Shown here piece after piece: positions 1 through 64,000 of a stretch of 64,000 nt of DNA (position 1 is its first letter; the number at the start of each line of letters is the position of its first letter). Where the stretch lies: the NCBI RefSeq assembly GCF_025211055.1, contig NZ_JAOARO010000018.1:1-64000 (forward strand). Reading direction: 5' to 3'. The notes beneath the pieces were generated by a model that saw only the letters and a program-made list of their open reading frames with translations, did no database searches and had not been told where the DNA came from. This stretch comes from Vallitalea sp. (lineage in GTDB: Bacteria > Bacillota > Clostridia > Lachnospirales > Vallitaleaceae). The position numbers were made by a program, and so were the translations under genes.

Positions 1-690
1 AACAAACATGTTAAAAGGATAATACTCATTACTTGGTTTTAGTTCAAATCTACAGATCTTATTCTCTTTTGGATGCTTGAATGAAACGAATCCAGCCCAT
101 AATGCAATCTGAGTCCATTTCTTCATTTTTATAAAATTATCATTGTATTTATTATCTCCCCATATGGGTAAGGAAACATTAGAAAGTTGAACACGTATCT
201 GATGATGTCTTCCTGTTTTGAGATTAATCTTAAATAGACTCAAAGTACCATCTTCTTCAGTTTCTATAGTTTCTATTAGTTCATATTCTAAAACAGCTTC
301 TTTGGAATCTTTTACATCTTTAGCAACTACTTTAGATATGTTATTTCTACCATTCTTTTTAAGAAAATCTCTTAATTCTCCTCTATCTTGGCTAGGTTTA
401 CCACAGACTACAGTATAATAGTGTTTTTCAAATCTTTTGTTTCTAATTTCTTCTGATAATCTAGTATTGGCATATTTTGTCTTGGCAAACACCATCAAGC
501 CGCCCACTGGACGGTCAAGTCTATGAATCAACCCAATATATGGATTTCTAACATTATATTCTTTTATCAAATACTCTTTCAATAACGTTAACATATCCTT
601 ATCTCTAGTCTTGTCCTTTTGGGAAGGAACTTTTGGAGGTTTTTTTGCAACAATTATATGTGTATCTTCATATAGTATCTCTAATTCCAT
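1..690 (-). CDS. RluA-family RNA pseudouridine synthase (3' end cut by window edge)
   Basis: The frame opens at an ATG at 690 and runs 230 codons without a stop to the window edge, so the C-terminus is missing. About 60 residues in it carries the HRLDRP motif of RluA-type synthases, whose Asp is the catalytic nucleophile that converts uridine to pseudouridine in rRNA or tRNA. The later GRHHQIRVQ stretch is the second conserved family motif. There is no N-terminal S4 domain, so it is a catalytic domain only, as in RluA, TruC or several clostridial paralogues; the exact RNA target cannot be read. GGAGA lies just upstream of the ATG. It appears monocistronic and diverges from the SPL-like gene on the other strand. 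Confidence 0.9.
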   Translation of the reverse strand, partial: MELEILYEDTHIIVAKKPPKVPSQKDKTRDKDMLTLLKEYLIKEYNVRNPYIGLIHRLDRPVGGLMVFAKTKYANTRLSEEIRNKRFEKHYYTVVCGKPSQDRGELRDFLKKNGRNNISKVVAKDVKDSKEAVLEYELIETIETEEDGTLSLFKINLKTGRHHQIRVQLSNVSLPIWGDNKYNDNFIKMKKWTQIALWAGFVSFKHPKENKICRFELKPSNEYYPFNMFV

Positions 691-766
691 TTTAGTCTCC
701 TATTAATAATTTTTTTATATAAATTTTTATTAAATAACCTAATCCTAATCTAATGCTTGGTTATAG

Positions 767-790
767 TAATGGAATCACACTAATCCATTA
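767..790. promoter_or_regulatory. inverted repeat TAATGGA/TCCATTA between divergent genes
   Basis: TAATGGA at 767-773 is mirrored by TCCATTA at 784-790 around a 10-base spacer. A further TCCATTA copy lies near 826-832. It sits in the shared upstream region of the pseudouridine synthase and the SPL-like gene, so it could be an operator, but the match is short and the DNA is AT-rich. Confidence 0.3.
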
Positions 791-930
791 TAAATGTTTT
801 CATATATTAGTATAATCCATTATTAGCCTAATATCCATAGTTAGATTTATAGCTGATTGGTTAAGAATATTTTATATTGAAATAGTAATACTAAATATAT
901 CATTATATTAAATACTATAGAGGTGATATA

Positions 931-1941
931 TTGGATAATTTTATACCAGCAAAAGTACTTTATGAAGAAACAATCCTTGAATATGAATTAGGTAAAACCC
1001 TTTATGAACGATATAAAAATATGAATATTGAAATGATACCCATAGAAAAACATCATGATGTAGAATTCATTAAAAAAGCACCTGATGAAAAATTTGTTGA
1101 ATTCAAAAAATATCTGGTTTTAGGTATCAGAAAAAGTTTACAGTTAACTCCTAATAAACTATCTGCAGATTTCATTGTTCCTTTTACATCTTCAGGCTGC
1201 TCCGCTATGTGTACATATTGCTACCTGGTATGTAATTTCTTCAAGGGTTCGTATTTACGCATATTCGTTAATCGTGAAGCAATGATTAATTCCGTCAAAA
1301 GGAAAATCAAACAAGTAGGAGAAAGAAAAATCTATGAAATCGGTTCAACAAGTGATATGGTTCTTGAAAATACTATTACAGGTAACTTGAAATGGGCTAT
1401 AGAAGAGTTTGGCAAACTAGATAATGCAACTTGTACCTTTGCCACAAAATTTGCTATGGTTGATGACCTTCTTGATGCTGACCATAATGGAAATACTCAG
1501 ATGAGGATTAGTGTCAATCCAGATTATATCATACGCAAAGTGGAAATCGGCACTTCTAAGCTTGAAGATAGAATAGATGCAGCTAACAAAATGTTTAATG
1601 CAGGATACAGAGTTGGTATCAATATAGCACCTATAATCCTTTTGGATAATTGGCAAGTGATGTATAGAGAATTGTTAGAATCATTGTCCAAAAAACTTGA
1701 TAACAAACTACAGGATCAATTGTTTTTTGAACTTATATTCATGACCTATGGATATGCTAATGATACCATTAACAGCGCCGCTCTAAAGGGTGTTCTTAAT
1801 GTATTTGATAGATCAAAAATGTGTCCAAAAGGACGTGGAAAGTTCTGTTATGACCTAGATATTCGAGAAGATGCAGCTAGATATTTCAAAGACCTGATTA
1901 CTCATTATTTCCCCAATGCCACAATTAGTTATATTGTATAA
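931..1941 (+). CDS. spore photoproduct lyase-like radical SAM protein
   Basis: A 336-residue protein starting at a TTG with an AGGTGATA ribosome site just upstream. It has the radical-SAM Cys triad C90-x3-C94-x2-C97 and the neighbouring Tyr96 and Tyr98, at the numbering of characterised spore photoproduct lyases. Those enzymes repair UV-made spore photoproduct (5-thyminyl-5,6-dihydrothymine) in germinating spores using SAM and a [4Fe-4S] cluster. The conserved Cys that donates the hydrogen atom, normally in a Cys-Thr-Ser-Asp motif near residue 140, is Ser here (GSTSD, Ser139). It may therefore be a paralogue with altered chemistry rather than the canonical SplB. No partner genes are visible; it stands alone and converges on the HD-domain gene 4 bp away. 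Confidence 0.8.
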   Translation: MDNFIPAKVLYEETILEYELGKTLYERYKNMNIEMIPIEKHHDVEFIKKAPDEKFVEFKKYLVLGIRKSLQLTPNKLSADFIVPFTSSGCSAMCTYCYLVCNFFKGSYLRIFVNREAMINSVKRKIKQVGERKIYEIGSTSDMVLENTITGNLKWAIEEFGKLDNATCTFATKFAMVDDLLDADHNGNTQMRISVNPDYIIRKVEIGTSKLEDRIDAANKMFNAGYRVGINIAPIILLDNWQVMYRELLESLSKKLDNKLQDQLFFELIFMTYGYANDTINSAALKGVLNVFDRSKMCPKGRGKFCYDLDIREDAARYFKDLITHYFPNATISYIV

Positions 1942-1945
1942 GTCA

Positions 1946-2419
1946 TTACATTATTATTTCTTTTATAGCAATCCATTTATCAACTAATGTAACTACCCAT
2001 GATTCCGCATATCTTGGTAGTTTTAATGTGAGGGGAAACATATGTTTAGCAATGATATCCTGTTCACGTTTGTTTAATTTAAAGTGTTTATTAGCGTTAG
2101 CAAGGGCAATACTTGGATGGACAAAACCATGCTTGCCTTCTTTTGGTTTTGTTTCATGCCAATCATAGAGATAAAAATCATGCAATAGTCCTCCCCTAGC
2201 ACCAGCACGACAGTCTAGATTTAGACGTTTGCATATAATAAAACTCTTATAGGAAACATTTAAACAATGATTCAATGTAGTAACATCTGAGTGTTGAATA
2301 AATGTTTCCATTAATTTTACATTAGGATGTTTCATAAGCTCTGAAACACACTCTCTATATTCACTAACATTATCTAAATCTACTGACGATTTGTGTCTTG
2401 AACTTTTCAACACCTTCAT
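1946..2419 (-). CDS. HD-domain putative phosphohydrolase
   Basis: A 157-residue cytoplasmic protein. A His in the HCLN stretch (about residue 51), the LLHDF dyad (about residue 80) and a downstream His form the metal-binding pattern of HD hydrolases, which act on phosphoester bonds of nucleotides or second messengers. The start ATG at 2419 follows AAGGAGT and lies 50 bases inside the upstream membrane-protein gene, so the two are translationally coupled. The substrate is unknown. The pairing suggests the HD enzyme works with or beside the membrane protein. Confidence 0.75.
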   Translation of the reverse strand: MKVLKSSRHKSSVDLDNVSEYRECVSELMKHPNVKLMETFIQHSDVTTLNHCLNVSYKSFIICKRLNLDCRAGARGGLLHDFYLYDWHETKPKEGKHGFVHPSIALANANKHFKLNKREQDIIAKHMFPLTLKLPRYAESWVVTLVDKWIAIKEIIM

Positions 2420-3092
2420 TAAGAATACTCCTTACGTCAAATTTTAATGTTCCTGCATTTAATTTTAATAGATCAGGAAAAGCATTAAATATTCTTCTGC
2501 ATTTTATAATACTCATACGATATTTTTCAAATGGGATTTCAGCGTATTTTCTGATAGCTTCCCTAAGTGATATGACATCTTTAGTTGATAATACTACATC
2601 TGTTATAAGATATACTGTAAATATTACTGACATACTTACTATAACACCCTCATTAAAACCAGATAAATAATATGAAATATTAGGATGCAACAGTAATAAG
2701 AATACAAAAATGAATACTCCCCAACCTATTGAGAACTTCAAGCAGATATATCCTTTCAGATTAAAAGGTTTATTACTATAATCCCACCATTTTTTATTGA
2801 ATATTTTTTCCATTGCGAAACCAGTCAAGAATTCTAGTGTTGTAACTACCAATGTGGATACTATTACAACTATAAATAAATCTAATATATAATTATTTGT
2901 GGTATTTCCTATAATACTTTGCACCATAATTACAGATAATGCTCCTAATCCATATATAGGAATGAAGAAGCCTTTTAGGAAACCTCTATTAACAAATTTC
3001 CCAGTACATACTGATACAAAAGATGTTTCCCATACCCAGCCTAAAAAAGAATATATACTAAAATATATCATTAATCTACTTATAGTAACCAT
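2370..3092 (-). CDS. multi-pass membrane protein of the 'putative ABC transporter permease' (CmpB-like, PF06541) family
   Basis: A 240-residue protein. Residues 1-150 are hydrophobic with about four to five membrane segments and carry the family-typical SFLGWVWE near the N-terminus and the NRGFLKG and PIYG patches; the last 80 residues are soluble and charged. Despite the family name, no ATPase partner is present and transport has not been shown for the family as far as I know. Start ATG at 3092 follows AAGGGG. The gene overlaps the HD gene downstream and lies 42 bases after the TetR gene, so the three form a probable operon. The long soluble tail is an extension that I cannot assign. Confidence 0.65.
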   Translation of the reverse strand: MVTISRLMIYFSIYSFLGWVWETSFVSVCTGKFVNRGFLKGFFIPIYGLGALSVIMVQSIIGNTTNNYILDLFIVVIVSTLVVTTLEFLTGFAMEKIFNKKWWDYSNKPFNLKGYICLKFSIGWGVFIFVFLLLLHPNISYYLSGFNEGVIVSMSVIFTVYLITDVVLSTKDVISLREAIRKYAEIPFEKYRMSIIKCRRIFNAFPDLLKLNAGTLKFDVRSILNEGVEKFKTQIVSRFR

Positions 3093-3134
3093 TATTTCAA
3101 CCCCTTTTTATGTCTTTATAATTAAGCTATGTGT

Positions 3135-3713
3135 TTATTGAAAAATCACAGATAAAGCGTTTAATGAGTCAAGTATATCTTCATTTTTATTAGAATCGAG
3201 AGTATATTCAAATGCTACACCTAAAACACTTCCTAATATCAATCTTGATAAAGTACTGGAAGAAAAATCTTTGACTTCATCTACTACTGAACTGCTTTCG
3301 TCAATACATTCCTTTATAACTCCTGACAAATGGTCAAATAGGTCAGATAGCATAAGTTTGAATGAATCAGACCTAAGAGCTAAACCTGATAAATCAAATA
3401 GTATCTTAAAAAGTTCAGGATTTCTTTCAAGCACTTCTTTAATCAAGTTAAATACATTTGATATTTCCTTTTTGTCTGATTGACTTTTTTTTATCTGTTT
3501 TTCAAGTTCCGTTGTATATTTACCAATCATTCTTTTAATTATCTCTTGCAATAACTTCTTTTTGCTTCCAAAATAATAATGTAATTGACTAAGTGCAACA
3601 TTAGCTTCTTTTGCTATGTCTCTCAATGATATATTGGCATAGCCTTTTTCTGAAACACATTTATACGCCGCATCAAGAATTAATTCTGACTGATTAGTTT
3701 TACTACTCATCAT
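3135..3713 (-). CDS. TetR/AcrR-family transcriptional regulator
   Basis: The N-terminal 50 residues form a TetR helix-turn-helix (ISLRDIAKEA, then LSQLHYYFGSK). The remaining ~140 residues are the ligand-binding helical domain, of no recognised specificity. The ATG at 3713 is preferred because AGAGAGGA lies six bases upstream; a TTG two codons earlier is possible. It is the first gene of the TetR / membrane protein / HD operon and probably represses it. A GC-rich inverted repeat 24 bases upstream of the start is a plausible operator. Confidence 0.88.
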   Translation of the reverse strand: MMSSKTNQSELILDAAYKCVSEKGYANISLRDIAKEANVALSQLHYYFGSKKKLLQEIIKRMIGKYTTELEKQIKKSQSDKKEISNVFNLIKEVLERNPELFKILFDLSGLALRSDSFKLMLSDLFDHLSGVIKECIDESSSVVDEVKDFSSSTLSRLILGSVLGVAFEYTLDSNKNEDILDSLNALSVIFQ

Positions 3714-3736
3714 ATACAATCCTCTCTAAATAATTC

Positions 3737-3748
3737 GGACGACCGTCC
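3737..3748. promoter_or_regulatory. candidate TetR operator GGACG-AC-CGTCC
   Basis: A perfect 5+5 bp inverted repeat with a 2-base spacer, conspicuously GC-rich in AT-rich surroundings, lies 24 bases upstream of the tetR start. Position and symmetry suit an autoregulatory site; no binding evidence exists. Confidence 0.5.
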
Positions 3749-3801
3749 TATATTAATTATAATATCCTAATATCTTAGATGTGTCAAATTAGAAATAGCT
3801 A

Positions 3802-4458
3802 CTATTTCTTAATCTTTCTTAATTTCCTGTATATCCTCAAGCATCCATTTAAATGCAGGAATTGATGTCTTGAAAAAGGCATGAGCAGTAAGCCCCTATA
3901 ATTTTTCTTACACCAATAATCCACAAGCCAAAACGCTTTTTCATCAGTAGATACACAATTCAAAGCTATGAGCTTTTCCTTTCTTTCCTCACTAACCTTT
4001 GTTCTACTTTCTTTCAGTGTCATATTTTCAATTAATTTGTTAGTGTTTTGGAAAACATCTGTTATATAATTTTTTAATTCATCTATATTCAATTGTTTCG
4101 AAAATTCCACTAACTGCTCTCTAGGTATTTCATTACCTGTTGTGGATATAGGGGATTGTATCCTATTTTGATAATCATTTTTATAGAAAATCTGTTCTTG
4201 AGCCAATATCAATGTATTTGAAGGAATATCTTCAATCCTAGTCAAATGATATAAAAAATATGCTATAGTCTTATCTTTTGCCAAAGGCATCAAAAAATAT
4301 TCTTCCTCATTAACATTATCGAAAATAAATTGATATATTTCCCACAGTTCCTTTCTAAATTCTAACAGATGCTTTATACCTATTTCAAATTCATCTTTTT
4401 TCTTAATCGCACCTTGGAACTCTTTGAAAAGCAACGATAGTTCAGCTTTCTCTTTCAT
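3802..4458 (-). CDS. DinB-like four-helix-bundle protein
   Basis: A 218-residue soluble, helix-rich protein. A His in YHLTRIED (about residue 72) and the HQFLHL pair near the C-terminus (about residue 198) fit the three-His metal site of the DinB/YfiT superfamily, which includes thiol-dependent transferases and uncharacterised metal-binding proteins. No catalytic role can be read. Its ATG overlaps the stop of the decayed NRPS reading frame upstream (TAATG), so it was once, and may still be, translationally coupled to a nonribosomal-peptide gene. The family call rests on His positions and predicted helicity only. Confidence 0.55.
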   Translation of the reverse strand: MKEKAELSLLFKEFQGAIKKKDEFEIGIKHLLEFRKELWEIYQFIFDNVNEEEYFLMPLAKDKTIAYFLYHLTRIEDIPSNTLILAQEQIFYKNDYQNRIQSPISTTGNEIPREQLVEFSKQLNIDELKNYITDVFQNTNKLIENMTLKESRTKVSEERKEKLIALNCVSTDEKAFWLVDYWCKKNYRGLLLMPFSRHQFLHLNGCLRIYRKLRKIKK

Positions 4459-4755
4459 TATTTATCATCTCCGTCTTTATCAATAACTGTTTTATCAATA
4501 GGATAGGTTTCTGTATTATTGAATTGGTTAACCAGCTTTTCATATTCATTATCGGTTAATAATGAAACCTACTGTATGCTCAATTTATTATCACTTATTA
4601 CTTTCTTTATTACACTAATAAGCTGTTTTCCCATTGAATCTATTTCACTATCTTTCTTCTGAGTTTCTTAGATATATCAAGTAAGCAGTTAGCAATACAG
4701 CATTCATAGAGATTCTATTACCTTTGCAGTATACATATAATTCTTCTCTTATAGA
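4458..4755 (-). pseudogene. remnant of an NRPS condensation domain and its C-to-A linker
   Basis: Two overlapping minus-strand frames together resemble the C-terminal part of a condensation domain. Positions 4755-4648 encode a stretch containing ISMNAVLLTAYLIYL, typical of the helix following the HHxxxDG region of C domains. A frameshift near 4650-4667 leads to a second frame with an in-frame TAG (after LSIQ) and then VSLLTDNEYEKLVNQFNNT, which matches the usual linker between C and adenylation domains (LLT-x-E-x3-L-x3-FN-x-T). The N-terminal two thirds of the domain and the whole A domain are absent. The second frame ends at a TAA overlapping the DinB-like ATG. Confidence 0.7.
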
Positions 4756-4837
4756 AATTTTTTAACATTTTATTTTATCATTAACAATATGTTTTTTGAA
4801 TTTATTTTTGTATATGGGATTTATATAAACTATATAC

Positions 4838-5089
4838 TTATTGCTTTTCGCTGATTTTTTTCTTGATATATTCTAATATCTCTGATAGTGTTTCAAATTT
4901 TTCATAATCCAAGCATTCATCATCAAATTCAATATTAAACAGCTCTTCCATACCAACAACCATCCTTATATAATATATTGAACTTACACCTAGTTTACTT
5001 AGTGATTTATCAAGCACAATGGCATTTTGTTCTAGTTGAAAAATTTCCATAAGTTTGCTTTTAAATTTTTCTTCAATAGTCTTATCCAT
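4838..5089 (-). CDS. stand-alone acyl/peptidyl carrier protein
   Basis: An 83-residue acidic helical protein. The motif LGVSSIYYIRMVVGMEELF matches the 4'-phosphopantetheine attachment site of carrier proteins (usually LGxDS), with Ser in the modified position and Val in place of the usual Asp. It would be loaded by a phosphopantetheinyl transferase and carry an acyl or aminoacyl group. Two ATG codons are adjacent; the second (5089) has better spacing from AGGAGG. It lies just upstream of the NRPS condensation-domain remnant, so it is probably the surviving part of a small peptide-synthesis locus rather than the fatty-acid AcpP. Confidence 0.8.
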   Translation of the reverse strand: MDKTIEEKFKSKLMEIFQLEQNAIVLDKSLSKLGVSSIYYIRMVVGMEELFNIEFDDECLDYEKFETLSEILEYIKKKISEKQ

Positions 5090-5092
5090 CAT

Positions 5093-5533
5093 TCTCCTCC
5101 TCCTATCTAAATAGTAGTAACTTCAATCCCATTAACACATTTACTTATAAGCTCCTCAATAAACTGTTTTTCCATTAGATATAGATTATCATCTAACAAT
5201 ATAGTTTATTATGTCTTATGTCATATAAATAAAGTTAATTATACCTTATTCTATACTATTTTTCAATATTTTTATTTTATTGTTACTTTTTAATTAATTA
5301 ATGCAATTTAATATAATACATAATATTTTTTATAGTGTAAAATAATGCTTTTTTCTGTAAATATTGATATATGTTTGCAATATTGTATATTTGCATGGTA
5401 AATAATGTATTGATACATAATTTTTTGCCATAAGATTCATTGATAAATGTTAGAAAAATAGTTATTAAATAAAATATTTTAATAATAGTATTTATTTGAT
5501 ATAATGGTATAAGAACACAAAGGAGTAGATTTA
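5093..5533. other. AT-rich intergenic region with a possible small coding remnant
   Basis: Very AT-rich. On the minus strand between about 5190 and 5108 there is a short open stretch (MEKQFIEELISKCVNGIEVTTI, then TAG) directly upstream of the carrier-protein gene; it could be a short peptide or the tail of a further decayed NRPS-type domain. A TATAAT at 5500-5505 is a probable -10 element for the DtxR-like gene. I see nothing else. Confidence 0.4.
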
Positions 5534-5911
5534 ATGGAAAAACTAACTTTCACTATGGAGAATTATCTAGAGGCAATATACGAATTATCAAAAGAAGGTA
5601 ATGGAAGTGCAAGAGTATCTGATATTGCTAAACGTCTTGGTGTCACAAAAGCCAGCACCAATAGCGCCATGACCACATTAACTAAAAAAGGTTTACTAAT
5701 TAATGAAAAATATAAAGAAATTGTATTAACAGAAAAAGGTAAGGTTATAGCTGAACAGACATCTCATAAACATCATGTCATCAGTCGTTTCTTAATAGAA
5801 ATATTAGATATCGACCCAGTCATAGCTGACAAGGATGCATGTGCTATTGAACACGTTATCAGTGATGAATCCGTATCAGCTATGTTAAATCATTACTTAA
5901 AAAATGACTGA
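5534..5911 (+). CDS. DtxR/MntR-family metal-dependent regulator
   Basis: A 125-residue protein with an N-terminal winged helix (VSDIAKRLGVTKASTNSAMTTL) followed by the helical dimerisation and metal-binding domain. SHKHHVISRFL and the CAIEHVIS helix supply His, Cys and Glu positions used for Mn2+ or Fe2+ binding in MntR and DtxR. It lacks the C-terminal SH3 domain, as does B. subtilis MntR. No metal transporter is adjacent, so targets are likely elsewhere. AGGAG precedes the ATG, and a hairpin terminator overlaps its stop codon. Confidence 0.85.
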   Translation: MEKLTFTMENYLEAIYELSKEGNGSARVSDIAKRLGVTKASTNSAMTTLTKKGLLINEKYKEIVLTEKGKVIAEQTSHKHHVISRFLIEILDIDPVIADKDACAIEHVISDESVSAMLNHYLKND

Positions 5912-5942
5912 AAACAATATTTGTTTTTCAGCCATTTTTTTA
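5907..5942 (+). terminator. rho-independent terminator after the DtxR-like gene
   Basis: CTGAAAACAA pairs with TTGTTTTTCAG around a TAT loop, followed by CCATTTTTTT. The stem begins within the last codons of the regulator gene. Confidence 0.8.
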
Positions 5943-5997
5943 ATTATTATCTATAAATTATTTTTCCTTAATTAACCCATAATAACTCTCTCTAAAT

Positions 5998-6855
5998 CTA
6001 TTCATCAATACGTTTATTCTGGTATATGAATGCAACTACAGCTGTGACAATAATTAATATACTTCCTAATAAACTAAGCCAATCTGGTAATTCTCCCCAT
6101 ACAAGAAAGCCCATTAGTGCAGCAAAAATGATAGTGGTATAGTTATATATAGATATTTCAGAAGCTGGTGCATATTTATAAGCAAAGGTCAATCCATATT
6201 GACCCATAGCAGCAAAGATACCTGTTCCTATTAAGTACACCCACTGTATACCCAAAGGCATCTGAAAATTCATTATGGTCAATGGAATCATCACGATAAC
6301 AGAAACGAAAGAAAAGTAAAACACAATAGTAGATGGGTTTTCTTTATTTTTTAATGATCTTACAATTGTATATGCCGCTCCTGCACATATCGCTGAAAGT
6401 AATCCTGCTCCAGCCGGCAACACATCAAAGCTGAACTCAGGCTTAATGATTAACATTGCTCCAATAAATACTATAATTAATGAAGGAATCTGAATCTTGT
6501 TCAATTTCTCTTTTAGGAATATGCAAGCAAAAATAGTTACAAAAAAAGGTGATAACTTGTTAAGCATCGCCGCATCTGCCATAATCAAATTATTTATGGC
6601 GTAGAAATAAAAAACTACTCCTCCTAATCCTAGAAGAGATCTTCCTAACAGATACTTCCTATTCTCCTTTTTCCCAAACATAGATGTTTTTGTACGATAA
6701 ATAACGCTTAGTGCAACAAATAAACTTACCATATTTCTAAATAAAACTTTTTCAAATGTTGGTATATTTCCAGCCAATTTTACCATTGTCTGCATAAGAG
6801 CAAAAGCAACCGCAGAAATCAGCATAAATAGTACTGCTTTAGGTTTGTTATCCAT
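5998..6855 (-). CDS. DMT-superfamily (EamA) transporter
   Basis: A 285-residue protein made of two homologous EamA halves (residues ~5-135 and ~145-280) with about ten membrane segments and a short basic C-terminal tail. Members export amino acids, nucleobases or other metabolites; no substrate can be assigned. GGAGG lies seven bases before the ATG. It is monocistronic and converges on the DtxR-like gene, from which it is insulated by a terminator. Confidence 0.9.
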   Translation of the reverse strand: MDNKPKAVLFMLISAVAFALMQTMVKLAGNIPTFEKVLFRNMVSLFVALSVIYRTKTSMFGKKENRKYLLGRSLLGLGGVVFYFYAINNLIMADAAMLNKLSPFFVTIFACIFLKEKLNKIQIPSLIIVFIGAMLIIKPEFSFDVLPAGAGLLSAICAGAAYTIVRSLKNKENPSTIVFYFSFVSVIVMIPLTIMNFQMPLGIQWVYLIGTGIFAAMGQYGLTFAYKYAPASEISIYNYTTIIFAALMGFLVWGELPDWLSLLGSILIIVTAVVAFIYQNKRIDE

Positions 6856-6999
6856 AATTATCCTCCTACATTTCTGTGATACATTATACTCTATCTATTA
6901 GCTATTAACAAGGTTCAAAGTTATTCAATAAACAAAAGTAAAATACCAAAAATATAAGTACCATTCTATAAGGTTACACAAGAATGATACTCTAAAATT

Positions 7000-7734
7000 T
7001 CAAACATATTGTATACTAATATTATTCCTTCCATTTCTTTTGGCAATATATAAATTATCATCAGCAATTTTTATTAGACTATCAGTATCCAATTTACAAT
7101 GACTTGTATGGACAATTCCTACACTAACAGCAAAATTAATTTCTTTTTCATTATATATTATACTGCTATTTAATTCTCTTCTAATTTTCTCCCCAATAAC
7201 ACTAGATTCATCTTTTGTTACATCATGTAATACAACTATGAATTCTTCTCCGCCAAATCTACCAATCAGTTCTTGCTCGGGTAATAACTGTTTTATTATT
7301 GTCCCTACTCTTTCAAGCACTTTATCTCCCCCAGCATGACCATAAGAATCATTAATACGTTTAAAATGGTCTAAGTCGAATATAATTACTGCTAAGCTAT
7401 CTTGTTTTTCAATTGAACATTTAACTAATTGCTCATATAATTCCATGAATGAAGTTCTATTCAACAACTTAGTCAATCCATCTATTTTAGATAATTTAAT
7501 TATTTCATCTTTCATTTTTATTATCTTTTTGTACACTAAAGACGTAGGAACAGAAGTTGATAGAGAAGCAACAGTTGCAGCTGAACAAGCTATTGTTATA
7601 GCATTTCTATAATTTTCATTTGTTGTTATCCTTTTAATAAGCAAAGTCAATAAACCAGATATGACTACACTAAAAAACCATATAAAAAATATTACCATCT
7701 GTACTGAATGCTTTCTTACTATTTTTTCAAACAT
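7000..7734 (-). CDS. membrane-bound diguanylate cyclase (GGDEF)
   Basis: Two hydrophobic segments (residues ~10-32 and ~42-60) precede a short linker and a full GGDEF domain with the GGEEF signature and the DLDHFKRIND metal/nucleotide loop, so c-di-GMP synthesis is expected. The inhibitory RxxD I-site five residues before GGEEF is absent (PEQELIGR). There is no recognisable sensor domain beyond the membrane hairpin. The ATG at 7734 is chosen because GAGGTGG lies upstream; a GTG three codons earlier is the alternative. Confidence 0.9.
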   Translation of the reverse strand: MFEKIVRKHSVQMVIFFIWFFSVVISGLLTLLIKRITTNENYRNAITIACSAATVASLSTSVPTSLVYKKIIKMKDEIIKLSKIDGLTKLLNRTSFMELYEQLVKCSIEKQDSLAVIIFDLDHFKRINDSYGHAGGDKVLERVGTIIKQLLPEQELIGRFGGEEFIVVLHDVTKDESSVIGEKIRRELNSSIIYNEKEINFAVSVGIVHTSHCKLDTDSLIKIADDNLYIAKRNGRNNISIQYV

Positions 7735-7935
7735 AATAGCCACCTCATCTGTTAGTATATTATATAATGTCTAACATATCTTACTCATATTATATATTAT
7801 TTTAGTATAATTTAATAGTTAAAAAATTACAATCTAGTTAATATAGACAGAATCTCTATTTATAATTTCAGAATAAATTCGTACTAAAAAATACAAGCCC
7901 TAGAACTTATTGATTCCATCTTCATATTCAAATAA

Positions 7936-8231
7936 TTACAAAAAGTATGTATCTGGTTCATAAGGGCTTATACCTATGTTGTTCTTATGTTTTAACTCCC
8001 ATTTTCTATAAGTTAAATTACATACTTTTTCATAGCCCATCTTTTTATAAAAGTTTATCGCTCTGTCATTACCTTTAATTACTTCAAGAATAACTGCCTA
8101 CATCCAATTTCTTTAGCTTTCTTCTCATGATATTCCATTAAAGTCTTAGCCAGTCCAATACCTCTTTCAGAAGTTATAATATAAATCTTGTAAAAATGAC
8201 TATTGTATATTGTTGGCAATTGTTTTATACT
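7936..8231 (-). pseudogene. frameshifted GNAT acetyltransferase fragment
   Basis: One frame reads SERGIGLAKTLMEYHEKKAKEIG, the acetyl-CoA binding segment (RGxGxA) of GNAT acetyltransferases. After a one-base slip near 8100 the coding sense continues in another frame as AVILEVIKGNDRAINFYKKMGYEKV, the classical NxxAxxFYxxxGF ending, to a TAA at 7936. The N-terminal half is missing, and the upstream end abuts the ribosome site of the RND transporter gene on the other strand. It is dead or dying. Confidence 0.75.
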
Positions 8232-8267
8232 TTTTTATACATTCAATTATATGAAGGAGGATAGTTT

Positions 8268-10718
8268 ATGGCCGAAAAAGAAAACAAGGTATCGTTTATG
8301 GAAAAAATATCAACTCAAATTATAGATAAGAGAAACGCCTTTTTTCTACTATATACAATACTAGTTATATTTTGTTTTTTTTCTAAATCATGGGTATATG
8401 TTAATAATGATATTACTACATATTTACCTGAAACAACTCAGACAAGGCAGGGGCTTACCATTATGAAAGAAGAGTTTATAACATATGGTACAGCAAAAGT
8501 CATGGTATCAAATATTACATATGACGGAGCACTATTAATAAAAGAGGATTTGGAAAAAATAGAAGGTATTTCTCGTATCGAGTTTGATGAAAGTATAGAT
8601 CATTACAAATTGGCATCAGCACTATTTTCAATATCATTCAAAGGTGAAGATAAAGATGAATTAACACAAAATGCCATGAAAGAAGTTCTCACTTATTTAG
8701 ATAACTACGATTATTATGTATCTAGTACCATTACCGAAGATTCAGTAACTTCATTAGAATCTGAAATAAAATTGGTTCTAGTTGTTGCTATATTTATTAT
8801 CTTGGGTGTTTTACTGTTCACTTCAAAAACTTATATGGAGATACCCGTTTTAGTACTTACATTTGGTATTGCTGCCATCCTTAATATGGGAACCCATTTC
8901 TTGTATGGGGAAATTTCATTTATATCTAACTCTATTGCGGTAGTTCTCCAATTAGCATTAGCTATTGATTATGCAATAATATTATGCCATAGATTCACTG
9001 AAGAAAGAGAGCATCTACCAGCAAGAGAAGCGGCAATTAAATCTCTTAGTAAAGCAATCCCTGAAATTTCGTCAAGTAGTTTGACAACAATATCTGGTTT
9101 AATGGCTTTGATGTTCATGCAGTTCAAACTAGGTTTTGATATGGGTCTTGTTTTGATAAAAGCTTTATTATTCAGCTTATTGATTGTTTTTACATTGATG
9201 CCAGGGCTATTAATGGTATTTAGTAACTCAATGGATAAAACTGTACATAAAAACTTTGTACCCTCAATAACTAATTGGGGAAAATTTGTAGTAAAGACAA
9301 GATATATCATTCCCCCACTATTTGTTGTTATTGTAGTAGGTGCACTTTACTTATCAAATCAAACTAATTATGTATATGGTTACAGTACTTTAACTACGGT
9401 AAAACAAAATGAGAATCAAATTGCTAAGAAAAAGATAGAAGAAACATTTGGAAGTAATAATCTATTAGCAATTATGGTACCAGCAGGTAATTATGAATTA
9501 GAGGGCAAGCTATTAAAGGATTATGAAAAACTAAAAGTAACAGATTCTGCTATTGGACTTGCAAACACTAAGGTAGATGACCGATATTATGTTACTGATA
9601 AATTGAATCCAAGACAATTTGCTGAATTAATAGACATAGATATAGAAATATCAAAATTACTATATCAAGCTTATGCTATCGAACAAGGCATATATAGCAA
9701 ATTGGTTAATGGGCTAGATGAATACGGCGTACCATTAATTGATATATTCATATTCCTATACAATCAAAAAGAAGCTGGATATTATAATTTAGATGAAGAA
9801 TTAGAAGACAAAATGAATGATTTGTATGAGAAGTTATATGAAGGTAAGGTTCAATTAGAAAGTGATAAATATTCAAGGTTACTACTGAATTTAAATATGC
9901 CCGAGGAAGGTGAAGAAGCTTTTAGCTGGTTAGATAAATTCCATACTATAGCAAATAAATATTATGATGAAGTACATTTCGCCGGTGCTACTACCAGTGA
10001 TAATGATTTAGGTGCATTTTTTGCAAAAGATAATCTAATTATTAGTATTCTATCAGGTTTATTTGTAATGATTATCTTATTATTTACCTTTAAATCAGCA
10101 GGTGTTCCAGTACTATTAGTTTTAACAATACAAGGTAGTATCTGGATCAACTTCTCTTTCCCAGTAATTCAAGATACCAATATATTCTTCATGAGTTATC
10201 TTGTTGTTACATCAATACAGATGGGTGCTACCATAGATTATGCTATAGTAATAACGAGCCGCTATATGGAATTAAAGAAATTCATGCCAATAAATAAGGC
10301 AATGATACAATCGCTGAATCAGGCTTTTCCTACTATCATTACATCAGGTACCATATTAGCCTCAGCTGGTATATTAATTGGTAGAATAACTTCTGACTAT
10401 GCAATATCTTCTATTGGAACCTGCTTGGGAAGAGGTACCATAATATCTCTCATCCTAGTTATGGGTGTTCTACCTCAAACACTGTTGTTTGGTGATAAAA
10501 TAATAGAAAAAACTGCTTTTGTGTTAAAAAGAAGAGGGATAATAACACTCCATAGAGGAAACCTAAAAATGAATGGTAGATTACAAGGATATATCTCAGG
10601 ATATGTAGATGCAGAAATAAAAGGTACTATTAAAGGCGAAGTAAAAGGTATCGTTGAAATGGGAAGCGTAACAACTGATAATAAAGAATTGGAAATGAGA
10701 GAGGAGGTTGTAGATTGA
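8268..10718 (+). CDS. RND/MMPL-family membrane transporter
   Basis: An 816-residue protein with two repeats of one membrane segment, a large outside loop and five membrane segments. The membrane blocks span ~18-38 with ~168-335, and ~350-372 with ~595-765. Conserved loop motifs around LQLALAIDYAIIL and IQMGATIDYAIVI include the intramembrane Asp pair used for proton coupling. MMPL proteins in Gram-positives export lipids or hydrophobic compounds. After the last membrane segment there is a soluble tail of about 60 residues with short Gly-rich repeats (GRLQGYISG, KGTIKGEVKG). GGAGG precedes the ATG. It overlaps the next gene by four bases. Confidence 0.88.
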   Translation: MAEKENKVSFMEKISTQIIDKRNAFFLLYTILVIFCFFSKSWVYVNNDITTYLPETTQTRQGLTIMKEEFITYGTAKVMVSNITYDGALLIKEDLEKIEGISRIEFDESIDHYKLASALFSISFKGEDKDELTQNAMKEVLTYLDNYDYYVSSTITEDSVTSLESEIKLVLVVAIFIILGVLLFTSKTYMEIPVLVLTFGIAAILNMGTHFLYGEISFISNSIAVVLQLALAIDYAIILCHRFTEEREHLPAREAAIKSLSKAIPEISSSSLTTISGLMALMFMQFKLGFDMGLVLIKALLFSLLIVFTLMPGLLMVFSNSMDKTVHKNFVPSITNWGKFVVKTRYIIPPLFVVIVVGALYLSNQTNYVYGYSTLTTVKQNENQIAKKKIEETFGSNNLLAIMVPAGNYELEGKLLKDYEKLKVTDSAIGLANTKVDDRYYVTDKLNPRQFAELIDIDIEISKLLYQAYAIEQGIYSKLVNGLDEYGVPLIDIFIFLYNQKEAGYYNLDEELEDKMNDLYEKLYEGKVQLESDKYSRLLLNLNMPEEGEEAFSWLDKFHTIANKYYDEVHFAGATTSDNDLGAFFAKDNLIISILSGLFVMIILLFTFKSAGVPVLLVLTIQGSIWINFSFPVIQDTNIFFMSYLVVTSIQMGATIDYAIVITSRYMELKKFMPINKAMIQSLNQAFPTIITSGTILASAGILIGRITSDYAISSIGTCLGRGTIISLILVMGVLPQTLLFGDKIIEKTAFVLKRRGIITLHRGNLKMNGRLQGYISGYVDAEIKGTIKGEVKGIVEMGSVTTDNKELEMREEVVD

Positions 10719-13700
10719 ATAGATTAAAAATATATCTATCTGTTGTATTATCAATGATTTTGTTATTCATTTTTAATTATGATTCTACAGCAGAAACAAC
10801 TTCTAATGTCATATACATACATACAGCTGAAGATTTACAAAAACTTTCAGAGAATTGTCGTCTAGATACCTTCTCCGAGAACATTATTGTTACATTGACA
10901 GGTGATATTGACCTATCTTCTATATCTTTTGAACCAATATCAAGCTTCTCTGGTATCTTTGAAGGAAGCAACTATACAATAAGTGGTTTAAACGCCTATG
11001 ATTCAGGTTCAAACCAAGGATTATTTAGGTATCTACAAGAAGATGGTATAATTAAAAATCTTACTGTTAAGGGCAATATTAGACCTAGCGGTACTAAGAA
11101 AGAAATAGGTGGGATTGTTGGTACTAACAGAGGACAAATCATTAATTGTTCTTTTAATGGAACTGTCAAAGGTTCAACCAGTATTGGAGGCATAGCTGGA
11201 TACAATGATAAATCAGGGAAAATTGCAAGTTGTAAGTCTTATGGTCTAATCATTGGAGAACATTACATAGGCGGAGTTGTTGGTCAAAATGTAGGTTATA
11301 TATCAGAATGTGTCAATAACAGTAAAGTAAATACAACAAATGATGGTAAAGTTCAAAACAAAGATATGGCATCTTATAATATAAAAGACATGAATATAGA
11401 ACAACTAAATTCAACTGAAAATATTGATGCTTTAACTGATACTGGGGGAGTTGTTGGTTATAATCAAGGTATTGTAGAATTAAGTGAAAATCGTGGTGCT
11501 ATAGGTTATCATCATGTAGGTTATAATATAGGTGGCATAATCGGTAGACAATCTGGTTATGTATCTGATTGTAATAATTATGGTATAGTCAAAGGACGTA
11601 AAGATATAGGTGGTGTCATCGGTCAAGCAGAACCCTCTATCCGCTTATTATTCTCAGAAGACACCTTAGAACAGATTGATAATGAGTTAGGTACTCTTAA
11701 TAAACAAGTCAATCAATTAATTAATGACAGCGAAAAATCTTCACAAACTATTTCAAGCAGACTGGATAATCTAAATAACCTTACTTCATCTGCTTCTAAT
11801 AAAATGCATGACCTAGCTAATTATACAACTAATTATATTGATGATTCAACAGCCGTAGCTAATACTGGTATAGATAGAATACGTCATACTATGGACCAAT
11901 TGGAGCCTATTCTTGATTCATTTGTAAATGCATCTGAAGAATTAACTAAAGGTTTTGATGAATTCAGAAAAGGCTTTGACCAACTTGCAAAATCATCAAA
12001 AGATATCAATAATAGCTTAAAAGATGTAGCTGATGCTTTTGATGACCTACATTTGGCGCATAACAATGCTAATACAGCTTTGGATAATATCACTGCAGCA
12101 ACTAAAATCATTCAAAAAGCTACTGAGAATTCTGATGATATGGAAAAAGCTATGAAAAAACTCAAAAATGGTTTGAGCGACCTTGATGATGCAACACAGG
12201 CAGGTATTAAAGCACTCGAAAAAATAGCAGATGCTTTAAAAGAAGTTGATAATCCACTAAGTACAGATTGGGATAAAATAAGTCAAGATATACAAGTTAA
12301 TCTTAAAACCATGAAAGAAAAGTATTCTAGTGCTAATACCAAAATAACTTTTGCTCTTGATGTATTTTATAAAGAATATACTGATGATCAAGCTCTTATT
12401 AGACAAGCATTTACATATTTTAACTTTGCTATTAAAGATTTGAAAGATCTATCTACTAACATGAATGATGCCTTAATAGATATGGAATATGCCTTAGAAG
12501 ACTTAGATCTTGCAACAGATGCTATCACTGAATCTATGGAATATATTTCCAAAGGTATGAAATATTTCACTAATTGTTCTACAGAATGTACCAATGCTAT
12601 GACAGATATAAAATCAATAGTTGAAGAGATTAATGATTATGAGAAATTACATATACCTAAGTTAAAAGATTATGTAACTGAAACAAGTGATTCCTTATTT
12701 CATGAAATAGATAGTATATCTGAAGAATTATCTATACTTAATGAAGAAGTAAAAGGATCATCTGATTCTTTTCACAAAAATATAAGAGCTGTCAACAAAC
12801 AGTTTGAGGTAATTGTTGATATTATAAGAGATGGATTGAATTCCTTATCTTTTGACAACAAAGATTTGTTTGAGGATATTTCAGACCAATCTCCAGAAGA
12901 AGAATCTATCAAGGAAAAAGGTGTAGTAAAAGAATGTTATAATGAAGGTGATGTCCTTGGAGATGTAAATATAGGCGGTATTATAGGTTCAATGGCAATT
13001 GAATATGACTTTGACCCCGAAGATGATATCATCAATAAAGGTAATACATCTTTCAATTTCAAATACCAGACAAAAGCTTTACTGATGTCATCTATCAACA
13101 AAGGTAATATTCAATCAAAAAAGAATTATGCTGGCGGTATAATAGGCAGAATGGATTTAGGTTTACTTATTAAAAGCGAAAATTATGGTTTTATAGAAAG
13201 TCTAGATGGTAATTACACAGGAGGTATAGTTGGTTCATCTAGTAGCGTAATTAGACAATGTTACTCTCTAAGCGAGCTTAGCGGTAGAGATTATGTGGGC
13301 GGAATAGCTGGATATGCTACTGACATTTATAATTGTTTTTCATTAGTAAAGGTTAATAAGTCTAATGAATTCACAGGTGCTATAGCAGGTGACATAAGTG
13401 GTAAAATGTTAAATAATTATTTTGTTAAAGGTAATATTGAAGGTGTAGACAGTATAAGTTATGGTGAAAAAGCTATTCCTCAATCTTATGGTGAATTTAT
13501 TCTAAATGAAGAACTACCAGAATCATTTCAATCATTCAAATTAACCTTTGTTGTTGATGATGAAATAGTTAAAGAAATACCATTTGAATATGGAGATTCA
13601 CTTGATGATAATAAACTCCCTGCAATACCTAAAAAAGAAGGATACTATAGTAACTGGCCATCATGTAATTATAACAACTTAACCTTTTCAAAAAAACTGG

Positions 13701-14176
13701 TAGCAATATATACACCCATGATACAAGTATTACCATCAGATAGTAACAATCCTCATCCCAAGTTGTTGGTAGAAGGAGCATTTGACCTTGATGATACTTT
13801 AAAAATAGAACAAGTAGAATCACCTACAAAAATGATTGCTACTCATAAAATCATTGAAGAGTGGTGTGTACAATTAAGTAAAGTATCTAATGAATCTTAC
13901 ACTTATAGAATTAAGAAGCCTAAAACAAAGAAAAAAATTATCTTATATAAAAAAGAAGGCAACAAATGGAAAATTGCTAAATCAAAAGTAGATGGTAGCT
14001 ATCTAACCTTTGAATCTAACTTAAATACCTTTAAGTTAGCATTTGTAGAAAAAAATATTGATATAAAATTATATATAGGTATGGGTTCTATCTTGATTAT
14101 GATACTTCTCATTTTTAAAAGAAAAATTAAAAAAAGAGCAAAGTCAAAAAAATATAAAATAAGACCTGTAGAATAA
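10715..14176 (+). CDS. surface protein: GLUG repeats, long coiled coil, GLUG repeats, C-terminal membrane anchor
   Basis: A 1153-residue secreted protein. The start is a TTG overlapping the transporter stop (TTGA), with GAGGAGG upstream. Order: signal segment 1-27; GLUG-type repeats (GGIVG/GGIAG with CxNxG) about 128-300; a long, Gly-poor helical coiled-coil region about 305-725; a second GLUG block about 728-910; a small beta domain resembling Listeria-Bacteroides (Flg_new-like) repeats about 940-995; a membrane helix about 1117-1135; and a Lys/Arg-rich tail. This gives an extracellular protein anchored once in the membrane. Tight coupling to the RND gene suggests they act together, perhaps as an outside adaptor or scaffold for export. 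Function is unproven. Confidence 0.75.
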   Translation: MNRLKIYLSVVLSMILLFIFNYDSTAETTSNVIYIHTAEDLQKLSENCRLDTFSENIIVTLTGDIDLSSISFEPISSFSGIFEGSNYTISGLNAYDSGSNQGLFRYLQEDGIIKNLTVKGNIRPSGTKKEIGGIVGTNRGQIINCSFNGTVKGSTSIGGIAGYNDKSGKIASCKSYGLIIGEHYIGGVVGQNVGYISECVNNSKVNTTNDGKVQNKDMASYNIKDMNIEQLNSTENIDALTDTGGVVGYNQGIVELSENRGAIGYHHVGYNIGGIIGRQSGYVSDCNNYGIVKGRKDIGGVIGQAEPSIRLLFSEDTLEQIDNELGTLNKQVNQLINDSEKSSQTISSRLDNLNNLTSSASNKMHDLANYTTNYIDDSTAVANTGIDRIRHTMDQLEPILDSFVNASEELTKGFDEFRKGFDQLAKSSKDINNSLKDVADAFDDLHLAHNNANTALDNITAATKIIQKATENSDDMEKAMKKLKNGLSDLDDATQAGIKALEKIADALKEVDNPLSTDWDKISQDIQVNLKTMKEKYSSANTKITFALDVFYKEYTDDQALIRQAFTYFNFAIKDLKDLSTNMNDALIDMEYALEDLDLATDAITESMEYISKGMKYFTNCSTECTNAMTDIKSIVEEINDYEKLHIPKLKDYVTETSDSLFHEIDSISEELSILNEEVKGSSDSFHKNIRAVNKQFEVIVDIIRDGLNSLSFDNKDLFEDISDQSPEEESIKEKGVVKECYNEGDVLGDVNIGGIIGSMAIEYDFDPEDDIINKGNTSFNFKYQTKALLMSSINKGNIQSKKNYAGGIIGRMDLGLLIKSENYGFIESLDGNYTGGIVGSSSSVIRQCYSLSELSGRDYVGGIAGYATDIYNCFSLVKVNKSNEFTGAIAGDISGKMLNNYFVKGNIEGVDSISYGEKAIPQSYGEFILNEELPESFQSFKLTFVVDDEIVKEIPFEYGDSLDDNKLPAIPKKEGYYSNWPSCNYNNLTFSKKLVAIYTPMIQVLPSDSNNPHPKLLVEGAFDLDDTLKIEQVESPTKMIATHKIIEEWCVQLSKVSNESYTYRIKKPKTKKKIILYKKEGNKWKIAKSKVDGSYLTFESNLNTFKLAFVEKNIDIKLYIGMGSILIMILLIFKRKIKKRAKSKKYKIRPVE

Positions 14177-14197
14177 AGTTATGTGTATCAATTATAA

Positions 14198-14275
14198 TGG
14201 GGTGTATCACAAGTGAATCTTATATTACAATTAGTTTTCCTAATCGTAAATATAATGTATTGTGATACAGCCCCA
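14198..14275. repeat. long imperfect hairpin, arms TGGGG-GTATCACAA / TTGTGATAC-CCCCA
   Basis: The outer arms (14198-14212 and 14260-14275) pair almost perfectly, and the interior pairs further (TTAC-ATTAG with CTAAT-GTAA). It lies between convergent genes. Neither side has a strong T-run, so it is not a textbook terminator. The arms resemble those of the hairpin at 53695-53760 (both read GGGGCT, then TC, then AATACATT on one strand), suggesting a dispersed hairpin family. Confidence 0.6.
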
Positions 14276-14405
14276 TGTTAAATTGCTAATATTAATTAAA
14301 ACCATATAGGTCTCTCTTGGTTTAAATGGTTTCTTCACCATCGCTATCCCTATCTATCCAGTTATAGAAAGCAGTAGGAATATAATAGAATCCTTTGTAA
14401 TCTTT

Positions 14406-16187
14406 TTATTTCCTAGTTATTTCAAAGTATGGAAACTCTACATCACTCTTATATGATCTGATACCAAATGCTCCTGAAAAACCTGGTATATATTTTGCTC
14501 CATATGAAGTATGTGAACCTGAAGTACTACCTAGATACTTATTGTTAATAACAACAGCATCTTCCTTTTCGCCTTCTAATGCTACAGTCAAGTTATACAT
14601 TGAACTTCCAAACATGTAACTAGTCTTAACAGTAACTTTTACACGACAATCATAAGGATCTATATAATCTGGTATATTGGCAGATAGTAAACCATTCCAT
14701 TTATTATTGGATCTTCCTATAATAACCGTTTTATTTTTAGGTGCTATACCTATATAGTACCCATAGTATTGATCATTACCAGTTCCTGGCTTTCTTACTC
14801 CAAGTACTATTCCTGCATTTGCAGAGTCGGCATATGTATTTGTTGTCTTAACCTGAAATCTACAAACAACAGTACGCATAGAAATATCAAGCTGATAATT
14901 ATCTCCATTAGAATCACAAGCTAATAACACTGGACCGTTACCAGTCTTTATATCATTCATAGTTGAACAAGGATTTAGTCCTAATACTTGCTGTTGAATT
15001 ATCTTAGACTCACTTTCTCCATAGAAATTAAAATACTTAGTTGAAGTGGCATCTCCTTTATTATTACCATAAAGAAGTCTATTCTCAAATTCCATAGTTG
15101 CTGTTGGCGGATTTAGTTTATTATCAATCATAACGTTTGCATTTTCAGCAGTAACCATTCCTTCAAGAGTACATACTAATTCTAATTCTTTTGTATATAC
15201 ACTTACAGTATCTTCATATGGATATACTAAGATATTACCTTTATAGGTTCCACTATTAATAAGAGCAATAGTTGATACCTCATAACCAAAATACTCATCT
15301 AAAGAAATTGATTTATTAGTTGCAACATCATAGCTGTAAGAATTAGTACCTGTTGCATCATTACTGTTTTTATTAACTACCTTATAATAAATCTTAGAAT
15401 TATTTGCATCATTTGCATAGACACCTAGAACTGAATTATCTCCTGCTTTTATAGTCTTTGTCTTATTATTAGCATTATATGTAATTGTAAAGTTTTCCCC
15501 ATATGCATCTGCTTTATAGGTATATCCTTTGGATAAATCAATATTTCTTGTGCCTTCTTTCAGATCTTTTTCATCTGAGTAGATTCTTTTAATAACGATA
15601 ACCGCTTGTTCTATTGGTGCATTATCTGTTGGGTTAAAGCTACCATTGCTACCTTTCATTATATTATTTTCATTAATATAATCTACAGCTTTTAAAGCCC
15701 AGTTAGCTATTAAATTCTTATCATTAATTGTTAAGACTTCATCAGTGCTTTTCATTTCTTCTCCAAAAAAATTATATACTTCACTAAGAGTCCTATAATA
15801 CATAACAGCCATCTGCTGTCTTGTTACTAATTCATTCGGTTTAGCCTGTTTGTTTGAACCTAACATTATCCCTAGTGCATTAGCTTTTAACACGTCAATA
15901 TCATCTGTATCATCAAAAGTGTCTATTGGTGCCTGTTTAACCACTTCACCTGTTATTGTTTCATACATTTTTACAACAAGTGATGCGAATTCTGCACGTG
16001 TAATTTTATCTTTCAAATTACTTGACATAAGTTTATAAGGCATAAGGTCATAGTAATAAGCCTCTTCGATCTCAGGTTGTGCCCATGAACTTGCTGATGA
16101 TACATCCCATCCCCCTGCAAAACTTGTTATACTTAATGCCATTACTACTAGCATAAGTATAATTATCTTGTGATTTTTCTTGAACAT
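14406..16187 (-). CDS. S-layer homology (SLH) domain surface protein
   Basis: The ATG at 16187 is chosen because AAGGAGG precedes it and it gives a proper signal peptide (residues 1-24, ending near SFAGG). Three SLH repeats follow (about 30-80, 85-140 and 150-205, with TRAEFA and TRQQMA), which bind pyruvylated wall polysaccharide. A beta-rich middle region follows, then a C-terminal domain (about 400-593) with the look of a concanavalin/LamG-type lectin fold. No catalytic motif is evident, so it is a wall-attached binding or structural protein. Downstream, the same frame stays open after the TAA for a Tyr/Trp-rich stretch to 14322, suggesting recent C-terminal truncation or readthrough. Confidence 0.85.
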   Translation of the reverse strand: MFKKNHKIIILMLVVMALSITSFAGGWDVSSASSWAQPEIEEAYYYDLMPYKLMSSNLKDKITRAEFASLVVKMYETITGEVVKQAPIDTFDDTDDIDVLKANALGIMLGSNKQAKPNELVTRQQMAVMYYRTLSEVYNFFGEEMKSTDEVLTINDKNLIANWALKAVDYINENNIMKGSNGSFNPTDNAPIEQAVIVIKRIYSDEKDLKEGTRNIDLSKGYTYKADAYGENFTITYNANNKTKTIKAGDNSVLGVYANDANNSKIYYKVVNKNSNDATGTNSYSYDVATNKSISLDEYFGYEVSTIALINSGTYKGNILVYPYEDTVSVYTKELELVCTLEGMVTAENANVMIDNKLNPPTATMEFENRLLYGNNKGDATSTKYFNFYGESESKIIQQQVLGLNPCSTMNDIKTGNGPVLLACDSNGDNYQLDISMRTVVCRFQVKTTNTYADSANAGIVLGVRKPGTGNDQYYGYYIGIAPKNKTVIIGRSNNKWNGLLSANIPDYIDPYDCRVKVTVKTSYMFGSSMYNLTVALEGEKEDAVVINNKYLGSTSGSHTSYGAKYIPGFSGAFGIRSYKSDVEFPYFEITRK

Positions 16188-16266
16188 ATTATTCCTCCTT
16201 GTAGGTTTTAATACTATACAATTTACTAAATATCTTTCACACATAAGTTTATTATATATTTTACCA

Positions 16267-16288
16267 ACATATTACATTTGTAATATGT
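16267..16288. promoter_or_regulatory. 22-bp palindrome ACATATTACA-TT-TGTAATATGT
   Basis: A perfect 10+10 bp inverted repeat with a 2-base centre, 80 bases upstream of the SLH-protein start. It could be an operator for that gene or a hairpin in its leader. Confidence 0.5.
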
Positions 16289-16401
16289 TTATTTTATCAT
16301 AATTGGATAAAGTTGTAAACATTTATAACCACTACTTCAGATTGTGTTTGTTACATTGCCTTTTACTAGCATATTGAATTCATCTCTTTAGAATAAAAAA
16401 G

Positions 16402-17121
16402 TTAATGTGCGAAATAGCTCAATACTTCAACAATAAATTTATTAATAAATGGTATATTGTAAATTACAGGTATAAAAAGAGCTGGTATGAGATTTATAGT
16501 TTTTATTTTCTTTATTTCCAGTATATTGATCCCTGTACTAAAGATAAGTATCCCTCCTATAATAGATATTTGATTAAGTATTACTGGTGTAGCATATGGT
16601 CCTATAAACTGAGCTAACAAAAATATAGTCCCCTGCCATATAAATAATATGACTCCTGATAGCATGATCCCAATCCCAAAGGTTGTTGCCAGTATCATAG
16701 ATGTAATTCCATCTAACATTGCATTTGTAAAAAGCAAAGTATTATCACCTTTTAATGCACTTTCTATAGGTCCTAATATAGATAATGTACCAACACAAAA
16801 AAGAAGTACAGCAGTTGTTAATCCTTCAATAAGTTTTTTATCATTGTTTCCACTAATTCTCTTACCTAACCTGTTAACCTTCTCTTCAATATCAATAGCT
16901 TCTCCTATTAGCCCACCAATCACCATACTTACAATAAATAAAAGTGGTTGATTATTTTTGCTAAGATTAGTAACTATCCATGTAATTCCCAATGAAATGG
17001 CTACAAGCCCCATTGCTTGATATAATATTGCTTTCTGTTTTTCTTTGATACCTTTTTTGAAGATAGCACCAACAGAACTTCCCATAATTATTGCACTTGT
17101 ATTGACTATTGTCCCTAACAT
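16402..17121 (-). CDS. DUF554 family membrane protein
   Basis: A 239-residue hydrophobic protein with about seven membrane segments. It starts MLGTIVNTSAIIMGSSVGA and contains the CVGTLSILGPIESALKGD motif characteristic of DUF554 (YdfK/YqgA-like) proteins, a family of putative transporters with no established substrate. AGGAGG lies seven bases before the ATG. It is monocistronic. Confidence 0.88.
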   Translation of the reverse strand: MLGTIVNTSAIIMGSSVGAIFKKGIKEKQKAILYQAMGLVAISLGITWIVTNLSKNNQPLLFIVSMVIGGLIGEAIDIEEKVNRLGKRISGNNDKKLIEGLTTAVLLFCVGTLSILGPIESALKGDNTLLFTNAMLDGITSMILATTFGIGIMLSGVILFIWQGTIFLLAQFIGPYATPVILNQISIIGGILIFSTGINILEIKKIKTINLIPALFIPVIYNIPFINKFIVEVLSYFAH

Positions 17122-17371
17122 AATAACCTCCTGATAAGTAAAATTAATCTCATACCTATATTAAAAAGCATCCAGTAAGGGGAGAGTCAATATATAGTTA
17201 GCAGGAGTTTGAATCTCAATAAGAAAATTATATATCATTATATTAATTTTTTAATATATATCATAATATCTTATATAAAAGAAATGCTTTTAATACTATA
17301 TTTATAATATTTTAAATATAATATTTAGTAATAATATATATATTTTTAATTTTCGCAAAACATCCATTTTA

Positions 17372-17400
17372 TTGACGAATTATGTAGATTTTGTTATACT
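17372..17400 (+). promoter_or_regulatory. sigma-A-type promoter of the chemoreceptor gene
   Basis: TTGACG (17372-17377) and TATACT (17395-17400) are separated by exactly 17 bases, 32 bases upstream of the chosen start. Its position rules out translation starting at 17372. Confidence 0.75.
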
Positions 17401-17431
17401 CAAAATACATAATATAGTTGGAGGTGTAGCA

Positions 17432-19429
17432 ATGAAAAGTATAAAGTCAAATCTTATTCTAGTATTCAGCATCATTTTTATTATTGCAGTAGGATCTCTT
17501 GGAATAATTTCCTATATCCTATCATCAAATTCATTGATTAACAGTAAAAAAGAAGATTTAGAATTAATTGCAGTTCAATCAGCTAAAACTATTGAAAGTA
17601 GAATTACTGGACAAATTATCAATCTTGAAACTGTTGCAAATAATGATATTATTTCCAACCCAGATCATTCAATGAAAGATAAATTAACTGTCCTGAAAGT
17701 TGAAGTTTCAAGAAGTGATCATCTTAAAATGTATATTGTAGATAAAACTGGAAACGGTTATTCAACTAATGGAGATAATATTAATTTATCCGATAAAGAG
17801 TATATCAAAAAGTCTCTAAAAGGTGAATCATGTATATCAGATATTTTAATTTGTGAAGTGGGTTCTAATTCTTTAGTTATAGCTTATGCCACTCCAATAA
17901 AGTATAATAATGAAATTACAGGCAGTTTAGTAGCTATTCGTGATGGGAACAGTCTAAGTAAATTAGTAAGTGACATTACACTAGGAGAATCGGGGTATAC
18001 GTTTGTAGTAAATTCTGAAGGTATTATTGTAGGACATAAAAATATTGAATTGGTTACTAATAGAACAAATTTATATCAAGAATCTCTTAACAATAAAAAC
18101 CATTATCAATTATCAGAAATTACGAAGAAAATGATGAACAAAGAAATTGGCAGCAGTAAATACTATTACTATGGCGACCATAAAATAATGGGATATGCCC
18201 CTATCAATAATTCAGACTGGAGTATTTCAGTTACTGCATTAGATTCTGAAATGTTGTCTGGTTTATCTTCTTTGAAAGTTACCTTATTAATTATTTCCAC
18301 AATCATTCTTGCTATTATAACTTTATTAATATTAAGAACAGGACATATGATAGCTACACCAATAATAAAAGCCTCTGAACATGCTGAATTAATAGCCAAA
18401 GGGATTTTAACAAAAGATGTTCCACAACAGTTTTTAAACAGAAAAGATGAAATCGGATTACTCGGGAAATCTTTTAAAAATATTAATGAAAACCTAAAAC
18501 TTCTAGTAATTAATATAATAGATACTTCTCAACAGGTAACATCATCGTCAGAAGAATTGACAGCAACTTCACAACAAGCTGCTATAACTTCCCAAGAGAT
18601 GGCTGAAACTATTGAAGAAATTGCAAACGGTGCCTCATCACAAGCACAAGAAACTGAAGATGGTACCACTAAATTATCAGAATTAAATAACCTTATAGAA
18701 CAGAACCTCAAAACGATTGATAAGTCATACAATATATCTAATCAAGTTATTGACTTAACAAAAGAAGGTTTGGAAACTATACATACTTTAACGGAAAAAG
18801 CGAATAATAGTGGTAAGGGAGCTAAAGAAGTCTATGATGGGATAATAAAAACTAGTGAGAGTGTAGCCAACATCAGTGAAGCAAGTCAAGTGATTTCATT
18901 GATAGCAGAACAGACTAATCTACTTGCCTTAAATGCTGCAATTGAAGCAGCAAGAGCTGGGGAAGCAGGTAAGGGATTTGCCGTTGTCGCAGATGAGATA
19001 AGAAATCTGGCAGAACAATCAGCTAATTCAACCAAAGTTATTGATGATGCCGTAAATGAATTACAAAAAAACTCGGAAGTATCAGTAAAAATTATAAATC
19101 AAGTTGTTGATATTATAAAAGATCAAGTAGAATACATAAAGTTTGCGGAAAATAAGTATAATGAAATTTCTGATTCAGTAAAATTAAATGGAGAAACAAC
19201 AAATGAACTAAAAGATATGAGTAAGGATATAGATGCAAAAAAAGATGAACTACTTGGCATTGTTCAAAATCTAGCTGCTATAGCTGAGGAAAATGCAGCA
19301 GGTACTCAACAAGCATCAGCCTCTACAGAGGAACAAACATCAGCTATTGAAGAAATAGCTAATGCTAGTGAATCATTAGCTAATATGGCAACTGATCTAC
19401 AAAACGTTATAAGTAAGTTTAAGCTATAA
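17432..19429 (+). CDS. methyl-accepting chemotaxis protein
   Basis: A 665-residue receptor starting at an ATG with GGAGGTG upstream. Membrane segment ~8-30, an extracellular dCache-type double-PAS ligand domain ~35-280, second membrane segment ~290-312, HAMP ~313-365, and a long cytoplasmic signalling coiled coil containing the highly conserved hairpin tip ([21 protein letters not shown]). Q/E-rich patches such as [12 protein letters not shown] and [11 protein letters not shown] fit methylation sites. The ligand is unknown; Cache receptors often bind amino or organic acids. No che genes are adjacent. A strong bidirectional hairpin follows. Confidence 0.92.
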
Positions 19430-19445
19430 ACTATTTTCTAATTAT

Positions 19446-19482
19446 AAAGGTGGTTATTTATTTTACTTAACCACCTTTATTT
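19446..19482. terminator. bidirectional terminator
   Basis: AAAGGTGGTTA pairs with TAACCACCTTT, flanked by T-rich sequence on the plus strand and A-rich sequence on the other side. It separates the convergent chemoreceptor and MerR genes. Confidence 0.85.
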
Positions 19483-19495
19483 TAATGAGTATTAT

Positions 19496-20317
19496 TTATA
19501 AATGTACTACAGGAACTTGAATCTCAGTAAGATAATCATGTGTATTATTTGATTTATATTCATTGATTATTACTCGTTCAATGCTGTCTCCACTAATTTT
19601 ATAACTATTGATTTTAAGATATTCATGTATCATTTTATAGTATTTTGGTGATTCTTTGTGGTCACAACCTCTATAATATATACTTGCATATTTCCCATAT
19701 TTTAGAGTTGCTATCATATCACTCTCCACATCTTCTTCAAGAAGAATAAAAACAGAATTATAGTTTCCATAATTATGATTATTAACATTATCCATACTAA
19801 GAGTAACCCCTACTCGTCCAATTACAATAGGTAATCTTTTCTTAGTTAAGTTTTCTAATTTTCGTAATGAAAGTTCTAGTTCAAGATTAGAATTGATTTC
19901 TTCTTTTAAACTAATTATTTTTCGTTCTGGAATATCTTTAATATGAACAATACCTATATTATTTATCGTTTTTACCTGATTAATTTCCTGGATTTGATTA
20001 TTTAGTCTTTTAGTTATCTTTTCTAGAACTTTTATTTTTTCAGTAACAATATCTTTTTCTTTATGTAGCATTTCTAAGTAATAGTCAATATCTCTGATTT
20101 CCAAGTAATTCTTTATATCTTTTAAAGGTACTCCTAAGTATTTCAAATATTTTATTGTATTCAATTGCTCAAATTGTTCATGTGAATAATACCTGTATCC
20201 ACTATCTTTGTTAACTTCAATAGGTTTGAATAGACCTATTTCATCATAGTATCTTAAGGCTTTTATTGATATGTTATGTAGTTTTGCCATTTCTCCAATT
20301 GAAAATTTTGTATTCAT
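19496..20317 (-). CDS. MerR-family regulator with GyrI-like effector domain
   Basis: A 273-residue protein. Residues 1-70 are a MerR winged helix (KFSIGEMAKLHNISIKALRYYDEIGL), ~75-115 the dimerisation coiled coil and ~120-270 a GyrI/BmrR-type effector-binding domain, so it probably senses small hydrophobic or cationic molecules as BmrR and BltR do. It is preceded on the same strand by the methyltransferase gene (62-base gap) and may be the last gene of the hyp-containing operon or an independent unit. GGTGATATT lies before the ATG. No drug exporter is adjacent. Confidence 0.88.
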   Translation of the reverse strand: MNTKFSIGEMAKLHNISIKALRYYDEIGLFKPIEVNKDSGYRYYSHEQFEQLNTIKYLKYLGVPLKDIKNYLEIRDIDYYLEMLHKEKDIVTEKIKVLEKITKRLNNQIQEINQVKTINNIGIVHIKDIPERKIISLKEEINSNLELELSLRKLENLTKKRLPIVIGRVGVTLSMDNVNNHNYGNYNSVFILLEEDVESDMIATLKYGKYASIYYRGCDHKESPKYYKMIHEYLKINSYKISGDSIERVIINEYKSNNTHDYLTEIQVPVVHL

Positions 20318-20379
20318 AATATCACCAAAATTACTATTTTTATTTCTATATTAATATCTTATACTTTTTACAACCTTAA

Positions 20380-20970
20380 TTATCTAATTCCTATTACTAC
20401 AAACATATCCTTATTATCGACTTGCTCCACTACTTCCAAACCCGATTCTGAAAAATATTCTTTTAAAATTTTCATATTAGGTAGATTATCTTTTTTAACC
20501 GTATTATCAACTCTTTTATGAAGATTGTTAATAGCTTTTCTACTTTGAGAATGGCAGATAGTAAGTTTTCCTCCTTTCTTTAATTTCTTTGAAAGCTTTT
20601 CTACTGCTTCTTCTTTGCAGTGAAAATGAGGAAACATGGAATAACAGATGATATAATCATAGTATGCTTCTTCACCTTTGTTTTTTAGTATATCATTGCA
20701 TTCAAAGAATACATTTTCGTAACTATTTTTCTTCTTAGCTACTTCTATCATACTTTCAGCCATATCAATAGCTTTGATTTTACCTGAACTAGTAACTCTT
20801 TTGTACAAACTTGGAATCAAAACCCCTGTTCCAGTACCCACATCCAGAATTCTGCTTCCAGCTTGTATATCTACCAAGTCCAGAATGTATTCTACTTTCT
20901 TCATATCATGGTTGCACATTTCATCCCACGAGTCTGCTACGCTATTAAAAAAATCTTTTTTTAATTTCAT
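20380..20970 (-). CDS. class I SAM-dependent methyltransferase
   Basis: A 196-residue protein. ILDVGTGTGVLIPSL (about 40-54) is the SAM-binding glycine loop, IKAIDMAESM the acidic loop and YDYIICYSMFPHF the post-II strand, matching Methyltransf_11/25-type enzymes. The substrate is not evident. It follows hypA by 51 bases on the same strand and could be co-transcribed with the hypB / Fe-S flavoprotein / hypA genes. GGAGAG lies before the ATG. Confidence 0.85.
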   Translation of the reverse strand: MKLKKDFFNSVADSWDEMCNHDMKKVEYILDLVDIQAGSRILDVGTGTGVLIPSLYKRVTSSGKIKAIDMAESMIEVAKKKNSYENVFFECNDILKNKGEEAYYDYIICYSMFPHFHCKEEAVEKLSKKLKKGGKLTICHSQSRKAINNLHKRVDNTVKKDNLPNMKILKEYFSESGLEVVEQVDNKDMFVVIGIR

Positions 20971-21021
20971 ATAAACTCTCCTACAGTATTTTTTGTTAGA
21001 TCACTATTCTCGCATGAGATT

Positions 21022-21363
21022 CTAACAAGCGACAATCTCCTTAATCATAAATTCTTTTCCGCTTAACAACTCCCAGTCTTTTAGCCCACAATGAGGACAT
21101 TTTCCTTTATTTTCTAAGAGATTGAAAACCTTATTGCAGTTTTTGCAAAGAGCGTTACCTGGTATAATCTCAATTTTCAATTTGGTATCCTGTAATAAGG
21201 TACCGTCAACTGCGGCAGGATAACATTCCTTGATATATCTTGGAATCATTGAAGATAATTCTCCAATCTGCAAAACTAATGAATCTATTTTAGTCAATTT
21301 ATTTTCCTGGGCAATATTTTGTACCGTTTTGACAACTTCAATTACAACTCCTAATTCATGCAA
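21022..21363 (-). CDS. hypA: HypA nickel metallochaperone
   Basis: Starting at the TTG at 21363 (AGGTGA upstream) gives a 113-residue protein beginning Met-His-Glu-Leu-Gly. The His at position 2 is the nickel ligand of HypA, and the length matches the family; a GTG three codons upstream would bury this His. Two CxxC motifs (CKNC and CPHC) form the structural zinc site. HypA delivers Ni2+ with HypB to the [NiFe]-hydrogenase large subunit, or in some organisms to urease. The gene follows a large Fe-S flavoprotein gene that separates it from hypB, and no hydrogenase genes lie in the window. Confidence 0.92.
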   Translation of the reverse strand: MHELGVVIEVVKTVQNIAQENKLTKIDSLVLQIGELSSMIPRYIKECYPAAVDGTLLQDTKLKIEIIPGNALCKNCNKVFNLLENKGKCPHCGLKDWELLSGKEFMIKEIVAC

Positions 21364-21391
21364 TTTACTCACCTAACCTTATTTGCTACTT

Positions 21392-24070
21392 TTAACCTTT
21401 AAAAACTTTTGTTACCTTTTTAACTGCGATTCTACCTTTACGTTTAATCATATTTTTGACAACTATTGGTTTAAGTTTTTCTAACTCTACACTCTCTTTA
21501 TCATATTTTCTTACAAGTGAGATGGCATCGAATTTACATTTAGTTGTACATCCGCCGCAACCTAGACACATGAATTCATCTACAGTAGTAGCACCACAAC
21601 CAAGACAACGTTCTGTTTCCTTTTTGATCTGCTCTTCTGTAAATGTAGTACGTAAATCTTTGAATGTTTTCTTTGATTCCTTACCATCTACATGTAGTGG
21701 TCTTTGTCTAGGCATACGATCATATCCATCAAGTGTTAGATTCTCTTTATCAAGTGCATGAAAATCTCTTCTGTCACGACCAAGAACCAAGCTCTGTCCT
21801 GGTTGAACATAACGATGTATTGATATTGCTCCTTGTTTGCCCAAAGCAATAGCGTCAATAGCAAACTTAGGCCCAGTCATAGCATCTCCACCAGCGAATA
21901 TATCTGGTTCTCCTGTCTGCAAAGTAAATGAATCTACTTTTATTGTATTATTTCTATTTAATTCTATTTTACTACTTTCTAATATATCTCCCCAATCCAT
22001 ACTTTGACCTACTGATATTAATACATGATTTGTTTTAACTACTTTGGTTTCATTTTCATCATAAGTAGGATTGAATCTTCCATTTTCGTCAAAAACCGAA
22101 AGACATTTTTTAAATTCTATTCCTACAACACGTCCATCTTCCTCTATAATTCGTTTTGGTCCCCAAGAGTTATTGATTGTTATATCCTCTGATAATGCTT
22201 CTTCTATTTCTTCTGGTAGAGCTGGCATTTCTTTTTGATTTTCAAGACAGAACATCTCAACTTTTGGTGAACCAACTCTTGTAGCAGTTCTTGCTACATC
22301 AATAGCAACATTTCCGCCACCTATAACAACTACATTTCCATCAAGTTTCATATCATTACCCAAATTTACCTCTCTCAAGAAATCAACACCTGTTATAACT
22401 CCTTCTGAATCTTCTCCTTCTAATCCAAGTTTTCTACCTGCTTGTGCACCAATAGCTAGATAGAACGCCTCATAGCCCTGAGTTCTCAGTTCTTTCAAAC
22501 TGATATCTTTTCCCACTTCAACACCTGTCTTGAACTGAACTCCTAATTGCTTTAAAATATCTATTTCTGCATTAATTACATCTTTTTCAAGTCTGAAAGC
22601 TGGTATTCCAAGTGTCAACATACCACCAAGAACTTTTTGTTTCTCGAATACAGTTACTTTATAACCATCTAGAGCTAGGTAATAAGCACATGAAAGACCT
22701 GAAGGTCCAGCACCTATAATAGCAATTTTATTCCCATATTCATGGCATAATTCTGGTACATATCTGTTTTCTTCTGTTAAATCTTGTTCAGCAATGAATT
22801 TTTTAATCTCATCTATAGCAACTGGGTCATCAATATCTCCTCTTGTACATGCTGATTCACATTTCCTGGGACAGACACGACCACATACTGCTGGAAATGG
22901 ATTCTCATGCTTAATAAGTTCAAGAGCTTCTTTGTACCTACCTTGAGATGCTAATTTGATATAACCCTGAACAGAGATATGGGCTGGACATTCTGTTTTA
23001 CAAGGGCTAGTACCTGTATCAACAACATTTTTTCTATTTATACGATAATCTGGATTCCATTTATCTGGTCCCCACTCAGTATTATGTGGAAAATCCTTTC
23101 TCTTCTCTTCTTGGATTGGAGTCTTTGCACATATTTTCTGTCCTAATTTTAATGCATTTACTGGACACACCTCTACACATTCACCACAGCCAACACACTT
23201 TTCTGGATCAACATGTGAGACATAATTGGAACGTACCATATCAGGGTTCACATACATTTCTGCTATTCTCATTGAAAAACACGAACAACCACAGCAGTTA
23301 CAAATAGCATGAGTTTTTCCAGAACCATCTAGATTGGGTATACTATGTACTAATCCATTTTCCTCTGCTTTTTTAATGATTTCAAATGCTTCTTCTCTTG
23401 TAATCTCACGTCCTCTGCCAGTTCGAATATAGTATTCTGCAGCATGACCCATCTGAATACACATATCTTCTTTTAGATGGCCACAGCCTTCTCCCATAAC
23501 CTCTCTTGTTGTACGACAGGCACAATCTGAAACAGAAAATATAGTGTTATCATTAAGATATTTAGATACTTCTTCATAAGATGCTTTTCTAGTCTCCCCA
23601 TCTATTGCACTTTCAATAGGAATTACACGCATAGGACCTGTTCCTGGTGAAAAAACGCCTACTCCCATTGGACCTTTTCTTTTTCCGTATTCATCAAAGG
23701 CTATGGCTATCTGTGGATATTTTTTTACATTCTCTCTGTTATTAACCATCATTTCCATATGACCTGGAACCCAAACTTCATGCCAATATTTATCAACACC
23801 GTCAATCTTATTAACAAAAGCCACTCCTGCAACTGCTATTTCCCATAATAGCTTTGCTGTTTTTTCTACAGATTTACCACACTTGGGAGCAATTTCTTCT
23901 GCACTCTGTGGTTTTCTTAGTTCAAGACAAAGTGCTACTTCTGCCATTTCTTCTGTTACAACAGGTTCTAAAATCTTATATTCTGGATATTCAGGTTTTA
24001 TTTCCATCTTAGAACCTTTTTTTGTTCTGCTTATCTTATTAGCAAGATCCAATACCTTTTCGTTAACCAT
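21392..24070 (-). CDS. multi-[4Fe-4S] FAD/NAD(P)-dependent oxidoreductase (GltD-like core)
   Basis: An 892-residue cytoplasmic enzyme; the ATG at 24070 follows GGAGGGAA. Residues ~1-290 are an N-terminal domain with many Cys (CACRTT, CNCCGCSC). Next come a ferredoxin motif (CVGCGECVEVCP, ~295), a GltD/dihydropyrimidine dehydrogenase-type Fe-S domain (CKTECPAH ... CGRVCPRKCESAC), an FAD site (GAGPSGLSCAYYL, ~450), an NAD(P) site (VVVIGGGNVAID, ~580) and a C-terminal Fe-S domain (CLGCGGCTTKC). It should move electrons between NAD(P)H and an iron-sulfur partner. Lying between hypB and hypA, it may be an electron donor or redox partner of a nickel enzyme; that is inference. Confidence 0.85.
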   Translation of the reverse strand: MVNEKVLDLANKISRTKKGSKMEIKPEYPEYKILEPVVTEEMAEVALCLELRKPQSAEEIAPKCGKSVEKTAKLLWEIAVAGVAFVNKIDGVDKYWHEVWVPGHMEMMVNNRENVKKYPQIAIAFDEYGKRKGPMGVGVFSPGTGPMRVIPIESAIDGETRKASYEEVSKYLNDNTIFSVSDCACRTTREVMGEGCGHLKEDMCIQMGHAAEYYIRTGRGREITREEAFEIIKKAEENGLVHSIPNLDGSGKTHAICNCCGCSCFSMRIAEMYVNPDMVRSNYVSHVDPEKCVGCGECVEVCPVNALKLGQKICAKTPIQEEKRKDFPHNTEWGPDKWNPDYRINRKNVVDTGTSPCKTECPAHISVQGYIKLASQGRYKEALELIKHENPFPAVCGRVCPRKCESACTRGDIDDPVAIDEIKKFIAEQDLTEENRYVPELCHEYGNKIAIIGAGPSGLSCAYYLALDGYKVTVFEKQKVLGGMLTLGIPAFRLEKDVINAEIDILKQLGVQFKTGVEVGKDISLKELRTQGYEAFYLAIGAQAGRKLGLEGEDSEGVITGVDFLREVNLGNDMKLDGNVVVIGGGNVAIDVARTATRVGSPKVEMFCLENQKEMPALPEEIEEALSEDITINNSWGPKRIIEEDGRVVGIEFKKCLSVFDENGRFNPTYDENETKVVKTNHVLISVGQSMDWGDILESSKIELNRNNTIKVDSFTLQTGEPDIFAGGDAMTGPKFAIDAIALGKQGAISIHRYVQPGQSLVLGRDRRDFHALDKENLTLDGYDRMPRQRPLHVDGKESKKTFKDLRTTFTEEQIKKETERCLGCGATTVDEFMCLGCGGCTTKCKFDAISLVRKYDKESVELEKLKPIVVKNMIKRKGRIAVKKVTKVFKG

Positions 24071-24104
24071 GCCTATTCCCTCCAAATTTTATTATAATAT
24101 GATA

Positions 24105-24773
24105 CTATTGATTCCATTCTTTCACTTCAGTACGTATCCAATCAGCCCATTCATCAATCCCTTCCCCTGTCCTAGCGGATATTGGAATTATTTTGATATT
24201 TGGATTCAATTTTATAGCACGATTTTTTACAGCTTCTAAGTCAAAATCAAAATATTCAATGACATCCATTTTGTTTATTAGTAAAACATCCACTATTTTA
24301 AACATTAAAGGGTATTTAAGAGGTTTATCATCTCCCTCTGGTACGCTGAGAATCATGGCATTTTTTGATGAACCTGTGTCAAATTCAGCTGGACAGACTA
24401 GATTTCCAACATTTTCTAGAATAGCGAAATCAATTCCTTCTGTTCCAAGACCAACCAATCCTTGTTTTGTCATATCGGCATCAAGATGACACATACCTCC
24501 TGTGTGAAGTTGAATCACTTTTGCTCCTGTCTGAGAAATTGTGTTAGCATCAACATCTGAATCAATATCAGCTTCCATTACCCCGATATTCATTTCATCT
24601 TTCAAAGCGTTAATTGTTTTTGTAAGAGTTGTTGTCTTACCTGAACCTGGTGATGACATTAGATTCAATAAAAAAGTTTTCTCTTTTTTCAATTCTTCTC
24701 TAAGCAAGTCTGCTTGGCGATTATTATCCTCAAATACACTCTGCTTGATTTCTAGAACCTTGTATGTATCCAT
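24105..24773 (-). CDS. hypB: HypB nickel-insertion GTPase
   Basis: A 222-residue protein with P-loop SSPGSGKTT (Lys46), and the conserved metal site in the G domain: Cys95-His96 in GGMCHLD and Cys127 in NLVCPAEFD. NKMD is the guanine-specificity motif. HypB hydrolyses GTP while handing Ni2+ over with HypA. The N-terminal CxxCGC motif and His-rich stretch found in many HypB proteins are missing, so it is a short, non-storage form. AAGGAGAT precedes the ATG. It is the first gene of hypB / oxidoreductase / hypA, with a short palindrome about 85-105 bases upstream. Confidence 0.93.
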   Translation of the reverse strand: MDTYKVLEIKQSVFEDNNRQADLLREELKKEKTFLLNLMSSPGSGKTTTLTKTINALKDEMNIGVMEADIDSDVDANTISQTGAKVIQLHTGGMCHLDADMTKQGLVGLGTEGIDFAILENVGNLVCPAEFDTGSSKNAMILSVPEGDDKPLKYPLMFKIVDVLLINKMDVIEYFDFDLEAVKNRAIKLNPNIKIIPISARTGEGIDEWADWIRTEVKEWNQ

Positions 24774-25160
24774 TTTTATCCATCTCCTTATCTTATAGAT
24801 TTTAATTGTTAGTATTATGTCTCATAAATTTGTTAGTTTGGAATGTTTTTGACACATATTAGGTGCTTTGACCTAATGCTAAAAAATAGAAAGTAATTAA
24901 TTTACTTTTATAAATTTAATCCATTAAGATTGTTATTATTTTATCACTCTCAGTATATTTGAAAATGATATTATTGTCAAAAAAGCAAAAACCTTATAAA
25001 ATCAAGCTTTTATGACTTTCTATTTCAAGTTTGATTTACACACAAACGATACCTCTAATCCTATATATAATGCTGATTAGAGAGAATAATATATGAACAA
25101 ATGTAAACTATACTTGAAAGTAAAAAAGTTGCTAAATTGATTAAAATCATCTAACAACTC
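24774..25160. other. 387-base intergenic region upstream of hypB
   Basis: No gene seen. It contains the palindrome ATTAGGT-GCTTTG-ACCTAAT at 24858-24877 and AT-rich DNA. It also carries the promoter of the hypB operon, although I find no clear consensus -35/-10 pair. Confidence 0.5.
24858..24877. promoter_or_regulatory. palindrome ATTAGGT-N6-ACCTAAT upstream of hypB
   Basis: A perfect 7+7 bp inverted repeat with a 6-base centre, about 85 bases upstream of the hypB start. It is a candidate operator for a dimeric regulator; the adjacent MerR protein or an unseen nickel/redox regulator are possibilities. Confidence 0.45.
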
Positions 25161-26414
25161 CTAAAAATATCTGTTGAGTATATAGTTTGAGAACTTAATA
25201 CAGTTATTTATTGATACTGTACTCATAATTTCACCAGCTATATATATGTTATTTTTACCTTGTATTTCTTCTATTTTATCATAGAATCCTTTTTGCAGAG
25301 TACGGGTATCTACGTATGGACACTGATGCCAACTCTTAAATTGATAAAGTCTCGGATTAAGAAATCCCAATTTCAATAAATCACTTTTAATAATCTTTAA
25401 TGATGCTTCTTTGGATCTTTTAGGTGAATTATAAGCATAAACCATTACCAGTTCTTCCCCATCACTTGAATCCCATCTAGAATTCCATATAATAACATGT
25501 CCTCTATTTTCTATAGATAGATTTTCTAGTACAAAACCACTTTTTTTTGGGATCTTTTCAACTATAAAAGCATAAACATTAAAATCTTGGTATTTTATGG
25601 AACTAAAGTAATGATTCATTTGGTAATTTGTATCACAAAGATTAGAAAATTGATTGAGTAAAGCAGTAATAATAACCCTATCATATTCTAATTGTTCAAA
25701 ATTAGTATGAACACATACTTTTCCGTTATCAGTCTTAGTGATTTCTTTAACATTCTGTGTCAACCTGATATCTTTTATCTTATGCTTCAAGGAATTTATG
25801 AATGTTGAAACTCCTTTCTCCCATGTATAGAATTCAGGAAGTTCCATAAAAGACATTAATGTATCATAATCCAATATCCTAAGGACATAAAGTGCAGGTA
25901 TAACATTAATATCTCCTAAACCATAGCTTGTAAAATAATTGACGTATACTGTCTTTAAAACCCTAAAATCATTCATATCACACCACTTTGAAAAAGGAAT
26001 CATTAGAGAATCTTCTATGCTGTGAATATTCACTCTTTTTAAAGATTTGTATTCATTAAGAATATGTGGGAATCTGTCTAGTTCTTCAACAAAATCATCT
26101 AAATCTTCTTTTGGAATCTGCATGATTCTATTACCACTTGCATCATAATTGACCCTTGATAATTTGGGTCCATCATTTTTGATATTATAAGTCTTCATTA
26201 ATTCCTTAAGACTATTTTGAGAAGGCAGTCCAAAAAGAGCACCTAGCTCATAAGACTTTCCTTTATACCATATTGTATGTAATTTACCTCCTACCCTATT
26301 ATCTTTTTCAAAAACAGTAACCTTTCCGTATCCCTTTTCTTGTAGACCTTCCGCTATTACAAGCCCTGAAATACCCCCACCGATTACAGCGACCTTACAA
26401 TTAGTTTTCTTCAT
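25161..26414 (-). CDS. FAD-dependent amine-oxidase/protoporphyrinogen-oxidase-like protein
   Basis: A 417-residue flavoprotein. The N-terminus carries the dinucleotide-binding motif GGGISGLVIAEGL followed by VTVFEKDNRVGGKLHT, the signature of the amine oxidase/PPO/phytoene desaturase superfamily. The C-terminal IYIAGE segment is the second FAD contact. The substrate is not evident. The ATG at 26414 (GGGGTGAT upstream) lies 14 bases inside the preceding transposase-like gene, so the two are translationally coupled, which is unusual for an IS-derived gene. It ends 390 bases before hypB. Confidence 0.8.
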   Translation of the reverse strand: MKKTNCKVAVIGGGISGLVIAEGLQEKGYGKVTVFEKDNRVGGKLHTIWYKGKSYELGALFGLPSQNSLKELMKTYNIKNDGPKLSRVNYDASGNRIMQIPKEDLDDFVEELDRFPHILNEYKSLKRVNIHSIEDSLMIPFSKWCDMNDFRVLKTVYVNYFTSYGLGDINVIPALYVLRILDYDTLMSFMELPEFYTWEKGVSTFINSLKHKIKDIRLTQNVKEITKTDNGKVCVHTNFEQLEYDRVIITALLNQFSNLCDTNYQMNHYFSSIKYQDFNVYAFIVEKIPKKSGFVLENLSIENRGHVIIWNSRWDSSDGEELVMVYAYNSPKRSKEASLKIIKSDLLKLGFLNPRLYQFKSWHQCPYVDTRTLQKGFYDKIEEIQGKNNIYIAGEIMSTVSINNCIKFSNYILNRYF

Positions 26415-27468
26415 TGTAATCACCCCGCTTTAGAGAATTAATCAAAGTAAGAATCCAAAGTGGTAATGTTTCAAAATCAACATTATTATGAGCTACTCTT
26501 TCTAGGATAACCTTAGCAGGTACTTTTCCTTCATTGCAGCCACCAGATATCTTTCTAGCGAAATTATAATGTCTAAGGAATTTGTGTAATGCTCGTTCTA
26601 CCTTATTGAAAGAGTCAATATTTTCTTTAGTAATTCTACTATAGAACTCTTTTACCAATAACTTATTAAATTCATCCATATCATTGAAGATAGAATTGTT
26701 TTCATGTGAAATGAACTTGTGATTAATATTAAAATCTTCCATTATATTCCTATACTTATTGTTTTTAATAAAATAGGGTATGAATTCTCTTGTTTTTTCT
26801 GTTAATAAATTATCAATGTCTAAGTTCAAAGTGCTCATTAAGTAACCTAGTTTCAGCTCGAAATAATCCCACATATCTATGTCTTGTTTTTTATTATATA
26901 TCTTAACAGAACCCCATTTTGAATAAGTGTCATAGAGAGTATATTGATATATTTTGCCAATACCTTCATATGTACCTATAAAATCGATTCTTTGAATAAC
27001 TAGATAACCTACATATGACTTTTTTTTGTTATCAAAACATTTTATTAATTTTCTATTATTTCTATTCCCGCCAGAATTTTGTTTTTTATTTTTAGAATAT
27101 TGTAGTCTTTGGACTTTTTTTGATAGGTTGTTCCTTTTTAAGACATTATAAATCCCCGATACCCCGATATCATAACCCTCAGCTTTTAACTCATAATAGA
27201 TTCTATTGGGTCCATCTTCAGGAAATCTTTGTACATATGATAAGATTTCATTTTCTATTGTTTTATTAACTTTATTAGGCATTTTAGGCTTTTTGTGTTC
27301 TTTGATCTCTAGTCCCATCATACCATGTTTTAGATAAGCTCTTTTCCAATTGTAATATGTAGTTCTTGAAATTCCAAACAAATCACATGTCTCAGAAACA
27401 TTGTTCTCTTTCAAAGCATGTTTCAGAATCATATATTTGTTATATGAATTAAAAACTTCTGCTTTCAT
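26401..27468 (-). CDS. helix-turn-helix protein derived from an IS481-like DDE transposase
   Basis: A 355-residue protein. Residues ~10-60 form an HTH_29-type domain (VSETCDLFGISRTTYYNWK), ~70-120 a second winged helix, and ~150-325 an integrase-like fold. In IS481 transposases the triad sits in a first Asp, a TDNGxEF motif and an NGxVERxN motif. Here the first Asp (D162) remains, TDNG is TEKT (223-226) and NGxVER is NDMDEF (262-267), so the active site looks degraded. No terminal inverted repeats or second copy are seen. Overlap with the flavin-oxidase gene suggests domestication, perhaps as a DNA-binding regulator. Confidence 0.65.
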   Translation of the reverse strand: MKAEVFNSYNKYMILKHALKENNVSETCDLFGISRTTYYNWKRAYLKHGMMGLEIKEHKKPKMPNKVNKTIENEILSYVQRFPEDGPNRIYYELKAEGYDIGVSGIYNVLKRNNLSKKVQRLQYSKNKKQNSGGNRNNRKLIKCFDNKKKSYVGYLVIQRIDFIGTYEGIGKIYQYTLYDTYSKWGSVKIYNKKQDIDMWDYFELKLGYLMSTLNLDIDNLLTEKTREFIPYFIKNNKYRNIMEDFNINHKFISHENNSIFNDMDEFNKLLVKEFYSRITKENIDSFNKVERALHKFLRHYNFARKISGGCNEGKVPAKVILERVAHNNVDFETLPLWILTLINSLKRGDYNEEN

Positions 27469-27806
27469 ATCAGTCCCTCACTTTTTCATATATTATGAAT
27501 AAGAGTTTGGTTTATATATACATTCTAGTCTAAATACTTAATAAAATCAATTTATTATATTAATCTTTTTCCTATTATCTCTAAGGCTAACTTTTTAGAC
27601 ATAGATAGTGAATCTACAAAATATAAATCGTATATATCATATAATCGGGATAATTTTTTTATATCATCTAATATTTTAGTAGATAACAAGCTAAAATGTC
27701 CTTTTTATTAGTATATGATATCTGTTATAATGAAACAAATTATTAACATTTATTTTGCATTATAAAATTATATTAACAATCTTTGTAATTAGAGAGGAGT
27801 TACACC
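27469..27806. other. 338-base divergent intergenic region
   Basis: AT-rich, between the divergent transposase-like and YgjV-GNAT genes. TATAAT at 27726-27731 is a likely -10 element for the rightward gene. I see no coding remnant or strong palindrome. Confidence 0.4.
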
Positions 27807-28430
27807 ATGGAAAATTGGCTTGAATGGCTAGGTTATTTAGCTTCACTTATTGTTTTAGTATCTTTACTTATGAGTTCAATAATAAAATTAAGATGGATAA
27901 GTCTACTAGGTTCTTTTTTATTTTCATTGTATGGTTTTTTGATAGGTGCTTTACCTGTAGGGTTTATGAATCTAGGTATTTGCTTTATCAATATCTATTT
28001 CTTATTCAAGATATATAATTATAAGGAATATTTTAAGATACTACCAATCAAGAAACGTTCCCTTTATTATGACTATTTTCTTGATTTTTATAGGGATGAG
28101 ATAAATAAATTCCACGAATCAGAGTTTAGTATAGAAAATTCAGATGTAGCTTTCTATATTCTAAGAAACATGGTTCCAGCAGGAATATTCATGTCAGCAC
28201 AACTAAATGATAACACCCTTAAGATAAATCTGGATTTTGTAGTTCCGGAATACAGGGATTTTAAGATAGCAAATTATATTTTTGATAAGAATAAAGAATA
28301 TTTTACTGATAAAGGCTACTATAACCTTGTTAGTTTTTCTTCTAATGAGAAGCATATAAAATATTTATTGAAGATGGGATTTCAATTAGATTCTTTTGAA
28401 GGTGAAAAATGCTATATGAAATCGTTATAA
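27807..28430 (+). CDS. YgjV-like membrane domain fused to a GNAT-type acetyltransferase domain
   Basis: A 207-residue protein. Residues 1-75 contain three membrane segments with a pattern like the small YgjV/lactate-permease-associated membrane family (WLGYLASLIVLVSLLMSS, LGSFLFSLYGFLIGALP). Residues ~85-207 look like a compact GNAT domain: FVVPEYRDFKIANYIF corresponds to the acetyl-CoA loop, and NEKHIKYLLKMGFQ to the closing helix and strand. The canonical R/QxxGxG/A is weak (RDFKIA), so activity is uncertain. AGAGGAG precedes the ATG; two hairpins follow the stop. Confidence 0.55.
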   Translation: MENWLEWLGYLASLIVLVSLLMSSIIKLRWISLLGSFLFSLYGFLIGALPVGFMNLGICFINIYFLFKIYNYKEYFKILPIKKRSLYYDYFLDFYRDEINKFHESEFSIENSDVAFYILRNMVPAGIFMSAQLNDNTLKINLDFVVPEYRDFKIANYIFDKNKEYFTDKGYYNLVSFSSNEKHIKYLLKMGFQLDSFEGEKCYMKSL

Positions 28431-28440
28431 AATAGCTACC

Positions 28441-28494
28441 AGTTAGATAGTATACTAACTGTTCTTGAACCTGAATTTCATGAAATTCAGGTTC
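28441..28494. terminator. bidirectional terminator with a perfect 14-bp stem
   Basis: GAACCTGAATTTCA (28467-28480) is followed directly by its exact complement TGAAATTCAGGTTC, then TTATTTG. A smaller hairpin (AGTTAG/CTAACT, 28441-28460) precedes it. It lies between convergent genes. Confidence 0.85.
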
Positions 28495-28520
28495 TTATTT
28501 GTTTGATTCTAATATTAATA

Positions 28521-29570
28521 CTATGCTTTTATTGCCCATCGCATTTTAGTAGAACGAGCACGACTATTAATACGACATTCCTCTGCTGATGGTCTAATAA
28601 TGTCAGGAGCAATTTTTTGGTAGACACCTTCACGTAATAAACGCTTAAAGGATTTTTTAACAAGACGATCTTCACCTGAATGAAAAGATAATATTGCTAC
28701 TCGTCCTCCTGGAGCGAGGCTATCAGGTAGTTTTTCCAAAAATTCATATAAAACTTCGTATTCATTATTGACATCAATTCTTAAAGCTTGAAAAGATCTT
28801 TGACAGGATTTTTTAATCTCATCTTTTCTTTTATCTTTTGGAATAAATTGTAGAGCCTCTTTTATTATACATTGCAACTGAGTTGTTGTAATAATATTTG
28901 TTCCTTTTTTTATTTCAGATATAATAGCACGAGAGATTACTTCTGCATAAGGTTCATCTGCATTTTCTATTAACATACCTTGTAACTCCTCTTGTGAAAT
29001 ATCTTTTAAGCACTCTGCTGCGGATATGCCCTTATCCGGATTTAGTCGTAAATCTAGTGGTCCTTCATTCTTATATGAAAATCCTCTTTCAGGATTATCT
29101 ATTTGCATTGAAGATACCCCTAAATCAGCTAATACAAAATTCAGTGGTCCTGACTCAGCTGTTATTTCATCTATGTTGGAAAAGTTCATTTGCTTGATAG
29201 TTAATATTTTACCATCATAACCTAACTTCTCTAAGCGTTCTCTAGTACGTACTAATTCAATAGGATCAACATCAAGTGCATACAAGTGTCCTTTTGAGTC
29301 TAGACATTTAAGCATTTCCAAGGTATGACCACCATAACCTAATGTTGCATCTAATCCAATTTGTCCAGGAACTATTTGTAAGAATTCCAATATTTCTTTC
29401 ACGCAAATTGAAATATGCATACCCGCAGGTGTACTACCTTTACGAATCACTTTTGCTACTGTATCGCCATATTTTTCTGGTTGAAGTTCCTTGTATTTTT
29501 CTTTATAAGATCTAGGATGAGTCCCTTTATATCTAACACGTCGCTTATGTTTTTGTTCTTGCCTATCCAT
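28521..29570 (-). CDS. RsmH-family 16S rRNA (cytosine-N4) methyltransferase, extended form
   Basis: A 349-residue enzyme. GLDATLGYGGHTLEML is the SAM loop, and FVLADLGVSSMQID followed by RGFSY is the RsmH signature (N4-methylation of C1402 in 16S rRNA). It has about 45 extra N-terminal residues, rich in Lys/Arg, compared with the ~310-residue RsmH. It is not next to mraZ, ftsL or pbp genes, the usual site of rsmH, so it is probably a second copy with a possibly different target. AGAGAGG lies before the ATG. It is monocistronic. Confidence 0.85.
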   Translation of the reverse strand: MDRQEQKHKRRVRYKGTHPRSYKEKYKELQPEKYGDTVAKVIRKGSTPAGMHISICVKEILEFLQIVPGQIGLDATLGYGGHTLEMLKCLDSKGHLYALDVDPIELVRTRERLEKLGYDGKILTIKQMNFSNIDEITAESGPLNFVLADLGVSSMQIDNPERGFSYKNEGPLDLRLNPDKGISAAECLKDISQEELQGMLIENADEPYAEVISRAIISEIKKGTNIITTTQLQCIIKEALQFIPKDKRKDEIKKSCQRSFQALRIDVNNEYEVLYEFLEKLPDSLAPGGRVAILSFHSGEDRLVKKSFKRLLREGVYQKIAPDIIRPSAEECRINSRARSTKMRWAIKA

Positions 29571-29914
29571 TGTATAACCTCTCTTTTTTTATGGGTATTA
29601 TTATTAATTGTCAATATGTAAAAATTATATCATTCACAAACATGCCAGTCAATTTCATTTCCTATAACTCTTAGATTTTAAGACTTTGTTTCAAAATAAT
29701 ATGTTGATACGTGTATATTATGATTATAGACTGTTTAGATAGGTCTTTCCATGTCTTTACGAATTACTAAAAACATAGTATAATTAGCTTGCATTTAACA
29801 TCTTGTACATTCACTATATTAGATTAAATTAATCATATTTAAAAGTTAGCTTAATATTTATATTTTTAACAAATAGTGCAATATATATATTAATATTTTA
29901 TTGAAGGTGATACA
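29571..29914. other. 344-base divergent intergenic region
   Basis: AT-rich and non-coding in all frames as far as I can see. It must hold the promoters of the RsmH-like and TetR genes. No convincing palindrome was found. Confidence 0.4.
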
Positions 29915-30478
29915 ATGAATGGTAAATTAGATAGACGATCTATGAGAACCCAAAAATTAATATTTGAAGCATTTGATGAATTACTCTCAGAAAATCAATA
30001 CAGCAAAATTACTGTTGAGGATATTACTTCAAGAGCCAACATTGGAAGATCAACATTTTATTCTCACTTTCAAACAAAAGATGAATTATTATATAAATCA
30101 TGCCAAAAACTTTTTCAACATGTATTCGCTGAAAAAGTTTTTGTAGAAGCAACTCATGATTTTTCACAAGCTAGAGATTTTAATGATTATATTACTCATA
30201 TTTTATATCACCTAAAGGATAATAAGAAAATTATTAAATCCATGTTAACCTTTGAAGATAGCGGTGTATTTATGAATTACTTTAAAGAATACATTTATGA
30301 TTCTTTTTCAAAAGTTATTCAACCAATTAATACTAATAACATTGATATAGAATATATAAATAATCATATTGTATCAAGCTTTGTTGAAACAATAAGATGG
30401 TGGTTTAACCATAATTTGAAAGATTCACCAGAAAAAGTGGCTGATTATTATTTATATATAATCAAAAGTATAATTTAA
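29915..30478 (+). CDS. TetR/AcrR-family regulator
   Basis: A 187-residue protein. The N-terminal helix-turn-helix (ITVEDITSRANIGRSTFYSHF) is followed by a ligand domain similar to the TetR_C_7/C_8 group found in DhaS- and YvdT-like regulators. GAAGGTGAT precedes the ATG. It converges on the P-type ATPase gene 26 bases away; whether it controls that gene is unknown. Confidence 0.9.
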   Translation: MNGKLDRRSMRTQKLIFEAFDELLSENQYSKITVEDITSRANIGRSTFYSHFQTKDELLYKSCQKLFQHVFAEKVFVEATHDFSQARDFNDYITHILYHLKDNKKIIKSMLTFEDSGVFMNYFKEYIYDSFSKVIQPINTNNIDIEYINNHIVSSFVETIRWWFNHNLKDSPEKVADYYLYIIKSII

Positions 30479-30504
30479 TTTTATAATATATATTTTGTAT
30501 TCCT

Positions 30505-32406
30505 TTACATAACTTTAGCTAAACTGGTATTTTTGTTATCCTCTTTATTCTCATAATTTCTATCATACAGCAATGCTGCATTTAGAACAACAAGAACAGA
30601 ACCTGCGTTATGGACAAGTGCACCTGTTATAGGGTTCAAAAGTCCCAGTACACTCATTATTATTGCGAGCACATTAATAATCATGGACACTGTTATATTA
30701 AATTTAATTGTTTTTACAGTTGCATTTGCAAGTCTTTTTACATATGGTATTTTACCAATATCATCTCCTAATAACGCAATATCAGCTGCTTCAATTGCAA
30801 CATCAGAACCTATTGTACCCATTGCTATACTTACGTCTGCAGTTTTTAATGCTGGTGCATCATTTACTCCATCTCCAACCATAGCTACTATTTTCTTGTT
30901 ATTTTTTAATTTTTTAACATGGGAAACTTTATCCTCTGGCAATAAATCACTGTGAATATTTGATATACCTATTTTTTCAGCAAAAAAATTAGCTGTTTTT
31001 TCATTATCCCCTGTAAGTAATACTACTTCTGTATTCATATGTTTCAATTCATCAACAATATCTTTTACATCATTACGCAATATATCAGATAGTCCAATTA
31101 CACCAACACATATACCATCTATTGCCATAAGAATTAAAGCCATTCCCTTGTTTTGAAGTTCATTGATATTATATTCTATTTGCTTATCAATTGTAATATT
31201 GTTTTCCTTCAAGAAATTTACTTTTCCACAATATACAGCTTTAGAATCAATTATACCTTTTACTCCTTTTCCTGGAATCATTGAAAATTTTTCACAATCT
31301 ATAAAATCTATATTTTCCTCTTGAGCTTTTTCTACCACTGATTTAGCTAGTGGATGTTCGGATAACCTTTCAATACTTGATACCAATGTCAAAAATTTCT
31401 CTCTGTCTATCATATTTTTATCAAAATATATATCACTAACTGTCAATTTACCATAAGTTAATGTCCCAGTTTTATCAAAAGTTATTGTATCAACCTTGCC
31501 CATACTTTCTAATGCTGAACCAGATTTTATAATAATACCTTTTTTTGTAGCCTGACCAATGGCAGCCATTATTGAAGTAGGGGTTGCTAATGCCAGCGCA
31601 CAAGGACAGAAAACAACAAGAACAGTTACGCCTCTTACTACATTACCAGTAATGAGCCAAACAAATATGGCAATTAATAACGCTATAGGAACTAACCATA
31701 CAGCTAATTTATCTGCAATTCTCTGCATTGGAGCTTTATTTTTTTCAGCTTCTTCAACCATCTTTATCATCTTTTTAAGTGATGAATCTTCTCCAACAGC
31801 TATTGCTTTTATATCAATAGTTCCATAACAATTCAGAGTTCCACAATATACATCATCACCCATAGACTTATCAACTGGTAAGGATTCTCCTGTCATTATA
31901 GATTGATCAATAGATGAACTACCATTTATTATAACGCCATCTACAGGTATTTTTTCTCCTGGTAATACTCTTAGATTATCATTTAGTTTAATATCTTTTG
32001 CATCTATTAATTCCTCTTTATCATCTCCTGTAAGTATTCTTCCTTTTACTGGCGTAAGGTTAATAAGATTCTTTAACCCTTTATGTGCTTTCTCTACAGT
32101 TTTATCTTCCAATATGGCTCCTATTGCCATAATAAAAGCAACTTCACCAGCCGCAAAGAATTCGCCTATTAAAATAGATGCAACCATAGCCATTGATATT
32201 AATAATGCCGAAGATACCCACCTTTCAAATATTAACCTCTCCAATGCTAATATTAACATGGGAATACCAGAAATTAAAACTGCACCCCAAGCAAAATCAA
32301 TAGGAGATTGTATTCCAAAAAGCATACATATTAGACTTAATATTAAGAATATGCCTGATACAATTGTCATCTTAACACCAAATAAAAAGTCCATTAATTT
32401 CTTCAT
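30505..32406 (-). CDS. heavy-metal P1B-type ATPase
   Basis: A 633-residue pump beginning at an ATG preceded by AAGGAGG. It has about eight membrane helices, the membrane metal site CPC in FCPCALALATPTS, the phosphorylation motif DKTGTLTYG, the HP motif SEHPLAKS in the nucleotide domain and GDGVNDAPAL. No N-terminal HMA or His-rich metal domain is present. CPCALALATP is close to the CPC classes that move Cu+, Zn2+ or Cd2+; metal identity cannot be fixed. The leader contains a 12+12 bp inverted repeat, suggesting metal- or ligand-responsive control. Confidence 0.88.
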   Translation of the reverse strand: MKKLMDFLFGVKMTIVSGIFLILSLICMLFGIQSPIDFAWGAVLISGIPMLILALERLIFERWVSSALLISMAMVASILIGEFFAAGEVAFIMAIGAILEDKTVEKAHKGLKNLINLTPVKGRILTGDDKEELIDAKDIKLNDNLRVLPGEKIPVDGVIINGSSSIDQSIMTGESLPVDKSMGDDVYCGTLNCYGTIDIKAIAVGEDSSLKKMIKMVEEAEKNKAPMQRIADKLAVWLVPIALLIAIFVWLITGNVVRGVTVLVVFCPCALALATPTSIMAAIGQATKKGIIIKSGSALESMGKVDTITFDKTGTLTYGKLTVSDIYFDKNMIDREKFLTLVSSIERLSEHPLAKSVVEKAQEENIDFIDCEKFSMIPGKGVKGIIDSKAVYCGKVNFLKENNITIDKQIEYNINELQNKGMALILMAIDGICVGVIGLSDILRNDVKDIVDELKHMNTEVVLLTGDNEKTANFFAEKIGISNIHSDLLPEDKVSHVKKLKNNKKIVAMVGDGVNDAPALKTADVSIAMGTIGSDVAIEAADIALLGDDIGKIPYVKRLANATVKTIKFNITVSMIINVLAIIMSVLGLLNPITGALVHNAGSVLVVLNAALLYDRNYENKEDNKNTSLAKVM

Positions 32407-32427
32407 TGTATATTCCTCCTTACAAAA

Positions 32428-32463
32428 ACAGTACAATATACCTGTTAGTTAATATTGTACTGT
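32428..32463. promoter_or_regulatory. operator-like inverted repeat ACAGTACAATAT-N12-ATATTGTACTGT
   Basis: A perfect 12+12 bp inverted repeat with a 12-base centre begins 22 bases upstream of the ATPase start. A related half-site (TACTGTAC) occurs near 32519-32526. It is a strong candidate binding site for a dimeric regulator of the ATPase gene. Confidence 0.65.
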
Positions 32464-32594
32464 AATTATAATTCTAAATATAAACGAAAACAATAATCAA
32501 TATCATATAAATGTTCAATACTGTACATATATGAATAAATGTTCAAAAAAGATATTTTATATTTGTCTTTACCTCAATTTTCACTTCACTACTT

Positions 32595-34694
32595 TTATAT
32601 AGTGAATTTAGAAATAGTCTGCTGCAATTCCATAGCTAACTCTGCTAGATTAGCACTGGCATTAGCCATTTCTTGAATAGAAGCAGATTGTTCTTGTGTA
32701 GATGCCGATGCTTCTTCTGTACCAGCAGCATTTTCTTCAGCTATTGCAGAAAGTGATTGTATTATATCAAGGATATTCGATTTTCTATTATCCATTTCTT
32801 CCACAGAGGTGCTCATTTTTTCAATCGCATCTTCAGTTGAACTAACTGCTACTGATATTTCATTATACTTTTCTTCAGTTTCTTTCACACTATCAACTTG
32901 TTTATTAACTGTTACTCTAACTTCTTCCATCTTCTCTACTGCCCCTGATGAATTTCTATGCAATTCATTTACTATGCTATCAATCTCCTTAGTCGAAGAA
33001 GTAGATTGTTCTGCTAACTTCCTTATTTCTTCTGCTACCACTGCAAAACCTTTACCTGCTTCACCTGCTCTTGCAGCTTCAATGGCAGCATTTAATGCTA
33101 ATAAATTTGTCTGCTCTGCAATAGATGCTATAACTCCACTAGCTTTTCCTATTTTGTCAGAACTATAATTTGTTTCCTCAATAATTTTAAAAATTTCATT
33201 AGCTGATTGTCCACTTATTCTAGTTTTATGTATTAAATCTTTGATAACTTCCAACCCTTCGTCTATCAATCTATAGACATTATTAGATGAGTTATTTACA
33301 TCATCCATATAGCTTTGATTTTGATTAATCAATTGACCAAGATCCGTAATTTTTGAAGCTCCCTTCTCCGTATCTTGAGCCTGACCCATTGCACCTTTTG
33401 CTAATTCATCAATGGTTTTTGATACTTCTTCTGAACTACTTGCTACCTGTTCTGCAGTTGCCGTTAACTCTTCTGAAGAGGCAGAAACATGACTTGATAC
33501 GTCCTGAACTTGTTTAATTAGCTCAATAAAATTATTTTGCATTGTAGTTAATGCTCTCGCTATATCTCCTGTTTCATCTTTACGATTTAAAAACTTAATT
33601 GCTTTATGTTCTTTTTGAAAAGATAGATCAAATGCTGCTAAGCGGTTTATTAATTCAGATAGAATATGTATTGTATTAACAACATACTTACTATTCCAAT
33701 ACATAAAAAGTGTCATTAAAACTGTTCCTATTATAGCTAGTACAATAGTTATTTTAAGTAGGTTATTTGCTTCAGCCATCATTTCATCATATGGAACAAT
33801 GGCACTGTACGACCATTTTAAATCAGATCCTTCAAAATTTATTGGTTCATATACTTTTTGTACATCTTTACCCATTGATTCAGACCATGAGAAGCTAATA
33901 AAAGACTCACCCTTATTTATTTTATCTAATATTTCTTCCCCTTTATCACCAGTAAATTCTCCACCAATTTTATTAAGTCTATCTTCTTTTAGATGAGCAA
34001 GTACTATGCCTTTGTCACTAATTAGTCTACCGAATCCTGTATCAAAAAACTTAACATCAGCACAAATATTTTTCAAAGTATTAAGAGAAATATCAAATCC
34101 CGCAATACCTATAAACTTCCCATTCTTAAATATAGGCTGACTCATTGTAATACATGTGACGCTTTCATTATTAATATTCCATATATTAGGATCAGAAATA
34201 TACAATTCTCCAGTTTCTTTTGGAACATCATAATATTCGTTTCCTTCAATGTTTTTACAATAGTCTATTACCAAATCACTCCCCTTACGAGTAATAAGTG
34301 GTGCAAAACGCCCATTTGCATTACTACCTTGTGTACTTCTATTAATCAAGTCGTTATTGTCAAAAGCATTGGAATCAAACACTGCCCAAGCATCTACATA
34401 ATCATTATTATTACTAAGCTGTTCTTTTATATAGTTAATTACACTTTCTCGATTATTATTACCACTTAACATCATTAATTCTATTGACTCACTTAATCCA
34501 ATAGTTGCATGTCGAGCGTGATCTAAAACTTTTTCTAAATCATTTGCTTTGTTTTCAGTAAACAATTCTATTTCTCTGATAGCTGATTCTTTGCTAAAAG
34601 AATGATTCACGAATAATAAATATCCAACGATACTTACCATAACTAGAATAATAATACCTAAATTTAAGTACACTAATCTATTTCTTAGTTTCAT
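32595..34694 (-). CDS. methyl-accepting chemotaxis protein
   Basis: A 699-residue receptor: membrane helix ~8-28, a large extracellular dCache_1 domain ~35-310 (with DAWAVFDS and a GIAGFDISL strand typical of Cache domains), second membrane helix ~315-337, HAMP ~338-395, and a cytoplasmic signalling domain with the conserved tip [21 protein letters not shown] and Glu-rich methylation patches. GGAGATGA lies upstream of the ATG. The ligand is unknown. It has the same architecture as the receptor at 17.4 kb, but the sensor domain differs. Confidence 0.92.
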
Positions 34695-34931
34695 TGTTAG
34701 TCATCTCCTTAATCCATTAATTTGTCGAAACATAGTACTTGTTATTATAACAGTGAACTGTCTTTATAACTATGACTATTGTTAGGTCTTTTATTTTCTT
34801 GAAGAAATATTTTATGTTACAGTCTATTTAATAAGTAACTTTTACTTAGAATTATTAGGATCTAATATCTGAAATTATAGAAAATACAGAATTATAATAA
34901 TTTTTTAACTAATAAAAGCTAGAAGATATTT

Positions 34932-35825
34932 CTATCCCTCTAGCCTCCTAAAATTCTCACAAAACCCTGTTACATACCTTAAAGGTATCTCAACATAACC
35001 TTCTTTTTCACACTGAACTTTATATTGTTTCCGAAATTCAGATGGATTGCACTGATAAAATTTTTTAATATACTTTCTTAAATATTTCTGATCAGAAAAT
35101 CCACATTGATTAGATATATCTATCAGCCTTTTGTCGGTTGTCAACATCATTCTTGCAGCTTTCTCTGTCATCATTGTATGCTTTAGCCAACTAAACCCAT
35201 ATCCAAATCGCTCAAGAATATCAATCCTTAAATAAGCATAGCTCACTCCAAGGTAGCTTGATAAATTCTTTAAACTCATTTCAGATAACTCACTATTTTC
35301 CAAAAAAATCTTCTTATATAGCAATTTGTTTCTTGCAATAATATATTCGCTAAATCGTTTATGGTTCTTTCCAGACGAAATATAGTCAAAATGATAGCAT
35401 AAGAATTTTATTATCTCTTTTGCTTTTTTTCTTGTATTGCAATTACACGAAGTTTTCCCATATTCATGAATTAAATCTCTTAGTTTCAATTGAAGTTCAT
35501 TATATCTTTCTTTATTTCTATTTCCGTATTTAACTGAATTACATAATATAATTGATTCTTTATAGTCACAACAAGCTGAAAGGCAAAATTCCCTATCAAA
35601 CGTTACCACAACAACTAAATTTTCTTCTGTTATTGCTGTTAATTTATGTATCTCTCCCTTATTTAGAACTAATATATCTCCTGATTTCATTATATTATCT
35701 TTTGCCCAAACTCTCAATTTAATTTTACCTGCTACTACCATAACAACTGTCATATTATCGTGCCAATGATAGAGGTGGTCTTTAACAACTCTAACACATG
35801 CATGTACACTGCTATCTATTCCCAT
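34932..35825 (-). CDS. AraC-family regulator with N-terminal cupin domain
   Basis: A 297-residue protein. The first ~90 residues look like a cupin (HWHDNMTVVMVVAGKIKL, GDILVLNKGEIH), and the last ~100 contain the double helix-turn-helix of AraC (LIDISNQCGFSDQKYLRKYIKKF). The cupin probably binds a sugar or other small ligand. A TAG lies immediately before the ATG, so no longer start is possible, although the AGAGGAGG site is 13 bases away. The adjacent genes offer no clear target. Confidence 0.88.
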   Translation of the reverse strand: MGIDSSVHACVRVVKDHLYHWHDNMTVVMVVAGKIKLRVWAKDNIMKSGDILVLNKGEIHKLTAITEENLVVVVTFDREFCLSACCDYKESIILCNSVKYGNRNKERYNELQLKLRDLIHEYGKTSCNCNTRKKAKEIIKFLCYHFDYISSGKNHKRFSEYIIARNKLLYKKIFLENSELSEMSLKNLSSYLGVSYAYLRIDILERFGYGFSWLKHTMMTEKAARMMLTTDKRLIDISNQCGFSDQKYLRKYIKKFYQCNPSEFRKQYKVQCEKEGYVEIPLRYVTGFCENFRRLEG

Positions 35826-36026
35826 CTAATGTAAATTCCTCCTCTCTTTATTTCATAAGCAAGTGGCTGAAAAATTCGTTTATAAACACATTTTTATTCA
35901 ATCACTTCTATTGAAAGATAGTCAAAGTATTATACAATTGTTTTTAGTAGATTTTTATTTATTACTAATTATACCATACATGTATATTTTTTTTACCCTT
36001 TAATTCAAAGCTTATTTTAATTTCAA

Positions 36027-36104
36027 ATGTCATTCTTCTTTATTCACTAAACTTATAGTTATCTCTGTCCCTTATACATCAATCTTATTGTTCTTTAATG
36101 CCAT
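36027..36104 (-). pseudogene. possible fragment of a RhuM/KilA-N-type protein N-terminus
   Basis: From an ATG at 36104 the frame reads MALKNNKIDV, then TAA, then GTEITISLVNKEE, then TGA. This resembles the beta-hairpin start of RhuM/Bro-like phage and virulence proteins (KNxKIxVxGTEIT-x-IS). With two stops in 26 codons it is a relic at best. Confidence 0.3.
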
Positions 36105-36212
36105 TAATTATGCCCCCTTTCACCGTCATAGTGTATTTATTGAATATTATATCACTAACAATAACATATTCCAATATTATTCAATTAATAATGATAATTT
36201 TTAAAAACAAAA

Positions 36213-36249
36213 GACAAAATCTCTTGTTAAACACTAGAAATTTTGTCTC
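36213..36249. terminator. hairpin downstream of the purine island
   Basis: AGACAAAAT (36213-36221) pairs with ATTTTGTCT (36241-36249). It lies about 180 bases beyond the end of the deaminase gene and could terminate the long leftward operon. Confidence 0.5.
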
Positions 36250-36430
36250 TTAATGTATACTACTATGTTATTTAATTATATTTCCTCAGCCATATTCCTA
36301 TTCTATCATTATATTTTTAACGGCATTGAATAGAAAGTATCTTATTTATTCGCCAACTCATCTCTCCACCTAATAAAATAATAATATGAGAAGTAAGATG
36401 TCTGTGGCTTTCGGGATTTCACTCGCCTAT

Positions 36431-36889
36431 TTACCCAAACTTATAACCGTCAAAAACTTCAAGCCCTTCTTCATTTAGCAACTTTGGTAGGACTGTTGGC
36501 TTGTTGGGACTATTTTCAAATATCTCTTCCGAAGATATCATGATATTACTACCAGCAATTTCTGCCAATTGATCATGCGTGACACTGTACACCATTTTCC
36601 CTAACTTACTCCAAACCATTGCTCCTGCGCACATGCAGCATGGTTCACAACTTGTATAAAGAGTATATTCGCTTAGGTCGCTAGTGTTGTTGGTACGGCA
36701 GAAATCACGAATCAGACCTATCTCAGCATGATACGTCGGATCGCTTCCTGAAAAAATCTGGTTTGAAGCACGCATTACAATCTTATTATCTTTAACAAGA
36801 ATTGCTCCAAATGGTTCATTTCCTTTTTCTCTTGCTTCTTTTGCCATATTGATTGCTTCTATCATGAAAGCCTTATCCATTGTATTCAT
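36431..36889 (-). CDS. guanine/nucleoside deaminase (CDA superfamily)
   Basis: A 152-residue zinc enzyme. HAE in TYHAEIGLI supplies the zinc His and the catalytic Glu, and PCCMC (about 83-87) the two zinc Cys. The size and the CEPCCMCAGAMVWSKL stretch are close to GuaD-type guanine deaminases (guanine to xanthine), though the family also contains tRNA adenosine and cytosine deaminases. It starts one base after the stop of the purine nucleoside phosphorylase gene; as that enzyme releases guanine, guanine deamination is the natural next step. Confidence 0.82.
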   Translation of the reverse strand: MNTMDKAFMIEAINMAKEAREKGNEPFGAILVKDNKIVMRASNQIFSGSDPTYHAEIGLIRDFCRTNNTSDLSEYTLYTSCEPCCMCAGAMVWSKLGKMVYSVTHDQLAEIAGSNIMISSEEIFENSPNKPTVLPKLLNEEGLEVFDGYKFG

Positions 36890-37726
36890 CTAATTATCTT
36901 CCCTTCCAAAATCTTCAATGACGCCACCTACCCATTTGCAAAAGTCTAATGAAGCTTTCTTTGCAATCGCAACTACATTAGCATGGGAGTGCTTTTGCTG
37001 TTGAATGCCAGTTGCCATATTTGTAATACATGAGATGCCTAAAACTTTCATACCAAGATAATTGGCCGCAATCGTTTCTGGCACAGTCGACATACCGATC
37101 GCATCCGCACCCAATTTACCAAAAGCTCTAATTTCTGCAGCTGTTTCGTAACAAGGACCAATAAAACCTCCATATACCCCTTCGCCATGGCTAATGCCTA
37201 ACTCCATTGCAACTGACTTAGCACGCTTTTGAAGTTCCAAATCATATGGTTCAGTCATATCAGGGAACCGTGGACCAAATCGCTCATCATTTGGACCATA
37301 TAATGGATTATCACTTACAAAATTGATGAAGTCAGTGATAAGCATCAAAGTTCCAGGTGCAAAAGACGTATTAATCCCACCACAAGAATTTGTTATAATC
37401 AGATTTTCAATGCCCAGTTGCTTCATCACATACACCGGATAAGTAACTTCCTTCATTGAATATCCTTCATAATAATGAAACCTACCTTGCATGGCCAACA
37501 CATTCACTCCTTTGATGTTCCCAAACACCAGTTGACCTTCATGTCCGACTACAGTTGATTGAGGGAAATTCGGAATATCTGTATACTTGATATAAGTCGG
37601 TTTCTCTATACTATCAACCAGTTGTCCCAGACCTGATCCAAGTATTACTGCTACATCAGGTTCAATGTTGACCTTGCTGTTGATATACTCAACAGATTGC
37701 ATCACTTTTTCGTACATTTTATCCAT
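36890..37726 (-). CDS. punA: purine nucleoside phosphorylase, trimeric (PunA) type
   Basis: A 278-residue enzyme with GSGLGQL near residue 31, the phosphate-binding VVGHEGQL, QGRFHYYEGY and the GADAIGMSTVPE base-recognition segment of the low-molecular-mass PNP class. It converts inosine and guanosine plus phosphate to the base and ribose-1-phosphate. GAAGGAGA lies upstream of the ATG. It follows the sulfatase gene (91-base gap) and directly precedes the deaminase, within the Nup transporter operon. Confidence 0.93.
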   Translation of the reverse strand: MDKMYEKVMQSVEYINSKVNIEPDVAVILGSGLGQLVDSIEKPTYIKYTDIPNFPQSTVVGHEGQLVFGNIKGVNVLAMQGRFHYYEGYSMKEVTYPVYVMKQLGIENLIITNSCGGINTSFAPGTLMLITDFINFVSDNPLYGPNDERFGPRFPDMTEPYDLELQKRAKSVAMELGISHGEGVYGGFIGPCYETAAEIRAFGKLGADAIGMSTVPETIAANYLGMKVLGISCITNMATGIQQQKHSHANVVAIAKKASLDFCKWVGGVIEDFGREDN

Positions 37727-37817
37727 GATCGTCTCCTTCTGCTTACTCTTTATTCTATTGTCTTAGTCAACGTTTTACACGTTCATTGTTTGTAGATCAT
37801 AGGTACCATTCCACCCA

Positions 37818-39350
37818 TTAATCATCAAGAATCTTAGTAAAATACTCTTCCAGTCCAAGTCGAGTGTATTGTTCCATAGGACTGTCATTATCCTTCATCA
37901 GTCGGACCATATGAAAACACATTCTATCTTCAATATCTTCATCAGTAATTGGGCTAAGCTGCTTCTTGTCCGATTCTAAATCAAATAGCATGTTGCCTTC
38001 CTCAAATAAATCAACTGGTGGAAATTCCATGTTGATTTCTTTAAATGTAAATGATTTTCCCCCAGCAACCTTAAGAACTTTCACACCTTTTGTAAACTCG
38101 AAGCCATCCACTAACTCCATGTTTTCAAGTTCATCGATAGGAAATGGATTTTTGGAGTGAGCCGGCATCAGTGTATAGTTGTTCAGATTCTTTCGATTCT
38201 CAATGACTCCGCCTTGTGGCGCTCTCATATAAACGTACCGCCCATCAGTGATACAGACATGGCCACCATGTTGTCCAAACAATGCATAGTCCCTCTCTGT
38301 TTTATCGCTCATAATCACGTCTTTCAAAACTTTGCCTTGAATATCTTTAGGTATCTCTAAGTCGAAGTACTCTAACAGTGTTGGTGCAAGATCAATTGTC
38401 TGAACCAACGACGATCGTCTTTCACCTTTTACTTGTGCTCGTGGGTCCCATATGAACAATGGCGTATTTGCTATTTCATTGTAATATGGCATAAACATTT
38501 TGCCCCACCATTCATGCTCACCCAAGATGAATCCATGGTCAGTATTTACGATCAACATCGTATCCTCCCACAAATTGTATTTATCCATCATGTCCAGGAC
38601 TTTACCAATATAATTGTCACACATAGACAGAAGTGCAGCATATTCATATCTACAATGTTCAATTTGCTCCCTTGTCTCACTAACCGGATGATAATTAGGC
38701 CAATCAAAATCTGGTCCATCATACTCATGGGGATAGAATTCTTTATAATTTGCACTTGTAAAAAATGGCTCATGTGGGTCAAATGTTTCAATTTGAAGGA
38801 ACCAATTGTCCTCACTATGATTTAATTCAATAAACTCCAGTCCATTGTGAAAGGTCTTAGCTTGAGGCTGATTAACCTCCTCTTGCATAAATTGGCGATT
38901 TACATATTCTTGTCGACCCCAGAATCCACCTTTCCCATCAAGGTGATCTGGAATATCAATATCGCCAACGACTCCCATCCATCCTTCACCCTCTTGTCCT
39001 CTTGAGAACGAATGAGTGCTATACTTGGTGTGGTAATTTGCACCGCCTTCATCCCAGTAGTGCCAGTGATCAGTTACGAGATGACTGTGGATACCATTTT
39101 TGTGTAGAAGTTTAGGCATAGAGTCATCAAATGGCTCTAACGGTCCCCAACTCCTATGCAGAAAATTCAATCTTCCTGTATGAAGCTCTCTTCTTGCCGG
39201 CATACAAGGCATGCTTCCTACATAACAGTTATCAAATGTTAAACTCTTTTCAGCAAGACGCTGAAAGTTAGGTGCATGAGTCCAGTCACATCCATATGCG
39301 GGTAGCATATGCCTGTTTAAGGAATCGTACATCACCATAATTGCCTTCAT
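37818..39350 (-). CDS. Cys-type sulfatase-family hydrolase
   Basis: A 510-residue cytoplasmic enzyme (no signal peptide). The N-terminal metal-site Asp is in MYDSLN, and CMPAR (49-53) is the C-x-P-x-R sulfatase signature whose Cys is matured to formylglycine. NTDHGFILGEH provides the second metal pair. Members cleave sulfate esters or, in the phosphonate monoester hydrolase branch, phosphodiesters. Being intracellular and inside a nucleoside uptake operon, it may act on an imported nucleoside derivative; that is inference. Maturation would need a radical-SAM sulfatase-maturating enzyme, not seen here. AAAGGAGG precedes the ATG. Confidence 0.85.
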   Translation of the reverse strand: MKAIMVMYDSLNRHMLPAYGCDWTHAPNFQRLAEKSLTFDNCYVGSMPCMPARRELHTGRLNFLHRSWGPLEPFDDSMPKLLHKNGIHSHLVTDHWHYWDEGGANYHTKYSTHSFSRGQEGEGWMGVVGDIDIPDHLDGKGGFWGRQEYVNRQFMQEEVNQPQAKTFHNGLEFIELNHSEDNWFLQIETFDPHEPFFTSANYKEFYPHEYDGPDFDWPNYHPVSETREQIEHCRYEYAALLSMCDNYIGKVLDMMDKYNLWEDTMLIVNTDHGFILGEHEWWGKMFMPYYNEIANTPLFIWDPRAQVKGERRSSLVQTIDLAPTLLEYFDLEIPKDIQGKVLKDVIMSDKTERDYALFGQHGGHVCITDGRYVYMRAPQGGVIENRKNLNNYTLMPAHSKNPFPIDELENMELVDGFEFTKGVKVLKVAGGKSFTFKEINMEFPPVDLFEEGNMLFDLESDKKQLSPITDEDIEDRMCFHMVRLMKDNDSPMEQYTRLGLEEYFTKILDD

Positions 39351-39380
39351 AATATACCTCCTTTAGGTTATATAGAAAAT

Positions 39381-40301
39381 CTAGTGTTCATCCTCGTGCT
39401 TACCAATTCCTGCTGGTGGGCGAATATGTTTAACACCGAATGCCAACACAAATAAGGTTACAAAATACGGAATTGTCTGCATAATTTGTGATGGTACACC
39501 TTGTCCCTGTAAATATATCTGTAGCGCATCGGAGAAACCAAAGATCAATGCTGAGAATACAATATAAAACGGATTGTACCTACCAAGAATCGCTATAACA
39601 ACGGCAATATACCCTCTACCAGCTGTCATGTTCTTTTGGAATAGATTTATGTTATCAATTGACAAGTATGCTCCTGCTAAACCAGCCAGAACTCCACATA
39701 TTAGTACACCTGTATATTTAATCTGCTTTACTTTTAGACCCATTGTAGATGCAGCTTTTGGATTCTCTCCCACAACTCTGAGTCTCATGCCAAAGACTGT
39801 CTTAAAAAGTATAATCCATCCAACAATAATGAAAATCACCATAAACAGGAATAGTATAGACTGGCTGCCAATTATATTGCCAATTAGCGGAATTCCTTTA
39901 AGGAAATCCAATTCAACACTAATGCTGGCCACCTGTGGTGAACTACCCTTTGAGCCCCAAATAAGCTCTGTCAATAAAGTTGTAGCAGCAAGGGCCAGCA
40001 AGTTCATCCCTACACCTGCAATAACTTGATTAACCTTGTATCTAATACATAATATTCCATACAGAAAAGCAAACAGAGCCCCACCTAGCATTCCTATCAA
40101 TACACCCCAAAGGGCACTTCCAGTTGCATAAGAACCTGCAACCGCTGAAAAAGCACCGGTCATCATCATACTTTCAAGCCCCAATGCCATAATTCCGCTT
40201 CTCGCAGAGAACACGCCGCCTAACGATGCCAATATCAATGGTATCGACATACTTATTGTTGCGATAAGTATATATTCAAGGTTTCCTTGCAATAAACTCA
40301 T
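39381..40301 (-). CDS. nucleoside ABC transporter permease (NupQ-like)
   Basis: A 306-residue membrane protein with about eight to nine helices and the BPD_transp_2 pattern (GENPKAASTMGLKV, an EAA-like loop). It belongs to the RbsC/BMP-associated permease branch that imports nucleosides. It overlaps the upstream permease gene by four bases (ATGA), with GAAGGAGG upstream. It forms a heterodimeric channel with its neighbour. Confidence 0.9.
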   Translation of the reverse strand: MSLLQGNLEYILIATISMSIPLILASLGGVFSARSGIMALGLESMMMTGAFSAVAGSYATGSALWGVLIGMLGGALFAFLYGILCIRYKVNQVIAGVGMNLLALAATTLLTELIWGSKGSSPQVASISVELDFLKGIPLIGNIIGSQSILFLFMVIFIIVGWIILFKTVFGMRLRVVGENPKAASTMGLKVKQIKYTGVLICGVLAGLAGAYLSIDNINLFQKNMTAGRGYIAVVIAILGRYNPFYIVFSALIFGFSDALQIYLQGQGVPSQIMQTIPYFVTLFVLAFGVKHIRPPAGIGKHEDEH

Positions 40302-41383
40302 TTATGATGTCCTCCTTCTTTGAAACATTTTTTTACTTTACTAGGCAAAGATAGAATTTCCTTAATTAAAAGCGGAGTAGCAACAAATATAATTACTAGT
40401 GCTTGAACAATATCTGCATATGTTAGAGGTATATCCGTCTTTAGGTCAAGAATCATGGACCCAGCCCTAATAACACCAAAAACCAATCCAGAAAAAAGAA
40501 CACCAATCGGACTACCCGCTGCCAAGGCAGATACAGCTATTCCACTAAAGCCATACCCAGGAGAAAAATCAACGATAAATCGTCCATCTACACCTAAAAC
40601 ATGTACTGCGCCAGCCAAACCTGCTACTGCGCCACTAAGAAACATTGATGTCATTACTGTACGTCCAACGTTGATGCCAGCCGTATTTGCGGCTCTCTTA
40701 TTGAGACCTACAACCTTGATTTCGTAACCAAGTATAGTATTGTCAATTACATACTTGGCTATAAAACAAGCTAATACTGCAATGATAAAAGCTACTGTTA
40801 ATTGGCTTTTGGGTACCAGTTTTATGAGTCTGAGCTGATCTCCAATCATTTCTGTCTGGCCAATAACGCTCCCTTCTGCTTTCAGGGGAAAACTAACCAA
40901 ATAATTTGCAATGAGTACTGCTATAGAGTTAAGCATAATGGTTGCAATTACTTCATTGGAACCAAACTTAACTTTCATGAAGCCTACAATACCGGCATAA
41001 AATCCGCCAATGGCCATACCAGCACCTATAGCTAGTAAAATAACTAAGGTTGAAGGTATTCCTTGTACAGTTGTTGCTATATACGCAGCGCCAAGTGCGC
41101 CCAGGTAAAGCTGACCTTCTACACCAAGGTTAATCATATTGGCCTTTCCTGCAATCGCAAATGCCAAACCACTAAGTATAAGTGGTGTTGCTTGAGTCAA
41201 AGTTCTAGCAATAGCAGCTTTTCCATCGAACGCTCCCAAAATTATTGCTTTAAGAGCTTCAATTGGACTATAACCGCTAATACCAATAAAAGCACCGCTG
41301 ACGAGAATTGCCATAATCATAGCAGTAATTGACATAAACACTTTATTATCTTTACTAGTCAACAAACCTCTTAGTCTATTCAA
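40298..41383 (-). CDS. nucleoside ABC transporter permease (NupP-like)
   Basis: About 361 residues, eight to ten helices, BPD_transp_2 family, with GLNKRAANTAGINV as the coupling loop and MINLGVEGQLYLGAL typical of nucleoside/BMP permeases. The TTG at 41383 has an AAAGGAGG site eight bases upstream and overlaps the ATPase stop; a GTG at 41392 is an alternative. It partners with the downstream permease and the ATPase upstream. Confidence 0.9.
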   Translation of the reverse strand: MNRLRGLLTSKDNKVFMSITAMIMAILVSGAFIGISGYSPIEALKAIILGAFDGKAAIARTLTQATPLILSGLAFAIAGKANMINLGVEGQLYLGALGAAYIATTVQGIPSTLVILLAIGAGMAIGGFYAGIVGFMKVKFGSNEVIATIMLNSIAVLIANYLVSFPLKAEGSVIGQTEMIGDQLRLIKLVPKSQLTVAFIIAVLACFIAKYVIDNTILGYEIKVVGLNKRAANTAGINVGRTVMTSMFLSGAVAGLAGAVHVLGVDGRFIVDFSPGYGFSGIAVSALAAGSPIGVLFSGLVFGVIRAGSMILDLKTDIPLTYADIVQALVIIFVATPLLIKEILSLPSKVKKCFKEGGHHK

Positions 41384-42911
41384 CGCCAACACCTCCTTTA
41401 ATCGTATGGCTACCGGTCATGTATACACCAAGCTCAGACTCTGTAAATTCATCTCTTTTGGCCTCAAGAACTATTTCGCCTTCGTAAATCACCGCAAGGC
41501 GGTCGCTGAGATTTCTCACTTCATCAAGATCTGCAGATATCAATAAAATAGCTTTTCCTTCATCCCTAAGCTCTAACATTTTTGAATGTATATATTCCAT
41601 TGCTCCAATATCAACACCCCTTGTTGGTTGCGCAATGATAATAACATCAGGATCCTGGCTAAATATTCTTGCTATCACAATTTTTTGCTGATTTCCACCT
41701 GAAAGAGTTTTGCATGCAACTTTTGCATTTGAGGCTTTTATTCTGTAACTATCTATCTTATCTGTGGCAAATTCATGAATAGCATCCTTCTTTAGAATCC
41801 CTTTTTTACTGAACTCAGGATTCTTATGATAGCCAAGAATGACATTATCCATTAATGACATTTCTGTCACAAGGCCTTGGGACATCCTATCCTCTGGAAC
41901 ATGTCCCACCTTATTGCTAATCATATTTCTTGCATTTCCATCAATCTTAGCACCGTCTTTGTACATCTCAACCGTAGTTGCTTTTTTCACACCTGTAAGA
42001 ATTTCGAGTAACTCACTTTGCCCATTCCCTTCAATACCTGCAATGCCAAGAATTTCTCCTCTTCTAAGCTGTAGATTAATGTTGTTTAGAATGTTTCTAC
42101 CATTTTTTTCTAATGACAAATTTTTAACCTCAAAAGCTGTTTCTCCTACAGATGTACTCGGTCTCTGCATACCAAGTTCTACATCCCTTCCCACCATCAT
42201 TTTTGACAGGTCTTCGACTGTAACTTTGCTCACATCAATATTCTTTTCTATCATCTTTCCATCCCGAAGCACAGAAGCCCTGTCAGCAATATTAATTGTC
42301 TCTTTTAGTTTATGTGTAATAATAACGATCGTCTTGCCATCTTTTTTAAGTTTACTCATTATTTTAAACAACTCGTCAACTTCCTGAGGTGTTAGAACAG
42401 CAGTTGGCTCGTCCAAAATGATGATATCTGCACCACCATACATAGCTTTCAAGATTTCAACACGTTGTTGTTCACCGGTGGACAGTGATTCTACTTTAGC
42501 TGATGCAGACATATTAAAGCCATACGTATCAATCATCTCTTGAATCTCTGTCTCCGCCCTGGCTTTATCAAAAAAGAGGCCCTTATTGGGTTCTCTACCT
42601 ATTACAACGTTTTCAGTCACTGTCATCACAGGGGTTAGCATAAAATGCTGATGTACCATACTAATTCCCTGTTTAATTGCATCCATCGGATGTTTCATTA
42701 TCTGTTTTGTTCCATTTATATAAACTTCTCCTTCATAGGGATAGTTCATTCCGTAAAGAATTTTCATAAGCGTTGATTTACCTGCACCATTTTCACCCAA
42801 GAGCGAATGTATCTCACCTTTTTGAAGTGTAAAATCAACTTTATCAACAGCCTTTACATTAACACTGGTATAAATCTTTTCAATATTCAACATTCTTACT
42901 GCATCTACCAT
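41376..42911 (-). CDS. nucleoside ABC transporter ATPase (NupO-like)
   Basis: A 511-residue tandem ATPase. The first half has Walker A GENGAGKST, signature LSTGEQQRV and IILDEPTAVLT. The second half has a degenerate Walker A (GIEGNGQSE) and signature LSGGNQQKI, as in RbsA-type proteins, where the second site is usually the weaker. It powers the two permeases. It follows the BMP lipoprotein gene after a hairpin and overlaps the next permease gene. Confidence 0.92.
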   Translation of the reverse strand: MVDAVRMLNIEKIYTSVNVKAVDKVDFTLQKGEIHSLLGENGAGKSTLMKILYGMNYPYEGEVYINGTKQIMKHPMDAIKQGISMVHQHFMLTPVMTVTENVVIGREPNKGLFFDKARAETEIQEMIDTYGFNMSASAKVESLSTGEQQRVEILKAMYGGADIIILDEPTAVLTPQEVDELFKIMSKLKKDGKTIVIITHKLKETINIADRASVLRDGKMIEKNIDVSKVTVEDLSKMMVGRDVELGMQRPSTSVGETAFEVKNLSLEKNGRNILNNINLQLRRGEILGIAGIEGNGQSELLEILTGVKKATTVEMYKDGAKIDGNARNMISNKVGHVPEDRMSQGLVTEMSLMDNVILGYHKNPEFSKKGILKKDAIHEFATDKIDSYRIKASNAKVACKTLSGGNQQKIVIARIFSQDPDVIIIAQPTRGVDIGAMEYIHSKMLELRDEGKAILLISADLDEVRNLSDRLAVIYEGEIVLEAKRDEFTESELGVYMTGSHTIKGGVGVE

Positions 42912-42960
42912 ACCACTATTCCTTTCCAGTCGATTTCATAGAGACTGTCTTTCTATAAAA

Positions 42961-42996
42961 GCGATGGAACTCATTATAGCCATCAAGTTCCATCGC
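42961..42996 (-). terminator. intercistronic hairpin between the BMP lipoprotein and ABC ATPase genes
   Basis: GCGATGGAACT pairs perfectly with AGTTCCATCGC, followed on the minus strand by TTTTATAG. A partial terminator here would give more binding protein than transporter, as is common in ABC operons. Confidence 0.75.
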
Positions 42997-43024
42997 TTCG
43001 TCAGTCAATAATATCGCTATAACT

Positions 43025-44149
43025 CTAATTGAAGTATTGGTTTTCAGCTGTCCAAGCTTCCAACTCTTCTACAGTTCTACATGGAATAAGTTCACCATCT
43101 ATAATTCTCTTCTTTGCCTCTTCAACAATTTTAATAGTTTCCTCAGATAATGTCACATTGGAACCTTCAACAGAGTATCCAACAGAACCCTGCTTTATAC
43201 CACTTCCAACTGAACCAGTAACCCAAGTTTCTTGAATCACATGCCATACTTCATTGAACACCATTTCATTTACATTTCTAATTGACGTGGCAACAATATA
43301 GTCAGGTTCTATAGCATTTTGATTACCACCTACACCAAATGCATAATTATCAGTTTCTTCTGCTGCTGCGAATACACCTAGACCACTTGCCCCTGCAATA
43401 TGCTGGACAAAATCAGCATTTCTACTATACATAGATAAAGCAATCTCTTTGCCCTTTGCAGGATCTGCAAAGTCTCCAACTGATGCAGAAAGGATTTCAG
43501 CGTCTGGGTTAACATATTTTACACCTGCCATGAATCCCGTTACACCTTCCATAAGTGCTGGATATTCTTTTCCTACAACAACGCCAATAACATTTTCTTC
43601 GTTCGTCTTCGGCAAATTTCCTGCTGTAGTTTCTAGCCCTGCGATTACACCGCATAAGAACGTCTGATGAGTCCAGTCAGTATATACAGTTCTTACATTT
43701 TCAATTTCTGCAGCTGAGTCAATTAGAGAGAATTTTATCTCCGGGTATTCTGCTGCAATCTGGGTAACTGCATCAACTTGCTCGTTACCAATACCAATGA
43801 TTAAGTCATATTCTCCACTTTCTGCAAAAAGTCTAAAATTCGCAATATAGTCACTGACAGCTTTTGGCTCAAAATAATCAAATTCGATCCCAAACTCTTC
43901 CTCGGCCTGTAAGAGACCTGCATAAGCCATATCATTGAAGTTCTTGTCACCAAGTCCTCCAGTTGAAAGTACAATACCGACTTTCAGATTAACAACATCT
44001 GCCTGATTGTCTTCTTCTGCTGTCGCTTCTGTTCCATTACTCTCCTCACTCACCTTCTCGACTTCTTTTGGTGAATTGCTCTTTGGTGAGCAGCCTACCA
44101 TTACAAAAACAAGTACAAGTGCGGTTAATAGTTTGATTAGTTTTGTCAT
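43025..44149 (-). CDS. BMP-family nucleoside-binding lipoprotein (NupN-like)
   Basis: A 374-residue lipoprotein. A signal peptide ends in VMVGC-SP, a lipobox with Cys at about residue 20, followed by a Ser/Glu-rich linker. The mature part has the BMP/PnrA fold (GLGDKNFNDMAYAGL, IGIGNEQVDAV, VVGKEYPALMEGVTGF). PnrA-type proteins bind purine nucleosides for ABC import. AGGAGG lies eight bases before the ATG. It lies directly downstream of the YesMN-type regulator pair, which may sense the same ligand. Confidence 0.92.
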   Translation of the reverse strand: MTKLIKLLTALVLVFVMVGCSPKSNSPKEVEKVSEESNGTEATAEEDNQADVVNLKVGIVLSTGGLGDKNFNDMAYAGLLQAEEEFGIEFDYFEPKAVSDYIANFRLFAESGEYDLIIGIGNEQVDAVTQIAAEYPEIKFSLIDSAAEIENVRTVYTDWTHQTFLCGVIAGLETTAGNLPKTNEENVIGVVVGKEYPALMEGVTGFMAGVKYVNPDAEILSASVGDFADPAKGKEIALSMYSRNADFVQHIAGASGLGVFAAAEETDNYAFGVGGNQNAIEPDYIVATSIRNVNEMVFNEVWHVIQETWVTGSVGSGIKQGSVGYSVEGSNVTLSEETIKIVEEAKKRIIDGELIPCRTVEELEAWTAENQYFN

Positions 44150-44220
44150 CCCAATACCTCCTGTTTTATCACTGTTAATAATTCACACCAACTATTTACA
44201 CCTATAACTATACAACAACC

Positions 44221-44259
44221 AAAAAAAACCTTCCATATCCTCATATGACATGAAAGGTT
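44221..44259 (-). terminator. terminator of the two-component operon
   Basis: AACCTTTCAT pairs with ATGGAAGGTT (one wobble pair) and is followed on the minus strand by eight T residues. It separates the response regulator from the BMP gene. Confidence 0.85.
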
Positions 44260-44276
44260 CCGAATATGACATCTTA

Positions 44277-45761
44277 CTACAAATCATTTGATCTAGCAGC
44301 AGCAGGAGATATACCCTTATACTTTTTATAGACTCTCGAAAAGTTACCCGGTGCACTATAACCAATTTCATATGCAATCTCAGAAATAGTCATATCTGTA
44401 TTTGCTAACAAAAACTCAGCTTTGTTCAACCTGTACATAATAAGATATGTTGAAAATGAATCTTTAACCTCTGCCTTAAATAGACGACTAAAGTACTCTG
44501 GTGTTAAGTGCATTTTTCTTGCTACTTCCACCATGGAAATATCTTTATTATAATTATCATGGATAAATATTAACGCCTCCTCTATTCTTTTAGAATAGTT
44601 ATGCTTATCAGCATCATCAATTTTCTCAAGCATAATAGCACAAAGGGAGATACAGTCATTAAGTGTGAGAATATTGTTAATATTCACCATATTTTCCAGA
44701 GTCTTCTCTCTCTGGCTATAGTAGTGTTCCTCAAACGCTAAAACCATCTTAATGCTCATCTCAATTCCCCACAAAACATCCATCGGATTAGGAAACCCGA
44801 AGATACTCTGCCATTCATCAAGATAGTCCTTCACAAGTTCATATTTTTGCGTTTTCAGACTGAACAAGGTTTCTTTATATAAGCGCCATATTTCATTTCG
44901 AGGCAGCAAACTATTCTTTTCGATTTGTTTATAATGATATATGGTATACTTTGATGAATAAAAATAAATTTTAGCTGATATCTCGGACTGTTTTATATAC
45001 TCTGGTATCATTTGCATGTCACTGCCAAGTTCACTTACACCTACACCAACATTTTCATTTACCAACTCATCACTTAACCAATATTCCATATGTCCACTGA
45101 TTTTTGATTTAGCCTGTCCGAAAAATAGAATATAGTCATATTCGTTTGCTGCCGAATAAAATATTACATCATAGTTGACTCGTTCAGTATAATCTCTAAC
45201 CTTATTGCCAATATTCAGATCACTACTATTTATCACACTTAGAACACAACAGTAAGCAGCATCTAACACGCCCATTTTACTTAGATAGCTATTGTATTCA
45301 CTCGGGCTTTCACTACTCGATTTTAGCAATGAAACATCAAAACTCTGCCGGTTACTAGACCATAGTTTATCCTTTTCACTTGCCTCTTTCTCCTTGAAAA
45401 GCTTATTAAGTAAATAAGCAAGCTCTTCGGCCCTAAGCTCAGATTTTAATAGATATTCTACAGTACCTAATGTTATAGCCTCTTTTGCATATGAGAAATC
45501 CGCATGACTTGTTAGAACAACAAATGAAATTGTTGGATACTTATTCTTAATGCGTGACATTAACTCAAGCCCAGTCATGCCTGGCATTTCAATATCTGTT
45601 ATTAGAACATCAACTTCTCCACTGTTTATCACCGTTTCTGCTTCCTGAGCTGATTTACATACTCCAATCACTTCATAAGGCTCACCTAACTTACGAACTC
45701 TATATTTTAACCAGTCTCTAATAGGAGCCTCATCATCAACAATAACAATATTTAATTTCAT
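44277..45761 (-). CDS. YesN-type response regulator with AraC output domain
   Basis: A 494-residue protein. Receiver domain 1-120 with the acidic pair in VDDEAP and the phospho-acceptor Asp in VLITDIEMPG (about residue 57); a long variable middle ~130-385; and an AraC double helix-turn-helix ~395-490 (ISMVEVARKMHLTPEYFSRLF, TISEIAYEIGYSAPGNFSRVY). This class regulates sugar or nucleoside uptake operons in Firmicutes. It is paired with the histidine kinase 22 bases upstream, and the BMP transporter operon downstream is the obvious target. Confidence 0.92.
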   Translation of the reverse strand: MKLNIVIVDDEAPIRDWLKYRVRKLGEPYEVIGVCKSAQEAETVINSGEVDVLITDIEMPGMTGLELMSRIKNKYPTISFVVLTSHADFSYAKEAITLGTVEYLLKSELRAEELAYLLNKLFKEKEASEKDKLWSSNRQSFDVSLLKSSSESPSEYNSYLSKMGVLDAAYCCVLSVINSSDLNIGNKVRDYTERVNYDVIFYSAANEYDYILFFGQAKSKISGHMEYWLSDELVNENVGVGVSELGSDMQMIPEYIKQSEISAKIYFYSSKYTIYHYKQIEKNSLLPRNEIWRLYKETLFSLKTQKYELVKDYLDEWQSIFGFPNPMDVLWGIEMSIKMVLAFEEHYYSQREKTLENMVNINNILTLNDCISLCAIMLEKIDDADKHNYSKRIEEALIFIHDNYNKDISMVEVARKMHLTPEYFSRLFKAEVKDSFSTYLIMYRLNKAEFLLANTDMTISEIAYEIGYSAPGNFSRVYKKYKGISPAAARSNDL

Positions 45762-45783
45762 AGTACCTTCTCCTTCAATATAG

Positions 45784-47448
45784 TTATTTCATCAACGGCA
45801 ATCTATAAATGACTGTCGTTCCACTCCCCTTAACACTTTTAATTTCAAGACCATACTCATTGCCATAGATTAGTTTTATTCGCTCATTAACATTGTTTAA
45901 TCCTATCCTGTTTATATTGGTTTCACTATCAAGAATATCCTTGATTTTCTCGCTTGAAATCCCTATTCCGTCATCACTAATAACAATTTCAATACAGCTA
46001 TCTACTTCACTCACATCCACTGTAATCATATTCTTAACGCCTGAATTTGCATTATAGTATATTGAGTTCTCCACAACTGGTTGAAGTATGAAATTCGGTA
46101 TCACCGCTTTATTTAGATGAGGCGCACATGTAAACACAGCATCAAATTCCTCTGTATAGCGATGCTTCTGTAACTCGACGTAACTCTTTAATATATCCAG
46201 TTCTTCTGAAACGGTTACAAATTCTTCTGATCTTGATAATGTTTTCCTAAGAATACGTGTGAAAAAATACAACATTTCTGTAGCTTCTTCATTTCTCTCC
46301 ATTTCTACATAAAAGCGAATAGAAATTAAAGTATTATATATAAAATGTGGGTTAATCTGAGCTCTTAAAAAATCAATCTCCACAAGTCTTTTTTGCTTTT
46401 CTTCTAATGCAACCTTATCAAGTAAGTCACCAATTTTGACCACCATTTCATTAAAACTTTCTCCAATTCTTGAAAACTCATTTTCATGTTCAAACGATGT
46501 ACGTATTGTTAAATCACCTTCTGAAACCTTGTTAAGAACTGAATAAATATACTTGATGGGTTTTTTCATCCTTCTTGCTGATAAATAATTTAATACGATG
46601 ATAATCATAAATGCTATGATCGTTGGGATTATTATCAGGAATCTAACTTCCTTCCTTACATTATCTATTATTGCTTCATCGACCTCACCAACTAAATGCC
46701 AACTAGTGTTTGGTATTCGATCCACAAAAACACTATATGACTTATCATTCTCCTCATATCGCATATATTCTGTATTGGTATTTGCTAGATTAATATCAAA
46801 GTATCTATTGCCCAGTAATGACTTGTTCTTATGTGAAATAACCTCACCTGAATCATTCATAATAAAAAACTCATTTGTTAGGTTATTCATGTTAATATAC
46901 TTCCTTGCTAACAAGGCTTCGTTAATAATAAGTTTTATGTAGCCATATGATTCACCAGTAATGGGATCTTCTATTTCATGATACAGACAAAAAATATTAC
47001 GATAAATACTTTCAAATGCATCATCAACCGTAGTACTGCTGAGCCATGATTCATCAAAAGGGCTTAAATCGTACTCTTCAAATTCCGCTGCTCCTACATA
47101 CTGAACATTGAATAGATTCATTTCTGCTCCATGTAAATGCTCCAATATATTGCTCAATAAATCATTTATTGATTTCTCAGCCATCTTGTCCTTTGGTTTC
47201 CCATGTTCATTAAAATACTCTATCAACTCTACATCCGAAGCAATCAACTCACTCACTCCTACTTCTACTGATAGAAAATCATGTATATTGTCTGATAACT
47301 GAGCAACATTATTCTGATTGATTTCAACTATTTCATTGATCAATCTGTCCCTAAAGTGATAATAACCAAGAAATCCAATAATAACTATCATTGTAAAAAG
47401 CGCTAACGCCATAGTTAAATATATTTGTGTGATGTAATTTCTATTCAT
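45784..47448 (-). CDS. YesM-type sensor histidine kinase
   Basis: A 554-residue membrane kinase. Membrane helix ~10-30, extracellular Cache-like sensor ~35-270, second helix ~277-298, HAMP ~300-355, His_kinase domain with phospho-His in LRAQINPHFIYNTL, and a GHKL ATPase with ISDDGIGIS and GIGLNNVNERIKLIYG. It phosphorylates the AraC-type regulator encoded immediately downstream. AAAAGGAGG precedes the ATG. The signal is unknown, but a nucleoside or its binding protein is the likely input, given the operon. Confidence 0.92.
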   Translation of the reverse strand: MNRNYITQIYLTMALALFTMIVIIGFLGYYHFRDRLINEIVEINQNNVAQLSDNIHDFLSVEVGVSELIASDVELIEYFNEHGKPKDKMAEKSINDLLSNILEHLHGAEMNLFNVQYVGAAEFEEYDLSPFDESWLSSTTVDDAFESIYRNIFCLYHEIEDPITGESYGYIKLIINEALLARKYINMNNLTNEFFIMNDSGEVISHKNKSLLGNRYFDINLANTNTEYMRYEENDKSYSVFVDRIPNTSWHLVGEVDEAIIDNVRKEVRFLIIIPTIIAFMIIIVLNYLSARRMKKPIKYIYSVLNKVSEGDLTIRTSFEHENEFSRIGESFNEMVVKIGDLLDKVALEEKQKRLVEIDFLRAQINPHFIYNTLISIRFYVEMERNEEATEMLYFFTRILRKTLSRSEEFVTVSEELDILKSYVELQKHRYTEEFDAVFTCAPHLNKAVIPNFILQPVVENSIYYNANSGVKNMITVDVSEVDSCIEIVISDDGIGISSEKIKDILDSETNINRIGLNNVNERIKLIYGNEYGLEIKSVKGSGTTVIYRLPLMK

Positions 47449-47501
47449 GGTTGCCTCCTTTTCTTAATTATATCACTAAGATCTTTGTTATCCCAGAAAA
47501 C

Positions 47502-47527
47502 AAACGCCCACTCTCGGAGTGGTCTGT
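47502..47527 (-). terminator. hairpin after the YczE-like gene
   Basis: CCACTC-TCG-GAGTGG is followed on the minus strand by GCGTTTGTTTT. It separates the YczE-like gene from the histidine-kinase gene. Confidence 0.6.
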
Positions 47528-47561
47528 TCTAAATACTATTCTTATTATGTTCATAATACAA

Positions 47562-48173
47562 TTATCCTGCAAAACCAGCTGTCTTCTTCTTTCTGTTTTC
47601 TATCACAGAGATCCCATTCAAGGCGAATCCAATCATATGTCCAGTTACTAATACCATAAATATTGAACCCACACCAACTTTAGCACCCAAAATAAATCCA
47701 ATAGCTGTAAGGACGACATCCTGAAATACCCTAACGACACCAACATTTAGCCCAAATCGATTATGTACCCCCATCATCAATGCATCAAATGCACCTTCAC
47801 CAAGACTAGAGGAAATGTATATTGCAATCCCAACACTTAAAACAATAGCCCCACTCACAAGTAATGATATTCTTATAGGCAAATGCTCTGTAGTTATTTG
47901 TAATTTAAGACACAGTCCAATAATAGAACCACTCGCTATGGCATGAACCAACGTCCCAACTTTTAACCTAGACTTGTCAATGAAATATACTATAGCAACT
48001 ACGATGATGAGTAGAATCTGGGATGCAATACCAAAGCTCAGACCGCCCGCATTGGCTACCCCCAGTATAATTGTTGATATCGGATCAGTTCCCAAGTTTG
48101 CACTGACGACAAGAGACACCCCCATACCCATAATAATCAATCCTAACCAATACTTCATCCAACGATAATACAT
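47562..48173 (-). CDS. YczE/YyaS/YitT-like membrane protein
   Basis: A 203-residue protein with five to six membrane helices, matching the YczE family (GLIIMGMGVSLVVSANLGTDP, SLGEGAFDALMMG). These are uncharacterised integral membrane proteins. The ATG at 48173 has AAAGGAGAG upstream. Its promoter region carries the Crp-like 20-mer also found upstream of deoD, so it belongs to the purine regulon and may be a transport accessory or exporter; that is inference. Confidence 0.78.
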   Translation of the reverse strand: MYYRWMKYWLGLIIMGMGVSLVVSANLGTDPISTIILGVANAGGLSFGIASQILLIIVVAIVYFIDKSRLKVGTLVHAIASGSIIGLCLKLQITTEHLPIRISLLVSGAIVLSVGIAIYISSSLGEGAFDALMMGVHNRFGLNVGVVRVFQDVVLTAIGFILGAKVGVGSIFMVLVTGHMIGFALNGISVIENRKKKTAGFAG

Positions 48174-48231
48174 AATTTGCTCTCCTTTCAAGATGATCTT
48201 CCTTTATTATTATATTTTTTGATTACAGTTT

Positions 48232-48251
48232 ACAGGTCATTTGACCCGTTT
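48232..48251. promoter_or_regulatory. Crp/Fnr-type operator copy 1 (ACAGGTCATTTGACCCGTTT)
   Basis: Core palindrome GGTCA-TT-TGACC at 48235-48246. The whole 20-mer is identical to the copy at 49388-49407. It lies 26 bases (centre to hexamer) from the TATAAT of the YczE-like gene on the minus strand. Confidence 0.75.
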
Positions 48252-48477
48252 CACTTAACATTAATATATGTTAAGTCACTTATAACTACATCCAAATCTT
48301 CTCTATTTACAATGTTTTCTGTTTTATCATTATTACAAGTTGATTTATGTACTTTATATTGTTTTATAGTACCATGGTTGTTTTACTTTCTTCAAATATT
48401 CTAATAATTTTAATTATTGTATAATTTATTATAACCTATCCATAATCATTTTATTCAAATCAATCTTAAAAGCAAAA

Positions 48478-48506
48478 AAGACGACCTTACAAAACGTAAG
48501 GCCGTT
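48478..48506 (-). terminator. terminator after deoD
   Basis: CCTTAC-AAAAC-GTAAGG with an extra ACG/CGT pairing, followed on the minus strand by CTTTTTTGC. Confidence 0.8.
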
Positions 48507-48632
48507 CGTTTCACAATTTCTGTCATATAAATTATCCATCATTCTTTGACTCAGAAAACTTTCCACCTAATACAGTTATGTCTAAGCTCAATTTGACTCA
48601 TTCCTATACCAAATATGAACAAAAAGGCATGG

Positions 48633-49331
48633 CTATATAATTTCCAAAGCTATTTTCATCATATCTATGAACGTTTTTTGACGTTCTTCTGCTGATGTTT
48701 CTTCAAATGTCACCAATGAATCGCTTACTGTTAAGAGACAAAGAGCTTTTACTTTTTTTCTAGCAGCAATTGTATACAAGGCAACAGCTTCCATTTCTAT
48801 TCCCAAGACACCATGTGATCTCAACTTCTCAATGTCATTTTTATCACCGTCATAGAAAGAATCATTTGAAACAATATTACCAACATGTGTATTCACATTG
48901 GCAATTTCTCTATTGTCATAAGCTGCTTTTAAAAGTTCAAAATCAGCTATTGCTGCATAATCCAGATTACCAAACGTCTTCTTATTGATATTTGAATTCG
49001 TGCATGCACCCATTGCAATAATCAGGTCACGAACTTTCACATCTTCTTGGATAGCTCCACATGTACCTACACGAATCATTGACTCCACATTGTAGTCATC
49101 GATCAGTTCATTAATATAGATTGACGCAGAAGGAATTCCCATGCCCGTCCCTTGTACCGAGACTCTTTTCCCTTTATATGTACCAGTATAGCCGTACATA
49201 CCTCTGACTTCATTGTAGCAAATAACATCTTCCAGGAATGTATCAGCAATAAACTTTGCTCTTAATGGGTCGCCTGGTAACAATACCTTTTCCGCCACTG
49301 CCCCCAGTTTAGCGTTAATGTGTGTACTCAT
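48633..49331 (-). CDS. deoD: purine nucleoside phosphorylase, hexameric (DeoD) type
   Basis: A 232-residue enzyme with [40 protein letters not shown] and the [13 protein letters not shown] base/ribose site of DeoD. It phosphorolyses adenosine, inosine and deoxyinosine. AAGGAGG precedes the ATG. Together with the trimeric PunA-type enzyme encoded in the transporter operon, the locus covers 6-amino and 6-oxo purine nucleosides. A Crp-like palindrome is centred 29 bases upstream of a GATAAT hexamer, the spacing of class II activation. Confidence 0.95.
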
Positions 49332-49387
49332 AAAATGCCTCCTTATAAACTTCTTAGATTTATTATCACTTATTCTTATGCCAATAA

Positions 49388-49407
49388 ACAGGTCATTTGA
49401 CCCGTTT
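49388..49407. promoter_or_regulatory. Crp/Fnr-type operator copy 2 (ACAGGTCATTTGACCCGTTT)
   Basis: Identical 20-mer to copy 1. On the plus strand its right half supplies the -35 (TTGACC, 49397-49402) of the regulator gene, with TATAAT at 49419-49424 (16-base spacer), so binding should repress that gene. On the minus strand its centre lies 29 bases from the deoD GATAAT, fitting activation at about -41.5. Confidence 0.75.
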
Positions 49408-49458
49408 GGTAAATATGTTATAATTTTACTTATAAAGTACTAAAAGGAGGTCCTGCTA

Positions 49459-50100
49459 ATGTCACTTTCAGCCCTGATCGACCACGCCCCTATAAATATC
49501 AAACCACTGCTTACCACACGGTATTATGAAAAGGGACGCCATATTCTCTTTCCAGGAGAATCAAATACCAGTTTATTTCTCCTTACAGAAGGTATAGCCG
49601 AAGTAAGCATGCAGAGTCACCAAGGTAAAAATATATCACTACGATTACATACTGCTCCTGATACGTTTGGTGTTCTTGAGCTTTTTGACGATCAGCTTAA
49701 AACACAAAGTGTCATTGCAAAAACTGATTGTCAAGTCATTGTTGTACAACGGAAATTTGTGCTTCAATGGATGGAGGAAGACTTTCAATTTAACTTGTAT
49801 ATTATTAAACTTCTGTCTTCTTGTTTCAGGCAGGCAAATGCTCTTGCATCCATTTTGTCGACTATGACGATAAAAGAAAGAGTGTTGCTTAGTATATATC
49901 AGCATCATAAATCAGGAACACTAACATCATTGACTAAAGAAATGTTAATAAATGAAGTTTGTACACCTCGAAGAAGCTTAAATAGAATTATTCAAGATTG
50001 TTATGAGGAAGGAATCCTTGAATATAACAGCAAGACATTTCATATTATTAACCTCAAATCACTTGAAGATTCAATAGGTTCTCTAAACTTTAATATGTAG
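49459..50100 (+). CDS. Crp/Fnr-family transcriptional regulator
   Basis: A 213-residue protein. Residues ~15-120 form the cyclic-nucleotide-type beta-roll (YYEKGRHILFPGESNTSLFLLTEG) and ~150-210 the winged helix (TKEMLINEVCTPRRSLNRIIQDCYEEG). Canonical cAMP phosphate-binding residues are not obvious, so the ligand may differ. It is divergent from deoD with a palindromic site between them and probably autorepresses. AAAGGAGG lies before the ATG. Confidence 0.88.
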   Translation: MSLSALIDHAPINIKPLLTTRYYEKGRHILFPGESNTSLFLLTEGIAEVSMQSHQGKNISLRLHTAPDTFGVLELFDDQLKTQSVIAKTDCQVIVVQRKFVLQWMEEDFQFNLYIIKLLSSCFRQANALASILSTMTIKERVLLSIYQHHKSGTLTSLTKEMLINEVCTPRRSLNRIIQDCYEEGILEYNSKTFHIINLKSLEDSIGSLNFNM

Positions 50101-50497
50101 TCAACTACAAGCGCACCCTGTTTTGAATCTCACCCCAACTTGGAAAGCACCTCTCTTGATGCAAAATGAATGCTGGCAGCACCCCAATGTTTGGACAACT
50201 GCCAGCACCAATTTATATGCTGTTAAGCTCAATATCTTGTCTTTTATCTACAAGTAAGTCGTATAAGATCCTCCTATAGCCTCATTGATTGTATCTAGAC
50301 TGTGTGCGTTATGATACGATCGCTTGTATTAATGTCAAGATTTTTTTATTATTTTATCATTAATATCTAAACACCTATATTAAGCTATAAAAACGACTGC
50401 ACGATGGCAGTCGAATTCGCTTATCTAAATTCTATATGAAGTTCTTTTCTTAGCGCATGAGAAATCTTTTAAGAAAGGCTATACTAAGGTAAATATC
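50101..50497. other. 397-base intergenic region with two hairpins
   Basis: Contains TGCTGGCAG/CTGCCAGCA (about 50173-50207), probably downstream of the Crp gene but without a T-run. A second perfect hairpin CGACTGC-ACGATG-GCAGTCG at 50394-50413 is followed by T-rich sequence on the minus strand, so it would terminate transcription from the mobile-element remnants. I see no gene. Confidence 0.5.
50394..50413 (-). terminator. hairpin CGACTGC/GCAGTCG
   Basis: A perfect 7-bp stem with a 6-base loop, followed on the minus strand by TTTTTATAG. Confidence 0.6.
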
Positions 50498-50845
50498 ATG
50501 CCAAGAAAAAGCAAGAATTATACAGATAAGTTTAAAAAGCAACATAGTAGCTCTTAGAAAAAGTGGAAAAGGCGTAACTCAATTAGCTAGAGAATATGAT
50601 GTCGCAAAATCAACTATTAATAAATGGGTATCCGATTATGATAATACTGGATCCTTTAAAGCTAAAGACAATAGAACGCCTGAGTACAGCATCAGCGCTA
50701 TGTGTAGAGTTTTGAAAATCCCTAGAAGCTTAATCTATTATAAAAAGAAATTAAGAAAAAATAACACAGAGCTTGAAAATAAAATTATTAGAATATTTAA
50801 AGATAGTAAAAACAACTATGGTACTAGAAAAATAAAAGCAGTATT
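50498..50845 (+). pseudogene. IS3-family transposase remnant (orfA-orfB fragments)
   Basis: It starts like an IS3 OrfA (MPRKSKNYTDKFKK), shifts frame near 50540 and continues with an HTH segment (SGKGVTQLAREYDVAKSTINKW). After an internal deletion it joins OrfB N-terminal sequence (YSISAMCRVLKIPRSLIYYKKK, then NNYGTRKIKAVL). The catalytic DDE region is gone; the fragment ends where it meets the recombinase remnant at about 50845. Confidence 0.8.
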
Positions 50846-51398
50846 AGCTTTTCCTGTTTCCTTTTTCATCTGTTCCACCTAATATGATGTAATCTATAAC
50901 GGAGTCAAATATTTCTTTGTCAAATTCTTTCAGTATCTTGTTGTCTTTGAATAGCTTTCTAAATTCTTTAATTTTCTCGGATATGGCTATTTCTTCATCT
51001 GCTGTTATTCTGAGTTCGTTTATCTGCTGATTTAATGCTTCTTGTACTGTTGCTAGGAAATCTTCTAGTATTTTTTTGTTATTCTTACACATTTCATTGA
51101 ATCATTTAACAAAGGCTTCTTCTATGATTTTTTCATGTATTCCTTTACTGTCTGGACAGTTTTTCTTGCCATGTTTGCTTGATAGTATGCAATGCCATAC
51201 TACTTTACTATTTTTAGTGCCTGCATTTCATGCTCTTCTTTCTACTCCACCTTGGCAGAAACCACATTTTATTTTACTGCTGAAGGTGTATTGCCTGCTG
51301 TATCTGTCTATTCTGCCTTGGGTTTTATTGACGTTTCTTCTTTTTCTAATTTCTTGGCATTTGTCAAATAGTTCTCTTGATACGATTGGGTAAATGGC
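50844..51398 (-). pseudogene. large serine recombinase remnant (C-terminal half)
   Basis: The minus-strand frame runs from AIYPIVSRELFDKCQEIRKRR through a recombinase zinc-ribbon segment (KCGFCQGGVERR, CPDSKGIHEKIIEE) and a coiled coil (LATVQEALNQQINEL) to VIDYIILGGTDEKGN, the usual end of transposon-type large serine recombinases. Two TGA codons interrupt it (51228-51230 and 51102-51104). The catalytic N-terminal domain is absent. It ends abruptly at the IS3 fragment. Confidence 0.8.
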
Positions 51399-51585
51399 AT
51401 GCTATTAGGGTTACATATTATATGTAATCCCTCTGGTTAAGATTATTTTATTTTTTTGAGGATTAGTGCTATGTCCTCAGTTTTATTTTATCATAGTCTT
51501 ACTTGTTATAAAATGTAACCTGTATCTAATTCTAATTTTTTATTATCTTATGCTAATGTTTACAATATTTTTGTATATACTCTAA

Positions 51586-51789
51586 CTATATTATATTTAA
51601 ATTTACTAGCACTAGGCGGTGTTTATAATGATATATCAATTCATGATATTTGATATAAATATAAGCCTTATACTCTTTAAGATACCTGAGTCTCATTCTC
51701 CCATACTTCCCAAGTGGCATTTCATCATATTTAACATCATTAGAAATCTGAATCTTAGGATATAATATCCCATCAACCTCTTCATACTA
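51586..51789 (-). pseudogene. TnpV-like transposon protein fragment
   Basis: Directly after the DUF6809-like gene, the minus strand reads YEEVDGILYPKIQISND and then MPLGKYGRMRLRYLKEYK, the N-terminal signature of TnpV proteins of clostridial transposons. The remainder diverges and ends at a TAG at 51586; no start codon or ribosome site fits. It is a truncated relic. Confidence 0.65.
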
Positions 51790-52062
51790 CAATTCCACAG
51801 GCTTAAACTTACTCTCCATTATCATCCTAGCTCCAATTTTAAAGCCTTCTATGAAGGTTTCAAGATAATAATAGGAATCTCTTTCATTACGTGTAGTCAG
51901 TAGTTCATCATAAAGCCTAAATTCAGCTTTACCTAGTCTACTTGTAAAATCATTTTCTAGACCAACTTTCACATTAATCTTTTCAAATTTTTCTCCTTTT
52001 GGGAAATCCTCTTCATTTCTATAAATTTCACCATAATACAACATTTCTAACATACGTTTCAT
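51787..52062 (-). CDS. small protein of the DUF6809-like type
   Basis: A 91-residue protein starting MKRMLEMLYYGEI, with AAAGGTGAT upstream of the ATG at 52062. The MLYYGEIYRNE start and the helical FIEGFKIGARMIME end match small proteins common beside clostridial transposon and conjugative-element genes. Function is unknown. It may be the only intact cargo of the surrounding mobile-element debris. Confidence 0.6.
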   Translation of the reverse strand: MKRMLEMLYYGEIYRNEEDFPKGEKFEKINVKVGLENDFTSRLGKAEFRLYDELLTTRNERDSYYYLETFIEGFKIGARMIMESKFKPVEL

Positions 52063-52139
52063 CCAAATCACCTTTCTTATTTTTATTTAAAAGGTAATCC
52101 AAACAAAAACATCCTTATATCCACTCACGCCCTACCATA

Positions 52140-52157
52140 GTTCAGTACTGACTGAAC
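52140..52157. repeat. inverted repeat GTTCAG-TACTGA-CTGAAC
   Basis: A perfect 6+6 bp inverted repeat with a 6-base centre, and further CAGTAC copies nearby (about 52165-52171 and 52229-52235). It is in the non-coding gap between RlmD and the DUF6809-like gene; it could be an operator or element-end debris. Confidence 0.35.
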
Positions 52158-52276
52158 ATATCTACTCAGTACCTATTTTGATAGCAACACGCACCGTAAT
52201 CTCTCGATATTTCTGAAATTTGCTATGTCAGTACTAAAGGTACAATAATCGCAGAAGTGTGTAAATTCCTTGATTA

Positions 52277-53662
52277 TTAAGAGTCTTGACGATAGAGTAC
52301 TGTCACTGTCTCGACGTGCACAGTCTGCGGAAACATATCCACCGGCTGAATTTCCTTAACCCTATAACCGCCTTCACCAAGCACTTTAATATCTCTAGCC
52401 ATAGTCGCAGGATCACATGACACATACACAACCTTCTCTGGCTTCATCTTTATAATAGTCTCCAACAACTCACTATCACAACCTTTTCTAGGTGGATCAA
52501 CCACTATAACATCCGCCCTAACACCATCGTTATACTTTTCTGTAATAACCTCTTCAGCCTTACCAACATAAAATTTAGTATTACTTATGTTATTAAGCTC
52601 AGCGTTATTCTTAGCGTCCTCTATAGCTTCTGAAACTATCTCTACTCCCATAACCTTCTTACTCTTATCTGCTAAAAACAATGATATCGTACCAATACCA
52701 CAATAAGCATCCCAAACTACTTCATTTCCACACAAATCTGCAAACTCTAATACCTTACTATACAACTTCTCAGTCTGTACAGGATTCACTTGATAAAAAG
52801 ATAAAGGCGAAATATTATAAGCAACTTCTCCAATATAATCAGTTATATAAGGTTTGCCCCATAACATCTTTATTTTATTACCCATGATAACATTAGTTTT
52901 ATCTTTATTGACACTAATAAATATACTAGCCACATTATCTATTTTTCTAAGATTATTGATCAGTTCATCACTATTAGGCAACTTATTACCATTAATTACA
53001 ACCCCTACCATAATCTCTTTCGTATGAAAACTTACTCTAGTAACAATATGTCTAACAAAACCCTTATGACTTACTTCATTATATGGTCTTACATTATTCA
53101 TCAACATATACTTTTTAATAACACTAATAATGTCCTTATTTATCGGCTGTTGTATATAACATCTATCTGTAGATATTATATTATGACTTCTCATAGCATA
53201 AAATCCAATATTGACAGAATCATCTCCCATGCTTCCTACAGGAAATTGTACTTTGTTTCTATAGAAATAAGGCTTATCCATACCTATCACTTTGTTAACT
53301 TTTATATCAGTTATACCACCAATTCTTTCAATAATATCTTGCACCTTTTTTTGTTTATAACTTAGTTGGCCCTCATAGGATAAATGCTGTAACTGACATC
53401 CGCCACATCGTTTTGCTATATCACACACAGGGTCAATTCTATGAATTGAAGGTTCTAAGATATTAATTAATTTTCCAAACCCAAAATTCTTTTTTGTCTT
53501 AATTACTTTTACCTTGATTTTCTCTTGTGGCAATGCTCCATCAACAAATAGCGTATAGCCATCTATCTTACCTATACCTTCACCATTTATACCTAGATCA
53601 TCTATAACCATTTCATAATACTCATTCTTAACTACGGGTAACTCAACATTTTTTGCCTTCAT
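52277..53662 (-). CDS. rlmD: 23S rRNA (uracil-5-)-methyltransferase RlmD-type
   Basis: A 461-residue enzyme. N-terminal TRAM domain (~10-65), an Fe-S cluster Cys set (CDIAKRCGGCQLQHL, ~85-98), SAM domain with DAYCGIGTISLFL, VDPPRKGCD, and the catalytic Cys in VYVSCDPATMARD. The RumA/RlmD family makes m5U in 23S rRNA (U1939) or related positions; clostridia often carry two or more paralogues, so the exact base is uncertain. It is separated from the YhaM-like gene by a strong hairpin. Confidence 0.9.
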   Translation of the reverse strand: MKAKNVELPVVKNEYYEMVIDDLGINGEGIGKIDGYTLFVDGALPQEKIKVKVIKTKKNFGFGKLINILEPSIHRIDPVCDIAKRCGGCQLQHLSYEGQLSYKQKKVQDIIERIGGITDIKVNKVIGMDKPYFYRNKVQFPVGSMGDDSVNIGFYAMRSHNIISTDRCYIQQPINKDIISVIKKYMLMNNVRPYNEVSHKGFVRHIVTRVSFHTKEIMVGVVINGNKLPNSDELINNLRKIDNVASIFISVNKDKTNVIMGNKIKMLWGKPYITDYIGEVAYNISPLSFYQVNPVQTEKLYSKVLEFADLCGNEVVWDAYCGIGTISLFLADKSKKVMGVEIVSEAIEDAKNNAELNNISNTKFYVGKAEEVITEKYNDGVRADVIVVDPPRKGCDSELLETIIKMKPEKVVYVSCDPATMARDIKVLGEGGYRVKEIQPVDMFPQTVHVETVTVLYRQDS

Positions 53663-53694
53663 GATTATTCATCCTCTATACTTTAATATAAAAA

Positions 53695-53760
53695 GGGCAT
53701 TCCCATAATACAATAATACGCTTTTCTCTAAGTTAAAGAAATGTATTATGAGAAAGCCCC
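53695..53760 (-). terminator. terminator of the yhaM-like gene, member of a hairpin family
   Basis: On the minus strand, GGGGCTTTCTCATAATACA pairs with TGTATTATGGGAATGCCC, followed by TTTTTATA. The left arm and the AATACATT start of the loop resemble the hairpin at 14198-14275. Confidence 0.8.
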
Positions 53761-53783
53761 TCATAGAATTTATTTTTTACTAA

Positions 53784-54725
53784 TTAATATCTAGTTCTTC
53801 TAACATTAGAATCAAAGATTCTCTGCCAACCTAACCAATTATCTTCCACATCACTTGTTTCTAATAGATCAGAAAATGTTCTTAGTTTTGCATCGCAGTT
53901 ATCTGCAAAATGTAGAGCAAGTGCTTCTATTGTTTGTGGTTTCTTAGGTGAACCATATTCCAATTCTCCATGATGAGCTAAGATACAATGTTTTACCATG
54001 TAAGCTAAATCCCCTGGGAAACCAGGAATCTCTTTGATTCTATCTGAAACCCACTCAGTAGATATCATTATATGCCCTAATAATTGACCAGGGTCAGTAT
54101 ATTCGATAATAGGGAATTTTGATAACTCTTTTATCTTTCCTATATCGTGGAACAATGCAGAAGTATATAATATGTCCTTATTAATCACTTTATAATTACT
54201 AGCAAAGAATTTACACATATTGAGTACACAAAGAGTATGCTCTAGTAAACCTCCTAGATAACTATGATGCATTGTTTTCGCTGCTGTATGTTCTTTGAAG
54301 GTTTTAATGAACTCCCTATCTTCAACAAAAAATTTCTTAACTAAAACGCTAAGATATTTGTTATCTATATCATTAACAAATGTGAGTAATTCAGAATACA
54401 TCTCATTAATATCCCTGCTGGAAACTGGAATATACTCTCTTGGGTCATACTCTCCTTCGCTACTTTTTCTCAATCTTCTTATATTAAGCTGTATGGAGTT
54501 TTGGAATGTTATAACCAAAGCATCGATTTTAATATACTCATGCTCATTAAAATCATTAATACCATCATTTAAATCCCATATTTTAGCATCTACTACACCT
54601 GTTTTATCTTGTAATTTTAGAGAATAGTAAGTTTTACCAGCTCTTGTTTTCAATACTTGCTTATTAACACACAAGTAATGGTCTTGTATTTGTTCTCCTT
54701 CTTTCATGTCTACTATGTAACGCAT
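53784..54725 (-). CDS. yhaM: YhaM-family 3'-5' exoribonuclease
   Basis: A 313-residue protein: N-terminal OB-fold nucleic-acid-binding domain (residues ~10-85) and an HD domain (~155-290) with HHSYLGGLLEHTL, the HDIGK dyad and a later His in LAHHGELEYG. The YhaM class degrades RNA (and ssDNA) 3' to 5' with Mn2+ and participates in RNA turnover. AAAGGAG lies before the ATG. Length and order match B. subtilis YhaM. Confidence 0.92.
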   Translation of the reverse strand: MRYIVDMKEGEQIQDHYLCVNKQVLKTRAGKTYYSLKLQDKTGVVDAKIWDLNDGINDFNEHEYIKIDALVITFQNSIQLNIRRLRKSSEGEYDPREYIPVSSRDINEMYSELLTFVNDIDNKYLSVLVKKFFVEDREFIKTFKEHTAAKTMHHSYLGGLLEHTLCVLNMCKFFASNYKVINKDILYTSALFHDIGKIKELSKFPIIEYTDPGQLLGHIMISTEWVSDRIKEIPGFPGDLAYMVKHCILAHHGELEYGSPKKPQTIEALALHFADNCDAKLRTFSDLLETSDVEDNWLGWQRIFDSNVRRTRY

Positions 54726-54910
54726 ATATTACTCCTTTCAAAACCACCATCAATTTATATCATAATCTATATACTATCCAATATATCAATAAGATATATT
54801 AATAACCTTAAACTTAGTATTATTTTATTCCAAACATTCATCTTACATTATACCCTATTTTATATAAAAAAAAAAGAAACTCACGATTTCTTTTATAATA
54901 ATTTAAAAAA

Positions 54911-54945
54911 GGCTTTGATTATTGTATTTATATATAATCAAAGCC
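54911..54945 (-). terminator. terminator after the htrA-like gene
   Basis: GGCTTTGATTA pairs with TAATCAAAGCC; on the minus strand it is followed by TTTTTTAAAT. Confidence 0.88.
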
Positions 54946-54957
54946 CGTTATCAATAA

Positions 54958-56394
54958 TTACATAATACTTTGTCTATCAGTTAGTTTCACATTAAGTTCT
55001 ACCTTTTTAAAACCTTTGTTTGTTTTTCTTGCTACTTTTACTGATACAGTGTCTCCCACTTCATATTTTTCAATTTCCTTTTGTAAATCTTCAAAATTAA
55101 AGATTTTGGCTCCACCAAATTCAAATATAATATCTTGTGATCTAAGTCCAGCTTTTTGGGCACCACTGCCTTCTGTTACTTCTTTAACTAGTATTCCTAT
55201 AGGTAATCCATAGAAATCACCCATTTCTTCGGTAACGTCAATACCTCTAATACCTAATGCTGGTCTATCTTTTTGATTAACAATGTCTTCAATAATAGGT
55301 TTTGCTTCATTGACTGGTATAGCAAATCCCATACCTTCTATATCTGTAGAAGCTAATTTATAACTATTGATACCGATAACTTCACTCTGTGCATTAACTA
55401 ATGCTCCACCACTATTACCTGGGTTGATTGCTGCATCAGTCTGAATAAGTGGCAAACTCTTATCAGTAGATTCTAATGTTCTGTTAATAGCACTAATATA
55501 TCCTACTGTAACAGTATTACTATATTGTTTTCCAAGAGGGTTACCTATAGCAACTGCTAGTTCTCCAACCTTTATCTTGGCAGAATCACCTAACTTAGCA
55601 ATTTTAATACTATTCAATAATTCATTTTTCATATCCTTTTTTGCTACAGATAGAACTGCTAGATCATAATCTCTTTCATAACCAACAACTTTTGCATTGA
55701 TATTTTCAGAATTGAAAAAAGTTACCACAACATTTCTAGCGCCATCTATAACATGTTGATTAGTTACAATATATATATCATCTTTGTTTTCTCCAAATAT
55801 TATACCTGAGCCAGTTCCTTCTTGTTCATATTGATTGTTAAACCAATCTTTAGCAGTGACAACACTTGTAATTGTCACTATTGAAGGTTTCATATTTTCC
55901 GCTATTGCAACAACTGGTGATTTATATTTTTCATTAATTATGGAAGTATACTCACTACTTACTTCCTTTAGATCTTCAGATAAAGTAGTTGTATTGCTTG
56001 TATCTCCAAAAGAAAATTGATTTGAATCATCTTTTTGAGATATTGTTGAACCTACATATTTTTCAAAAAATGGTTTAGTAACTACCATACCTATTTGGAA
56101 TGCTCCTCCTAGAAGAACTGCTACTAAAACACTTGCTATCACCTTTTTCCAAGTAAAATTTCTTTTACGAACTTTTCTCTCTTCATTTTTTATTCTTTCT
56201 TGAAAACATTGATTTGAATAAGCTTGATTATGTTCATCCATTGATAAGTTGCTATTATTACTTTCGTTGATATGACTTTTGATAATAGTTGTTTCTATAA
56301 TATCATCATAATCATTTCCTTCTAAATTATTAGTATTATTTTCGTTACCATTGATTTCATTTCCATTCTCATCATATCTTTTGAATTCATCCAT
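54958..56394 (-). CDS. HtrA/DegP-type membrane-anchored serine protease
   Basis: A 478-residue protein. A cytoplasmic acidic, Asn-rich N-terminus (~1-85), one membrane helix (~88-110), an extracellular trypsin-like domain with the catalytic triad His in TNQHVID, Asp in DYDLAVL and Ser in NPGNSGGAL, and a C-terminal PDZ domain (~375-470). Such proteases degrade or refold damaged secreted proteins at the membrane surface. TTTGGAGG precedes the ATG. Strong terminator hairpin downstream. Confidence 0.93.
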   Translation of the reverse strand: MDEFKRYDENGNEINGNENNTNNLEGNDYDDIIETTIIKSHINESNNSNLSMDEHNQAYSNQCFQERIKNEERKVRKRNFTWKKVIASVLVAVLLGGAFQIGMVVTKPFFEKYVGSTISQKDDSNQFSFGDTSNTTTLSEDLKEVSSEYTSIINEKYKSPVVAIAENMKPSIVTITSVVTAKDWFNNQYEQEGTGSGIIFGENKDDIYIVTNQHVIDGARNVVVTFFNSENINAKVVGYERDYDLAVLSVAKKDMKNELLNSIKIAKLGDSAKIKVGELAVAIGNPLGKQYSNTVTVGYISAINRTLESTDKSLPLIQTDAAINPGNSGGALVNAQSEVIGINSYKLASTDIEGMGFAIPVNEAKPIIEDIVNQKDRPALGIRGIDVTEEMGDFYGLPIGILVKEVTEGSGAQKAGLRSQDIIFEFGGAKIFNFEDLQKEIEKYEVGDTVSVKVARKTNKGFKKVELNVKLTDRQSIM

Positions 56395-56582
56395 ATATAT
56401 TCCTCCAAATCTTTATTTTTAGATTAACCTAATCATTGCATTTTTTTCTAAGTATAATTCTTCCAAGTTGGTTAATCATATATTCTATAATAAGATTATA
56501 CTCATTTTCTTTGAATAAAATATGAACTCTTTGTTAATAATTTTGAATAATTTAGCATTATGTTAAATAACAATAAAAAAGA

Positions 56583-56612
56583 CCATCTAAGCAATATACT
56601 TAGACAATCTGG
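56583..56612 (-). terminator. weak terminator after the bactofilin gene
   Basis: TCTAAG pairs with CTTAGA with an extra CCA/TGG pairing; on the minus strand TCTTTTTTATTG follows. Confidence 0.5.
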
Positions 56613-56645
56613 ATAAATTAGTTATTATTGAACTTTAATATAATA

Positions 56646-57068
56646 TTATTTATTATCTTTGTTTTTATTTTCAATTGACTTATCTTTATTATTTACAATT
56701 TGATTAACATTATTTTTTACATTTGACATACTGCATTTACCATCTATATGAGCACCTTCATCAATAATGATACTAGCTGTATTAATATCTCCTGTTATTT
56801 TCGCTGTTTTAGTCAGGTGAAGCTGACCTGTAATCTTCAAGTTACCATCAATCTTACCTGCCACCAACAAAAAATCTGCTTCTATATTACCTTTAATATA
56901 TCCAGTTTCCCCAATAGCTAAACTAGCTTCAACTTTCATATCTCCATAGTACTTACCATTTATCTGTACTGAACTCTTGGATTTTAATGTAGAATTTTCT
57001 AATATTGTATCTTTTCCTATTATAGTAGATGGTTTATCATAAGTTGCTTGTTTCTTTTGCTTAATCAT
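56646..57068 (-). CDS. bactofilin-type polymer-forming cytoskeletal protein
   Basis: A 140-residue protein. A disordered N-terminus is followed by a right-handed beta-helix core (residues ~20-110) of short repeats (INGKYYGDMKVE, GYIKGNIEADFL, GKIDGNLKI, AKITGDINTASI), then an Asn/Lys-rich tail. Bactofilins polymerise without nucleotide and position cell-wall enzymes. The ATG at 57068 is chosen because AAGGAGA lies upstream. It directly follows the M23 peptidase gene, the classical bactofilin partner. Confidence 0.9.
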   Translation of the reverse strand: MIKQKKQATYDKPSTIIGKDTILENSTLKSKSSVQINGKYYGDMKVEASLAIGETGYIKGNIEADFLLVAGKIDGNLKITGQLHLTKTAKITGDINTASIIIDEGAHIDGKCSMSNVKNNVNQIVNNKDKSIENKNKDNK

Positions 57069-57139
57069 TTCAACTCTCCTTTGATACAAATTCGAATAAA
57101 TTTTTGTAATTAAATTTTGTTAATTAAATATAATTATTT

Positions 57140-58249
57140 TCATTTATATATATAATCCATTGGATTTTGTGTTTCACCATTTATAAGAACTCCATAATGA
57201 ACGTGAGGTCCACTGCTTCTGCCAGTACTTCCTGATTTTGCTATTTTATCTCCACGTTTTACCTTGTCACCTTTTTTAACTAATAATTTGGAATTATGCG
57301 CATATTTGGTAGTAATACCATATCCATGGTCAATAATTACCAATCTTCCATATATACCGTCATATCCTGAAAAAACAACGGTTCCTTTACCAGTAGCATA
57401 TACGCTTGTTCCATAACTAGCTTTTAAGTCTACACCTCTATGAAATTCAAAGGCTTTGCGTCCAAAAGGATTTTTTCTCCAACCATATGGACTTGTTACC
57501 CACGTATTTTTAACAGGCAACATTGAAGGATAAGCTTCCCAATAAGGGATTATCTCATCAACTTTATCATTAAGTTCATTATATGTATTAGTTTCACTGT
57601 CAATCAATTTCATTGTCTCTTGAAGTTTATTTATTAAATCTTCTGCTTTAGTTTGAAAATCTTCCTCTACAGATATTATCTGCTTTGCCCTATCAGACTT
57701 ATCTTCTTGGCTATTTATGGGTAATAAATCTAAAGATGCAGTTATATTAGTACTTCTTGATGCTGAAAATTCAGCTACCAAAGGTTCAGCCGAAGCTTTT
57801 CTATCTATGGAACCTATAGGCTTGCTGTCAGTAGTTTTCTTAGTACCATTAAGCTTAGAATCAATATCCTGTTTTTGATCTTCTAATTCTTGAAGCTTGT
57901 TTTGAATCTGTGTATATAATTCCTGTAGATCATCTAACTTGGAAAACCTTTCAGCTTCTTCTACTTCATATTCCTTGATCTTTGCATCTTTATCACTATT
58001 CTCGTATGTATTTGTTTGAAGATTGAGATTAGCAGTTGCCATTTTGTTTTGAACATCAGCTACATTTGTCATTGTTACCAGTACCCATATTATTACAGAA
58101 ATAACACAAGCAAATAGAGGGAACCTAATCCATTTTGGAATCTTAATGGTCTTAGGGCTTTTGGTAGGATCAGGAATTATAACAAAAGTTATATATTTAC
58201 GGCTCTTGATTTTATGCTCTTTAACGTTATGCCTAGTCCCCCAATTCAT
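57140..58249 (-). CDS. M23 (LytM) metallopeptidase with coiled coil
   Basis: A 369-residue protein. One membrane helix (~47-70) after a basic N-terminus, a coiled coil (~95-145), a helical linker (~190-235) and a C-terminal M23 domain with zinc ligands in HRGVDL and HVHYGV plus GSTGRSSGPH. Complete ligands suggest an active endopeptidase cutting peptidoglycan cross-bridges. Next to bactofilin it probably helps control cell or spore shape, as the Csd/CcmA pair does in Helicobacter. GGTGGGGAT precedes the ATG. Confidence 0.92.
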   Translation of the reverse strand: MNWGTRHNVKEHKIKSRKYITFVIIPDPTKSPKTIKIPKWIRFPLFACVISVIIWVLVTMTNVADVQNKMATANLNLQTNTYENSDKDAKIKEYEVEEAERFSKLDDLQELYTQIQNKLQELEDQKQDIDSKLNGTKKTTDSKPIGSIDRKASAEPLVAEFSASRSTNITASLDLLPINSQEDKSDRAKQIISVEEDFQTKAEDLINKLQETMKLIDSETNTYNELNDKVDEIIPYWEAYPSMLPVKNTWVTSPYGWRKNPFGRKAFEFHRGVDLKASYGTSVYATGKGTVVFSGYDGIYGRLVIIDHGYGITTKYAHNSKLLVKKGDKVKRGDKIAKSGSTGRSSGPHVHYGVLINGETQNPMDYIYK

Positions 58250-58586
58250 TTTTTATCCCCACCTTTAACAGTATCTTGTTATTTTATGTATATAATTGGT
58301 ATATTTTCTACTTTAGCCAAATACATTATAACATATTTTTTAATATATTTGTAATATAAATTTAAAATTTTAGTATTATATTAAAATAAAAAATACTGCT
58401 TTAAGAGACGCTGATACCTATTCTACGTATCAAGCCACTGAAGTAATAGGTAAAATAATTTAGATTATGCAGTGAAATTCTACAATACAGAAATGAGAAG
58501 AGTTGATACGTTAACTGGAAAGTCATCTTACTCCCTTTATATTCATTTTAAATGTAGTTAGCATTTTAAAATTATTTAGTGAATCA

Positions 58587-59000
58587 TTATTTAAGGTCAT
58601 TTATAATTGCATTGACTCCCTGTAAAATCACATCACTCAAGACATCAGTGTAATTTTCATATTTATCTGTTCTATACCCTTGCCCTGCTACGCAGAAGGC
58701 TCACAAGCTGAGGTTGCCGACATTGGTTCTAGTAGATGAAACCAAGAAAAGGAATGGTTGATTATATCGCTATATCCTCATTAAAAGACATATCAAAACC
58801 AAAAACTAGAAAATAGCTCTGTACAATTTCTTTTAAGATAGCATTATTTAACTCATGTATATTATCATAAATTACAGGATATAAAAAATCTGTTTTTTGT
58901 TCTGAACTTGGGTACTTAAATTATCTGATGTTTCATATATATTATGTTCATCTTGTTTTTGAGTAAATTTCATACAACCCGAAAGGTACAATATAATTAT
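58587..59000 (-). pseudogene. decayed lipoprotein gene
   Basis: On the minus strand a signal-peptide end with lipobox (IIILYLSGC-MKF, Cys at 58976-58974) leads into a frame that stops. After a frameshift the sense continues as EQKTDFLYPVIYDNIHELNNAI and FLVFGFDMS to a stop at 58762. Beyond the GC-rich segment, a further fragment (TDKYENYTDVLSDVILQGVNAII) ends at 58587. The YPVI-x-N-x-LN pattern recalls DUF4163/RsiV-like surface lipoproteins. It is broken by at least one frameshift and the insertion; the start is lost. Confidence 0.55.
58678..58757. other. GC-rich multi-hairpin segment
   Basis: Over about 80 bases the sequence can form CCTT-GCC-CTGC-TAC-GCAG-AAGG (58678-58699), GGCTCA-CAAGC-TGAG-G (58698-58713) and TTGGTT/AACCAA (58723-58745). 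The GC fraction is far above the neighbourhood. It interrupts a lipoprotein pseudogene. It could be the end of a small mobile element (for instance IS200/IS605-like, whose ends are hairpins), a MITE or a structured RNA. Confidence 0.45.
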
Positions 59001-59208
59001 GTATTACCATAAGACAAATTCAAAAGTCGTTAAAGAGTATATAGAGGGTAATGTTTTATATGACTTGACATGCTCCCGTACGATATGCTGTACTATATAA
59101 GGGAAATAATCAGTTTTAACTTTTAAAATAGACCATATTGATGTAAAATATAAATGAATCCTATCATATGTAAGATACCTAAATAATAATAATAATAAGG
59201 TGGTTAAA

Positions 59209-61590
59209 ATGAATACTAAAGTTTTAAAAACATTAGAATATAATAAAATAATAGAACAGTTAATAAGTAAAACTTCATCCAGAATGGGAAAAGAACTATC
59301 ATCTTCTTTAATTCCATACTGTGACATTGATACTATTAGAACCAAACAAAAAGAAACTTCTGAAGCAGCAACTATGATATTAAGAAGAGGCTCATTAGCA
59401 TTGGGTGGACTTAAGGATATTCGTTCATCCATTAAAAGATTAGCTATAGGTGGTGACCTTTCACAGATAGAGCTATTGAATATCGGGGAAGTACTAAGAG
59501 TATCCAGACATGTAAAATCATATGCAAAATCAGCAAAAGATTCTAATACAGCTAATAATCTAGACACCTTATATGGTTTATTTGATGCTATAGAAGTACT
59601 TAATCCATTATATAAGGAAATAACTAGATGTATTATTTCTGAAGAAGAAATATCTGATGATGCAAGCCATGAATTATATAATATAAGACGACAGATGAAG
59701 GTATCCAATGGTAAGATCAAAGAGCACCTTAACAAAATCATTACATCAAGTACTTATAAAAATATGCTCCAAGATCCAATAATCACTTTACGTAACGATA
59801 GGTATTGTGTTCCTGTTAAACAAGAATATCGTGGTAGCTTCAAAGGTATGATACATGACCAGTCAGCTTCAGGCTCTACATTATTTATAGAACCTATGTC
59901 TGTTGTAGAATTGAATAATAAAATAAAAGAACTCTTCACAAAGGAAAAGCAAGAGATAGAGAAAATATTAACTATCCTTAGTTCAATGTGCTTTGAACAT
60001 AAGGAAGAATTAGCTAGTGACTTGAAAATATTGACAGAAATAGATTTCATTTTTGCAAAAGGTGAATTATCAATATCCTTAGGTGGTACAGAACCCATTT
60101 TTAACAATGATAAATATATAAACATAAAAAAAGGACGTCACCCATTACTTGATAAAGATACTGTTGTTCCTATAGACATACATTTAGGTAGAGAGTTTAC
60201 AACGCTCATGATTACAGGACCTAATACAGGAGGTAAAACTGTAACATTAAAAACAGTAGGGCTATTAACATTAATGGGACAGGCAGGTCTGCATATTCCT
60301 GCTTCCCACAAATCTGAGCTTACAATTTTTGATGATTTATTCGCTGATATCGGAGATGAACAGAGCATTGAACAATCTCTTAGTACCTTTTCATCCCATA
60401 TGACTAATATAATTGACATCCTACAAAATGCTACCTATAATTCATTAGTTCTATTTGATGAATTAGGAGCTGGTACAGACCCTACAGAAGGAGCCGCTTT
60501 AGCTATGGCTATTCTAGAAAATCTTCATAAGAAGAATGTTCTTACTATAGCTACTACCCACTATAGCGAGTTAAAAGTATATGCTCTATCTACAAAAGGT
60601 GTGGAAAATGCTTGTTGTGAATTTGATGTCAAAACATTAAGACCTACTTACAAATTGCTTATAGGTATCCCTGGTAAAAGTAATGCTTTTGCCATATCAA
60701 AAAGATTAGGATTAACCGATAATATAATAGAAGATGCAAAACAATTATTAGAACATAAGGAAATAAGATTCGAAGACCTTATTACAGAACTTGAGATAAG
60801 CAAAAAAACTACAATAATGGAAAAAGAAAAAGCATTGAAATACAGCAAAGAAGCTGAAGAATTGAAAAACAAAGTTATAATACAACGTGAAAAGATTCAG
60901 AAACAAAAAGACAAAATACTTACCGAAGCAAGAGAAGAAGCATATAAACTACTTAATAATGCAAAAGAAGATGCAGATAACATAATAAAAAGCATGAATA
61001 AGCTTCGTACCAACTCTGATAACTCCAAAGAAATGGAAATGCAGAGAAGTAAACTTCGTTCATCTATATCTTCTTTAGAAAAAGATTTATCAACATGTAT
61101 AAAGACGAAAAAAGCTAATACTAAATCTCCAAAAGATCTAAAAGCAGGAGATACTGTTTTTGTGTCAACATTTAACCAAAAAGGAACTGTTCTAGAGTCT
61201 CCTAATGCTAAGGGAGATGTTCAGGTTCAATTAGGCATCATGAAGACAAAAGTCAACATTAAAAATCTAAGTTATGTTAAAAGTGCAGAAGTAAATTATA
61301 AAAAAGTACCAAAAAATAAAAATAACATTTCATCCAAATCCATGTCAATCTCTCCTGAATATGATGTTCGTGGAAGAAGTGTTGAAGAAGCATTAGGTGA
61401 ACTAGACAAATTTCTTGATGATGCATATTTGTCTCACCTTCCACAAATAACTATTATACATGGAAAAGGAACCGGTACTCTTAGAACAGCAATCCATACA
61501 TTCCTTAGAAAAATTAAGTATGTGAAATCATTTAGAATCGGTAACTACGGCGAAGGCGAATCTGGTGTAACAATAGTTGAATTCAAATAA
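59209..61590 (+). CDS. mutS2: MutS2 ATPase/endonuclease
   Basis: A 793-residue protein. The ATG at 59209 follows AAGGTGG by five bases; a GTG three codons upstream lies inside that site. N-terminal clamp/core ~1-310, Walker A TGPNTGGKTVT (~335), LFDELGAGTDP Walker B, coiled coil ~515-625, a KOW-like segment (AGDTVFVST, ~640), and a C-terminal Smr domain (VRGRSVEEAL, HGKGTGTLR). MutS2 splits collided ribosomes in Firmicutes and also affects recombination. Leads into the two-component pair downstream. Confidence 0.95.
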   Translation: MNTKVLKTLEYNKIIEQLISKTSSRMGKELSSSLIPYCDIDTIRTKQKETSEAATMILRRGSLALGGLKDIRSSIKRLAIGGDLSQIELLNIGEVLRVSRHVKSYAKSAKDSNTANNLDTLYGLFDAIEVLNPLYKEITRCIISEEEISDDASHELYNIRRQMKVSNGKIKEHLNKIITSSTYKNMLQDPIITLRNDRYCVPVKQEYRGSFKGMIHDQSASGSTLFIEPMSVVELNNKIKELFTKEKQEIEKILTILSSMCFEHKEELASDLKILTEIDFIFAKGELSISLGGTEPIFNNDKYINIKKGRHPLLDKDTVVPIDIHLGREFTTLMITGPNTGGKTVTLKTVGLLTLMGQAGLHIPASHKSELTIFDDLFADIGDEQSIEQSLSTFSSHMTNIIDILQNATYNSLVLFDELGAGTDPTEGAALAMAILENLHKKNVLTIATTHYSELKVYALSTKGVENACCEFDVKTLRPTYKLLIGIPGKSNAFAISKRLGLTDNIIEDAKQLLEHKEIRFEDLITELEISKKTTIMEKEKALKYSKEAEELKNKVIIQREKIQKQKDKILTEAREEAYKLLNNAKEDADNIIKSMNKLRTNSDNSKEMEMQRSKLRSSISSLEKDLSTCIKTKKANTKSPKDLKAGDTVFVSTFNQKGTVLESPNAKGDVQVQLGIMKTKVNIKNLSYVKSAEVNYKKVPKNKNNISSKSMSISPEYDVRGRSVEEALGELDKFLDDAYLSHLPQITIIHGKGTGTLRTAIHTFLRKIKYVKSFRIGNYGEGESGVTIVEFK

Positions 61591-61603
61591 GGAGGTAGAT
61601 AGT

Positions 61604-62287
61604 ATGGAATCAAAACAAAAAATACTCATAGTTGATGATGATCCAAATATAACAGAGTTAATATCTCTATACCTTAACAAAGAAGGTTATTTAACTAAAT
61701 TCGTTCATAACGGTAATAATGCAGTAAAAACTTTTCAGACATTTGCACCTAATTTAGTAATATTAGATTTAATGCTTCCAGGAATGGATGGTTATGATAT
61801 ATGTAAAGAAATAAGGAAAATAAGCAATATCCCTATAATCATGTTAACTGCGAAAGGAGAAACTTTTGATAAGATATTAGGCCTAGAGTTAGGTGCAGAC
61901 GATTATATGGTAAAGCCTTTTGATACAAAAGAACTAACAGCAAGAGTAAAAGCAGTTCTTCGTAGATATCAACCATGGGATGATAAGAATAAACAAGTGG
62001 TAGTACCTAATCTTACAATCAATTTATCTAACTATACAGTTATATATTTTGATAAGAAAATTGAGATGCCGCCAAAAGAGCTGGAACTTCTATATTTCCT
62101 AGCTTCCAATTCTAATCAAGTGTTTACTAGAGAACAACTATTAGATAGAATATGGGGTTATGAATACATTGGGGACACGAGAACTGTTGATGTTCATGTA
62201 AAAAGGATAAGGGAAAAAATAAAAGAAACAGATTATTGGGGTATCAAAACTGTTTGGGGTATAGGATATAAATTTGAGGTGAAGTGA
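61604..62287 (+). CDS. OmpR/PhoB-family response regulator
   Basis: A 227-residue protein; the ATG at 61604 follows AAGGAGGT. Receiver domain with VDDDPN, phospho-acceptor Asp in VILDLMLPG and Lys in MVKPFD; winged-helix output domain (FTREQLLDRIWGYEYIGDTRTVDVHVKRIREK). Its gene starts 13 bases after mutS2 and overlaps the kinase gene by one base (TGATG). Targets are unknown. Confidence 0.93.
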   Translation: MESKQKILIVDDDPNITELISLYLNKEGYLTKFVHNGNNAVKTFQTFAPNLVILDLMLPGMDGYDICKEIRKISNIPIIMLTAKGETFDKILGLELGADDYMVKPFDTKELTARVKAVLRRYQPWDDKNKQVVVPNLTINLSNYTVIYFDKKIEMPPKELELLYFLASNSNQVFTREQLLDRIWGYEYIGDTRTVDVHVKRIREKIKETDYWGIKTVWGIGYKFEVK

Positions 62288-63711
62288 TGTTCAAATCATT
62301 TGTTAATAAATTCTTCTTAATATATGCAATATTGACACTAATTATATTTATGCTATTAACAACTTTATTAACTAACATTATTGAATCTTTTTTTATCAAC
62401 GACCAAAAAAAGAATATGATTAATGTTGGAGAAGCTATAAGTGAAGGATATTTGGCCGCATACTATGATCAAACCAAAATGGCAGCTCTAAATTTTGAAT
62501 ATCAGATTGTAGTCATGAGTAATAATATTGGTTCCAGGATATGGATATTATCTAATGATGGTACAGTTCAGATAGATTCAGAAAAAGGTGTTAATTCATT
62601 TGAAAAACTAGTTGTAGATAATCCTAGCATTGATAAGGCTAAAAAAGGTGAAATTGTTACCTTAAAAGGAGATTTCTATGGTTTGTCCTCTACTCCACTT
62701 ATAACTGTCATTGTTCCTATAAAGATGAACAATGACATTAAAGGAATAATAGTTATGCACTCACCCTACCCTGCTGTCAAGAAAACAGCTAATTATTTCT
62801 TTAATCTTACTATTATATGCTTACTATTCTCATTAGTATTTTCCATCATGTTAATGTATTTATTCTCAAGAAGAATTACAAAAACATTCCAACAGATGAA
62901 TAGAACCGCAAGATCAATAGCTAATGGAAATTTTGAGAGTAGAATCGTAATAAATACCAATGACGACATAGGAGAACTTGCTACAAATCTGAATTTTATG
63001 GCTGCTGAATTAGGAAAGTTAGAAGAAATGCGCAGGAGCTTCATAGCTAACATCTCTCATGATTTCCGTTCACCATTAACGTCAATAAAAGGTTTTGTAC
63101 AAGCTATATTAGACGGTACTATACCTCATGAAAATCAAGACAAATATCTTAACATAGTCTTAGATGAGACTAATAGACTTAGTAACTTGACTAATGAAAT
63201 TCTATTACTTACAAAGCTTGAAAACAATGGATTACAGCTTAATTATACAGAGTTTGATATACATTTTGTGATTAGAGAAGTATTAATCAAATTTGAAGGT
63301 AAGATAAGAGAGAAAAAAATTCATATTACTTTATTAATTGATGAAAAACAGATCATAGTGTATGCTGATAAAGATAAAATCGAAAGAGTTATCTATAACC
63401 TCATTGATAATGCAGTAAAATTCTGTAATAAAGGTGATAGAATAACCATTGAAACAACAAAGTTCAAGGATAAAGTGAATATATCTATAAAAGATAATGG
63501 TCCAGGTATCAATGAAGATGAAATCAAATATATATTCAATAGGTTTCATAAATCTGACCGGTCACGTGGTGAAGATAAAAAAGGTACTGGCCTTGGATTA
63601 TCTATTGTAAAAGAAATAATTACAGCTCATGGAGAAACTATAAATGTTAACAGCAAAGTAAATGTTGGAACTGAATTTGTCTTCACATTGACTATATCTA
63701 AGAATAAATAA
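62287..63711 (+). CDS. PhoR/ResE-like sensor histidine kinase
   Basis: A 474-residue membrane kinase; the ATG at 62287 follows GAGGTGA by five bases. Membrane helix ~10-32, extracellular sensor ~33-165, second helix ~168-190, HAMP ~191-245, HisKA with phospho-His in NISHDFRSPLTSI and HATPase with NLIDNAVKF, DNGPGI and GTGLGLSIVK. It phosphorylates the regulator encoded immediately upstream. The extracytoplasmic domain is of no recognised specificity. Confidence 0.93.
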   Translation: MFKSFVNKFFLIYAILTLIIFMLLTTLLTNIIESFFINDQKKNMINVGEAISEGYLAAYYDQTKMAALNFEYQIVVMSNNIGSRIWILSNDGTVQIDSEKGVNSFEKLVVDNPSIDKAKKGEIVTLKGDFYGLSSTPLITVIVPIKMNNDIKGIIVMHSPYPAVKKTANYFFNLTIICLLFSLVFSIMLMYLFSRRITKTFQQMNRTARSIANGNFESRIVINTNDDIGELATNLNFMAAELGKLEEMRRSFIANISHDFRSPLTSIKGFVQAILDGTIPHENQDKYLNIVLDETNRLSNLTNEILLLTKLENNGLQLNYTEFDIHFVIREVLIKFEGKIREKKIHITLLIDEKQIIVYADKDKIERVIYNLIDNAVKFCNKGDRITIETTKFKDKVNISIKDNGPGINEDEIKYIFNRFHKSDRSRGEDKKGTGLGLSIVKEIITAHGETINVNSKVNVGTEFVFTLTISKNK

Positions 63712-63718
63712 TAATTAT

Positions 63719-63775
63719 AACCACCTATTTATAAACTACCCTTAAAAAGTGTATTTATGAATAGGTGGTTTTTTA
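63719..63775 (+). terminator. terminator after the histidine kinase gene
   Basis: AACCACCTATT pairs with AATAGGTGGTT followed by TTTTTA, ending the mutS2/two-component unit. Confidence 0.88.
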
Positions 63776-63848
63776 TGTGAAAATTCTGTATCAACTTTTA
63801 TAAAGTATTAATATAATGATAGTAAGTATAATAAAAAGGTATGGAAAG

Positions 63849-64000
63849 ATGGCTTATTCAGCTAGAGAATTACTTGCAAGAATAATCAAATGTGAAGCTG
63901 GAGGAGAAGGCGAAACAGGAATGAAAGCAGTTGCTACAGTAGTAATGAATAGAGTTCATGCAGCTGAAGGAGAGTATCAGAGGGTTAATCAAGGGGATTT
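63849..64000 (+). CDS. SleB/CwlJ-type cell-wall hydrolase (5' part, cut by window edge)
   Basis: From the ATG at 63849 the frame runs 50 codons to the window edge: MAYSARELLARIIKCEAGGEGETGMKAVATVVMNRV. The Glu in the CEAGGE motif and the VATVVMNRV stretch are the hallmark of the Hydrolase_2 domain of SleB and CwlJ, spore-cortex lytic transglycosylases. The absence of a signal peptide fits the CwlJ-like short form. The rest lies outside the window. Confidence 0.85.
   Translation, partial: MAYSARELLARIIKCEAGGEGETGMKAVATVVMNRVHAAEGEYQRVNQGD

Follow-up and report, generated by a model that had tools for sequence, protein, structure and literature searches.

Among the closest described systems, the mycobacterial transporter MmpL5 carries a 196-residue coiled coil which is needed for efflux and whose published model is a six-helix tube of 13 nm (PMC12501195), while the coiled coil of MmpL10 drives trimerisation (PMC12183618). 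Periplasmic adaptor proteins occur in Gram-positive bacteria as well (PMC4446572). Furthermore, the haloarchaeal RND permease HVO_A0467 is described as encoded together with HVO_A0466, a C-terminally anchored fibre-like surface protein, and this linkage as widespread (PMC11349517). In bacteria without an outer membrane, RND pumps remain poorly understood, namely what use a one-membrane cell has for an outer subunit and to what destination the cargo is moved.

We analysed a pair of genes in a window of 64,000 nucleotides (the whole stretch of DNA under analysis) from a member of the genus Vallitalea with a genome of 3.78 Mb. An earlier note on this DNA had seen in the pair a transporter coupled to a membrane-anchored coiled-coil scaffold reaching into a Gram-positive wall, and had suggested that this would be a new arrangement. 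Such wording is too strong, given the mycobacterial MMPL coiled-coil tubes, the Gram-positive adaptors and the anchored haloarchaeal partners (PMC12501195, PMC12183618, PMC4446572, PMC11349517). The premise of a Gram-positive wall has to be softened too: Vallitalea is described as Gram-variable (PMC6163223), so that the thickness of its wall is uncertain. The novelty lies in the partner family, in the insert that marks the partnered transporters and in the fusion of the two proteins. No paper naming MMPL together with GLUG was found in the literature searched, and in a named genome the pair is annotated only as an MMPL family transporter and a hypothetical protein.

Domain layout of the two proteins

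The first gene and its features are the following.

8255..8260, + strand: AGGAGG ribosome-binding site of the MMPL gene (sequence)
8268..10718, + strand: MMPL/RND transporter gene, 816 aa (ORF, Pfam MMPL 5.3e-39, RND-fold model)
8967..8972, + strand: Asp234-Tyr235 pair in TM4 of the MMPL protein (homologue alignment)
9573..9863, + strand: outer domain 2 insert, about residues 436-532, candidate docking site (alignment, conservation)
10236..10241, + strand: Asp657-Tyr658 pair in TM10 of the MMPL protein (homologue alignment)
10545..10676, + strand: beta-rich cytoplasmic tail of the MMPL protein, residues 760-803 (model)

By its domain, its fold and its Asp-Tyr pairs, the product of this gene is a member of the RND superfamily, MMPL branch (HAE2/HAE3-like). 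The Pfam MMPL domain is matched in two stretches, in both halves of the 816-aa protein, while no subfamily cut-off was reached in the NCBIfam search. The structure model (mean pLDDT 80) displays an RND fold over residues 9-752, as for a complete RND protein, and its best structural matches are M. smegmatis MSMEG_3496 (VIA Z 43.2), MmpL5 (43.1) and MmpL4 (42.6), with further matches near Z 41 to MmpL3 (40.7) and AcrB. Both D234-Y235 and D657-Y658 are invariant in 59 of 59 MMPL homologues; we take them to be the proton-relay pairs of MMPL-type RND transporters, whose role is known from MmpL3. Proton-driven pumping is predicted from the family. Two features of this protein were absent from the earlier note, the insert of about 95 residues in outer domain 2 and the beta-rich cytoplasmic tail. 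A bactofilin-like nature had been suspected for the tail from its sequence and was dropped, as no Pfam family was found for the tails of four homologues.

The second gene follows on the same strand.

10702..10707, + strand: AGGAGG ribosome-binding site of the partner gene, within the end of the MMPL coding sequence (sequence)
10715..14176, + strand: GLUG/coiled-coil partner gene, 1153 aa, TTG start (ORF, Pfam Glug 8.2e-13, family alignment)
10715..10795, + strand: N-terminal signal sequence, residues 1-27 (hydrophobic 4-22)
10805..11644, + strand: first part of the GLUG beta-solenoid, residues 31-310 (model, pLDDT mostly >90)
11657..12841, + strand: helical insert, residues 315-709 (period-3.5 power, model)
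12917..13429, + strand: second part of the GLUG beta-solenoid, residues 735-905 (model; conserved across 58 homologues)
13520..14050, + strand: C-terminal beta domain, residues 936-1112 (model)
14057..14113, + strand: single C-terminal membrane helix, residues 1115-1133, then a basic tail (hydropathy)

The two genes lie as the earlier note had described them, with an overlap of four bases: TTGA is common to both, since the TGA stop of the MMPL gene occupies 10716-10718 and the TTG start of the partner gene 10715-10717, with the AGGAGG motif seven bases 5' of this start. Moreover, the partner is a GLUG-motif protein, with Pfam Glug over its cut-off and a solenoid in the model, and the single hydrophobic helix at 1115-1133 (1117-1145 in the model) agrees with the one C-terminal membrane helix previously assigned to it.

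The model of the partner has a mean pLDDT of 80 and a pTM of 0.57, and its solenoid parts are confident. They match 3n6z (VIA Z 26.0) and an IgA1 protease (25.8). Beta-helices were also aligned across both GLUG parts, namely 7o78 (330 residues, 31-939), 7xz8 (331 residues, 31-904) and 1ofm. Because single beta-helices match across both parts, the two GLUG blocks are probably one beta-solenoid interrupted by a helical insert. The picture of a coil held between two separate GLUG blocks was set aside on these VIA matches in favour of one solenoid with an insert. A further beta domain (936-1112) is modelled after the second block.

As for the coil itself, previously put at about 420 residues, its heptad periodicity is confirmed: the hydrophobicity power at period 3.5 in the middle of the partner gives a z of 20.5 against composition shuffles, which is a coiled coil far above chance. 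Its extent is revised to about 395 residues, with about nine helices in the monomer model. These are arranged as outer helix pairs and a six-helix antiparallel bundle; for the outer helices (near 309-376 and 645-710) the matches are long antiparallel pairs of helices, and for residues 394-638 the match is 8qae, a designed single-chain antiparallel six-helix barrel (Z 16.6, rmsd 2.9). The pLDDT of this helical arm is about 60-84, falling below 50 at hinges. A simple AcrA-like hairpin was rejected, given the roughly nine helices of the monomer model and the six-helix match. Other helix-bundle matches, for example to alpha-pore toxins, were taken as a common arrangement only.

Searches of the partner for other known domains gave the following results. 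Against the sequences of solved structures only generic coiled coils were matched, and a Foldseek search returned nothing at E <0.001. No domain of the adaptor families (HlyD/AcrA: lipoyl, beta-barrel, alpha-hairpin) was found among the best 25 of 33 Pfam matches (E up to 1) or in NCBIfam; no protease domain was found in Pfam, and the 1153-aa protein did not match TIGR03057 (xxxLxxG heptads). A lipid-carrier domain, considered for the long C-terminal extension of some homologues (L060, L099, L100 and L105), was unsupported by Pfam, NCBIfam and PDB sequences.

One-to-one linkage, natural fusion and a partner-specific insert

Named genomes were scanned with the partner family, and the best 80 of 280 relatives were kept, all of them titled as Clostridia-type bacteria or unclassified. 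Co-occurrence in other genomes, on which the earlier note had made its proposal depend, was found from both sides. An MMPL protein of the subfamily is encoded directly upstream on the same strand at 79 of these best 80 partner loci, the sole exception being a 3-kb contig filled by a partner fragment (L106). Conversely, another sample, of 391 genomes from the class, yielded 46 MMPLs of the GLUG-partnered subfamily, and the partner adjoins 44 of them; the other two stop about 30 bases or less from the edge of their contig. The overlaps between the genes at the partner loci are inexact, since the longest ORF was taken each time. The pair is widespread in Lachnospiraceae and Oscillospiraceae, families which include gut bacteria, and occurs in many gut and sediment Clostridia.

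Among the neighbours of the partner loci, no third gene or substrate pathway conserved beside the pair was found, nor was an outer-membrane channel gene conserved next to it or an MmpS-like gene adjacent to it. Since the other neighbours vary, the conserved unit is two genes. A minority of loci have a TetR regulator, a common neighbour of exporters, next to the pair or close by (9 of 30 upstream proteins scanned, and in Monoglobus too).

Furthermore, four genomes that belong to one family (L175-L178) encode the MMPL protein and a complete GLUG/coiled-coil protein as a single chain of 1912-2003 aa. In the 1912-aa fusion (L175) the signal sequence of the partner is now an internal hydrophobic segment at 752-770, which would return the chain to the outside. 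The fusions make up one clade nested among unfused pairs, beside L057 and L102, the only MMPLs in which the cytoplasmic tail has shrunk to 7-10 residues; this position of the fusions next to tail-less relatives in the tree suggests that the loss of the tail came before the fusion. With the linkage essentially obligate both ways and four genomes fusing the pair, the description of the transporter as coupled to the surface protein is supported, and for the same reasons it is near certain from the sequences compared that the GLUG/coiled-coil protein is a dedicated subunit of the MMPL transporter.

One feature of the transporter goes along with the partner. All GLUG-partnered MMPLs examined, fusions included, align continuously through the insert of about 95-100 residues in outer domain 2. 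Related MMPLs that have no GLUG partner skip it, 22 out of 22, their alignment to the subfamily profile stopping at 434-450 and restarting at 529-538. Its length is constant (102-108 columns over 436-537), its column conservation is 0.68 versus 0.74 for the membrane core, and its helices in the model are short, up to 21 residues. In an MMPL tree computed with the insert left out, the partnered MMPLs form one clade on one side of a branch with an SH-aLRT of 100. Because the insert tracks the GLUG partner, it would be the obvious candidate for the docking site of that protein.

Other Clostridial MMPLs also have a secreted neighbour. A secreted 675-aa protein bearing xxxLxxG heptads (TIGR03057, 9e-11) is encoded directly 3' of another MMPL of the same Vallitalea genome (L220). 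In a wider sample from the phylum of 20 MMPLs of about 690 aa, chosen as the nearest relatives of the GLUG-partnered subfamily and not at random, 18 had enough sequence on their 3' side, and a secreted coiled-coil protein of the TIGR03057 kind follows in all 18. Overall, 19 of 19 decidable Clostridial MMPLs of this second type precede such a protein. At one locus (L231) the downstream coiled-coil gene is split by a frameshift. The MMPL of L227 precedes a third kind of partner, an SMC-like coiled-coil protein. Carrying an outer coiled-coil partner thus appears, from these sequences, to be general for Clostridial MMPL pumps, the GLUG type being one branch. No paper on the pair of a ~695-aa MMPL and an xxxLxxG partner was found, and an MMPL followed by a secreted coiled-coil protein is apparently a general arrangement not yet described. 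Should this pattern hold, Clostridial MMPL pumps have coiled-coil outer subunits as one of their general components.

Readings of the function of the pair

We consider it rather probable that the two proteins form a two-subunit transporter, a proton-driven RND pump with an obligate outer subunit serving as a conduit-like outward guide. The MMPL protein would be the pump in the membrane. Its partner would be exported via the signal sequence, anchored beside the pump by the C-terminal helix and probably docked on the outer domain 2 insert. The beta-solenoid would then sit above the pump, with the long helical arm extending into the wall and passing on or releasing hydrophobic or amphiphilic cargo outward. 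In other words, the partner probably helps the pump to move fatty molecules outward across an envelope thought to have no outer membrane. The one-to-one linkage, the natural fusion, the partner-specific insert and the domain layout come out of the sequence comparisons; we infer the physical contact, the docking site, the outward direction, the lipid-like cargo and the conduit role. A wall-spanning adaptor or conduit role is plausible, and the partner may reasonably be labelled an export adaptor.

The main rival to the conduit is assembly or anchoring: the partner would be a dedicated subunit that serves the assembly or oligomerisation of the pump, like MmpS, or tethers it to wall glycans through the solenoid. 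The linkage and the fusions fit this equally well, and MmpS5 is needed for the trimerisation and activity of MmpL5 (PMC12501195). The solenoid matches include, besides the IgA1 protease domains, beta-helices that degrade polysaccharides or bind glycans. The conserved part of the partner, moreover, is the solenoid (0.60-0.62) and not the helical arm (0.34-0.36), which keeps this explanation alive and counts against a precise conduit. Nevertheless, nearly all homologues retain a large helical insert (mostly about 410 residues, usually about 405-420, range 335-568), and since other MMPLs have coiled-coil partners of other types, the coil would be the shared useful part. Assembly or anchoring is therefore a possible role to which we assign a fairly low probability.

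A bolder form of the conduit is doubtful in our judgement. According to it, in bacteria that lack an outer membrane the helical arm would form a six-helix barrel, of one chain or as an oligomer, above the RND pump and as a conduit through the wall, taking in trans the role that the MmpL5 tube has in cis, and Clostridial MMPL pumps would as a rule have a dedicated outer subunit with a coiled coil.

An improbable reading is inward transport of lipid, or a remodelling of the membrane lipids, in which the partner would act as a bridge for lipid transfer. RND/MMPL proteins do handle lipids, the direction of transport is not readable from sequence, and no biosynthetic genes for an exported cargo were found among the neighbours of the partner loci. 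Against this, TetR neighbours are more usual for exporters, and to our knowledge the known MMPL/HAE transporters export or flip outward. Still less probable is a surface protein that is a client of the MMPL, needing it for release or folding as with SecDF, an RND protein assisting secretion. The partner is indeed an exported surface-type protein with GLUG repeats, but the fusion keeps both proteins on one chain, there is one partner per pump, the membrane anchor is retained and the pump carries a matching insert. Finally, mere co-expression without contact, as of an adhesin beside an efflux pump, is scarcely credible in the face of overlapping genes, natural fusion and a near-invariant linkage over many families despite changing neighbours.

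On the two-subunit reading, the pair turns the question of outer subunits into a defined experiment, and the natural single-chain fusion should suit structural work.

Comparison with known systems

The nearest solved folds for the solenoid are the GLUG/beta-helix domains of the IgA1 protease (Z about 25-26 over 239-259 residues), which is a similarity of fold only. Like AcrAB-TolC, the pair combines an RND pump of the same fold with an outer subunit having a helical and a beta part; unlike AcrAB-TolC, it has a beta-solenoid, with no HlyD/lipoyl adaptor domain among the Pfam matches listed, and no outer-membrane channel gene conserved beside it.

Closer at hand is the Clostridial pair of a ~695-aa MMPL and a TIGR03057 partner, in which a secreted coiled-coil protein is likewise encoded directly after the MMPL. 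However, partners of this type have 500-800 aa, lack GLUG repeats and begin with a different domain, which has a KDETVY motif, and their MMPL is without the insert.

With the haloarchaeal HVO_A0467/HVO_A0466 the pair shares cells thought to be one-membraned, adjacent and overlapping genes (by one base there) and a C-terminally anchored exported partner. As described (PMC11349517), HVO_A0466 differs in having four Ig-like domains and no GLUG solenoid and in lying upstream of the RND gene, and no fusion is reported there.

Mycobacterial MmpS5-MmpL5, MmpL4 and MmpL10 resemble the pair in that an MMPL transporter is combined with a coiled coil outside the cytoplasm. The mycobacterial envelope includes an outer mycomembrane, unlike that assumed for Vallitalea, and the mycobacterial operon encodes a small MmpS partner, whereas the Vallitalea partner has 1153 aa. 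Furthermore, the coil of mycobacterial MmpL proteins is an insert of 196-255 residues in outer domain 2, in cis. In Vallitalea, by contrast, the insert at this place has only about 95-100 residues, and the roughly 395 helical residues are carried by a separate anchored beta-solenoid protein, which in the fusions stands C-terminal to the pump.

Downstream flank and regulators

Immediately downstream, the pair is adjoined by a convergent gene for an SLH-domain surface protein, and a strong hairpin (folding z -6.1, stem of 14-16 bp) is found between this gene and the partner gene.

14197-14275: hairpin
14406-16244, minus strand: SLH-domain surface protein gene

The hairpin, which is present in one copy genome-wide and has no T run, is perhaps a two-way terminator. 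An SLH-domain gene adjoins the pair in genome G004 (locus L032) too, and not in G003. A minority of loci, among them L036, L038, L040, L048, L053, L093 and L097, carry a regulator gene of the TetR type (TetR_C_8) adjoining that of the MMPL, as does the Monoglobus locus L248.

MMPL tail and extended partners

The MMPL ends in a beta-rich cytoplasmic tail with V/G alternation, e.g. VNGRVRGYVSGIVDANIHG, which is kept across the subfamily of GLUG-partnered MMPLs.

10545-10676, plus strand: C-terminal cytoplasmic tail, with counterparts in the MMPLs of loci L031-L114

A Pfam search of four homologue tails returned no family; the tail might serve in polymerisation or in binding of a cytoplasmic partner.

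In one Oscillospiraceae clade (L060, L099, L100 and L105), the partners display a second membrane helix beyond about residue 1120 and an extra outer domain of ~ 380 aa with two apparent repeats, matching no known family in Pfam, NCBIfam or PDB sequences.

Other coiled-coil partners of Clostridial MMPLs

Two further partner types are observed downstream of other Clostridial MMPL genes.

L220, 3248-7409 (G000:C61, the genome of the window): MMPL and xxxLxxG partner
L227, 2263-6694 (G219): 767-aa MMPL and SMC-like coiled-coil secreted protein of 711 aa

The first, a secreted xxxLxxG coiled-coil protein with an N-terminal KDETVY motif, is encoded within a few bases 3' of the MMPL gene; among L220 and L228-L247 it was found in 19 of the 19 decidable loci, frameshifted in one of them. 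This arrangement is apparently undescribed and merits treatment as a separate finding.

Follow-up and report, generated by a model that had tools for sequence, protein, structure and literature searches.

An IS481-derived protein as candidate regulator of a predicted fatty-acid isomerase/reductase operon in Bacillota

A transposase-like gene that runs into the start of a flavoenzyme gene raises the question of whether it is an insertion sequence caught beside a metabolic gene or a former transposase now used for gene control. The locus lies in a stretch of 64,000 nucleotides from Vallitalea sp. (contig NZ_JAOARO010000018.1, positions 1 to 64,000), here called the window, and its features are collected in Table 1. 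An earlier note on the sequence had proposed either a transposase-turned-regulator or a DNA-associated redox system formed by the two proteins. The reading preferred here, with a probability of about 0.72, is that the IS481-derived gene is an exapted transposase that would act as a regulator, binding paired sites and controlling an operon for a predicted polyunsaturated fatty-acid (PUFA) isomerase and reductase.

Table 1. Features of the IS481-like locus and the adjoining reductase genes in the window
Feature	Coordinates	Strand	Remarks
IS481-derived regulator candidate, 355 aa	26401..27468	-	two N-terminal HTH domains and a degenerate integrase-like domain
First HTH domain, residues 8-52	27313..27447	-	Pfam HTH_28/HTH_23; helices H8-21, H24-31, H35-52
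Second HTH domain, residues 69-112	27133..27264	-	Pfam HTH_32; PDB profile match
Integrase-like region, catalytic triad lost	26539..27021	-	R/E/D at the D/D/E columns; boundaries approximate
Gene overlap, 14 nt counted from ATG	26401..26414	-	regulator 3' end and FAD gene start
FAD protein gene	25161..26414	-	ATG start; GTG nine bases upstream also possible
Distal 22-bp site TGTAAACTATACTTGAAAGTAA	25102..25123	+	sole genome match with <3 mismatches
Proximal 22-bp site TGTAAATCAAACTTGAAATAGA	25019..25040	-	inverted, 83 bp from distal; also found by a generic repeat finder (pair I6)
-35 element TTGACA	24975..24980	-	predicted hypB-isrA promoter
-10 element TATACT	24952..24957	-	predicted hypB-isrA promoter; 17-bp spacer
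hypB (nickel GTPase)	24105..24773	-	Pfam cobW/HypB/UreG; relative in L030 meets TIGR00073
IsrA-type Fe-S/GltD-like flavoprotein, 897 aa	21392..24085	-	CxC motifs at residues 188 and 262-269
hypA (nickel chaperone)	21022..21372	-	tblastn to relatives; relative in L030 is Pfam HypA
Methyltransferase-like gene	20380..20970	-	also beside some relatives' clusters

Lost catalysis and a fixed genomic partner

The NCBIfam model transpos_IS481 (NF033577) matches the window protein with an E value of 1.6e-37 and 129.5 bits, well under the 224-bit equivalog cutoff, and the IS481-type alignment spans residues 11 to 320. The protein resembles IS481 transposases in its length, its two N-terminal HTH domains and its integrase-like core and differs from them in the loss of the DDE residues, the lack of terminal repeats, the single copy and the fixed genomic partner. 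The two DNA-binding domains and the integrase-like region read earlier from the sequence are borne out by Pfam HTH matches and by the IS481 alignment. The second HTH region shows a weak likeness to the Sleeping Beauty transposase (chain 5unk, E = 0.0063, PDB profile). An AlphaFold2 model built from two sequences has a mean pLDDT of 42, only its two N-terminal helix bundles being usable; the first HTH domain forms a block with a pLDDT of about 59 to 69.

Relatives were sought with the window protein or a nine-row profile in overlapping samples of 196 relatives, 391 class, 299 phylum and 392 order members and 154 plus 153 further relatives. Flanking DNA was read for 22 loci of the first survey and 18 of the second, which gives 40 non-IS loci in 36 genomes; sequence kinship inflates every locus count. 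The FAD gene lies immediately downstream of the IS481-like gene at 40/40 of these loci (22/22 and 18/18), so the pair is not peculiar to one strain; Vallitalea sp. McD1.14 (L024) is one carrier, and one further genome (G027, locus L035) holds fragments of both genes. An IsrA-type gene is present in the stretch read at 36/40 loci (19/22 in the first survey, 17/18 in the second), usually together with HypB, HypA and DUF5692 genes. Two arrangements occur. In type A, that of the window, the regulator, FAD and reductase genes lie mostly on the same strand; in type B, the regulator and FAD genes are mostly transcribed divergently from hypB-isrA-hypA-DUF5692. Both are found together in four genomes (G001, G002, G622 and G660), and the window protein shows 26 to 31% identity with five type B proteins. 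Trees of the 19 first-survey loci (of 22) that hold isrA have 13/16 splits in common for the IS481-like and FAD proteins, compared to at most 2 after label shuffling, and 7/16 for the IS481-like and IsrA-type proteins, compared to at most 3.

The 14-base overlap of the two genes was read correctly from the open reading frames. The translational coupling deduced from it stands in part: the overlap is real in the window and measures 4 to 23 nt in 10/11 type A loci, but it is limited to some lineages, and type B is mostly gapped (7 to 16 nt in 10/11 loci). In a relative with 93% identity (L029, 10274-10300), the ATG of the FAD gene is replaced by ATA, and translation would have to begin at a GTG located 23 nt upstream of where the regulator gene ends.

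Alignment with three intact IS481 transposases places R at the first catalytic D, E at the second D and D at the E, and it upholds the replacement of the DDE motifs by TEKT and NDMDEF. The three residues were tabulated for the 22 first-survey loci, with the 18 second-survey loci outside the table. D, D and E are kept in 0/21, 0/22 and 0/22 assessable members, whereas all three are kept in 3/3 IS481 controls, elements that the searches also retrieved (G327, with five copies, G349 and G658). In type A the first D is replaced by R in 10 members and by S in one, and in type B by W in 10, one member being truncated; the second D and the E are gone in 22/22, with acidic residues sometimes near. The dN/dS ratio of the gene is 0.12 against the 93%-identical relative and 0.12 to 0.20 over ten pairs (Nei-Gojobori), indicating purifying selection, and that of the HTH part is 0.07 to 0.14, a tighter constraint than on the C-terminal part in 9/10 pairs.

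It is highly improbable that the gene is a degenerate or still mobile IS481 element and only a chance neighbor of the flavoprotein gene. Its best family model is IS481, and distant IS481 elements do occur on plasmids and phages; all plasmid and phage matches to the protein are below 60% identity, and the 20 listed, at 25 to 29%, are mostly annotated as IS481 or other transposases, some being DNA-binding proteins or unannotated. A live IS is rejected on account of the single copy, the lost triad and the absent terminal repeats. The 3.78-Mb genome (99.7% complete) contains the open reading frame a single time, the triad is lost in all assessed members, and the dN/dS values point the same way. 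Neither multiple copies nor convincing flanking repeats were found: 2.95 kb contains 27 weak, mostly A+T-rich inverted pairs, the best pair around both genes (25086-25103/27479-27496, 89% over 18 nt) being within background, in keeping with the lack of visible terminal repeats noticed before. The constant FAD neighbor speaks against mobility as well, since the IS controls G327 and G349 have none within the stretch read. Two other candidates were rejected: PADLOC matches for a defense system are just weak and partial, and viral carriage has one weak 52-residue match in viral_contigs.

Paired sites beside the hypB-isrA promoter

Two inverted copies of a 22-bp site with the consensus TGTAAAC-N8-AAAGTAA are present in 20 first-survey intergenic regions, mostly 82 to 86 bp apart. 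The alignment of nine divergent type B regions contains two blocks that are inverted copies of TGTAAACA-N7-AAAGTAA, and the two sites are found in 9/9 of these regions at spacings of 83 to 86. In type A the motif lies between the FAD gene and hypB, and the partner spacing is 82 to 84 in 8/11 loci and 71, 92 and 104 in the other three. The type B matrix comprises 16/18 sites, L078 being omitted because its sites are near copies of those of L077, and the type A matrix comprises nine distal sites, omitting L029 (identical to the window) and L084. The counts leave out L055, which abuts a contig edge; hand scoring of L054 gave a spacing of 69 and a center at about -81.5, and this locus stands outside the 20.

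Mean identity over 11 loci is 0.74 to 0.80 for the sites and 0.35 to 0.42 for the spacers, which have diverged in sequence while keeping a nearly fixed length of 60 to 64 bp. Shuffle counts for the type A proximal sites range from 0 to 608 per 1000; weak sites are those of L053 (608, no better than shuffles), L079 (68), L052 (47) and L081 (21). Across the window's genome the motif is no more frequent (16 matches in all) than a reversed-pattern control (18). Helical phasing of the two sites is suggestive only, since periods of 10.5 to 12.5 fit the distinct spacings of the outliers about equally. The spacer in the window holds an inverted repeat of its own (CTCTAATC/GATTAGAG, 25053-25082). Several type A loci have terminator-like hairpins next to the sites: by eye, the interval from the proximal site to the -35 element (24981-25018 in the window, with equivalents in L080 and L082) holds hairpins with T runs, and a further one immediately precedes the distal site.

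The sites keep a constant relation to a predicted promoter. Type A promoters are TTGACA-N17/18-TATAcT-like in 10/11 loci, with TTGATC in L084, and type B promoters are of a TTG type with TATAAT in 9/9. The center of the proximal site lies at -85.5 to -88.5 in 11/11 type A loci and at -77.5 to -79.5 in 9/9 type B loci. An operator-like site that is conserved and keeps its place relative to a promoter is expected of a regulator, and such a site is present here. In the second survey, searched with matrices fixed beforehand, 13/18 loci show a strong pair, defined by a score sum of at least 22, compared to a maximum of 14.2 for pairs without a true site in common. Ten of the 13 spacings are 82 to 84, one is 92 and two are 95, and the center lies at -77.5 to -87.5 in 12/13 loci, the exception being L169 (search range roughly -57 to -108). 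By the same rule, the remaining five loci have weak pairs (L173 and L174) or none (L162, L168 and L172). When wider spacings were allowed post hoc, L162 showed 14/14 and 13/14 matches 126 bp apart, L172 two 13/14 matches at 112, L174 two 13/14 matches at 111 and L168 one good site.

Sites are found at 7/7 isrA loci beside an IS481-like gene versus 0/23 without the gene, the 30 loci scanned being drawn from 42 isrA matches; in three of the 23 (L092-L094), the DNA read stops short of the region upstream of the cluster. In extended stretches at 13 isrA loci (L118-L130, including the loci of L092-L094), no pair contains a site that matches at least 93%, and the corresponding pair table also has many weak chance pairs in loci with the IS481-like gene. 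Two observations speak against the proposed control of the operon: the genome G001 has one isrA copy without sites, and the sites persist in L028 and L084, where hypB-isrA is not downstream. In L167 the pair lies upstream of hypB although the regulator and FAD genes are 5 kb away beyond hypA, which makes the sites separable from the 3' end of the FAD gene. The paired inverted sites beside a conserved promoter on the hypB-isrA side, limited to loci with the IS481-like gene, are reported here as new.

Two of these loci have other genes beside the sites. In L028 (G001, 7510-8835), the FAD gene is followed by sites and promoter and then by small membrane-protein and glycerol-kinase-like genes. In L174 (G858, 10102-16445), the regulator-FAD pair and the site pair are followed by genes for an amine-oxidase/CrtI-type FAD protein, a ferredoxin-type reductase, an unmatched 372-aa protein and a DUF5692 protein, possibly a nonhomologous replacement of the hypB-isrA reductase.

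The co-occurrence at 7/7 versus 0/23 loci and the persistence of sites with the gene in L028 and L084 make it quite unlikely that an unrelated host regulator binds the site pair while the IS481-like protein is otherwise occupied, for example in organizing DNA or as a flavoenzyme partner. In favor of such a regulator, the type A loci show no clear site before the IS481-like gene itself, and binding of the sites by its protein is what we infer. A protein with two predicted HTH domains would, for its part, suit a bipartite 22-bp site.

The predicted operon and its substrate

Downstream of the sites lies a gene for an IsrA-type protein. Such a protein is recognized by a GltD-like FAD/NAD domain, 4Fe-4S sites, CxC motifs and hypA, hypB and DUF5692 neighbors, all of which are found here; the Acetobacterium IsrA served as a reference by description. 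The name of the methyltransferase-like gene beyond hypA was drawn from a sequence motif and is presumably apt. Also near the cluster are a gene for a 349-aa MraW/RsmH-type methyltransferase (28521-29570) and one for a small protein (27807-28430) with weak Imp-YgjV membrane and acetyltransferase matches, both under the Pfam cutoffs.

IsrA is described as a putative isoprene reductase in PMC10134865, which reports HypA beside 73%, HypB beside 56%, DUF5692 beside 40% and TetR beside 21% of 988 IsrA homologs and a host of the isr operon without NiFe-hydrogenase. The present cluster is like the isr operon and IsrA homologs in its IsrA-type protein, hypA, hypB, DUF5692 neighbors and CxC motifs, and the Acetobacterium operon has an extra ferredoxin. 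A NiFe-hydrogenase large subunit was not found in the window's genome. The IsrA-type protein would reduce a conjugated diene and may contain nickel.

The FAD protein carries an FAD-binding motif, and its sole full-length PDB match is 2b9w (E = 1.9e-62), which we take to be the structure of the Propionibacterium acnes PUFA isomerase; a type B partner matches with an E value of 8.8e-22. In the alignment with 2b9w, Arg87 and Phe189 fall at residues 88 and 193, presumably the substrate-gate residues Arg88 and Phe193, and their equivalents are kept in 22/22 and 21/22 first-survey FAD proteins, respectively. Compared to the PUFA isomerase as described in PMC13365329, the full-length match is the likeness; the difference is that the FAD protein sits with regulator and reductase genes and its isomerase activity is predicted. 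We infer that the two enzymes may act in sequence, the FAD protein isomerizing a substrate to a conjugated diene and the IsrA-type protein then reducing it. The DNA-associated redox system of the earlier note finds no support, given the match of the flavoprotein to a fatty-acid isomerase and the location of the sites upstream of reductase genes.

The full-length isomerase match and the kept gate positions make it somewhat unlikely that the two enzymes use another substrate, such as isoprene-like dienes or carotenoid-like or sterol-like lipids. Such a substrate would agree with the putative role of IsrA as an isoprene reductase in PMC10134865 and with L174, where isrA gives way to genes for an amine-oxidase/CrtI-type FAD protein and a ferredoxin-type reductase. 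The main text of that paper does not contain the terms transposase, linole or isomerase.

Proposed mechanism and comparison with known systems

The proposal of a transposase-turned-regulator is supported by the catalytic loss, the dN/dS values, the phylum-wide linkage, the congruence of the IS481-like and FAD trees and the operator-like pair traveling with the gene. The protein would have kept the two-HTH, bipartite DNA-recognition end of an IS481-type DDE transposase while losing catalysis. In dimeric or higher form, much as a transposase holds both element ends, it would bind the two inverted 22-bp sites, whose TGT tips face each other at a distance of about eight helical turns. So bound, it would control the hypB-isrA promoter, possibly activating it with a fatty-acid ligand. 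The products of hypB-isrA and the FAD isomerase would conjugate and then reduce the double bonds of unsaturated fatty acids. A fuller version, in which exaptation in Bacillota has turned a whole DDE transposase into the dedicated regulator of a fatty-acid biohydrogenation operon linked to nickel chaperones, and in which this regulator occupies two inverted end-like sites in the manner of a frozen synaptic complex, is tentative and falls short of even odds. The facing tips are as in a circle junction, unlike those around an inserted element, and the mapped ends of an active IS481 element in G327 have the TG tip in common with the sites, the letters otherwise being different; an origin of the sites from terminal repeats is for these reasons only a hypothesis.

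Given an intact -35 element downstream of the sites, activation is slightly but not decisively favored over repression. The same exapted regulator might instead be a repressor relieved by fatty acid, or an insulator of divergent promoters, a reading that is plausible although we lean against it. The type B sites are flanked by two divergent promoter-like sequences, and regulators are near clusters that lack the IS481-like gene: GntR-FCD in L119, L121 and L123, TetR in L118 and L124 and MarR in L125, the GntR gene of L123 being divergent from hypB like the type B regulator. GntR and TetR regulators are often repressors. The centers at -78 to -88, however, leave the -35 and -10 elements free, and a simple repression loop does not fit easily with two sites that are both upstream of the promoter.

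Among open-licence papers, no description of this gene family as a regulator was found. If the exapted regulator proposed here is real, a complete cut-and-paste transposase would have given rise to a bacterial transcription factor; the operator of this factor could be mapped, and its geometry may retain the layout of a transposon synapse. The system would provide a testable candidate gene set and switch for anaerobic PUFA isomerization and saturation and would propose a physiological role for IsrA-type proteins with HypA and HypB where no NiFe-hydrogenase is detected. Exapted transposon proteins serve as regulators in eukaryotes, as the FHY3/FAR1-type factors, and in bacteria, as the TnpB-derived TldR. 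The candidate regulator would share with these the reuse of a nuclease-dead transposon protein for gene control and would differ from them in being of the DDE integrase type, in apparently finding its targets through HTH domains of its own and in being encoded within a metabolic gene cluster.
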